Assembly: GCA_947346365.1 (NCBI GenBank) | Contig: CANAAV010000027.1 | Location: 1-33,728 of the forward strand | DNA from: an uncultured Flavonifractor sp. | GTDB lineage: Bacteria; Bacillota; Clostridia; Oscillospirales; Oscillospiraceae | Direction: 5' to 3' | Length of the DNA: 33,728 nucleotides | Shown: piece after piece, positions 1 through 33,728 of the stretch | How the letters are laid out: every line of letters starts with the position of its first letter | How positions within the stretch are numbered: the first letter of the stretch is position 1 | The notes under the pieces: generated by a model | The model's database searches: none | What the model saw: only the letters and a program-made list of their open reading frames with translations | Told to the model about the DNA's origin: nothing | Position numbers and translations under genes: made by a program

Positions 1-144
1 AGGGATTTTTTCGGCTGGCAAGGGGTTTTGACGCAGGAATCCTGACGGATTTCAAGGAAAAACCCCGCCGTCCAGGCAGAAAAAGACCCGCCATTCGGGT
101 GTGTTAACAATTTTCAAACAAGGTCTGGGCCTTGTTTGAAAATT
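1..144. repeat. Dispersed repeat copy R1 (right part) ending in a 15-bp hairpin
   Basis: Bases 1-122 align without gaps to 11400-11521, with about 10 mismatches (counted by eye). The copy is cut by the window edge. Its right end (109-123) is followed after 6 bases by its exact reverse complement (130-144), giving a perfect 15-bp inverted repeat with loop TCTGGG. The second arm has the sequence of the element's opposite terminus (CCTTGTTTGAAAA), so two element ends appear to abut here. CCTAAACCGG follows both this copy and copy R2. No convincing gene is inside. See R2 (11364-11524) for the complete form. Confidence 0.8.
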
Positions 145-172
145 GGCCTAAACCGGAAAGGGGGAACACGCC

Positions 173-1255
173 ATGGAGCCCGCCGTTTTGGATGAGCTGC
201 GTCGGATTTTAACGGCCCATGCCCGCCACTACCCTCTGATGGGTCCCTGCGACGGGGTAAAGCTGCTCTACCAAAATGAATTTGGCGGCGGCCACCTCAT
301 CCGCAGTCCGGCGGAAAGCCTCGCCCGCCTGGAGCGGGAGTGCGCCGGGGTGGAAGCGCGCCCGGATTCCCCGCCCTTTGAAGAGATCGGCGGCGGCATG
401 GTGCGGGTTATGCTTCCAGCCTTGGTCCGCAGCGGCTACACACCGGAGACCCTCAACCGGGACTTCGTCCGCTCGGCCCGGCGGCATACCGGAACCCAGA
501 GCGGTCTTATCAAAAAACTGGAGGTGCTGCGGCAGCTGGCCGGCGAGGGTCTCTTCGGCTTCTCTGTCCAGGCGCTGGAGGACTACCTGACCCCCTACCT
601 CTGCGCCGGCTGCCCCGCAGTCTCCCACAGCCCGGAATACCGCAGGGCCTACGCCCCCGCTTACCGGGTGGTGGAACGCTCCTGCTCCCTCCCTCTGCTG
701 CTGGAGGAGGTCTCATCCCTGTGCGTCTCCTCCGCCGGGCGGCCTGTACTGGTCGCCCTGGACGGGCGCTGTGCCTCCGGCAAGACCACCCTGGCCCAGC
801 GGCTCCAGGCGGAATACGGCTTTGCCGTTGTGCATATGGACCACTTCTTTCTCCGCCCGGAGCAGCGCACCGGCGCCCGCTATGACCAGCCCGGCGGAAA
901 CGTCGATTATGAGCGGGTGTTGGAGCAGGCACTCCTCCCCCTCAGCCGGGGAGAGGAAGCCGTCTACCGCCCCTTTGACTGCGCCGCCCAGGCCCTGGGA
1001 CCGCCGCTGCGAATTTCTCCGGCCCCCGCGGTGCTGGTGGAGGGCTCCTATGCCTGCCATCCGGCCCTGTGGGATTGCTACGCCCTGCACGCTTTTCTCA
1101 CCGTGCCGCCCCAGCTCCAGTGGGAACGCATTTTATCCCGCAACGGTCCGGAATACTCCCAGGTGTTCCGCAGCAAGTGGATTCCCCTGGAGGAGCGCTA
1201 CTTTTCCGCCTTTCACATCCAGGACCGCTGCGCTTACCGGCTGGAGGGAAACTGA
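173..1255 (+). CDS. P-loop uridine kinase-like protein with an N-terminal domain of unknown function
   Basis: The protein has 360 residues. The C-terminal half is a nucleoside-kinase-type P-loop NTPase: Walker A GRCASGKT (198-205), then HMDHFFL (221-227) and a YDQPGGNVDYERV segment (237-249), as in uridine kinase-like proteins. This half probably phosphorylates a nucleoside or similar small alcohol; the substrate is unknown. Residues 1-165 (conserved-looking NEFGGGHLI and HTGTQSGLIKKL) belong to no family I can name. ATG at 173 follows AAAGGGGG with eight bases between. The gene is monocistronic, between repeat R1 and the XRE regulator, with no pathway partner beside it. The kinase fold is well supported; the specificity is not. 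Confidence 0.75.
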   Translation: MEPAVLDELRRILTAHARHYPLMGPCDGVKLLYQNEFGGGHLIRSPAESLARLERECAGVEARPDSPPFEEIGGGMVRVMLPALVRSGYTPETLNRDFVRSARRHTGTQSGLIKKLEVLRQLAGEGLFGFSVQALEDYLTPYLCAGCPAVSHSPEYRRAYAPAYRVVERSCSLPLLLEEVSSLCVSSAGRPVLVALDGRCASGKTTLAQRLQAEYGFAVVHMDHFFLRPEQRTGARYDQPGGNVDYERVLEQALLPLSRGEEAVYRPFDCAAQALGPPLRISPAPAVLVEGSYACHPALWDCYALHAFLTVPPQLQWERILSRNGPEYSQVFRSKWIPLEERYFSAFHIQDRCAYRLEGN

Positions 1256-1291
1256 GCGGCACAGGCCCCTACGGCCCTGCAAAACGTCAAA

Positions 1292-1308
1292 GACAACCGT
1301 AGGTTGTC
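1292..1308. promoter_or_regulatory. 17-bp palindrome, candidate operator of the XRE gene
   Basis: GACAACC-GTA-GGTTGTC is a perfect palindrome with 7-bp arms. It lies 20 bp upstream of the likely -35 of the XRE regulator gene and about 75 bp before its start. Perfect palindromes beside XRE genes are commonly autoregulatory operators; here that role is inferred from position and symmetry only. Confidence 0.5.
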
Positions 1309-1328
1309 AAATTGAACGGTACTTTTGG

Positions 1329-1358
1329 TTGCGCATCTGCCGCCTTTTCGGGTAAAAT
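1329..1358 (+). promoter_or_regulatory. Probable promoter of the XRE gene
   Basis: TTGCGC (1329-1334) and TAAAAT (1353-1358) are separated by 18 bp. The -10 is good and the -35 weak. The ribosome site AAGGAGG follows shortly before the GTG at 1383. Confidence 0.5.
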
Positions 1359-1382
1359 GGATCTGAAAAGGAGGAATGTCCC

Positions 1383-2159
1383 GTGGAATTTCGTGAGCGG
1401 CTCTACCAGCTGCGCAGACAGGCCGGCCTCTCCCAGGAGGAGCTGGCCCAGATCATGAACCTCTCCCGTCAGGCGGTGCAGAAATGGGAGTCCGGCGCGT
1501 CCAAGCCGGACATGGACAACCTGACTGCCTTGGCGGACTATTTTAATGTGACTCTGGACTATCTGGTCCGGGGAACGCAGGCCCAGCCGGCTCAGGTTCC
1601 ACCGGACCCTCTTCCCTGCTTCTGGAGATATGAATACAAAAGCCGCCGGACCTTCCTGGGCCTGCCGCTGGTCCATGTCAATGTGGGCTATGGCTTCCGC
1701 TGGGCCCGCGGCATCATTGCCGTCGGCAATTTTGCCACCGGATTGATCGCCATAGGGGGCGTCTCCGCCGGGCTGCTGGCCATCGGCGGCATTGCTCTGG
1801 GCGGTATTGCCTTGGGCGGCATTGCTCTGGGTGGGCTGGCTGGGGGCGGGCTGGCAATTGGCGCCGTGGCGGCCGGCGGAGTCGCCGTGGGCCTGCTGGC
1901 CATCGGCGCCAGCGCTATCGGGCGCTATGCCTTAGGCGCGTCGGCGCTGGGCTCCTCCCTGGCAGTGGGGGCCGCCGCCGCCTCTCCCCTGGTAGAGGTG
2001 GGAATTGAAACCTCCGGCAATGGAGTGCTGACTCTCCCGCTGAAGGAGCTGTGGCAAATTGGCGCTTCCCCCGCCCAGACCGCCGCTCAAATCGCCCTTT
2101 CTCTGCCCCATGCGCCGCCGGAATGGCTCCTCCGGCTGCTGCTGGGCGCTGTGCTGTAG
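1383..2159 (+). CDS. XRE-family regulator with C-terminal A-x-G pentad repeats
   Basis: The protein has 258 residues. Residues 5-62 form a Cro/C1-type helix-turn-helix (LSQEELAQIMNLSRQAVQKW, then NLTALADYFNVTLDYLV). A linker holds FLGLPLVHVNVGYG (91-104). From 111 to 190 the chain is 16 five-residue units in one register, typically x-x-A-(I/L/V)-G. This very Ala/Gly-rich tract could form a membrane-associated or beta-helix-like solenoid; it has no charged residues until an Arg near 181. A more ordinary C-terminus follows. The GTG start is chosen because AAGGAGG lies eight bases before it. A palindrome (1292-1308) suggests autoregulation. Its signal and targets are unknown. The DNA-binding domain is certain; the role of the tail is open. 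Confidence 0.8.
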   Translation: MEFRERLYQLRRQAGLSQEELAQIMNLSRQAVQKWESGASKPDMDNLTALADYFNVTLDYLVRGTQAQPAQVPPDPLPCFWRYEYKSRRTFLGLPLVHVNVGYGFRWARGIIAVGNFATGLIAIGGVSAGLLAIGGIALGGIALGGIALGGLAGGGLAIGAVAAGGVAVGLLAIGASAIGRYALGASALGSSLAVGAAAASPLVEVGIETSGNGVLTLPLKELWQIGASPAQTAAQIALSLPHAPPEWLLRLLLGAVL

Positions 2160-2175
2160 CCGCCCGCTGTTATAC

Positions 2176-2216
2176 ACGCAAAGGCCGGCCCGGTAAAACT
2201 GGGCCGGCCTTTGCGT
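2176..2216 (+). terminator. Hairpin terminator after the XRE gene
   Basis: A perfect 16-bp GC-rich stem (2176-2191 with 2201-2216, 9-base loop) starts 16 bases after the stop codon. It lacks a following U-run, so it may end transcription inefficiently or protect the mRNA 3' end. A second perfect 10-bp hairpin (2219-2228 with 2233-2242, loop GGAT) follows directly. Confidence 0.6.
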
Positions 2217-2297
2217 CAGCGTGTCGAAGGATTTCGACACGCTTCTCAAAAATACGGATTTTAATCTTATTTCGCCGCGTTCTCCCCTCCGCCGCTC

Positions 2298-2326
2298 TTG
2301 ACAAGCACGGCGGAGGGGGGGATAAT
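2298..2326 (+). promoter_or_regulatory. pyrG promoter
   Basis: TTGACA (2298-2303), a 17-bp spacer and GATAAT (2321-2326) form a strong sigma-A-type promoter. The bases just after the -10 include GGGG (2329-2332), close to the expected start. The leader to the pyrG ATG is about 70 bases. It holds a small hairpin (CTCCGCC with GGTGGAG) that has no U-tract. Confidence 0.7.
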
Positions 2327-2400
2327 AAGGGGTCATTGGCAGTGTCTCCGCCTGCGGTGGAGAAGATTACATGCTCTGAGCGATACAGGGAGGATTTTCC

Positions 2401-4029
2401 ATGACGAAATATATTTTTGTGACAGGCGGCGTGGTCTCCGGCCTGGGCAAAGGCATCACGGCAGCCTGCCTGGGCCGCCTGCTGAAGCAGCGGGGCCTGA
2501 CGGTCAAGGTGCAAAAGCTGGACCCCTATCTCAATGTAGACCCGGGCACTATGTCCCCCTATCAGCATGGAGAGGTTTTTGTCACCGACGACGGGGCGGA
2601 GACCGACCTGGACCTGGGTCATTACGAGCGGTTCATTGATGAAAACCTGACGGTCCATTCCTCCGTATCCTCCGGCAAGGTCTACTGGAACGTTCTCAAC
2701 CGGGAGCGGCGGGGAGACTATCTGGGAGGAACCGTTCAAATCATCCCTCATATCACCGACGAAATCAAGCGGAACATCTACACCCTCGACACGCCGGACA
2801 CCGATGTGGCCATTGTGGAGATTGGCGGCACCGTGGGCGACATCGAAAGCCAGCCTTTTTTAGAGGCCATCCGCCAGGTCGCGGCGGAGCGGGGACGCAC
2901 GCACGTGATGTTCATCCACGTCTCCCTCATCGTCTCCATTCCCGGCAGCGGAGAGCTCAAAAGCAAGCCCACCCAGCACTCCGCCAAGGAGCTGCTCTCG
3001 CTTGGTATCCAGCCGGATGTGATTATGTGCCGCAGTGATTCCCCCATTCCGCGGGAAATTTTGGACAAGATCTCCCTATTCTGCAATATTCCCAGGGAGA
3101 ACGCCATTCCCAACCTCACCGCCGGGCTGCTCTATGAGGTCCCCCTGATGCTGGAACGGGAGGGGCTGGCCGACGTGGTGGTTCGCCGCCTGGGACTGAT
3201 CTGTCATACCCCCGAGCTCACCGAATGGGCCACCATGGTCCACCGGGCCAAGCACCCCACGGGTCAGGTGGAAATTGCCCTGGTGGGGAAATACGTGGCG
3301 CTTCATGACGCCTATTTGTCCGTAGCGGAGGCTCTCACCCACGGCGGCATTGAAAACGGCGTAAAGGTCAACATCCGCTGGGTGGACAGCGAGACGGTCA
3401 ATGACGGCAACGCCGCCGCCCTTCTCTCCGGCGCTCAGGGCATTTTGGTCCCCGGCGGCTTTGGCTCCCGGGGGATCGAGGGGAAGATTTCCGCCATTCG
3501 CTACGCCCGGGAAAACCAGATTCCCTTTCTGGGCATCTGTCTGGGCATGCAGATGGCGGTGGTGGAATTTGCCCGCCACGTTTGCGCTCTGGCAGACGCC
3601 CACTCCAGCGAGCTCTCCCCTGCCACCTCCCACCCGGTTATCAACTTGATGCCCGGCCAGCGAAACGTAACCGAAAAGGGAGGCACCATGCGTCTGGGCT
3701 CCTATCCCTGCCGGATTACCGCCCCCAGTACCCGCGCCTATGCCGCTTACGGCACGGCAGATATCGCGGAGCGCCACCGGCACCGCTATGAATTCAACAA
3801 CGATTTTCGGGATACTCTCACCCAGGCGGGCCTCTCTTTGGCGGGCCTCTCCCCCGACGGAACGTTGGTGGAAATTATCGAGCTGCCCGGCCATCCGTGG
3901 TTTGTGGGCGTGCAGTTTCATCCGGAGCTGAAGTCCCGTCCCAACAAGGCCCATCCCCTTTTCCGCTCTTTTGTGGCGGCGGCAATGCAGTGCGAAACGG
4001 GCGGCCGCCCCGCCGGCGAAAAGGATTAG
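2401..4029 (+). CDS. pyrG: CTP synthase (glutamine-hydrolysing)
   Basis: The protein has 542 residues, normal length for PyrG. It converts UTP, ATP and glutamine to CTP, the last step of pyrimidine nucleotide synthesis, in the cytosol. The N-terminal synthetase domain starts with [16 protein letters not shown] (P-loop) and has [19 protein letters not shown] and [16 protein letters not shown]. The C-terminal class I glutamine amidotransferase domain has the oxyanion loop [10 protein letters not shown], the nucleophile in FLGICLGMQ and the catalytic His in GVQFHPE. Both catalytic sites are intact. ATG at 2401 follows GGGAGG with a normal spacing. The next gene starts three bases after the stop, so the two are probably co-transcribed. 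Confidence 0.97.
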
Positions 4030-4032
4030 GCT

Positions 4033-4845
4033 ATGCTGGAAATTGTATTCAGCGACAGCGCCGCCGGGTGTCTGGCCCAGGCCCCGGGCCTGAATGTTTC
4101 CTACCAAGATATCTGTCCTCTCAACCTGGCTCTGAGCGTAGGTGAAATCAGCGAGCGTTCCATCGGTCCCCAGCGGAAGACCGCTCTTCTCCAGCTGATG
4201 GGCGTCTTCCCAGACACGGGACGGGAAGCGGCGCAAACGCTTTTTGCCTCCGCACGGCGCAGCCTTTCCACGCTGCTTACCCGCGCCCGCGGCGGAGAGC
4301 CGGTCCGCATCTGGTGCAGCAGCAGCCCGGACGAGGCCTGCGGAGCCTGCTGGCTGATGGAGCAGCTTCAGGCCATCGAATTCTCCCAGCCGGAGCTAAT
4401 CCTGGCGTCCCTCCCGGCCTTCACCCTACGCCCGGACGGCGCAGGGGTCCGCTATAGCAGCTGGGGCGAGGTCTCCCCGAAGGAGTGGAGCACTCTGGCC
4501 TCCCTGGGCAGGCCGCTCAGCGGCCGCCTGGCCCAAGCCATGGCCCGCCACTGGGAGATTCTGCGTGTGGAAAACGCTCCTCTGCGCGCTGTGCTGAACG
4601 GTCAGCTGGTCAGCGCTCCAGAGGATCTCTACGACTCCTTCCTCTACCGGGAGTTGAACGCCGTCCCCGGCGAATTTATGGAAGCCGCCCTCATCGGGTG
4701 CGTGCTGGGCCGGTATCAGTTGGGCGTCAGCGACGGCTGGTTGGCCCTTCGCATTGAGCGGCTGATCCAGTCAGGACTTCTCGCTCCCCTTTCTGCGCCC
4801 GCCCCGGGCGGCCCTATCTATCACCGCATACTGCGTAAATGTTAA
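4033..4845 (+). CDS. DUF1835-type protein (DUF1835/DUF3658-like)
   Basis: The protein has 270 residues. The start, MLEIVFSDSAAGCLAQA, and a later segment with CSSSPDEACGACWLMEQL match what I remember of the DUF1835 family. The C-terminal third, around WEILRVENAPLRAVLNGQLV, fits the DUF3658 region often paired with it. The biochemical function is unknown. No signal peptide or membrane segment is visible, so it should be cytosolic. It starts three bases after the pyrG stop with AAAGGA as its ribosome site, making it the likely second gene of the pyrG transcript. Family assignment is from recalled motifs, not a search. Confidence 0.7.
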   Translation: MLEIVFSDSAAGCLAQAPGLNVSYQDICPLNLALSVGEISERSIGPQRKTALLQLMGVFPDTGREAAQTLFASARRSLSTLLTRARGGEPVRIWCSSSPDEACGACWLMEQLQAIEFSQPELILASLPAFTLRPDGAGVRYSSWGEVSPKEWSTLASLGRPLSGRLAQAMARHWEILRVENAPLRAVLNGQLVSAPEDLYDSFLYRELNAVPGEFMEAALIGCVLGRYQLGVSDGWLALRIERLIQSGLLAPLSAPAPGGPIYHRILRKC

Positions 4846-4851
4846 AGTTAT

Positions 4852-5057
4852 GAGGGCCGGACGGCAATGCCGTTCGCCCCTCGCAGGCTGTCCGCTGTTG
4901 GCGGACAGCCCCCACACTTGCGGGCCGAGAAGTGTTTTCTCCGACGCACATGTCGCCAGAGAAAACGGATTTTAATTTTTTCCCGCCTGCGGGCGGGAAC
5001 TCTGCGAGGCTTTTTCGACAAGCTGAGAGGGCCGGACGGCAATGCCGTCCGGCCCTC
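4852..5057. repeat. Hairpin-rich intergenic spacer with a repeated stem-loop
   Basis: Two copies of GAGGGCCGGACGGCAATG lie in the same orientation at 4852 and 5027. The second is a perfect 13-bp hairpin (5027-5039 with 5045-5057); the first is an imperfect version (4852-4882). Between them lie GGCTGTCCGC/GCGGACAGCC (perfect, 5-base loop), a TTTTCTC/GAGAAAA stem and CCCGCCTGCGGGCGGG. The segment ACGGATTTTAAT (4965-4976) also occurs at 2254-2265 before pyrG. The spacer separates convergent transcripts (pyrG operon, + strand; sugar operon, - strand) and probably terminates both. It looks like a REP/BIME-type intergenic element. Confidence 0.6.
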
Positions 5058-5075
5058 GCTGATTGGCTGTTTTTC
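5027..5075 (+). terminator. Probable terminator at the convergent operon junction
   Basis: The perfect 13-bp stem 5027-5057 is followed on the + strand, after 13 bases, by TTTTT (5070-5074). The stem could work for both the pyrG transcript and the opposing sugar operon. The distance to the U-run is longer than usual, so efficiency is uncertain. Confidence 0.45.
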
Positions 5076-5096
5076 TACCGCCCTGTCAGAGTGCTC

Positions 5097-6248
5097 TTAC
5101 AGGCCCAGCAGGTTCTGTTCGCTCTGGGGATCAAACAGGTGGATCATCTCCGGGCGGAAAGTAAACTTGACCTCCGCGCCGTAGGGGATGCCCGCCCGCT
5201 GCTCCGCCGGCAGGTCCGTGGTGGGGATGCGCAGGACCACGTCCTTGCCGCCGGCATTCACATGCAGGTAGACCTCGCTGCCCATCATTTCGGACACGTC
5301 CACCTTGCCGGTGATGATGTGCGCGCCGTCTTCCGCGGAGAACATACTGTGCTCAGGGCGCACGCCCACCGTCACATCCTTCGCGCCTATGCCCTTCGCC
5401 GCCAGGGCCTTGCTGGTCTCGGCAGTCAGGGGCACCACAGCGCCCGCCACGGCCACGGAGTAAGCATCGCCGTTCTTCTCCAGCTTGCCGTCAAAGAAGT
5501 TCATCTGAGGCGATCCGATGAAGCCCGCTACAAAGATGTTATTGGGGTGGTTAAACACCTCCTGGGGGGTGCCGATCTGCTGGATGAAGCCGTCCTTCAT
5601 AATGACGATGCGGTCGCCCAGGGTCATGGCCTCAGTCTGGTCGTGAGTCACATAGATAAAGGTGGTGTTGATGCGCTGGCGCAGCTTGATAATCTCAGCG
5701 CGCATCTGGTTGCGGAGCTTGGCGTCCAGGTTGGACAAAGGCTCATCCATCAGGAACACCTGAGGGTCCCGGACGATAGCGCGGCCGATGGCCACGCGCT
5801 GACGCTGACCGCCGGACAGCGCCTTAGGCTTGCGCTCCAAATACTGGGTGATGTCCAGGATCTCGGCAGCCTCGCGGACTTTCTTGTCGATCTCCTCTTT
5901 GGGCACCTTGCGCAGCTTCAGGGCAAAGGCCATGTTCTCATAGACGGTCATGTGGGGATAGAGCGCGTAGTTCTGGAAGACCATGGCAATGTCCCGGTCC
6001 TTGGGCTCCACGTCGTTCATGCGCTTGTCGCCGATGAGCAGGTCGCCATCGGAGATGTCCTCCAGGCCGGCCACCATCCGCAGGGTGGTAGACTTGCCGC
6101 AGCCGGAGGGCCCGACCAGCACGATGAACTCCTTGTCCGCGATCTCCAGATTGAAGTCGTGTACGGCGGTCACCTTGTTGTCGTAGATCTTTTTTACGTT
6201 CTTCAGGGTTACAGTTGCCATACTCTGAGCCGCAGAAACCGCGGCCAC
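5097..6248 (-). CDS. msmK: Carbohydrate ABC transporter ATPase (UgpC/MsmK type)
   Basis: The protein has 383 residues from GTG 6248. It is the ATP-hydrolysing subunit of a CUT1 sugar importer on the inner membrane face. Motifs: Walker [10 protein letters not shown], signature [15 protein letters not shown], Walker [17 protein letters not shown], switch His in YVTHDQTEA. The last 150 residues are the OB-fold/MOBE regulatory domain typical of MalK/MsmK. GTG 6248 is chosen because GAGGAG lies nine bases upstream; ATG 6221, whose product starts [11 protein letters not shown] as in relatives, has no ribosome site. It is the last gene of the sugar cluster, 157 bases after nagA. MsmK/MsmX ATPases often serve several sugar importers, so it need not be dedicated to the permeases here. 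Confidence 0.93.
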
Positions 6249-6405
6249 CGCCGCGATCTCCTCGCCTGCCGGAAGCGTGTCCCACAGGCATTACGGCAGG
6301 TCTCCACACTGCCGCACCGCCGGCCCGGCGGGGGTTTCCTCCTTTTTTGTGCTCCCCTGTCCTATGAGAATGGAGTAGGCGCAGGGGGCTTTGAATTGGG
6401 GGTCT

Positions 6406-7533
6406 CTATCCTTCACCGCGGACTAATTCGCCGCGGAAGAAGACATCTTTCAGCTCCAGGTTTTCGTCCAGAATCACTAGATTGGCCCGTTTCCCGGGCT
6501 CTAGGCTGCCGCACCGGCTGTAAACGCCGATGGCCTTGGCAGAGTTCACCGCCGCCGCCCGCACTGCGTCTGCCAAAGGAATGCCAAAGGATACGGCGGT
6601 TTTCATACAGCCCATCAGATCGGTTACGGATCCGGCGATTGTGCCGTCCGCCAGCGTGGCCAGCTTTCCCTTGACGGTCACATCCTGTCCGCCCAGGGTA
6701 TACTGCCCGTCGGGCATACCCGCCGCCCGCATGGTATCCGAAATGAGGATCACCCGCTTGGCACCGAACATCTTAAAGGCCGCCCGCACCACCGCGGGGT
6801 GAATATGCACGCCGTCGCAGATCAGCTCCACGTTGCAGCCAGGGGTATCCAGAGCCGCGCCAATCACCCCCGGCGCCCGGTGGCTGAAGGGCGGCATGGC
6901 GTTAAACAGGTGGGTCACCTGCCGGGCGCCCAGCCGGAACGCCTCCATAGCGGTGTCATAGTCCGCCGTCGTATGGGCCAGGGAGACTGTTACGCTCTCC
7001 TCCACAGCTTCGATAAACTCCATAGCGCCGGGCAGCTCCGGGGCCACCGAGACTAGCTTGACCAGGCCCTTGGATTCCGCCAGCAGCCGCCGCAGCAGGT
7101 TCGGGTCGGGATTGCGCAGCCAGTCGCCGTTCTGCGCGCCCTTTTTGGCATAAGAGAGGAAGGGGCCCTCCAGGTTTACCCCGCACAGGGCCGCTCCCGG
7201 CCGCTCCTGCGCCCAGTGGTCGGCGGCAACCCGGCAGATTTTTATCAGCTGCTCCTCCAGCAGAGTCATGCCCGCCGGGCAAATTTGGGTCACACCGCGG
7301 CTGAGCTCATAGCGGGCCATGACTTCCAGCCCTGCCGGATCTCCGTCAGAGAAGTCCGCCCCCTTGCAGCCATGAAAATGCACGTCGGTCAGACCAGGAA
7401 TGACATAGCACCTGTCGGCGGCGTAGGTCCTGCCGTCGCTGCTGCGGCCCGAGAGCAGCCGCCCGTCAAAGCATACGTCCCGCCGGACAAAGCCCTCTTT
7501 TACGTCGTAGACCTGGGCTCCCGTTATCCGCAT
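6406..7533 (-). CDS. nagA: N-acetylglucosamine-6-phosphate deacetylase
   Basis: The protein has 375 residues, normal length for NagA. It removes acetate from GlcNAc-6-P to give glucosamine-6-P in the cytosol. Visible motifs of the amidohydrolase fold: metal-binding VHFHGCKG, catalytic-site NLEGPFLS, substrate/metal His in LAHTTADYD and THLFNAMPPFSHRAPG, CDGVHIHP, and LISDTM with the catalytic Asp. The start overlaps the end of nagB by 10 bases (ATGCGGATAA), so the two are translationally coupled. AGGTG lies seven bases before the ATG. The product feeds NagB directly. Confidence 0.95.
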   Translation of the reverse strand: MRITGAQVYDVKEGFVRRDVCFDGRLLSGRSSDGRTYAADRCYVIPGLTDVHFHGCKGADFSDGDPAGLEVMARYELSRGVTQICPAGMTLLEEQLIKICRVAADHWAQERPGAALCGVNLEGPFLSYAKKGAQNGDWLRNPDPNLLRRLLAESKGLVKLVSVAPELPGAMEFIEAVEESVTVSLAHTTADYDTAMEAFRLGARQVTHLFNAMPPFSHRAPGVIGAALDTPGCNVELICDGVHIHPAVVRAAFKMFGAKRVILISDTMRAAGMPDGQYTLGGQDVTVKGKLATLADGTIAGSVTDLMGCMKTAVSFGIPLADAVRAAAVNSAKAIGVYSRCGSLEPGKRANLVILDENLELKDVFFRGELVRGEG

Positions 7534-8276
7534 ACAGGCTCACCTGCCTCCACCAGCTTGTGGAGCGCCGCCTTATCCCCCACCAGGGTCACATCCGGGT
7601 GCAGCTGAAGGATCGAAGCGGGAATGCTCTTGGTTACCCGTCCATAGAACGCCTGATAGAGAATATCCGCCTTTTCCTCCCCGCTGACGATCATCAGAAT
7701 CCGCCGGGCCTGCATGATATTCTTGATGCCCATGCTCAGCGCATGGCGGGGCACCTCGTCCCGGCTGTCAAAAAAGCGCTGATTCGCGTCTATCGTGCTC
7801 TCAGTCAAGTCCACCAGATGGGTCTCCAAGCCGAAGTCATCTCCCGGCTCGTTAAAGGCAATGTGTCCGTTGTGGCCCATCCCCAGCAGCTGCAAGTCAA
7901 TTCCGCCCAGGTCCTGAATCAGCTTGTTGTAATTGGCGCACTCCTTGATGGGGTCCTTGGTCAAGCCGTCCAGCACATGTGTGTTTTCTGGCTTAATGTC
8001 AATATGGTCAAAGAGATTGGTCTGCATAAAATAGCGGTAGCTCTGCTCATGGTGGGGAGACAGGCCAAAATACTCGTCCAGATTCACGGAGCGAACCTCC
8101 GCAAAGCTCAGGTCCCCCTTTTTATACCAGTCCACCAGTTGCGCGTAAGCGCCCACAGGGGTACCGCCGGTAGCCAGACCCAGTACACAGTTGGGCTTAT
8201 AAATCACCTGGGCAGAAATAATGTTTGCCGCCCGACGGCTCATGGCCTGATAATTCTCCGCTTGATAAATGCGCAT
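7524..8276 (-). CDS. nagB: Glucosamine-6-phosphate deaminase
   Basis: The protein has 250 residues, MRIYQAENYQAMS at the start. It converts glucosamine-6-P to fructose-6-P and ammonia. Motifs: LATGGTPVGAYAQL (phosphate loop), VNLDEYFGL with the catalytic Asp, and GMGHNGHIAFNEPG with the active-site His. ATG 8276 is chosen because GAGGTG lies eight bases upstream and homologues begin with MRIY; the frame stays open upstream but without a ribosome site. The gene lies 49 bases after the NanA-type gene and overlaps nagA. Confidence 0.95.
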   Translation of the reverse strand: MRIYQAENYQAMSRRAANIISAQVIYKPNCVLGLATGGTPVGAYAQLVDWYKKGDLSFAEVRSVNLDEYFGLSPHHEQSYRYFMQTNLFDHIDIKPENTHVLDGLTKDPIKECANYNKLIQDLGGIDLQLLGMGHNGHIAFNEPGDDFGLETHLVDLTESTIDANQRFFDSRDEVPRHALSMGIKNIMQARRILMIVSGEEKADILYQAFYGRVTKSIPASILQLHPDVTLVGDKAALHKLVEAGEPVCG

Positions 8277-8325
8277 GTTCCATACACCTCGCTTAGGCCC
8301 GCAGGGCCCGCTTTTCGTTAATTGC

Positions 8326-9231
8326 TCAGCAGTATTTTGCAACCGCCGCCTGAATCTGCTCCGCACAGGCGTCTACAACCGCCCTATCGCTCTCGGCCAA
8401 ACCGGGCAGCGGCTTGCGCACGCCGCCGGCCTCCACCCCCCACTTCTTCAAAATAGCCTTCATCACGGCGTACAGATTGCCGTGAGCGGCGCACATGGCA
8501 TAGATGATGCGGCAGATTTCGTTTTGAATCTGCCGGGCCTCCTCCACACGCCCGGCGCACAGGTGCTCCCGCGCCTTCAGGAAGAGCTTGGGCATCACGG
8601 CATAGGTGCCGCCAATGCCGCCGCAGGCCCCCATCACCAGCCCGGAAATAAATTGCTCGTCGGGTCCATTAAAGACAATCAGCCCCTCGTCCCGCCACAT
8701 CTGGATATCCTGAGCGGGCATGGAGGAGTTCTTCACGCCAATGACCCGCGGGTTCTTTTTCATCTCCCGCAGCAGAGAGGGCGTCAACGCCACACCCGCC
8801 AGCTGGGGGATGTTATAGATGATAAAATCCGTACTCGGCGCGGCGGCGGAGATATCGTTCCAATACTGGGCAATGCCGTGCTCCGGCAGGTGGAAGTAGA
8901 TCGGCGGGATGGACGCGATCGCGTCTACTCCCAGGCTTTCCGCGTGGGCGGCCAGAGCCTGGCTGTCTGCGGTATTGTTGCAGGCCACATGGGCGATAAT
9001 CACCGCCTGCCCTTTCACCTGCGCCATGACATTCTCTAAAATCAGCTTGCGCTCCTCCACGCTTTGATAGATGCACTCGCCGGAAGAGCCCCCCACATAC
9101 AGCCCCTGCACTCCCTGGTCCACCAGATACTGGGCCAGAGCGCGGGTCCGCTGGGGGGAAATTTCCCCGTTGTCATCATAACAGGCATAAAACGCAGGAA
9201 TAACGCCGCAATATTTGCTCAGATCACTCAT
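8326..9231 (-). CDS. nanA: N-acetylneuraminate lyase-type aldolase (DHDPS/NAL superfamily)
   Basis: About 301 residues from ATG 9231. It is a class I aldolase barrel. Visible features: the carboxylate-binding loop GGSSGECIY, catalytic Tyr in IIYNIPQLAG and the Schiff-base Lys in VIGVKNSS. The NSS after the Lys fits sialic acid lyases better than dihydrodipicolinate synthase. It would split N-acetylneuraminate to ManNAc and pyruvate. ATG 9231 is preferred to 9249 because AAGGAAG lies between them at the right distance. The nagB/nagA context supports amino-sugar catabolism. NanK and NanE are absent from the window, so ManNAc processing is encoded elsewhere. A related keto-acid aldolase activity is not excluded. 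Confidence 0.82.
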   Translation of the reverse strand: MSDLSKYCGVIPAFYACYDDNGEISPQRTRALAQYLVDQGVQGLYVGGSSGECIYQSVEERKLILENVMAQVKGQAVIIAHVACNNTADSQALAAHAESLGVDAIASIPPIYFHLPEHGIAQYWNDISAAAPSTDFIIYNIPQLAGVALTPSLLREMKKNPRVIGVKNSSMPAQDIQMWRDEGLIVFNGPDEQFISGLVMGACGGIGGTYAVMPKLFLKAREHLCAGRVEEARQIQNEICRIIYAMCAAHGNLYAVMKAILKKWGVEAGGVRKPLPGLAESDRAVVDACAEQIQAAVAKYC

Positions 9232-9269
9232 AATCATTTCTTCCTTCATTATATAGGATACCTGGGCCT

Positions 9270-9298
9270 ATTTTACTCCATGCCCAGCTATTATGCAA
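9270..9298 (-). promoter_or_regulatory. Internal promoter for nanA-nagB-nagA-msmK
   Basis: On the minus strand TTGCAT (9293-9298) and TAAAAT (9270-9275) are separated by exactly 17 bp. They sit about 40-65 bases before the nanA start. The catabolic genes can therefore be transcribed apart from the permeases. Confidence 0.6.
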
Positions 9299-9321
9299 TA
9301 GGTTCGCTGTGTATTTTTTCC

Positions 9322-9352
9322 ACGCCCCCAGGCGTTCTCACACCTGGGGGCA
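9322..9352 (-). promoter_or_regulatory. Intercistronic stem-loop between permease and nanA
   Basis: CGCCCCCAGG and CCTGGGGGC form a 9-bp GC stem with a 10-base loop directly after the permease stop. On the minus strand it is followed by an A-rich, not U-rich, stretch. It is more likely an mRNA-stabilising or processing stem than a classic terminator. Confidence 0.45.
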
Positions 9353-9360
9353 CAACTTGA

Positions 9361-10245
9361 TCAACCCTTTACCGCGCCCATGGTGATACCCTGGGTAAAG
9401 TATTTCTGGAAGATCAGGAACACAATGATAATCGGCAGCGCCGCCAGTGCCGCGCCGGCCATCAGCATTCCCATATCAATCGAGGTCTCCGCCTGCATGG
9501 TGGCGATACCGAGAGAGATGGTGAAATTGCTGCCGCTCGCCAGCATAATCAGCTGCATGAAGTAGTCGTTCCAAGAATTAATAAAGGTGAAGATCGCCAG
9601 TGCGCCGATGCCCGGCTTGACCATGGGCACCACAATAGTGGTGAAGGTCTTGGCCTCGCTGGCGCCGTCAATCCGGGCAGCCTCCAAAATTTCATCCGGA
9701 ATACCCTCGGAGAACTGCTTCATCAGGAATACGCCGAAGGGCCAGCCCACCGTGGGGAAGATAACCGCCCAGATATTGTCGTACAGGCCCAGGAAATCCA
9801 TCTCCTTGAGCAAAGGAATCAAAATCACCTGCTTGGGCAGGGCCATCGCGCACACGATCAGCGAGAAGAGAATCGCCCGCCCATGAAAACGCTTTTTTGC
9901 TAGGGCATAGCCCGCCATAGCGGCGGTGATGCAGGTGAGCACCATCGCCATAACCGCCATGAACACGGTGTTCAGCAGCCAGCGGATAGCGGCGGGAACC
10001 GTGGGCCCCTCTATCCCAAACAAGCTGAACAAAGGCGCGGTTCGGCGGGAGAAGAGCCGGGAGAAGTTATCCAGCACCCACTCCGAGGGGAACCACACCG
10101 GCGTGGTGGCGTTGATCTCCTTACCGGTCTTAAACGCGCCGATCACAATCCAGTACAGCGGGAACAGGAACAGGAACGCCAGGACAACCAAAATTACTAC
10201 AGAGACGATTTTATACGCACGCTTACGCGCCATATCTGATTTCAT
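9361..10245 (-). CDS. Carbohydrate ABC transporter permease (MalG/UgpE type)
   Basis: The protein has 294 residues and six predicted membrane segments, the first at about 12-32 (YKIVSVVILVVLAFLFLFPL). The cytoplasmic EAA loop that docks to the ATPase is clear: EAARIDGASEAKTFTTIVVP. It is one half of the CUT1 importer pore. It starts 12 bases after the other permease gene, so the two are translated from one mRNA. The substrate cannot be read from the permease; the nan/nag neighbours suggest sialic acid or an N-acetylated amino sugar. Confidence 0.93.
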   Translation of the reverse strand: MKSDMARKRAYKIVSVVILVVLAFLFLFPLYWIVIGAFKTGKEINATTPVWFPSEWVLDNFSRLFSRRTAPLFSLFGIEGPTVPAAIRWLLNTVFMAVMAMVLTCITAAMAGYALAKKRFHGRAILFSLIVCAMALPKQVILIPLLKEMDFLGLYDNIWAVIFPTVGWPFGVFLMKQFSEGIPDEILEAARIDGASEAKTFTTIVVPMVKPGIGALAIFTFINSWNDYFMQLIMLASGSNFTISLGIATMQAETSIDMGMLMAGAALAALPIIIVFLIFQKYFTQGITMGAVKG

Positions 10246-10257
10246 ATTCCCACCCCC

Positions 10258-11175
10258 TTACTTTTCTTTGGCCAGCTTGAACTGGACCGCGGAGAGGATT
10301 GCGATAAAGATGGCCAGCACCACGCCCATGGCGTTGGCATAGCCGAAATGTCCGGCCTGCTCGGTGAGCTTGAACGCGGTATAGTAAATATAGTACATAA
10401 CCGTGTTGGTACCCGAGCCTCCGGAGGTCAGCAGCTGAATCAGCGCGAAACACTGGAAGGAGTTGATGGTGGTAATGACCAGAATATACAGGGTGGTGGG
10501 CATCATCTGGGGCCACTTGATTTTCCAGAACACCTGGAAATCCGTGGCGCCGTCTACCTGGGCGGCCTCCACCAGGGAGTGGTCTACATTACCCAGTGCG
10601 GAGACGTACAGAACGATGGGCTGGCCCACAGAGGTGGTGAACAGAATCAGAATAATGCACCACAGGGCAAAGCGCTCGTCACCCAGCCAGTTAATATTTT
10701 TGTCGATGACGCCCAGCACATCCTTGAGCACATAGTTGAACACGCCGGTGTAGTTATTGTACATCCACTTCCACACCACGGTGACCGCCACGGAGCCGGT
10801 GACCACGGGCAGATAGAAGATACAGCGGAACGCGGAGAGCACCGGCCCCCGCAGCTTATAGATCGCGGAAGAGACCCACAGGGAGAAGGCGCACACCGTT
10901 GGTACGCTGACCAGTACGATCACAAAGGTGTTGCGCAGGGCCTGAAGAAAGGTCGCATCCCCCATGAGCTTTTGATAATTGGAAAAAGCCACAAAGCTGG
11001 TGGCGGTTTTCGCGTTCATTGTGGCGTCGGTAAAGCTGTTAAAAATACAGATCATCATGGGGATGATGACAAAGCCCACAAAAAACACCAGGCTGGGCAG
11101 CAGGAAGAGGTAGGCCGAGATGGTCTCCCGACGTACCAGCGCCCGGCTCATTGCCGATTGATTTTGTCTCGCCAA
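10258..11175 (-). CDS. Carbohydrate ABC transporter permease (MalF/UgpA type)
   Basis: About 305 residues. The first membrane helix is ISAYLFLLPSLVFFVGFVII. The EAA loop is VEAAQVDGATDFQVFWKIKW. It forms the pore with the MalG-type permease. TTG at 11175 is chosen because GAGGGG lies eight bases upstream; a more upstream TTG at 11193 and an internal ATG at 11151 have no ribosome site. Its likely partners are the binding protein upstream (11631-13073) and the MsmK-type ATPase downstream. A strong terminator and the repeat R2 separate it from the binding-protein gene. No clear promoter was found in 11194-11362. Confidence 0.92.
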   Translation of the reverse strand: MARQNQSAMSRALVRRETISAYLFLLPSLVFFVGFVIIPMMICIFNSFTDATMNAKTATSFVAFSNYQKLMGDATFLQALRNTFVIVLVSVPTVCAFSLWVSSAIYKLRGPVLSAFRCIFYLPVVTGSVAVTVVWKWMYNNYTGVFNYVLKDVLGVIDKNINWLGDERFALWCIILILFTTSVGQPIVLYVSALGNVDHSLVEAAQVDGATDFQVFWKIKWPQMMPTTLYILVITTINSFQCFALIQLLTSGGSGTNTVMYYIYYTAFKLTEQAGHFGYANAMGVVLAIFIAILSAVQFKLAKEK

Positions 11176-11363
11176 AGCGATCGCCCCTCTCAATCAAAAA
11201 ATATGGTTGGGGATACGCATCACAGGTCCAAACACTATCCGCGTCCGGGCGGGTCATGCATAACCCCATCGGAGCGCTCCCCCAGGACCGCTCCGCAGCT
11301 CTCTCCCCGCTGTGCCGTCCAAACACAGCCTTTTTCATCTGGCCGGTACACCTCAAGACGCTA

Positions 11364-11524
11364 GGCCTTGTTTGAAAAATGGGGATATACCCAAGGACGA
11401 GGGATTTTTTCAGCTGGCAAGGGGTTTTGACGCGGGAATCCTGACGGATTTCAAGGAGAAACCCCGCTGTCCAGACGGAAAAAGACCCGCCATTTGGACG
11501 TGTTAACAGTTTTCAAACAAGACC
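11364..11524. repeat. 161-bp MITE-like element R2 with 15-bp inverted ends and TA flanks
   Basis: The left end GGCCTTGTTTGAAAA (11364-11378) and right end TTTTCAAACAAGACC (11510-11524) are inverted repeats with one mismatch in 15. TA dinucleotides flank both sides (11362-11363 and 11525-11526), as expected from a TA target duplication. The inside is about 92 per cent identical to bases 1-122. No transposase is present, so this would be a non-autonomous element moved in trans. TA target use suggests an IS630/Tc-mariner-like helper, an inference only. It lies between the binding-protein terminator and the permease genes. Confidence 0.75.
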
Positions 11525-11539
11525 TAAACCGGGCCCTGA

Positions 11540-11585
11540 AAAAAGGGAAAGCACCCTTTCCCCGCGCAATGCAGGGAAAGGGTGC
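11540..11585 (-). terminator. Intrinsic terminator of the solute-binding protein gene
   Basis: On the minus strand GCACCCTTTCCC pairs perfectly over 12 bp with GGGAAAGGGTGC (11574-11585 with 11551-11562, 11-base loop). TTTCCCTTTTTT follows. It starts 45 bases after the stop codon. Most binding-protein mRNA should end here, keeping its level independent of the permeases. Confidence 0.85.
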
Positions 11586-11630
11586 GCGAACCCGTGCTTA
11601 AAACGTTACGGTTTCAGCTTGGTTTGCTTA

Positions 11631-13073
11631 TCAGCCCGCCGCAGCGGCATTGGCCTCGGCCGCAAAGGTCGCCACAGAATCGGTGATGCTGTCTCCAGCG
11701 CCTACCCGCTGGAGCATGTTCCACCAGGAAGTGCGGGCCTGGGCCCAGCCGGAGGTAACCTGATAGTAGTCGCCCAGGTAGGGCATCAGCTTGGTATACT
11801 CGTCCATGATCTGGCACTTCTCCTGCTCGGCCAGACGCTCCTCGTCGCTCATGCCTGCCAGCGCGGGATCGTTCTCATCGTAAACCCAGATGCTGGACAG
11901 ATCGGTGCCCTCGGCAGCGGAACGGACAGAGAAGTAGTTGGCGGTCTTCACAGCCTCGACGGTGTGCTCGGAGTCAGCCATATACTTGATGAACTCCTTG
12001 GCGGCCGCAATGCGGCCGGCGTCGCCGTTGTCAAAGATGCCAAAGCCCCAAATGCCGCCCTGCAGCTGAGGCTCGCCGCTCTCAGAGGGGAAGCCCATAA
12101 ATACGATCTCGTCGCCGGTGACAGTCTTGCCAGCGCCGGTGTTGCCGCTGTTAGGATTCAGCTGCTGGGCAATGTTCCAGCAGAAGGCCATCTTCAGCAC
12201 GCCCTGATAGAACAGCGCGATCTCGTCGCCGCCGGCAATGGAGGCGTCAAACGTAATGCCCTCGATCTCATACAGCTTTTCCAGGGCCTGGATGTTCTTG
12301 GGGTCGTCCCAGGTGTACTCGGTATGCTCTGCGTTGGTAAAGGTGCCGCCGTAGAGGTTATTGACCAGGGCGCGGGTGCCCTGGTCACCGCCCTGCCCGA
12401 CGCAGTACACTGCGCCGACGGTCTCCCCGTAATGGTTATACAGAGCCTCAACGGCGCTCAGGAAGTCTTCGGTAGTCCAGGTGTGGTTCTCCAGATCCAG
12501 GAACTTGCTGGCTCCGGCCTCCTTAAAGGCCTCCAGGTTGACGGCCATGCAGTGGGCGGTCATAACCAGGGGATACTCATACACGGAACCGTCGGGAGCG
12601 GTACAGGCGCTCATAACAGCGCTGTTAATCTCGCTGCGGTCGGTGTCGTCCAGCATGTCGGACAGGTCCACCATGTGGCCGCCCACGCCCCAGTTGGCAA
12701 CCAGACGCTCGGGCCCTTCCATAATCAGGTCGGGGGCGCTGTTTGCGGTAAGAGCGGAGTTGACCTTATCGTCGCCGTCGGCGTAAGCCAGGTATTCCAC
12801 CGTCACGGAGATGCCGGTCTCAGCGGTGAAGGCGTCGGTCAGGGTCTTAACAGCGGCCTCATTGCCCCAGTTGCCGATGGGGTAGGTCCACAAAGTGATC
12901 TCGTCGGCCTTGTCGTTGGAAGGAGCCGGAGTCGCTTCTCCGCCGCCCTGGGGGGCCTGGGTCTGAGGCGCGGGAGTGGGGGTGGCGGAGCCCTGTCCGC
13001 CGCCGCCGCAGGCGGCCAGAGAGAACGCCATAGCAAGGGTCAGCAAGAGCGCAAGCAGTCTTTTCTTGTTCAA
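11631..13073 (-). CDS. Sugar ABC transporter substrate-binding lipoprotein (family 1)
   Basis: About 480 residues. It captures the sugar outside the membrane and delivers it to the permeases. The signal peptide begins NKKRLLALLLTLAMAFSLAAC; the lipobox LAAC puts the lipidated Cys at position 22. A Gly/Ser/Thr/Pro-rich linker follows (GGGGQGSATPTPAP), then a family 1 binding-protein fold (EITLWTYPIGNWGNEAAV, GISVTVEYL). TTG at 13073 is chosen because AAGGAGG lies upstream and the signal peptide begins there. It has its own promoter and terminator. The ligand is not readable from sequence; the nan/nag genes suggest sialic acid or amino sugar. Confidence 0.92.
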   Translation of the reverse strand: MNKKRLLALLLTLAMAFSLAACGGGGQGSATPTPAPQTQAPQGGGEATPAPSNDKADEITLWTYPIGNWGNEAAVKTLTDAFTAETGISVTVEYLAYADGDDKVNSALTANSAPDLIMEGPERLVANWGVGGHMVDLSDMLDDTDRSEINSAVMSACTAPDGSVYEYPLVMTAHCMAVNLEAFKEAGASKFLDLENHTWTTEDFLSAVEALYNHYGETVGAVYCVGQGGDQGTRALVNNLYGGTFTNAEHTEYTWDDPKNIQALEKLYEIEGITFDASIAGGDEIALFYQGVLKMAFCWNIAQQLNPNSGNTGAGKTVTGDEIVFMGFPSESGEPQLQGGIWGFGIFDNGDAGRIAAAKEFIKYMADSEHTVEAVKTANYFSVRSAAEGTDLSSIWVYDENDPALAGMSDEERLAEQEKCQIMDEYTKLMPYLGDYYQVTSGWAQARTSWWNMLQRVGAGDSITDSVATFAAEANAAAAG

Positions 13074-13134
13074 TGGTATCTCCTCCTTAATTCTGTTCAA
13101 TTTCGCGCCGCCCCTGCGGCGGCCCGTTGTATAG

Positions 13135-13163
13135 ATTGTACAGTTTTCTCCTGCATTTGTCAA
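13135..13163 (-). promoter_or_regulatory. Promoter of the binding-protein gene
   Basis: On the minus strand TTGACA (13158-13163), a 17-bp spacer and TACAAT (13135-13140) form a near-consensus sigma-A promoter. The leader is about 55 bases and contains a GC-rich inverted repeat (GGGCCGCCGC/GGGGCGGCGC). Confidence 0.8.
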
Positions 13164-13201
13164 TATGCTTTGCAAAATATTTTTTTAAGCATTCTTGGTT
13201 T

Positions 13202-13216
13202 TGAAAATAATTTTCA
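13202..13216. promoter_or_regulatory. 15-bp palindrome upstream of the sugar promoter
   Basis: TGAAAAT-A-ATTTTCA is a perfect palindrome 39 bp upstream of the -35. A related half-match TGAAAAATCTTCA follows at 13222-13234. The position fits an activator or catabolite-control site; it resembles but is one base longer than a cre box and lacks its central CG. Confidence 0.4.
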
Positions 13217-13272
13217 CTCTTATGAAAAATCTTCAAACTTTTACAAAAAAGATACGTTTCCTTCCTTCCCAG

Positions 13273-13318
13273 CCGGCAAAGACGCCCCGGGACAGCGGCC
13301 CCGGGGCGTCTTTGCCGG
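13273..13318 (-). terminator. Terminator hairpin of the pur operon
   Basis: A perfect 19-bp GC-rich stem (13273-13291 with 13300-13318, 8-base loop) lies 14 bases after the purD stop. No U-run follows on the minus strand, so it may act as a strong pause/3' end stabiliser rather than a textbook intrinsic terminator. Confidence 0.6.
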
Positions 13319-13331
13319 TGTTTGCGCCTTT

Positions 13332-14588
13332 TTATATCCGGCCGATATCCCGCCGGAAGTGCATATCCTGAAAAGAGATGTGCGCCGCGGCGGCATACGC
13401 GCCGTCAATGGCCCGCTCCAAATTTTCTCCCAGGGCGGTGACGCCCAGCACCCGTCCGCCGTTGGTGCGCACGCCGCCATCTTCCCCTCGCTTGGTGCCC
13501 GCGTGGAACACCACCGCAGTCTCCTCCGCCTGCTTCAGTCCCGTAATAGGCAGTCCCTTGACATAGGGGCCGGGATACCCGCCGGAGGCCAGCACCAGAC
13601 AGCAGGCCGCGCCGCCCTTCCACCTGATGTCCAGCGTATCCAGGCGTCCCTCCCGGCAGGCCAGGAAAATTTCCATCAGGTCGCTGTCCAGCAGGGAAAG
13701 CACCGCCTGACATTCCGGGTCCCCAAAGCGGGCGTTATACTCCACCACTCTGGGCCCCCCGGGGGTAAGCATCAGTCCAAAGTAAATGACCCCCTGGAAG
13801 GGCCGCCCCTCACTCCGTAAGGCCGCCACCGTGGGCTGGAAGATCTCCTCCATGCACCGCCGGGCAATCTCCGGCGTGTAGTACGGCGAGGGGGAAATGG
13901 CCCCCATCCCCCCGGTATTGGGGCCCCGGTTTCCGTCGAAAGCCCGCTTGTGGTCCTGGGAAGAGGGCATGCATACCAAATGCTCTCCGTCGCAGAAGGC
14001 CAGCACCGTCACTTCCGGCCCGGTCATGCACTCCTCGACGACCACCTTGGCCCCCGCCGCGCCGAAACGTCCGCCATCCATCATATCGCGCACCGTCTGC
14101 TGGGCCTCCTCCACCGACTGCGCCACTATCACCCCTTTGCCCAGGGCCAGGCCGTCGGCCTTCACCACAATCGGCGCGCCCTGCTCCGCCACATAGGCCA
14201 GGGCCTGCTCTCTATCGGTAAAGCTGCGGTAAGCGGCGGTGGGAATATGGTATTTTGCCATAAGATCTTTGGAAAAGATCTTGCTGGCCTCGATCATAGC
14301 GGCGTTCTGCCGGGGACCAAAGGCGGGAATGCCCGCGGCCTCCAGAGCGTCCACCATGCCCAGCGCCAGAGGATCGTCCGGGGCCACTACCACAAAGTCC
14401 ATCTTCTGTTCCCCGGCCCAGGCCGTCACGGCCTGCACATCGGTGGCGGCGATGGGCACGCACCGGGCCACTTCCGCAATTCCCCCGTTGCCGGGAGCAC
14501 AGTAGAGCTCCTCCACATGGGGAGACTGGGCCAGCTTCCAGCAGATGGCGTGCTCACGGCCTCCGCTGCCTACGACTAAAACCTTCAC
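13332..14588 (-). CDS. purD: Phosphoribosylamine-glycine ligase (GAR synthetase)
   Basis: The protein has 418 residues, normal length. It joins phosphoribosylamine and glycine using ATP, step 2 of purine synthesis. The N-terminus LVVGSGGREHAICWKL with APGNGGIA is diagnostic. The ATP-grasp part has VVKADGLALGKGVIVA, a later EFNARFGDPE-type segment (VVEYNARFGDPECQAV) and VYFG-like IYFGLMLT. GTG at 14588 follows GGGAGG at seven bases. It is the last gene of the operon; the substrate comes from PurF upstream. Confidence 0.97.
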   Translation of the reverse strand: MKVLVVGSGGREHAICWKLAQSPHVEELYCAPGNGGIAEVARCVPIAATDVQAVTAWAGEQKMDFVVVAPDDPLALGMVDALEAAGIPAFGPRQNAAMIEASKIFSKDLMAKYHIPTAAYRSFTDREQALAYVAEQGAPIVVKADGLALGKGVIVAQSVEEAQQTVRDMMDGGRFGAAGAKVVVEECMTGPEVTVLAFCDGEHLVCMPSSQDHKRAFDGNRGPNTGGMGAISPSPYYTPEIARRCMEEIFQPTVAALRSEGRPFQGVIYFGLMLTPGGPRVVEYNARFGDPECQAVLSLLDSDLMEIFLACREGRLDTLDIRWKGGAACCLVLASGGYPGPYVKGLPITGLKQAEETAVVFHAGTKRGEDGGVRTNGGRVLGVTALGENLERAIDGAYAAAAHISFQDMHFRRDIGRI

Positions 14589-14604
14589 CGCTGCGCCTCC
14601 CTTC

Positions 14605-15777
14605 TCAATGGTGGAACAGGCGCACGCCCGTAAAGGCCATCACAATGCCGTGCTTATCGCAGGTGGCAATCACATGGTCGTCCCGGATGCTGCCGCCCGG
14701 CTGGGCGATATAGGCCACCCCGGACTTATGGGCCCGCTCCACATTGTCTCCAAAGGGAAAGAACGCGTCAGAGCCCAGGGTAACCCCCGACAGCTGTCCG
14801 ATCCACTCCCGCTTCTGCTCTGTGCTCAGCCCCTCCGGGCACAAAAGGAAGGTCCCCTTCCAAGCGCCGTTATTCAGCAGGTCGCCGGCCTCCTCGGACA
14901 GGTATACGTCAATGGCGTTGTCCCGGTCGGGGCGGCGAATTCCCTCCACAAAGGGCAGGGAGAGGACCTTGGGATGCTGGCGCAGCCACCAGTTGTCCGC
15001 CTTTTGTCCCGCCAGGCGGGTACAGTGAATGCGGCTTTGCTGTCCGGCCCCCACGCCGATGGTCATGCCGTCTTTGACATAGCACACGGAGTTGGATTGG
15101 GTGTATTTTAACGTAATGAGGGCCAGCAGCATGTCCCGCTTGGCGTCCTCCGGCAGAGCGGTGTTGCGCGTCACGATATTTTCAAGCAGCTCCTCCCGGA
15201 TGGCGAGATGATTGCGTCCCTGCTCAAAGGTAATCCCAAATACATCTTTATGCTCGATGGGCTTGGGTACATAGCCCGGGTCCATCTCCACCACATTATA
15301 TCCGCCCTTGCGCTTGGTCTTGAGGATTTCCAGCGCCTTCGCCGTATAGCCGGGGGCAATCACGCCGTCAGAGACCTCCAGGGCCAGATAGCGGGCCGTG
15401 GCCTCGTCGCACACGTCGGACAAAGCCGCCCAGTCTCCGTAAGAGCACAGCCGGTCGGCCCCCCTAGCCCGGACATAGGCCGAGGCGATCGGGGACAGCT
15501 CCAGCTCCCCCACAAAGTACATCTGCCGCTCTGTATCGCTCAGGCTCTTCGCCACAGCGGCTCCGGCAGGCGAGACATGCTTGAAGGACGCCGCCGCAGG
15601 CAGCCCCGTAGCGGCCTTCAGCTCCCGCACCAGTTGCCAGGCGTTCAGGGCGTCCAAAAAATTGATGTAGCCCGGCCGGCCGTTGAGCACCTTCAAGGGG
15701 AGGGCGCCCCGGTCCATGAAAATGCGGGCGGGCTTCTGGTTGGGGTTGCAGCCATACTTTAATTCCAGCTCAGTCAC
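14605..15777 (-). CDS. purH: Stand-alone AICAR transformylase (PurH C-terminal domain only)
   Basis: The protein has 390 residues, against about 510-530 for bifunctional PurH. It formylates AICAR with 10-formyl-tetrahydrofolate to FAICAR. The start, LKYGCNPNQKPARIF, corresponds to the beginning of the transformylase half of PurH (usual motif RYGENPHQ). The catalytic Lys-His pair is in SFKHVSPAG (K66, H67). The N-terminal IMP cyclohydrolase domain is absent and its activity is supplied by the upstream PurO-type gene. GTG at 15777 follows AAGGAG at nine bases and lies three bases after the purO stop. It is intact, not a truncation. Confidence 0.93.
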   Translation of the reverse strand: MTELELKYGCNPNQKPARIFMDRGALPLKVLNGRPGYINFLDALNAWQLVRELKAATGLPAAASFKHVSPAGAAVAKSLSDTERQMYFVGELELSPIASAYVRARGADRLCSYGDWAALSDVCDEATARYLALEVSDGVIAPGYTAKALEILKTKRKGGYNVVEMDPGYVPKPIEHKDVFGITFEQGRNHLAIREELLENIVTRNTALPEDAKRDMLLALITLKYTQSNSVCYVKDGMTIGVGAGQQSRIHCTRLAGQKADNWWLRQHPKVLSLPFVEGIRRPDRDNAIDVYLSEEAGDLLNNGAWKGTFLLCPEGLSTEQKREWIGQLSGVTLGSDAFFPFGDNVERAHKSGVAYIAQPGGSIRDDHVIATCDKHGIVMAFTGVRLFHH

Positions 15778-15780
15778 GCT

Positions 15781-16500
15781 TCAGCACTCCTTTTCCTCAT
15801 GCTTGTTCAGCAGCACACTCTCCCAGCATCCATTTTTCAAGTCGATATACCGCACAAACAGAGAAACCTTATTCTCTTCGTTGAGGCCGTCCCAGATGGA
15901 CGCGGCCAGGGTTTTAGGGTCGTTGGCAGCAATCTCTATCTGCACCGGCTCCCCTTCAAAGGAGGGCAGAGGATTTCCGTCTCCCATATAGGTGTGGATA
16001 AAATGTCCCTGTCCCGCCTTGGGATCCGAATAGGAGAAGAAGTACCGGCGGCAGGAGGAGGGATCGCCTCCCGCGCTTTTCAGGATGGACAGGGCATAGT
16101 CCCCCTTCTTCTTCATCAGGCCGGAAATACGGGGGGTATAGTTGGGCTCGTCCGGCTCAAAGGTGCGGCTACGCAGGGACTGGGCAAAGGTCAGCCCCGC
16201 CGCCAGACCCTCCCGCACGGTGTCGGTCTGATCGCCGTTGGTAACGATGGTGGAGGTGCCGAACACCCGCACCGGAGCGTAAATAATGAGGGATGGGTCG
16301 GTCATCTTCGAGGGATCGTAAGCCTGGGTGCGGATGCCGTCCGGGGTCTCTACAAAGACCCGGTTGCGGGAATTCTCGCTGCGCCCCATGATAAAATAGG
16401 CAATCACCGCCTTCTTCCCGTTGGGGGAGCGGCCCAGCACGATACCCCGTCCGGGATAGGGATTTTCCCGCAGGAGGGTGGGCAGATCGTGGGTTTTCAT
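15781..16500 (-). CDS. purO: PurO-type IMP cyclohydrolase
   Basis: About 239 residues from ATG 16500. It closes the ring of FAICAR to give IMP, the last step of the pathway. The sequence (NPYPGRGIVLGRSPNGKKAV near the N-terminus, IMGRSENSRNR, VTNGDQTDTV, YTPRISG) fits the archaeal-type IMP cyclohydrolase family (PurO), not the PurH N-terminal domain. ATG 16500 is preferred to 16521 because AAGGAG lies between them. The adjacent transformylase-only PurH and the absence of a PurH cyclohydrolase domain support the role. Family assignment is from recalled motifs. Confidence 0.87.
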   Translation of the reverse strand: MKTHDLPTLLRENPYPGRGIVLGRSPNGKKAVIAYFIMGRSENSRNRVFVETPDGIRTQAYDPSKMTDPSLIIYAPVRVFGTSTIVTNGDQTDTVREGLAAGLTFAQSLRSRTFEPDEPNYTPRISGLMKKKGDYALSILKSAGGDPSSCRRYFFSYSDPKAGQGHFIHTYMGDGNPLPSFEGEPVQIEIAANDPKTLAASIWDGLNEENKVSLFVRYIDLKNGCWESVLLNKHEEKEC

Positions 16501-16536
16501 CGGATAAACAACTCCTTTCACATGGGCCGGGGCCCC

Positions 16537-16761
16537 TCATTTTTCGTCTTCCGGCGGCTTGTTCTCCTGTGTCGGCTGCTCATAGGGAGCGGCAAGCCAG
16601 CGGAAAAAATGCGCCGCCCATATTCCCAAAAACAGGAAGAGCAGACCCAGCAAAACCAGGAGCCCCAGCCAAAAGAGAAATCCGCTCCCCAGCAGCGCTC
16701 CCCCCAGAAACAAAAAACCGCCAATCAGGGTCAGGCAGAGACAGCGCAGATCGCTTAACAT
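16537..16761 (-). CDS. Small membrane protein (74 aa) inside the pur operon
   Basis: The protein has 74 residues. Residues 8-50 are very hydrophobic (two segments: LTLIGGFLFLGGALLGSG and FLFWLGLLVLLGLLFLFLGI), followed by a short acidic/basic tail ending PPEDEK. Two helices with both ends on one side are likely. The ATG overlaps the purN stop by seven bases (ATGTTAA), so it is translationally coupled to purN and is a real gene, not spacer. I know no function. It could be a transporter subunit-like or scaffold peptide for the purine enzymes, but nothing in the sequence shows that. Confidence 0.65.
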   Translation of the reverse strand: MLSDLRCLCLTLIGGFLFLGGALLGSGFLFWLGLLVLLGLLFLFLGIWAAHFFRWLAAPYEQPTQENKPPEDEK

Positions 16762-17423
16762 AGCCCCTGCCCCTTTCCGCAGCCTGAGGGTGGACACGAC
16801 TGCAAAACACGGACCTGCCGTCCCTCCACCTGCAGCTTCCCCTGGCAGAACAGGCTCACCGCCCGGGGCAGGATGATCCACTCCGCCTGCTCCATTACCC
16901 GGCGCTGGAGGGTCTCCGGCGTGTCGCCGGTCAGGACCTCAACCGCCTTTTGCAGAATGATGGGCCCGCCGTCCGGCTCCTCATTGACAAAATGGACCGT
17001 AGCTCCGGTCACTTTGACGCCGCGGGCCAGGACCGCCTCATGAACGCGCAGGCCGTAATACCCCGCGCCGCAGAAGGAGGGAATCAGCGCCGGGTGAACG
17101 TTAAGCACGGCATTGGGAAAGGCCGCGACGATCTCTCCGGTCAAAATATGCAGAAAGCCCGCCAGCACCACCAGCTCGATCTCCAGCTCCTTCAGCAAAG
17201 CGGTCAGCGCCTGGGTGTAGGCCTGGCTGGAGGAATAGTCCTTCCGGGACGCCACATACCCCGGTATGCCCGCGGCCTTGGCCCGCTCCAGGGCGTAGGC
17301 CCCCTCTTTCGAGGAGATGACGGCAGAAATTTCTCCGTTTTTCAGCTCTCCCCGCTTCCGGGCGTCGATCAGAGCTTGGAGATTGGTCCCTCCGCCGGAG
17401 ACCAGCACTGCGATACGCTTCAA
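16755..17423 (-). CDS. purN: Phosphoribosylglycinamide formyltransferase
   Basis: About 222 residues. It formylates GAR using 10-formyl-THF, step 3 of purine synthesis. Motifs: VLVSGGGTNLQALID (phosphate site), AGFLHILTGEIV, NVHPALIPSF with catalytic Asn and His, and VNEEPDGGPII with the catalytic Asp. TTG at 17423 is chosen because GAGG lies eight bases upstream and homologues start MKRIAVL; GTG at 17432 lies inside that ribosome site. The C-terminal tail beyond about residue 190 (RQVRVLQSCPPSGCGK) is longer than in E. coli. It is coupled to the small membrane gene. Confidence 0.96.
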   Translation of the reverse strand: MKRIAVLVSGGGTNLQALIDARKRGELKNGEISAVISSKEGAYALERAKAAGIPGYVASRKDYSSSQAYTQALTALLKELEIELVVLAGFLHILTGEIVAAFPNAVLNVHPALIPSFCGAGYYGLRVHEAVLARGVKVTGATVHFVNEEPDGGPIILQKAVEVLTGDTPETLQRRVMEQAEWIILPRAVSLFCQGKLQVEGRQVRVLQSCPPSGCGKGQGLC

Positions 17424-17450
17424 CCTTTCCACCTCATTTTCTGCGGAGCG

Positions 17451-18494
17451 TCAGACCAGAACCACTCCCTCGTCCCCCTGAACGACAGAGCCGATCACAT
17501 AGGCCTGTTCTCCGGCTCGGGTGAGCACGTCCAGCGCGCCGCCCACCTGCTCCTTGGGAATGGCCAGCACCAATCCGATTCCCATATTAAACGTGTTGTA
17601 CATATCCCGCTCGGGCACGCCGCCGGAACGCTGAATCACGTCGAAAATCGTCGGCACCGGGAAGGATGATTTCTGAATCCGGGCGGTCAGCCCCGGCTTC
17701 ATCATCCGGGGGACGTTTTCATACAGGCCGCCGCCGGTAATATGACTGAGGGCCTTGACCTCCACGCCGCCCCGGTTCAGGCTGCGCACGGCGCTGACAT
17801 AGATGCGGGTGGGACGCAGCAGCTCCTCCCCCAAAGAGCGGCCCAGATCGGGAATCCGCACCTCCAGCGCCTCCCGGCTGTCCAGAGCCAGCACCTTGCG
17901 CACCAGGGAGAAGCCGTTGGAATGCACTCCGCTGGATCCCAGGCCTACCAGCAAATCCCCTGCCTGGAGCTTGGAGCCGTCGATCATTTTGGCCCGGTCC
18001 ACCAGTCCCACGGAAAACCCCGCCAGGTCATACTCCTCCTCCGGATAAAATCCGGGCATCTCGGCGGTCTCCCCGCCGATCAGGGCACAGCCCGCCTGGC
18101 GGCAGCCCTCTGTAACTCCGGAGACAATGGCCTCAATGCGCTCCGGCCTGTTTTTGCCCACGGCCAGATAGTCCAAAAAGAACAGCGGCATGGCCCCCGA
18201 GCAGACGATATCGTTGACGCACATGGCCACGCAGTCAATCCCCACCGTGTCGTGCTTATCCATCAGAAAGGCCAGCTTGAGCTTTGTCCCCACGCCATCG
18301 GTGCCGGAGACCAAGACAGGCGCCTCTATGCCGGCAAGATCGGGGGAGAACAGTCCGCCAAAGCCCCCTAAGGTGCCCATAACCCCGGGAATATACGTGG
18401 ACTCCACCAGCGGCTTAATGCGGTTGACCGCCTCGTATCCGGCGGTTACATCCACGCCGGCGGCGGCGTAGGATTCAGAATGGGAATTCTTCAT
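17451..18494 (-). CDS. purM: Phosphoribosylformylglycinamidine cyclo-ligase (AIR synthetase)
   Basis: The protein has 347 residues, typical for PurM. It converts FGAM to AIR with ATP, step 5. Motifs: [16 protein letters not shown] at the start, [34 protein letters not shown], and [21 protein letters not shown] lies before ATG 18494. The enzymes for step 4 (purL or purQ/S/L) are not in the operon. Confidence 0.97.
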
Positions 18495-18509
18495 AGCGTT
18501 ACCACCCTT

Positions 18510-19931
18510 TTATTCTTTCCCTGTCCAGCAGTAGGTACAGATTTGCTCCCGGTCTATGCCGATTGCCTCCAGCAGGCCGTCCAGGGACTGGTAGCCCAGA
18601 GAATCGAAGCCCAGCGCCTCACAGATGGACTTGAGCATACACTGCCCCCGCTGGGTAGAGGCGTCGGCGTATTCCTCCAGATGCTTCTGCCCCTCGTCTC
18701 CCTCCAGCTCCTGGACCGTCTTGCGGGCAATGAGCTCTATATCGGAGTTGCTGCGGGAGAAGTTCAAAAATTTACAGCCGTACATGATAGGTGGGCAGGC
18801 TGAACGCATGTGGACCTCCTCCGCGCCGGACTCATAGAGAAATTCAACCGTCTCCCTCAGCTGAGTACCCCGGACAATGGAGTCATCCACAAACAGGAGC
18901 TTTTTCCCCTCAATCAGTTCCGGCACGGGAATCTGCTTCATCTTCGCCACCTGATTGCGCACGTCCTGGTTGGCAGGCATAAAAGACCTGGGCCAGGTGG
19001 GAGTATACTTCACAAACGGCCGGGCAAAGGGTCTGCCGCTGCGGTTGGCAAAGCCGATGGCGTGGGGCACGCCGGAATCCGGCACGCCGGCCACGTAGTC
19101 CACCTCCGGCAGCCCGCCCCGGCGCTGCTCGTCCCGGGCCATGATCTCGCCGTTGCGGTAGCGCATCAGCTCCACATTGACCCCTTCATACTTGGAATTG
19201 GGGTAGCCGTAATAGGTCCATAGGAAGGCGCATATTTTCATCTGCTCCCCCGCGGGGGCGAGGGTCTCCCAGCCCCCGGCGGTAATGCGGACAATCTCAC
19301 GGGGGCCCAACTCATACGCGTCATGGTAGCCCAGCTTATGGTAGGCGAAGGATTCGAACGAGACGCAGCAGCCGTCCTGCGTCTGCCCGATGAGCACCGG
19401 CAGGCGGCCCAACCGGTCCCTGGCGGCAATGATGCCCTCCGGCGTGAGGATGAGAATGGTGATAGACCCCTCAATCTGCTCCTGGGCGTACCGGATGCCG
19501 GACACCAGGTCTTCCTTTTGGTTAATCAGGGCGGCCACCAGCTCGGTAGCATTGACCTTGCCGGAGCTCATGGCCATAAACTGATGTCCGTGATCGGAAA
19601 AATAGCGGTCCACCAGCGCCTCGGCGTTATTGACAATGCCCACGGTAGAGATGGCGTACAGGCCCAGATGGGAACGCACCAACAGAGGCTGTGGATCGGT
19701 GTCGCTGATGCAGCCAATACCAGAACAGCCGTGGAAATCTGTCAAATCCTTTTCAAACTTAGTGCGGAACGGGGTGTTCTCAATGTTGTGAATCTGCCGC
19801 TGAAAGCCGCCCTTGCAGCCGTAGACCACCATGCCGCCCCGCCGCGTGCCCAGGTGGGAGTGGTAATCGGTGCCGAAAAAGAGGTCCAGCACACATTCGT
19901 GTCTGGAGATCGCGCCAAAAAATCCGCCCAT
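18510..19931 (-). CDS. purF: PurF-type amidophosphoribosyltransferase lacking the nucleophile Cys
   Basis: The protein has 473 residues. The family makes phosphoribosylamine from PRPP and glutamine, the committing step. The PRPP-binding loop VDDSIVRGTQ (348-357) is intact. Four Cys sit where Fe-S ligands lie in B. subtilis-type PurF: C234 (KICAFLWTYY), C386, C465 and C468 (CTYC). The N-terminus is MGGFFG, not MCGIFG: the Ntn-glutaminase nucleophile is Gly. The GHxRYST glutamine-binding segment is also degenerate (SGIGCISDTD). A stop codon lies just upstream, so no alternative start restores the Cys. It may use free ammonia or another amidotransferase. It sits between purC and purM, so it is almost certainly expressed. 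Confidence 0.9.
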   Translation of the reverse strand: MGGFFGAISRHECVLDLFFGTDYHSHLGTRRGGMVVYGCKGGFQRQIHNIENTPFRTKFEKDLTDFHGCSGIGCISDTDPQPLLVRSHLGLYAISTVGIVNNAEALVDRYFSDHGHQFMAMSSGKVNATELVAALINQKEDLVSGIRYAQEQIEGSITILILTPEGIIAARDRLGRLPVLIGQTQDGCCVSFESFAYHKLGYHDAYELGPREIVRITAGGWETLAPAGEQMKICAFLWTYYGYPNSKYEGVNVELMRYRNGEIMARDEQRRGGLPEVDYVAGVPDSGVPHAIGFANRSGRPFARPFVKYTPTWPRSFMPANQDVRNQVAKMKQIPVPELIEGKKLLFVDDSIVRGTQLRETVEFLYESGAEEVHMRSACPPIMYGCKFLNFSRSNSDIELIARKTVQELEGDEGQKHLEEYADASTQRGQCMLKSICEALGFDSLGYQSLDGLLEAIGIDREQICTYCWTGKE

Positions 19932-19934
19932 GGC

Positions 19935-20654
19935 TCACTGTTCCCCCATCAGGCGGCGCATAACCTCCTCATAGGCTTCCTCCGCGCCGCCTAAATCCCG
20001 GCGGAAGCGGTCCTTGTCCAGCTTCTCATGGGTGGTCTCATCCCACAGCCGGCAGGTATCGGGGCTGATCTCATCCGCCAGGACGATGGTCCCATCGGCC
20101 GTCTTGCCGAACTCCAGCTTAAAGTCCACCAGGTCGATACCAATCTCTTTCATAAAGACCTTTAAAAGCTCATTGACGGCAAAGGCGTATTTTTTAATCA
20201 GCTCAATCTCCCCGGCGGTGGCCAGCTTCAGGGCCAGAGCGTGATAGTCGTTGAGCAGGGGGTCGCCCAAATCGTCATTTTTATAGGAGAATTCGATGGT
20301 AGGCGCTTCGAATACAATGCCCTCTTCCACGCCGTAGCGCTTGGAGAAGGACCCGGCGGAGATATTGCGGATAATTACCTCCAGCGGAACAATGGCGACT
20401 TTCTTCACGGCGGTCTCCCGGTCGCTGAGCTCCTGGATGTAATGGGTGGGCACCCCTTTCTCCTCCAGGCGGCGCATCAGATTGTTGGTCATGCGGTTGT
20501 TGATGGCTCCCTTTCCGGTGATGGTACCCTTTTTCAGGCCGTTAAAGGCGGTCGCGTCGTCCTTGTAGGATACGATAACCACCTCTGGGTCCTGGGTGGC
20601 GTAAACCCTCTTCGCCTTGCCCTCGTAGAGCTGTTCCAGCTTCTCAAAATTCAT
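19935..20654 (-). CDS. purC: SAICAR synthetase
   Basis: The protein has 239 residues, normal for the bacterial form. It couples CAIR and aspartate with ATP, step 7 or 8 of the pathway. Diagnostic: LYEGKAKRVYAT, KGTITGKGAINNRMTN, VIIRNISAGSFSKRYG, and LADEISPDTCRLWD. ATG 20654 is one base after the purE stop, with GGAGG inside purE at nine bases, so translation is coupled. It is second in the operon. Confidence 0.97.
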   Translation of the reverse strand: MNFEKLEQLYEGKAKRVYATQDPEVVIVSYKDDATAFNGLKKGTITGKGAINNRMTNNLMRRLEEKGVPTHYIQELSDRETAVKKVAIVPLEVIIRNISAGSFSKRYGVEEGIVFEAPTIEFSYKNDDLGDPLLNDYHALALKLATAGEIELIKKYAFAVNELLKVFMKEIGIDLVDFKLEFGKTADGTIVLADEISPDTCRLWDETTHEKLDKDRFRRDLGGAEEAYEEVMRRLMGEQ

Positions 20655-20655
20655 T

Positions 20656-21150
20656 CTAAAATTCCTCCATCCGGATTTTTTGGTCTTTTTCCATCACTTC
20701 CTGCGCCATCTGCGCTTTAAACACGCCCAGCCGCCCGGCCAGCTCCGCATCAGACAGAGCCAGCATCTGCACCGATAAAATGGCGGCGTTGTCCGCCCCG
20801 TCCACCGCCACGCAGGCCACGGGAATGCCCTTTGGCATCTGCACCATGGACAGCAGGGAATCCAGCCCGCCCATCATGGAGGTTTTGATCGGCACGCCAA
20901 TGACGGGAAGCGTAGTATAGGCGGCCAGCACACCCGCCAAATGAGCGGCCTTGCCCGCCGCGGCGATGATGACCCCGAATCCCGCCTCCGCCGCGCCTGA
21001 CGCGAGCGCCTCCGCCGCGGCGGGGGTGCGGTGGGCGGAGATGATCCGCGTCTCAAAGGGGACCCCGAATTCCTTCAGGCGCTTCATGCACGGGCGCATA
21101 GTGTCCAGATCACTGTCAGAACCCATAACAATGGCAACTTTTTTGCTCAT
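20656..21150 (-). CDS. purE: N5-carboxyaminoimidazole ribonucleotide mutase
   Basis: The protein has 164 residues, typical for class I PurE. It moves the carboxyl group to make CAIR. Motifs: KVAIVMGSDSDLDTM, the active-site SAHRTPAAAEAL, and AAAGKAAHLAGVLA. ATG 21150 is chosen because GGAGG lies five bases upstream and homologues start here; the open frame extends upstream through the structured leader without a ribosome site. It is the first gene of the operon. No purK is present, so either CO2 is used non-enzymatically or PurK is elsewhere. Confidence 0.97.
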   Translation of the reverse strand: MSKKVAIVMGSDSDLDTMRPCMKRLKEFGVPFETRIISAHRTPAAAEALASGAAEAGFGVIIAAAGKAAHLAGVLAAYTTLPVIGVPIKTSMMGGLDSLLSMVQMPKGIPVACVAVDGADNAAILSVQMLALSDAELAGRLGVFKAQMAQEVMEKDQKIRMEEF

Positions 21151-21334
21151 AAGACCCTCCCTGTCGGCTGTATTTTTGTTGAACATGGAAAAAAACAAAT
21201 CAGGGTATCCTGTTATAAGGATACCCTGACCCAGCTTACCGGTAAAAAGCGGGCAGGAACGTACGGCGGCCGGACAGGGCCGCAGACCGTATAACAGATA
21301 CCGGCGCCATTCCCGCACCCCCTGCCCTTTTCTT
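21151..21334 (-). promoter_or_regulatory. Structured pur-operon leader with mutually exclusive terminator/antiterminator
   Basis: The minus-strand leader is about 184 bases. In order: an outer stem GGGCAGG/CCTGCCC (21321-21327 with 21251-21257) plus GTGCG/CGTAC; inside it a hairpin CCGGTATctgttATACGG and a hairpin GCGGCC-ctgtcc-GGCCGC; a U-run TTTTT just after the outer stem; then the terminator (21200-21229). Leader bases GGTATCTGTTATA (21290-21302) are complementary to TATAACAGGATACC (21204-21217) except for one bulged G. The second element is the loop plus 3' arm of the terminator, so the two structures exclude each other. I could not fit the sequence to the guanine, ZTP or PRPP consensus. 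See findings. Confidence 0.65.
21190..21229 (-). terminator. Intrinsic terminator inside the purE leader
   Basis: On the minus strand TCAGGGTATCCT pairs with AGGATACCCTGA over 12 bp with loop TATAAC, then TTTGTTTTTTT. It lies about 50 bases before the purE ATG. It is a transcription attenuator, not an operon end, because the promoter is upstream. Confidence 0.9.
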
Positions 21335-21340
21335 GACATC

Positions 21341-21369
21341 AATATATCGGATTTTTCGGGCTTTTGCAA
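21341..21369 (-). promoter_or_regulatory. Promoter of the pur operon
   Basis: On the minus strand TTGCAA (21364-21369), a 17-bp spacer and TATATT (21341-21346) fit sigma-A. The start is expected near 21334, about 184 bases before the purE ATG, just upstream of the structured leader. Confidence 0.75.
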
Positions 21370-21538
21370 GTGCAAACTGCGAAATTCGTATGCTTATACA
21401 ACTCCAGACGAAAAAAAGCAGGAAACGCTTGTGATAGTAATCACCGCTGGGAAGCCTCTCTCCGGCCACCGCCCTTCTGAACCGGCGGTCCGCCTCATAG
21501 AATAGAGCACAAGCCAAGCTGTTTAGGAGGATGTTTTT

Positions 21539-22306
21539 ATGAGGGTATTTCTGTTCAGGCGAAAGCTCCTTGCCGCCCTGGCCTGCGCCCTGGCGGCGGC
21601 GGCCATGTTTTATGCCGTTAACTATCCCGGCGCGGTCAGCGCCGCGGCCGCGGAACGGCAATTGCCCATCTACTGCGTTCAGCGGGACCAGAAGCTGGTG
21701 GCCATCTCCTTCGACGCCGCGTGGGGCAATGAGGACACCCAGCAGCTCATTGACATCATGGAAAAATACCAGGTCAAGGCCACTTTCTTTGTAGTGGGGG
21801 AGTGGGTAGACAAATACCCCGAGTCGGTGAAGGCCCTCCACGATGCCGGCCACGAGGTGATGAACCACTCCAACTCCCACGCCCACATGTCCCAGCTCTC
21901 CAGCGACGAAATCATCGCCGACGTGCAGGCCTGCAACGAAAAGATTGAGGCGGTCACCGGCGTATGCCCCACTCTGATCCGTCCCCCCTACGGGGAATAC
22001 GACGACCACGTGATTGCCGCCATCCGCTCCATGGGCATGGAGCCGATCCAGTGGGACGTGGACAGCCTGGATTGGAAAGACCTGTCCGCCGGGGACATCT
22101 CCCAGCGGGTGCTGTCCAAGGTGCAGCCGGGGTCCATCGTCCTCTTTCACAACGCCGCCCTCCACACGCCGGAGGCGCTGCCCGGAATCATTGAGAGCCT
22201 ATTACAGGAGGGCTATACCTTTGTGCCCATTTCAGAGATCATTCTGCCCGGAGAGTGCGGCGTAGACTACACCATCGACCACACCGGGCGGCAGCAGCCA
22301 GCGTAA
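21539..22306 (+). CDS. pdaB: Polysaccharide deacetylase, PdaB-like (sporulation)
   Basis: The protein has 255 residues. Residues 7-35 form an N-terminal membrane anchor or signal (LLAALACALAAAAMFYAVNY). The rest is a NodB-homology domain: metal-site SFDAAWGNED, the HEVMNHSNSHAH metal His pair, RPPYGEYDD and IVLFHN. The FDAAWGNED form of motif 1 is typical of PdaB, a spore-associated deacetylase. It would act outside the membrane on peptidoglycan or another polymer. AGGAGG lies eight bases before ATG 21539. The gene diverges from the pur operon. A CATAGAAT at 21496-21503 is loosely like a sporulation-sigma -10, but the -35 is unclear. Exact role in this organism is inferred. Confidence 0.88.
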   Translation: MRVFLFRRKLLAALACALAAAAMFYAVNYPGAVSAAAAERQLPIYCVQRDQKLVAISFDAAWGNEDTQQLIDIMEKYQVKATFFVVGEWVDKYPESVKALHDAGHEVMNHSNSHAHMSQLSSDEIIADVQACNEKIEAVTGVCPTLIRPPYGEYDDHVIAAIRSMGMEPIQWDVDSLDWKDLSAGDISQRVLSKVQPGSIVLFHNAALHTPEALPGIIESLLQEGYTFVPISEIILPGECGVDYTIDHTGRQQPA

Positions 22307-22327
22307 TGCCGCCACAAAATCCATCTG

Positions 22328-22379
22328 CCGCACAGACAACGGCCGCCGGGCGTTTGCCCGGCGGCCGTTGTCTGTGCGG
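22328..22379. terminator. 24-bp perfect stem between convergent pdaB and thrS
   Basis: Bases 22328-22351 are the exact reverse complement of 22356-22379 with loop GTTT, a very stable hairpin. There is no U-run on either side, but it sits exactly between two convergent genes, so a bidirectional terminator or a mRNA 3' end stabiliser is likely. Confidence 0.65.
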
Positions 22380-22396
22380 ATACGCTCTGTCCTGCC

Positions 22397-24157
22397 TCAG
22401 CGGATGGTCTTCTCCCTCACCTCATCCCCCAGCAGCTGCGCGAACTGCTCCAGGGACATGGCTCCCATATCCTCTCCCGTGCGGTGGCGGACAGAGACCG
22501 TCTGATTTTCCATATCCCGGTCTCCCACCACCAGCATGTAGGGGATCTTTTGCAGCTGAGCCTCCCGGATTTTTTTGCCGATCTTCTCGCTGCGGTGGTC
22601 CACCTCCACCCGGAAATTCTTTCCGTCCAACGCGGCGGCCACCGAATCGGCGTACCCGGCCGCCCGGTCGGTGACCGGCAGCAGCTCCACCTGAACCGGA
22701 GAGAGCCAGGCGGGGAACGCCCCGGCAAAATGCTCGGTAATCACGCCGATGAACCGCTCAATCGAGCCCAAGACCACCCGGTGGATCATAACCGGCCGGT
22801 GCTTTTGGCCGTCCTCGCCGGTGTACTCCAGCTCAAAGCGCTCCGGCAGCTGGCTGTCCAGCTGAATCGTACCGCACTGCCAGGTCCGGCCCAGGGAGTC
22901 GGCCAGATGGAAGTCCAGCTTGGGCCCGTAGAATGCGCCGTCTCCTTCGTTGATCACAAACTCCTTTCCCATGTCGGTGATGGCAGCCTTCAGGATATCC
23001 TGGTTGCGCTCCCACTCCTCCACCGTGCCGATATGATCCTCGGGCATGGTAGACAGCTCGATGGTATAGGAAAGGCCGAAGGTGGAGTACACCTCGTCAA
23101 ACAGCCGCACGGTCTCCTGAATCACATCCTGCATCTGCTCCCGGGTCATAAAGACATGGGCGTCGTCCTGGTTGAAGCAGCGCACCCGGAATAGGCCGTG
23201 GAGCGCCCCCGACAGCTCGTGCCGGTGCACCAGGCCAATCTCCCCCACCCGCAGGGGCAGGTCCCGGTAGGAGTGAGGCGCGCTGCCATAGACCAGCATT
23301 CCGCCGGGGCAGTTCATGGGCTTGATTGCGAAGTCCGCCTCGTCGATGACGGTGGTGTACATATTGTTTTTATAGTGGTCCCAGTGGCCGGAACGCTCCC
23401 ACAGCTGGCGGTTGAGCATGATGGGGGTGGAGATTTCCACATAGCCGTATTTTTTGTGGACCTCTCTCCAGTAGTCCAGCAGGGTATTTTTCAGCGTCAT
23501 GCCGCGGGGCAGGAAGAAGGGAAAGCCCGGTCCCTCATCCCGAAGCATAAACAGGCCCAGCTCCTTGCCCAGCCGCCGGTGGTCCCGCTTCTTGGCCTCC
23601 TCAATCCGCGCCAAGTACGCGTCCAGCTCGTCCTTTTTGGGAAACGCAACGCCGTAAATGCGCTGTAAGGTCTCCCGGTTGGAATCTCCCCGCCAATAGG
23701 CGGCGTTGCAGGCGGTGAGCTTGATGGCGTTGCCCTTTACTCGCCCGGTGGAATCCAGGTGGGGCCCGGCGCACAGGTCGGTGAATTCCCCCTGCTTATA
23801 AAAAGAGATGGCGACGTCCTCGGGCAGATCGTTGATAAGCTCCACCTTAAAGGGCTCGCCCTTCTCCTCCATCAATTTCAGCGCTTCTTCCCGGGGCAGC
23901 TCAAAGCGCTCCAGCTTGAGCTTCTCCTTGCAGATTTTCCGCATCTCCCCTTCGATCTTCTCCATAATCTCCGGCGTAAAGGGAAAGGGGGAGTCCATGT
24001 CGTAGTAGAAGCCCTCGTCAATAGACGGCCCGATGGCCAGCTTTACCTCCGGATACAGGCGCTTCACCGCCTGGGCCAGAATGTGGGAACAGGTGTGCCA
24101 ATAGGTCTTGCGGTAGGTCTCGTTTTCAAACGTGTACAGGTTTTCCGCATCAGCCAT
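22397..24157 (-). CDS. thrS: Threonine-tRNA ligase without a TGS domain
   Basis: The protein has 586 residues, about 50 shorter than classic ThrRS. It charges tRNA-Thr. The start leads almost directly into the N2 editing domain (HTCSHILAQA and DLCAGPHLDSTG with metal/catalytic His and Cys), so the usual N-terminal TGS domain is missing. The catalytic core is intact: KPMNCPGGM (zinc Cys), motif 2 FRVRCFNQDDAH, and motif 3 near MIHRVVLGSIERF. The C-terminal anticodon-binding domain follows (SPVQVELLPV, VEVDHRSEKIGKKIREAQ). GGAGGTAATTTCCC precedes ATG 24157. Expression is set by the T-box upstream. Confidence 0.96.
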   Translation of the reverse strand: MADAENLYTFENETYRKTYWHTCSHILAQAVKRLYPEVKLAIGPSIDEGFYYDMDSPFPFTPEIMEKIEGEMRKICKEKLKLERFELPREEALKLMEEKGEPFKVELINDLPEDVAISFYKQGEFTDLCAGPHLDSTGRVKGNAIKLTACNAAYWRGDSNRETLQRIYGVAFPKKDELDAYLARIEEAKKRDHRRLGKELGLFMLRDEGPGFPFFLPRGMTLKNTLLDYWREVHKKYGYVEISTPIMLNRQLWERSGHWDHYKNNMYTTVIDEADFAIKPMNCPGGMLVYGSAPHSYRDLPLRVGEIGLVHRHELSGALHGLFRVRCFNQDDAHVFMTREQMQDVIQETVRLFDEVYSTFGLSYTIELSTMPEDHIGTVEEWERNQDILKAAITDMGKEFVINEGDGAFYGPKLDFHLADSLGRTWQCGTIQLDSQLPERFELEYTGEDGQKHRPVMIHRVVLGSIERFIGVITEHFAGAFPAWLSPVQVELLPVTDRAAGYADSVAAALDGKNFRVEVDHRSEKIGKKIREAQLQKIPYMLVVGDRDMENQTVSVRHRTGEDMGAMSLEQFAQLLGDEVREKTIR

Positions 24158-24191
24158 GGGAAATTACCTCCTTCATTTGGGGCGGGTTCCA

Positions 24192-24235
24192 ATAAATAAA
24201 AACGCCCACCCCTGAAAAAATCCAGGGGTGGGGCG
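24192..24235 (-). terminator. T-box terminator
   Basis: On the minus strand CGCCCCACCCCTG and CAGGGGTGGGCG pair with one bulged C around loop GATTTTTT, followed by TTTTTATTTATT. It belongs to the thrS T-box and competes with the antiterminator. Confidence 0.9.
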
Positions 24236-24457
24236 CGATACGCTCCACGGTTCCACCCTGCTTGCGCCAGCCAAGCCGCTGCCGCCGCTCGATTGCCGCG
24301 CTAACGGGCGGACCCGGCCTGTTTACTTGGCGTGTGCCGTTCACAGGCGGCTCAGGGGTGGTTGGGACCGGGCTGGCCGGCAGGCGCGCTTCCAGCCTAA
24401 GACGCGCCCTCTCTGTGCCGCAACGGCGGACTTTGTCCCCATCTCTGCCTTTTTGAC
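24192..24457 (-). promoter_or_regulatory. T-box riboswitch of thrS
   Basis: The minus-strand leader carries the T-box core AGGGTGGAACCGTG (24246-24259) with the UGGA acceptor bulge. A stem I base GCCGTT/AACGGC plus CACAG/CTGTG is visible. The unpaired 3' side has ACCACC (24357-24362), so a Thr ACC specifier is likely, followed by A. The terminator (24203-24235) pairs with the T-box core segment CCACCCC, giving the usual terminator/antiterminator switch. Uncharged tRNA-Thr would allow readthrough into thrS. Confidence 0.92.
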
Positions 24458-24463
24458 ACGGAC

Positions 24464-24492
24464 ACTATACCACCCCAAATTGAAAATGTCAA
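24464..24492 (-). promoter_or_regulatory. thrS promoter
   Basis: On the minus strand consensus TTGACA (24487-24492), a 17-bp spacer and TATAGT (24464-24469). The transcript starts just before the T-box stem I. Confidence 0.85.
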
Positions 24493-24583
24493 GAGCGCAC
24501 CGCGGGAAGCTCTTGGGGGAAAGATTTCTTCTGGCCGCGCACTCCGGCAGTTCCCCCCCCCCGGAGTCCGCCTGTTTCCACGC

Positions 24584-25726
24584 CTAATCCGCCTCCTGCC
24601 GCTGTCCCAGCAGCTCCAGCGCCTTATCCAGCTGCGCGTCTCCCTCGTCTCCGGGCTCCACCTGGGCGTCCAGGGTGAGACCCGTGCCAATGAGGCTGAC
24701 GCCGCTGCCGGTAAAATAGGCGGCGGTGGAGATATTCATGGCTCCTCCGTGCGGCAGCCGGAAGCTCTGCTGGGAGTAGCCCTTTCCGCTGGTGGGCATT
24801 CCCACGACCGCCGCCGCCCCCTGCTCCTGGAGCTCCGCAGCGAAAAATTCTGCGGCAGAATAGGTATTCTCATCGACCAGCACCACCATTGGCAGCTCTA
24901 CGCATCCAGCATCCGACTGCGTGACGGTCTCCCTCCCCGCCCGGTTCCGGCTGATAAAAATGGGTCCCTCCGGCAGGAGGAAATCCAGCATGGCCGTCAG
25001 CTCTGTGAGATAACCGCCCCCGTTGCCGCGCATGTCAATGACCAATCCCTGGGCGCCCTGGGCCTGTAGCTCCTCCACGGCCTGCTGAAACCGCTGGGCG
25101 CTGTTGGCGTAAAAATTTTCCACCCGGACATATCCCGTCTTTTCATCCAGCATTTGAAGGTCCACCGGGTCGCTGTCCACCGCCGCCCGGCGGACTTCCA
25201 CCGTGCGTACAGTCCCCGCCTGGCCCAAAATCTCCAGGATGACCGTGGTACCCGCTTCTCCCCGAATGTAGCCCGCCCCCTGATAGCGGGCATCTCCGGA
25301 CAGGGCGTTTCCATCTGCGGAAAGGATGACCTCCCCCACCAGCAGCCCCGCATCCTCCGCCGGAGATCCGGGGAGAATCTCATTCAGCAGCAGCCCCTCT
25401 TCCCGCTCATATGTAACTGTGACCCCGATACCCACATACTGATTTTTCCGCTGGAGCTCCTGGGCCTCATACTCCTCGGCGGTGAGGTAGTAGCTCCAGC
25501 GGTCCCCCAGTCCCTTTACCATTCCCTCCAGCGCGGCGTCCACTGCCTGAACGGGCTCATACTCCCCCACAAAGCGCGTATTCACCAGCAGCAGCCCCTC
25601 CAGCAGCGACAGCGCGCCCTCTCCCACCGTCATGCGCAGGGCCAGCAGACCGCCTCCCACGGTCATCCCCAGCGTAAGAGCCATTGCCAGCAGCAGGTGC
25701 ACCGCTGAAAAGCGTTTTTTTGTCAT
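24584..25726 (-). CDS. S41 C-terminal processing peptidase with PDZ domain
   Basis: About 380 residues. It is a CtpA/CtpB-type serine protease outside the membrane. N-terminal membrane anchor HLLLAMALTLGMTVGGGLLAL; then a helical part, a PDZ domain (YVGIGVTVTYEREEGLLLNEILPGSPAEDAGLLVGEVI) and the S41 domain. The catalytic Ser is probably in ENTYSAAEFFA and the Lys in TSGKGYSQQSF. MTKKRF at 25726 is preferred because GGAGG lies eight bases upstream. It follows the M23 gene and probably trims or activates envelope proteins. A CGGAGGG/CCCTCCG hairpin (25754-25775) with TTTTT soon after sits between the two genes and may reduce its expression. Confidence 0.92.
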   Translation of the reverse strand: MTKKRFSAVHLLLAMALTLGMTVGGGLLALRMTVGEGALSLLEGLLLVNTRFVGEYEPVQAVDAALEGMVKGLGDRWSYYLTAEEYEAQELQRKNQYVGIGVTVTYEREEGLLLNEILPGSPAEDAGLLVGEVILSADGNALSGDARYQGAGYIRGEAGTTVILEILGQAGTVRTVEVRRAAVDSDPVDLQMLDEKTGYVRVENFYANSAQRFQQAVEELQAQGAQGLVIDMRGNGGGYLTELTAMLDFLLPEGPIFISRNRAGRETVTQSDAGCVELPMVVLVDENTYSAAEFFAAELQEQGAAAVVGMPTSGKGYSQQSFRLPHGGAMNISTAAYFTGSGVSLIGTGLTLDAQVEPGDEGDAQLDKALELLGQRQEAD

Positions 25727-25805
25727 AGGACAATCCTCCCCAAAAAGCGCGGACGGAGGGCTGTTGAACCCTCCGCCCATCGTTGGCTTTGTACCGGTTT
25801 CCTAT

Positions 25806-27056
25806 CTACCAGGGGTGAGTCAGGCTCAGCCCCTTATATTTACTCTCGGGGTCTACACGGGTGTAGTTGTCCCGAACCTCCAGGTGCAGGTGATTGCCAG
25901 TGGAGCTGCCGGTGGTGCCCACCTTCCCTACCTCCTGACCCTGGGTGACCATCTGCCCTTCGCTGACAGAGCGGGAGCTCATGTGGGCGTAGAGGGTGGA
26001 GTTTCCGTTGCCATGATCAATGACCACATAATTGCCGTAGGAATTGTGCCACCCGGAGGTAACTACCTGCCCGCTTTTCGCCGCCAAAATAGGCGTGCCC
26101 CGGGGAGCCGGAATATCGATGCCCGTGTGGCTGTGCCCCCGGCCGGTGATGGGGTGGATACGGTAACCGAACAACGAAGTCAGCCGGTAGTAGCCCGGCA
26201 GAGGCCAGAGGTAGCCGCTCTCTGAGCTGATGGTAATGTTATTGCGCCGCCGCTCGGCCTCCATCTGCCGCTGTTTTTGGGCAATTTGGGCCTGAATCTC
26301 CTTGGCCGCCGCATCCTCCTCGTCCAGCTGGCGGTTTACCTCCGCTATATCGGCATTGATCGCGTCCAGCACGGCTTGGGCCGCCGCCACCTTCTCCTTC
26401 TGCTCGGCCTGCTTAGTCTCTTGCTCCTCTTTCGCTATCTCCTGCGCGGCGCGGGCCTCCTCCAGCTCGGCCTTCAGCCGCTCGATCTCCTTCCGGGTGG
26501 CCACCAGCTGATCCATGACCGCCTGATCGTAGTCCATGATATCGCTGACATCCGCCAGCTTATTGAGCATGTCGGAAAAGCTGTCCGCGTTAAAGAGGAT
26601 GGACCAGTAGGACACATTGCCGTCCTCCTCCATCGCCCGCACCCGGCGGCAGAACAGGTCGTACTGCTCCGCCTCCTGATCCACAGCTTTCAGCCGCTCC
26701 TGCTCCTTTTCCGCAATCTGCTGGTCGTACAGGGCGATCTGCGCGTTAATACTCTCCAGCTCATCGTTGATGGCCTCCAGCTGGCCCAACAGGATCTGCC
26801 GCTTAGCCTGCGCTTGGGCTTGGTCCTCCTTTACGTCGGCCAGCTGTTCCTCCAGCTCCCTCTGCCGGGCCTTGCTCTCGGCCTGGCTGCGCTTGAGCGC
26901 GTCGATCTCCGCCTGCGTCACCGCTCCGGCACTGCCCAGGATCATCGTAAACATGGGCAGCAGCATCAGCAGCGCCAGCGCCCCCGCCAGGGCCGCCACC
27001 ACGATCCGCCGCCAATCCGCCTGCCGTCTCTCCTGCTTGCGCTGTTTTTTCGCCAT
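25806..27056 (-). CDS. M23 peptidase with coiled coil (EnvC-like murein hydrolase activator)
   Basis: The protein has 416 residues. Residues 20-45 form a membrane anchor (IVVAALAGALALLMLLPMF). Residues 50-270 are a long coiled coil rich in Gln, Glu and Ala. Residues 285-400 are an M23 (LytM) domain: GYRIHPITGRGHSHTGIDI with the first metal His and Asp, and HLHLEVR with the HxH pair, so the zinc site looks complete and it may be an active endopeptidase, unlike EnvC. It directly follows ftsX (12-base gap), the usual EnvC-type partner. FtsEX probably controls it across the membrane. AAGGAG lies before ATG 27056. Confidence 0.92.
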   Translation of the reverse strand: MAKKQRKQERRQADWRRIVVAALAGALALLMLLPMFTMILGSAGAVTQAEIDALKRSQAESKARQRELEEQLADVKEDQAQAQAKRQILLGQLEAINDELESINAQIALYDQQIAEKEQERLKAVDQEAEQYDLFCRRVRAMEEDGNVSYWSILFNADSFSDMLNKLADVSDIMDYDQAVMDQLVATRKEIERLKAELEEARAAQEIAKEEQETKQAEQKEKVAAAQAVLDAINADIAEVNRQLDEEDAAAKEIQAQIAQKQRQMEAERRRNNITISSESGYLWPLPGYYRLTSLFGYRIHPITGRGHSHTGIDIPAPRGTPILAAKSGQVVTSGWHNSYGNYVVIDHGNGNSTLYAHMSSRSVSEGQMVTQGQEVGKVGTTGSSTGNHLHLEVRDNYTRVDPESKYKGLSLTHPW

Positions 27057-27068
27057 GGGTCGTTCTCC

Positions 27069-27959
27069 TTATACCTGCAAGAATTTCCGAATTGCCAGCA
27101 CCGAACCGCTGGTGCCGATGAGCAGCCCAGTGCCCACAAAAGCCCCCAAAACCCGTAGGGCCATGGGCCGGAAGGCCAGCACCGTAATTAAAGACATGGT
27201 GTCCGACCCGGTAACGGCGTTTGCCACCAGGGAATACACCCCCCATTGAAAGAGGAAGGCCACCAATGCCCCAGCCAGCCCCAGCAGCATCCCCTCGAAC
27301 ACGAAGGGCCAGCGGACAAAGCCGTTCGTCGCGCCGCACATCTTCATAATGGCGATCTCCTCCCGGCGGTTGAAGGTCGCCAGCTTAATGGTATTGGCTA
27401 TGATAAACAGGGACACCAGCAGTAAAATGACCACCAGAATAATCGCGACCGCCCCGGCAATGTCCCGCAGAACCACAAAGCCTTCGGCAATTTCGAATTC
27501 CGCCCGAATTTTCGCCACTCCGTCCAGCGCCTCTACCTGGGAGGCCGTCTCCTTCATCCGCTCAATATCCACCACGTGGATGCGGAACCGGGCCCGCAGC
27601 ACATCGTCAGGCAAGTCGTTTAAAAGCTCGTTGTCCTCCCGCCCCTCTTTAAAGGCCGCCATCGCCTCCGCCTTGCTGACGTAGGTGGTAGACGCCACGT
27701 TGGGAATTCCCCGTATGGCGGCCTGAAGCTGAGTAGTCTGCCCGTCTGTATAGGTCTCCTCCACAATGGCGGTAAATTCATTCTCCGCCTCCAAATCCCC
27801 CAGCATGTGGTCCACATTCACCGCCACCAGGGAAAACGAACCCATAATCAGCAGGCAGCACACAATCATGCACACCGCCGCAAAAGACATGAATCCATGG
27901 GTAAAGATGCTGTGAAAGCCCTCAGAAATAAAATAGCCGAAATTATATCGTAACTTCAT
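27069..27959 (-). CDS. ftsX: Cell division ABC permease FtsX
   Basis: About 296 residues. It is the membrane partner of FtsE and controls peptidoglycan hydrolases. A first membrane segment lies at about 20-45 (FMSFAAVCMIVCCLLIMGSFSL), then a large outside loop (residues 45-165), then three membrane segments near the C-terminus (AVAIILVVILLLVSLFII and others). MKLRYN at 27959 is preferred because homologues start here; it overlaps ftsE by 17 bases. The outer loop would contact the coiled-coil M23 protein encoded next. Confidence 0.95.
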   Translation of the reverse strand: MKLRYNFGYFISEGFHSIFTHGFMSFAAVCMIVCCLLIMGSFSLVAVNVDHMLGDLEAENEFTAIVEETYTDGQTTQLQAAIRGIPNVASTTYVSKAEAMAAFKEGREDNELLNDLPDDVLRARFRIHVVDIERMKETASQVEALDGVAKIRAEFEIAEGFVVLRDIAGAVAIILVVILLLVSLFIIANTIKLATFNRREEIAIMKMCGATNGFVRWPFVFEGMLLGLAGALVAFLFQWGVYSLVANAVTGSDTMSLITVLAFRPMALRVLGAFVGTGLLIGTSGSVLAIRKFLQV

Positions 27960-28635
27960 CGTTGTAATACCCGCCTGTCTCGTCGCTGATGATCCTGCCG
28001 TTTTCGATGGCGACCACTCGTTTGGAAAAGCGGTCCACCAGTTCCCGCTCATGGGTGACCACCAGCAGCGTGGTCCCCAGTTCGTTGATGCGCTCCAGCA
28101 GCATCATAATCTCCAGAGAGCGCATCGGGTCCAGGTTGCCTGTGGGCTCGTCGGCAATAATCATCTGGGGATTGTTGACCAACGCCCTGGCAATCGCCAC
28201 CCGCTGCTGCTCTCCGCCGGAGAGTTCCGTGGGGCGGCAGCCGGCCTTCTGCTCCAGGCCCACCAGCTCCAGCACATAGGGCACCCGCTTGCGGGTCTCC
28301 CTGGGAGAGGCCCCAATGGCCCGCATGGCAAAAATAAGGTTTTCCTGAATCGTCTTTTTCTCAATCAGCCGGAAATCCTGAAAGATAACCCCCAGCGTGC
28401 GGCGCATAAAAGGCACTTGGCCGGGCCGGATGTTATTCAAATTGTACCCGTTGACCATCAGCCGCCCGCCGGAGGGAGCCTCCTCAGCGGTGATAAGCTT
28501 GACAATGGTAGATTTTCCGGAACCGGAGGGTCCCACCAAAAAGACAAATTCACCGTCGTCAATGCGCAGATTGACCCCTTTCAGGGCTTTGGTACCGTTG
28601 TCGTATGCCTTTTGGATCTCTTTGAAACGTATCAT
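27943..28635 (-). CDS. ftsE: Cell division ATP-binding protein FtsE
   Basis: The protein has 230 residues. It hydrolyses ATP on the inner membrane face to drive FtsX. Motifs: Walker A GPSGSGKST, signature LSGGEQQRVAIARAL, Walker B MIIADEPTGNLD, switch His in LLVVTHERELV. MIRFKEIQKAYDNG at 28635 is preferred; GAGGT lies seven bases upstream. The terminator 28654-28692 lies just before it, after the PucR-type gene. I see no clear own promoter, so expression may depend on readthrough. Confidence 0.96.
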   Translation of the reverse strand: MIRFKEIQKAYDNGTKALKGVNLRIDDGEFVFLVGPSGSGKSTIVKLITAEEAPSGGRLMVNGYNLNNIRPGQVPFMRRTLGVIFQDFRLIEKKTIQENLIFAMRAIGASPRETRKRVPYVLELVGLEQKAGCRPTELSGGEQQRVAIARALVNNPQMIIADEPTGNLDPMRSLEIMMLLERINELGTTLLVVTHERELVDRFSKRVVAIENGRIISDETGGYYNDEVTI

Positions 28636-28647
28636 GTGTACTACCTC

Positions 28648-28692
28648 GAAAAAATTGACAATTGACAACGGCCGACATTGTCAATTGTCAAT
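28648..28692 (-). terminator. Terminator between the PucR gene and ftsE
   Basis: On the minus strand ATTGACAATTGACAA and TTGTCAATTGTCAAT (28678-28692 with 28654-28668) pair perfectly over 15 bp with a 9-base loop, then TTTTTT. It is a textbook intrinsic terminator 19-60 bases before the ftsE start, made of an AT-rich stem unusual for this genome. It lies within the likely ftsE leader. Confidence 0.85.
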
Positions 28693-28734
28693 CTGTCGTT
28701 AATCCAGCCCTTTCTAAAGGGACCCTGGGTAGAA

Positions 28735-29826
28735 TTAGGACTTAATCCCCCGGGAAAGCAGATACTTTTTGACCATAAGCGCCACCTTAAAGGTGATCGC
28801 GTCGTCAAACTCCCGCAGATCCAGGCCGGTGAGCTTCTTGATTTTTTCCAGACGGTATACCAGAGTATTCCGGTGGACGAAGAGCTTGCGGGCGGTCTCC
28901 GACACGTTCAGATTATTTTCAAAGAATTTATTGATGGTGAAAAGCGTCTCCTGATCCAGCGCGTCGATGGGATTTTTCTTAAAGACCTCCTGCAAAAACA
29001 TCTCGCACAGAGTCGTGGGGAGCTGATAAATCAACCGCCCAATCCCCAGATTCTCGTAGTTGATGATGGACTTCTCTGTGTCAAAGACCTTGCCCACCTC
29101 AATGGCTACTTGGGCCTCCTTATAGGCCCGGGCAAGCTCCCGGATATGCCCGACAATCGTGCCGATACCGATTACCACCCGAATATGCAGCTCTCCCGTC
29201 ACGGTCTCCTCGATCTGATGGGCCAGCTTATACAGCTCCCGGCTCTCGGTCCCCTCGGAGACCAGCTTAATCAGCGCCACATCGGTCTCGCTGACGGACA
29301 GGACAAAATCCGACTGCTTGTCAGGGAACAGACTCTGTACCATGTCGATCAGCGCCGGCTCCGTGCTCTCCACCTGGCGAATCAAAAAGACGGCCCGGGG
29401 CGCCTCGGAGATAAAATGCAGCTCCTTGGCCCGGACATAGATGTCCCCCAAAAGAATATTGTCCGAAATGATATTTTTCACAAAGGTCGCTTTGTCATGC
29501 TTCTCCTCGTAGTAAACCTTTGCGCCGTTGAGGGCCACTGCCGCCATAGAGCACACCATCCGCGCCTCGCCGTCCTCGCCCTGGACGAACACCGCATAGT
29601 CAAACTGTGAGCCCCAGCTTTGCAGGGCCTTAAAGGTCCGTCCCTCGTGGCAGACGGCACCCCCTTCTCCGCCGTTGACAGCGTCCACAGCGGGAGGCCA
29701 GTGCTCGCCGATACAGCTGAGCTCATTGCAGGCCACCACCGTCCCCTCAGAATCGATTACGCCGATGGGCCGCTCTGTGCTGTCCTTCATTTGTAAAACG
29801 ACGCTCTGAAATGTTCTGCTGGACAT
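28735..29826 (-). CDS. PucR/CdaR-type transcriptional regulator
   Basis: The protein has 363 residues. The C-terminus (about 310-360) is the PucR-type helix-turn-helix: FFENNLNVSETARKLFVHRNTLVYRLEKI. The central region resembles the GGDEF-like/CdaR regulatory domain; the N-terminus begins with a small sensor-like domain (MKDSTERPIGVIDSEGTVVACNE) of unclear type. It probably senses a metabolite, as CdaR does sugar diacids, but the ligand is unknown. ATG 29826 is preferred with AAGGAGG eight bases upstream. It precedes ftsEX, but a terminator separates them, so a link to cell division is not shown. Confidence 0.87.
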   Translation of the reverse strand: MSSRTFQSVVLQMKDSTERPIGVIDSEGTVVACNELSCIGEHWPPAVDAVNGGEGGAVCHEGRTFKALQSWGSQFDYAVFVQGEDGEARMVCSMAAVALNGAKVYYEEKHDKATFVKNIISDNILLGDIYVRAKELHFISEAPRAVFLIRQVESTEPALIDMVQSLFPDKQSDFVLSVSETDVALIKLVSEGTESRELYKLAHQIEETVTGELHIRVVIGIGTIVGHIRELARAYKEAQVAIEVGKVFDTEKSIINYENLGIGRLIYQLPTTLCEMFLQEVFKKNPIDALDQETLFTINKFFENNLNVSETARKLFVHRNTLVYRLEKIKKLTGLDLREFDDAITFKVALMVKKYLLSRGIKS

Positions 29827-30023
29827 GGCGAAAGCCTCCTTCTCTATGCTCCGGCCCCTCCGGAACAGCAGGGCCGGTTGCTCGTCTTTTATCCTCTGGC
29901 TGGCCCTGGCAGACGGCCTGCCAGAACAGCGCACCGCCTTTCAAAAACGGCTTTCTGCGGCCGGTCCGCCGCAGCGGCACATCTTGAACCGGCAGGCGCT
30001 CCTCGGGGGCAATTTACTCAACG
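29827..30023 (-). promoter_or_regulatory. Long leader of the PucR-type gene
   Basis: About 197 untranslated bases between promoter and start. Stems seen by eye: CTGGCAG-gccgt-CTGCCAG, CTGCGGC/GGCCGCAG and an ACCGGCCC/GGGGCCGG pair near the end. No known riboswitch was recognised and there is no clear terminator inside. It could hold an unrecognised cis element or small RNA. Confidence 0.4.
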
Positions 30024-30029
30024 GGTTCT

Positions 30030-30058
30030 ATTATACCGTGTTTTTTCTCTCTTTTCAA
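30030..30058 (-). promoter_or_regulatory. Promoter of the PucR-type gene
   Basis: On the minus strand TTGAAA (30053-30058), 17-bp spacer and consensus TATAAT (30030-30035). It is one of the best promoters in the window. Confidence 0.85.
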
Positions 30059-30127
30059 TAGGCTGGAAAAATGTTTTTGTTAAAATCGCCGAAGAGGCGC
30101 CGTCCGAAGGCTGAAACTCCCGCAGGC

Positions 30128-30832
30128 TCACTGCGCCTCCAGCCGCGCCCGCTCCTCCACCGTCAGATACCGCCATTCGCCGGGTTTCAACGCTGGATCC
30201 AGTGCCAGCGGGCCCATGGACAGACGCTTTAAATAGACCACCCGTTTCCCGCAGGCGGCGGTCATGCGCTTAATCTGATGATATTTTCCCTCCTGAAGGG
30301 TCACCAGGGCCTCTTCCGCCTGCTCCAGCCGCTCCAGTCTGGCGGGCAGGCACCGCAAGCCGTCCCCCAGCGCCATCCCGGCGGCAAAGGCGGCCTCGTC
30401 CCCGGCGGTGAAGGGTCCGTCCGCCCGAACCAGGTAGCGCTTGTCCACGTGGCGCCGGGGTGAGAGCAGCCGGTGCGCCAGAGGGCCGTCGTTGGTCAGC
30501 AGAAGCAGGCCCTCCGTGTCCTTGTCCAGCCGTCCCACGGGAAACAGCCCCACCCGGCGCAGATGCTCCGGCAGCAGTGCCAGCACCGTAGGCTGGCGGG
30601 GATCCTCCGTGGCGCAGAGCAGTCCACCGGGCTTATGGAGCATCAGGTACACCAGACGCAGACCGGAAACAGTCTCTCCGTCTACAGTAAACACCGCGTC
30701 TTCTCTGTATTTTTCTTCTGGAGTGCAGGCCGTGCGTCCATCCACCGCCACCCGGCCGGCCCGCACCACAGCGCGCGCTTCCTTTCGGGACCAGCGTCCG
30801 GTGTTGGCTAGAATTTTATCCAAACGCTCCAT
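30128..30832 (-). CDS. rsuA: Pseudouridine synthase, RsuA/RluB family
   Basis: The protein has 234 residues. An S4 RNA-binding domain lies at about 1-45 (MERLDKILANTGRWSRKEAR). The synthase domain has the catalytic Asp in VGRLDKDTEGLLLLTND. It isomerises a uridine in rRNA; U516 of 16S rRNA is the usual RsuA target, but the RluB/E/F branch is possible. GGAGG lies just before ATG 30832. It is monocistronic and faces away from the DUF4830-like gene. Confidence 0.93.
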   Translation of the reverse strand: MERLDKILANTGRWSRKEARAVVRAGRVAVDGRTACTPEEKYREDAVFTVDGETVSGLRLVYLMLHKPGGLLCATEDPRQPTVLALLPEHLRRVGLFPVGRLDKDTEGLLLLTNDGPLAHRLLSPRRHVDKRYLVRADGPFTAGDEAAFAAGMALGDGLRCLPARLERLEQAEEALVTLQEGKYHQIKRMTAACGKRVVYLKRLSMGPLALDPALKPGEWRYLTVEERARLEAQ

Positions 30833-30931
30833 ACTCTCCTCCGGCCTGTCCTTTTTTTAATAGTGTAACATAGTTTGGGAGAAAAAGACATAGGGATTAT
30901 TACGACTGTTTTTGGAAAGGAGCGTTGCGCT

Positions 30932-31408
30932 GTGTTTATTTTTACCGCCAAGGTCCGCCGGAAGCGGATTGCGGCTGTGGCCGCGGCCGCCGCGGTGGTG
31001 TGCGGGGTGCTGGTGGCAGCTCTAGGGCTGATGCAGCTCCGGGGGGCGGCGGTCTCCACTTCAGCCGATCCCAAGGGAGTCAAAAGCAATGAAGACCGGA
31101 TTGCCTACCTAGAGAGCTACGGCTGGTCGGTCTCTCCCCAGGCCGTTTCGGTGGAAGAGCTGCTTATTCCGGAGGAGTTTGATGAAACCTACACCCAGTA
31201 TCTAGAGCTCCAGAGCGCCCAGGGTTTTGACTTGAGCCAGTACTGCGGCAAGCGGGTCAAGCGCTATACCTACGAGCTCACCAATTACCCCACCGGAGAA
31301 TCCGGGATCTTAGCCGGTCTGCTCATTTACCGGAATACGGTCATCGGGGGCGACGTGCTCTCGCCCGACCTGGGGGGCTTTATCCACGGGCTGGAGATGC
31401 CCGCCTGA
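30932..31408 (+). CDS. DUF4830-like membrane-anchored protein
   Basis: About 158 residues from GTG 30932. N-terminal basic patch and membrane segment (KVRRKRIAAVAAAAAVVCGVLVAALGL), then an outside domain with ESYGWSVSPQAVSVEELLIP, and KRVKRYTYELTNYP in the second half, as I recall for DUF4830. The function is unknown; such proteins are common in spore-forming Clostridia. GTG 30932 is chosen because AAAGGAG lies nine bases upstream; an ATG at 30875 in the same frame has no good ribosome site. It is followed by the decayed IS200 element. Confidence 0.75.
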   Translation: MFIFTAKVRRKRIAAVAAAAAVVCGVLVAALGLMQLRGAAVSTSADPKGVKSNEDRIAYLESYGWSVSPQAVSVEELLIPEEFDETYTQYLELQSAQGFDLSQYCGKRVKRYTYELTNYPTGESGILAGLLIYRNTVIGGDVLSPDLGGFIHGLEMPA

Positions 31409-31409
31409 G

Positions 31410-32045
31410 TCAGGACCACCCGTATAACGGGTGGCCTGCACACGCCTTATAAGGGCGTGATATTGGCCGCGCCTCAAGGCGCGGTGAAACGGTCTGCCGA
31501 CCGCATACTCTTACAAGCGGCCCCACAAAGTGGGGCTGTTTTTATTTGCTCTTATCAGCTGGCTCACCCGTAAACGGGTCATAGTATTCCTTTATTGTCA
31601 GTTGGTCTGCTAATTTATCTTCTGCTTCGCATGTCTGTCAAACATCATCGGCAAACTTTTTCCTTTGAGATATCCCATAAATTATGATACACTATATTTC
31701 GGCGGGATGCTCACCAGCAGATGGATATGATCCGGGCACGCTTCTGCTTCTATTGTCTCTACTCCCTTATACTCGCACAATTTCCGTATAATACTTCCCA
31801 CATCTGCTTTTATCTGCCCGTATATTATCTGTCTGCGGTATTTTGGTGCAAATACTATGTGATGCTTACAGTTCCATCGTGTATGCGCTAAGCTGTCTGT
31901 TTCTTCTTTTTTCTTTAACATGGATATTCCTCTTTCGATACTTTCAGATGTGGTCGGCAAACCATCTCCTATTGTATCGTTGGAGGTTTATCTTTTCTGC
32001 TCATAGGCATAGCCTTTTTATCCCACGGGCATAGCCCGTGCTCCT
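31410..32045 (-). mobile_element. Decayed IS200/IS605-type insertion sequence
   Basis: The region holds a broken TnpA (31542-31921) flanked by stem-loops as at IS200/IS605 ends. Right side: CCACCCG/CGGGTGG (31416-31434), CACGCC/GGGCGTG (31441-31459), CCGCGCC/GGCGCGG (31467-31484) and GCCCCAC/GTGGGGC with a U-run (31520-31541). Left side: CACGGGC-ata-GCCCGTG (32024-32040). No inverted terminal repeats or target duplication are expected. Exact ends are uncertain. The base composition is clearly lower in GC than the neighbours. Confidence 0.85.
31542..31921 (-). pseudogene. tnpA: tnpA (Y1 transposase, IS200/IS605), broken
   Basis: The first 79 residues match TnpA of IS200/IS605 (HTRWNCKHHIVFAPKYRRQ, EAEACPDHIHLLVSIPPK with the HUH metal His pair). 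The frame then meets TAA exactly at the Gln of the conserved QFMGYLKGK segment. It reads on as FMGYLKGKSLPMMFDRHAK and then jumps frame. The expected middle part with the catalytic Tyr is missing, and the C-terminal tail (LADQLTIKEYYDPFTGE) is recognisable in another frame up to 31542. So a nonsense mutation plus an internal deletion disabled it. ATG 31921 follows GAGG at seven bases. Confidence 0.9.
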
Positions 32046-32049
32046 CCTT

Positions 32050-32091
32050 TTTGCAAAAAAGAAAACGCGGCGCTCATCCGGGCGCCGCGTT
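32050..32091 (-). terminator. Terminator of the MscS-type gene
   Basis: On the minus strand AACGCGGCGC pairs perfectly with GCGCCGCGTT (32082-32091 with 32064-32073, 8-base loop), then TTCTTTTTTGC. It lies 43 bases after the stop codon. Confidence 0.9.
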
Positions 32092-32133
32092 GCGGCCTAT
32101 CGCGGATAAAATTCTCCCTTTAGCCGGCGTGCA

Positions 32134-32985
32134 TTAGGATTGCTTCTCTTCCAACACATGCACATTTAGGTGCTGATAGGTCATTTCAATGCCCTCCCGC
32201 CCAAAGGCTGCGCCTATCTGCTCCAGCAGGTCAAAGTACAATTCCCAGTAATCCGCCGTTTTGCACCATAACCGCAGGGTGTATTCTATGCTGCTGTCCT
32301 TATAGCCCGACAGGCGCACAAAAGGCTCCGGCTCCTTCAGCGCCTTGGGGTGGGCCTCAGCTACAGCCCGGATGCACGCGCTCACTTTGGCCGGAGGATC
32401 GCTGTAGGAGGCATAAAACTGGAGATCCACCCGCCGCTGAGGCTGGGTGTTATAGTTGGTGATGGTCTGGCCGGAAACTGTGCCGTTGGGAATAGAAATG
32501 ATCTTATTGTCCACCGTGCGCAGCCTGGTGTATACCAACCCCACCTCTACAACCGTTCCGCTGACAGCGCCTGCGTCAATGTAGTCTTCCGCTTTAAACG
32601 GTTTGGACACCAAGAGCTGGATGCCGCCCGCTAGATTGGCCAGCGTCCCCTGGATGGCCAGAGACAGCGCCAGACCCAGCACGCTGAGCACCGCAATCAG
32701 GCTGGTCATCTCAATACCCATATACCCCAGCACCACGCACAGGGTAATCAGCCACAGCACCACCCGTAAAGCCGCGCGGGCAAAGGTATACAGGCTCTTT
32801 TCCACCTCCAGCCGCTGAAAGGTCCGGTCCAACAGGCGCAGCAGCACCCGCATAACCACCATGCACGCCGCCAGCAGCAGCAGAACCGCCAGAACACGCT
32901 TTAAATCCATATTCTGCAAAATGCCGGCAAAGGTCTCAAGGGCCTCCTCAGTCTGCTCCGCAGGAATGCTCAAATCGGTAAGCAA
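32134..32985 (-). CDS. mscS: Small-conductance mechanosensitive channel (MscS family)
   Basis: The protein has 283 residues, normal for simple MscS. It opens under membrane tension to release solutes during hypo-osmotic shock. Membrane segments at about 28-50, 70-90 and 93-118; the pore helix is ALSLAIQGTLANLAGGIQLL with the Gly/Ala pattern. The beta domain follows (AGAVSGTVVEVGLVYTRLRT, IISIPNGTV) and the C-terminal cytoplasmic cage part. TTG at 32985 with GGAG ten bases upstream is used; no ATG is available in frame at this position. It is monocistronic. Confidence 0.93.
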   Translation of the reverse strand: MLTDLSIPAEQTEEALETFAGILQNMDLKRVLAVLLLLAACMVVMRVLLRLLDRTFQRLEVEKSLYTFARAALRVVLWLITLCVVLGYMGIEMTSLIAVLSVLGLALSLAIQGTLANLAGGIQLLVSKPFKAEDYIDAGAVSGTVVEVGLVYTRLRTVDNKIISIPNGTVSGQTITNYNTQPQRRVDLQFYASYSDPPAKVSACIRAVAEAHPKALKEPEPFVRLSGYKDSSIEYTLRLWCKTADYWELYFDLLEQIGAAFGREGIEMTYQHLNVHVLEEKQS

Positions 32986-33058
32986 CCGCGCATCTCTCCT
33001 TCCTTTTGGGGTGTTTTTATCATATCATATCCCCGCTGCCCTGACAAGCGGGCGGGCT

Positions 33059-33080
33059 TAGGCCTTGTTTGAAAAATGGG
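33059..33080 (+). repeat. Copy R3: solo left end of the dispersed repeat
   Basis: These 22 bases are identical to 11362-11383, the left flank and end of element R2 (TAGGCCTTGTTTGAAAAA and on). Similarity fades after about 20 more bases, and no matching right end was found in the rest of the window. So it is a related element with another inside, or a truncated copy. A 10-bp stem CGGACAAGGC/GCCTTGTCCG follows at 33117-33151. Confidence 0.65.
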
Positions 33081-33220
33081 AATATGAGCAAGGGTAAGGC
33101 CTCATAAAGAAGCTGCGGACAAGGCAGGCCGCAAGGGTTCGCCTTGTCCGTTCTATGCTGTGTAGCCCGCTGTAGCACATTTAAGAAACGTACCCGCGGA
33201 ACGGGCAATAAAACTACAAT

Positions 33221-33583
33221 TTACCTTGTTAACATATCAACAGCTTCTGTTTCTGTCAAAACAAAAAACACATTCTTTCCCTGATTACTTTCGTAAATAA
33301 AATCACGCAAGGGCTTGCTTGTATAATGCGAGTAATCGCCGAATACCGCAATGCGCCCACCATAATTGATAAACTTTTGTAGAATATCTCCGGCAAGCCC
33401 AGTACTCAGAATGAAAAAATCCTCTGTAATCAGTCCCTTATCAATTACGATGTTTTTGGTTCCAATCTCATACTTTGCTGTCATCAGCAAATCCAATGCA
33501 GACTGTGCATCGGAAATTACAAAGCTGCCGCTCTCAATAACAGCACAAATCACGTTGTTTTTCTCTACTTTTCTAACTTTCAT
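33221..33583 (-). CDS. DUF4180-like protein
   Basis: The protein has 120 residues, single domain. It matches my memory of DUF4180 (start VRKVEKNNVICAVI, SALDLLMTAKYEIGTKNIVIDK, RIAVFGDYSHYTSKPLRDFIYESN). The function is unknown. No membrane or signal segment. GGAAGGAA lies seven bases before ATG 33583. The codon use is much more AT-rich than elsewhere in the window, suggesting horizontal acquisition, next to a repeat end. Confidence 0.8.
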   Translation of the reverse strand: MKVRKVEKNNVICAVIESGSFVISDAQSALDLLMTAKYEIGTKNIVIDKGLITEDFFILSTGLAGDILQKFINYGGRIAVFGDYSHYTSKPLRDFIYESNQGKNVFFVLTETEAVDMLTR

Positions 33584-33667
33584 TTTGCGGTTCCTTCCAA
33601 ATCCTAATCGGTTAAGTCACTTTATAATAGAGCGGCCACCCGCCGGAAAGCGGTACTGTCAAGATTT

Positions 33668-33728
33668 ATGCGCAAAAAAGAATGCAGGCTCTGGGAGAAT
33701 GAGATCAGCCAGCAGCAGAGACGTCTTC
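33668..33728 (+). CDS. Possible 5' end of a CDS running off the window
   Basis: An ATG at 33668 opens a frame, MRKKECRLWENEISQQQ and on, that stays open to the window end. The composition is hydrophilic and plausible for a protein start. The ribosome site is weak, and a TATAAT (33623-33628) upstream could serve as a -10. Only 20 codons are visible, so it is uncertain and no function is offered. Confidence 0.3.
   Translation, partial: MRKKECRLWENEISQQQRRL

Follow-up and report, generated by a model that had tools for sequence, protein, structure and literature searches.

The leader of purE in the 33,728-nt stretch of DNA analysed here (the window), which comes from an uncultured Flavonifractor sp., is probably a ribosome-controlled transcription attenuator that relies on a translated leader peptide. 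Among the explanations compared from sequence, this one is the most likely because an outer stem, which joins the start-site region of a leader upstream open reading frame (uORF) to its last codons, is supported among related leaders, and because none of the pairings tested competes with the terminator. The first-pass annotation had described a candidate unrecognised attenuator in front of the pur genes that would work by switching base pairs as a riboswitch does. The leader is indeed attenuator-like, but the switching of base pairs is unsupported, and the uORF at 21310–21236 had been overlooked.

All leader features lie on the minus strand. The sigma-A-type promoter noted earlier was found at 21369–21341 (TTGCAA, 17 nt, TATATT). 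It agrees with the consensus at 9 of 12 positions and is the single sigma-A-like promoter in 21100–21600, where 0.4 ± 0.6 is expected by chance; similar boxes are legible by eye, without a tally, in many relatives. The outer stem, referred to as P1, pairs GGGCAGG at 21327–21321 with CCTGCCC at 21257–21251, as the annotation had it. Its 5′ strand lies directly 5′ of the uORF ribosome-binding site and overlaps it, the Shine-Dalgarno-like GGGGG being recognised by sequence at 21322–21318. The uORF was assigned from the reading frame and a class test. It begins with the ATG at 21310, has 24 codons and a TAA ending at 21236 (MAPVSVIRSAALSGRRTFLPAFYR), and stops immediately 5′ of the terminator. Near its end is a five-codon motif, R-T-F-L-P (21265–21251), corresponding to G-x-x-[A/L]-[S/P] in relatives, and the last 7 nt of this motif are the 3′ strand of P1. 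The terminator scan returned a strong intrinsic hairpin of 16 pairs with a loop of 6 at 21233–21196, followed by seven U at 21195–21189, in agreement with the annotated terminator and U-run.

Downstream of the terminator is purE (21150–20656; TIGR01162, 195.9 bits against a cut-off of 149.6), also as annotated. Seven genes follow it from 20654 down to 13332 on the same strand, namely purC, a PurF-like gene (TIGR01134, 177 bits, under the cut-off of 350), purM, purN, a PurO-like IMP cyclohydrolase, a PRK07106-type AICAR formyltransferase, and purD. From gene order and strand we infer that purE and these genes form one operon. The promoter scan of 21100–21600 found no second promoter between the terminator and purE. 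Within this gene set, the last purine steps are split (14605–16521, minus strand) between the PurO-like protein, which is archaeal-type and under its cut-off, and the PRK07106-type formyltransferase, rather than carried by a bifunctional PurH.

The 145-nt leader with its terminator is more stable than all of 200 shuffles (z −3.6), and the 102-nt part without the terminator is not exceptional (z −0.82, 40 of 200 shuffles equally stable). Hence, the excess stability of this single sequence comes from the terminator. Two hairpins had been placed inside the outer stem; they appear in the minimum-energy fold, but that fold accounts for only about 5% of the ensemble. The ribosome-binding region of the uORF has a predicted mean pairing probability of 0.97.

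Related leaders were collected from several sources. PurE was detected in 232 of 300 family genomes (E ≤ 1e-20), and upstream DNA was examined for 30 of these 232 and for 60 more. Further upstream DNA came from 80 named loci (the best 80 of 514; L101 has no upstream DNA), which include Flavonifractor, Pseudoflavonifractor, Intestinimonas, Butyricicoccus, and Agathobaculum, and from 20 loci of two genera. As some genomes are common to both collections, most counts are made on clusters, and near-duplicate leaders were merged for the stop-position, pairing, anchored-helix, and operator counts. Among 189 upstream regions, 85 distinct leaders pass a filter for a uORF that starts with ATG or TTG behind a ribosome-binding site and ends at a terminator; many purE genes within the family have no detected uORF. 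Nine of the 85 leaders, judged doubtful or frame-shifted (L111, L116, L117, L139, L140, L151, L153, L155, and L174), were omitted from the pairing tests onward, and L246 was additionally omitted from the pairing test on 43 clusters.

Sequence comparison of these leaders indicates that the uORF is real and probably translated. With the start picked by the ribosome-binding site alone and a stop window of −16 to +14 nt around the terminator start, 32 of the 38 clusters (L111, L139, and L174 retained) reach the first in-frame stop at the terminator, compared with 4.7 ± 2.0 in dinucleotide shuffles, in a test done on the same loci after the pattern had been seen. The 21 Agathobaculum-type leaders have uORFs of 27, 31, 34, or 36 codons with both ends conserved, thus their length changes in-frame. 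In the same group, 16 nucleotide changes are inferred for codons 3–7 (G-S-V-F-L), and these alter one amino acid. The Arg codon near the stop in 12 Flavonifractor-type leaders varies only synonymously (AGA, AGG, CGG). Over the whole uORF, no clear third-position excess was seen in two close clades, the changes at the three codon positions being 47/33/54 (p = 0.08) and 51/35/44 (p = 0.23). These flat counts mean that the constraint is largely at the RNA level or that the peptide is loosely constrained, and they weaken a purely peptide-level reading. No run of codons for one amino acid was seen by eye in the uORFs.

Toward the end of Agathobaculum-type uORFs, two CGGGCAUYSGUGCA-like copies occur in different reading frames and are able to pair with each other or with the upstream CACCGAU (L060, L071, L077–L079, L081–L085, L087, L090–L094, L096, L098, L100, L114, and L115). 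These repeats probably reflect a constraint on the RNA.

Many uORFs carry G-x-x-[A/L]-[S/P] near their end, often followed by Lys (AAA) or Asn; in the window, Arg takes the place of Gly. Among 38 clusters whose terminator core reads CAGG, 28 yielded the motif and 10 did not under a rule that considered only 18–30 nt before the core and demanded a start with GG or CG. The S/P codon begins on average 24.3 nt before the CAGG core (sd 2.6), and the stop codon has an sd of 3.5; because of the rule, the motif's sd is bounded and the comparison favours the motif. Counting every in-frame S/P codon 15–32 nt before the core, near-duplicates included, gives 24 at 24 nt and at most six at any other distance. 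In all 11 cases in which YCCAA lies 23–26 nt 5′ of the core, it shares the reading frame of the start codon. The distance from start to motif, by comparison, ranges from 15 to 21 codons after correction of two picks. The rule chose a codon or core other than the one seen by eye in L023, L169, and L228, and gave L233 an ATG start where a GTG start fits better.

Some uORFs end inside or past the terminator (L230, L237, L244, L247, and, by eye, L024), so the position of the stop codon cannot be what is kept constant, and this candidate for the fixed point was abandoned. As judged by eye, L169 and L198 stop two codons past the S/P codon, and the uORFs of L024 and L230 pass through the terminator; in all four the stop is displaced and the S/P codon is still about 24 nt from the terminator. 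In the Intestinimonas leaders L024/L075 and L230, the uORF reads across the terminator hairpin as far as a stop at the hairpin's 3′ end, again with the motif distance kept by eye.

Pairing between leader parts was assessed by comparing, for each leader, the pairing energy of its own segments with the energy obtained after exchanging segments among leaders. The terminator arms are strongly favoured over swapped partners (z −14.0 in 34 clusters, −16.5 in 43). The start-site region with the second half of the uORF also stands out, with z −4.9 in both 34 and 43 clusters. This is the P1 pairing, between the ribosome-binding region and the final uORF codons. With the helix anchored at the S/P codon, support is moderate (p = 0.0025, 24 clusters). 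The register of P1 differs between genera. The Agathobaculum stem, CACCGAU/AUCGGUG, is 93.5% paired, and covariation within that group does not exceed shuffles (in 177 of 500, at least as many pairs have both bases changed), there being too little variation. Ten other segment pairs, possible antiterminators included, are not favoured over swapped ones in 43 clusters. The antiterminator of the first-pass annotation, in which 21290–21302 pairs with 21204–21217, fails here. The complementarity is legible in the window, but it is not conserved, native and swapped segments being alike. Specifically, the first half of the uORF against the terminator loop plus 3′ arm gives z +0.34 in 34 clusters and +0.31 in 43, and for the window leader 17% of swapped partners match the native stability. 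The homologue comparison that the annotation had called for therefore supports its outer stem and not this pairing, which we rejected.

As no tested pairing partner could keep the terminator open, something probably sits on the RNA. A ribosome would suffice. Loaded while the leader is being transcribed, it would open P1, and on reaching the last codons or the stop it would cover the foot of the terminator, or run into the terminator where the two overlap. With the foot covered, polymerase would read into purE and the following genes, and the operon would be on. If no ribosome arrived in time, P1 would close, the start site would be hidden, the terminator would form, and the operon would be off. 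Since an early ribosome would open P1, which would otherwise close, each transcript would face one decision made by a single early ribosome.

The codon usage of the motif bears on whether the peptide itself could be the sensor, the nascent chain stalling its ribosome upon a purine-linked metabolite and so blocking the terminator. Codon usage was counted in 28 motifs, three of them entered by hand. The motif has Gly in 27 of 28 cases with a free third base (GGC 19, GGT 6, GGA 1, GGG 1), the GG or CG start having been preselected. The synonymous changes in the Flavonifractor-type Arg codon and in all but one instance in Agathobaculum codons 3–7 also favour a stalling peptide, as does the kept motif–terminator distance in L169 and L198, where the stop has moved. 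The motif may resemble the cores of SecM, SpeFL, or RAPP. Against a stalling peptide, G precedes the S/P codon in 27 of 28 motifs, which is explicable by pairing in P1, the motif Lys is AAA in 12 of 12, again indicating the RNA level, and the peptide is mostly variable. A free Gly third base beside a fixed G and AAA points to mixed constraints on RNA and peptide; the motif and codon-usage counts took only S/P codons with C or T in the third position, and selection by GG/CG and YCY limits what the codon usage can tell. We regard a stalling peptide as rather unlikely, from sequence comparison. The odds given to the explanations overlap, as this one and the kinetic one below are special cases of the ribosome-controlled attenuator.

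P1 and the inner helix could alternatively form an aptamer or protein site, binding to which shuts the ribosome-binding site of the uORF and leaves it untranslated, so that the terminator forms. This is the closest version of the earlier riboswitch idea. It agrees with the pairing tests on P1, with a ribosome-binding region that, in 35 of 41 leaders, is predicted to be more than half paired (a count that has no control set), and with the GYCC that is seemingly kept at the RNA level. P1 could, by these predictions, act as a structure that excludes the uORF start site. However, the 33 aligned leaders have no conserved unpaired core. Their nine invariant columns out of 171 comprise one in the ribosome-binding site, one in P1, and seven in the terminator and its tail, and the apical region varies in length and sequence. 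Nor does the leader match an Rfam class. The covariance models of Rfam 15 gave nothing at gathering score in the window leader and none at the loci of 15 relatives, which bears out the annotation's statement that no known class fits and rules out the known Rfam classes as its identity. The sole leader match, to a human lncRNA (E = 1.3, 14.1 bits against a gathering score of 40), was discarded. Binding at P1 thus appears unlikely as the switch.

A kinetic nucleotide sensor would need neither bound ligand nor stalling peptide. Low GTP or ATP would slow the polymerase, the ribosome would catch up, and the terminator would be blocked. By analogy, such a sensor could do without alternative pairing and requires just a translated uORF directly next to a terminator, matching the findings, but it leaves the motif and the outer stem unexplained. 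We consider it improbable to a similar degree.

The spread of the leader bears on the idea that the uORF is an independent small gene, coding for a functional peptide, ending in a terminator of its own, and exerting no control over purE. This idea accounts for the uORF, its stop, and the terminator. A leader model was built from 33 purE leaders, with terminator pairs only, and trained solely on purE leaders. Matches at E ≤ 0.01 occur in 117 of the 400 family genomes searched, and among those listed many weaker ones cover the terminator end alone. All 48 full-length matches with E < 1e-6 in these 400 genomes adjoin purE, as judged by match coordinates against purE positions, and 30 of 30 loci in one check contain purE. 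At least 18 of the 48 genomes supplied training sequences and are hence not independent finds; most matches in genera g40, g65, and g67 are independent of training. Of 25 model-found loci with purE, 20 have a uORF by the ATG/TTG filter and five have a GTG-start uORF, four of which carry the same motif; L245 and L246 show it only unclearly. For two weaker matches (L249 and L250), no purE lies within the DNA examined. The order-wide search found no strong match outside the family (18 of 394 genomes matched at E ≤ 1e-5), and the two out-of-family matches cover only model positions 85–145 and 90–145, the terminator end. The constant purE neighbourhood of the strong matches, the lack of a second promoter between terminator and purE in the scan, and the poor overall conservation of the peptide make an independent gene quite improbable.

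A direct riboswitch switching between terminator and antiterminator, as first proposed, has in its favour the 13-pair complementarity in the window sequence alone, but with that pairing not conserved (z +0.3), a terminator lacking a competing segment among those tested, and the uORF left unexplained, it is largely refuted by the homologue comparison and in our estimate very improbable.

The ribosome-controlled attenuator may not be the only control on this operon. An operator-like element, TTGTATAAGCATACGAA, lies 5′ of the pur promoter at 21385–21401 (minus strand) and is conserved. Its consensus TTGTNNAANCNTACNAAA occurs within two mismatches in 37 of 99 purE-upstream clusters against 0.5 expected in shuffles, the consensus having been drawn by eye from the very leaders counted. 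Carriers include L015, L019, L022, L027, L033, L064, and L066. The element also precedes purE in L030 and L031, in which neither a uORF nor a terminator was detected, so a further regulator may act besides the attenuator. In its own genome, the pur upstream element is the sole site without mismatch to TTGTNNAAGCNTACGAA. The other seven matches all have two mismatches, a reversed-pattern control also yields seven, and the neighbourhoods of four of the seven appear unrelated by eye; a regulon for the element was thus not seen in this genome.

Known purine regulators were sought as well. The guanine riboswitch RF00167 was not found in the leader nor in its own genome (86% complete), and a purine riboswitch is present in six of 30 genomes searched. 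A Bacillus subtilis-type PurR (TIGR01743) scores above the cut-off in none of 30 genomes, including the 86% complete genome of the window. Sub-cut-off matches occur in 25 of the 30 and are taken for other phosphoribosyltransferase-domain proteins. Elsewhere in the window, a malK-I RNA (RF03069, 6216–6393, minus strand, 128 bits against a gathering score of 60) is the only Rfam match at gathering score. It lies before a gene for a UgpC/MalK-type ABC transporter ATPase (5097–6248) and after nagA.

Leader-peptide attenuation is textbook control of amino-acid operons such as trp and his. In the UTP-sensing attenuator of Escherichia coli pyrBI, a slowed polymerase lets the ribosome catch up and block the terminator. 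The purE leader likewise precedes a nucleotide operon, and a ribosome near its terminator would block it without antiterminator pairing; it differs from pyrBI in the motif at a near-fixed distance and the stem hiding the Shine-Dalgarno sequence, and in concerning other nucleotides in another phylum. In B. subtilis, purE is controlled by the guanine riboswitch RF00167, an attenuator at the same gene that is absent from the window leader and its genome. SpeFL is an arrest-peptide attenuator, and attenuators of the TnaC/SpeFL type use Rho. The purE leader shares with them signs of peptide-level constraint and a stop codon adjoining the control point, whereas it ends in an intrinsic terminator rather than at Rho, and stalling is only putative.

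TnaC is reported to be an arrest-peptide attenuator (PMC8429421), and ilvB of Corynebacterium is reported to have a leader-peptide transcription attenuator (PMC10272879; PMC11109978). The purE leader shares with leader-peptide attenuators a short uORF, here predicted to be translated, just before the intrinsic terminator of a biosynthetic operon. The purE leader departs from the trp/his/ilvB type in that the product is a purine and not an amino acid, in having no codon run for a single amino acid and no conserved antiterminator, and in a stem that can hide the start site by pairing with the final codons of the same uORF. For fthC of Streptococcus, one paper describes a candidate uORF with hairpins and a terminator, for which its authors propose the fMet-tRNA level as signal (PMC11109978). 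That candidate resembles the purE leader in combining uORF, hairpins, and terminator at a one-carbon gene near purine synthesis, and differs in gene, genus, and structure. The same paper also includes a purS motif in Corynebacterium (PMC11109978), which differs from the purE leader. Limited literature searches, for which purE is a poor search term and outside which subscription papers, preprints, and supplements mostly fell, returned no leader-peptide or uORF control of purine genes.

Tentatively, and with more doubt than confidence, the ribosome-controlled attenuator may be a ribosome-based purine sensor, in which the nascent chain or a dependence on GTP or formyl-Met would read a purine-linked signal and the stem would admit one early ribosome. 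It would then take the role of the guanine riboswitch for purE in Flavonifractor, Intestinimonas, Agathobaculum, Butyricicoccus, and related bacteria. Structured leaders without an Rfam match should be inspected for uORFs before they are labelled riboswitches. If true, attenuation on a purine operon, with an architecture shared across this group of bacteria, would give ribosome-based sensing a new kind of input, and it would help explain how purine synthesis is controlled where a B. subtilis-type PurR stays under the cut-off, as it does in all 30 genomes searched.
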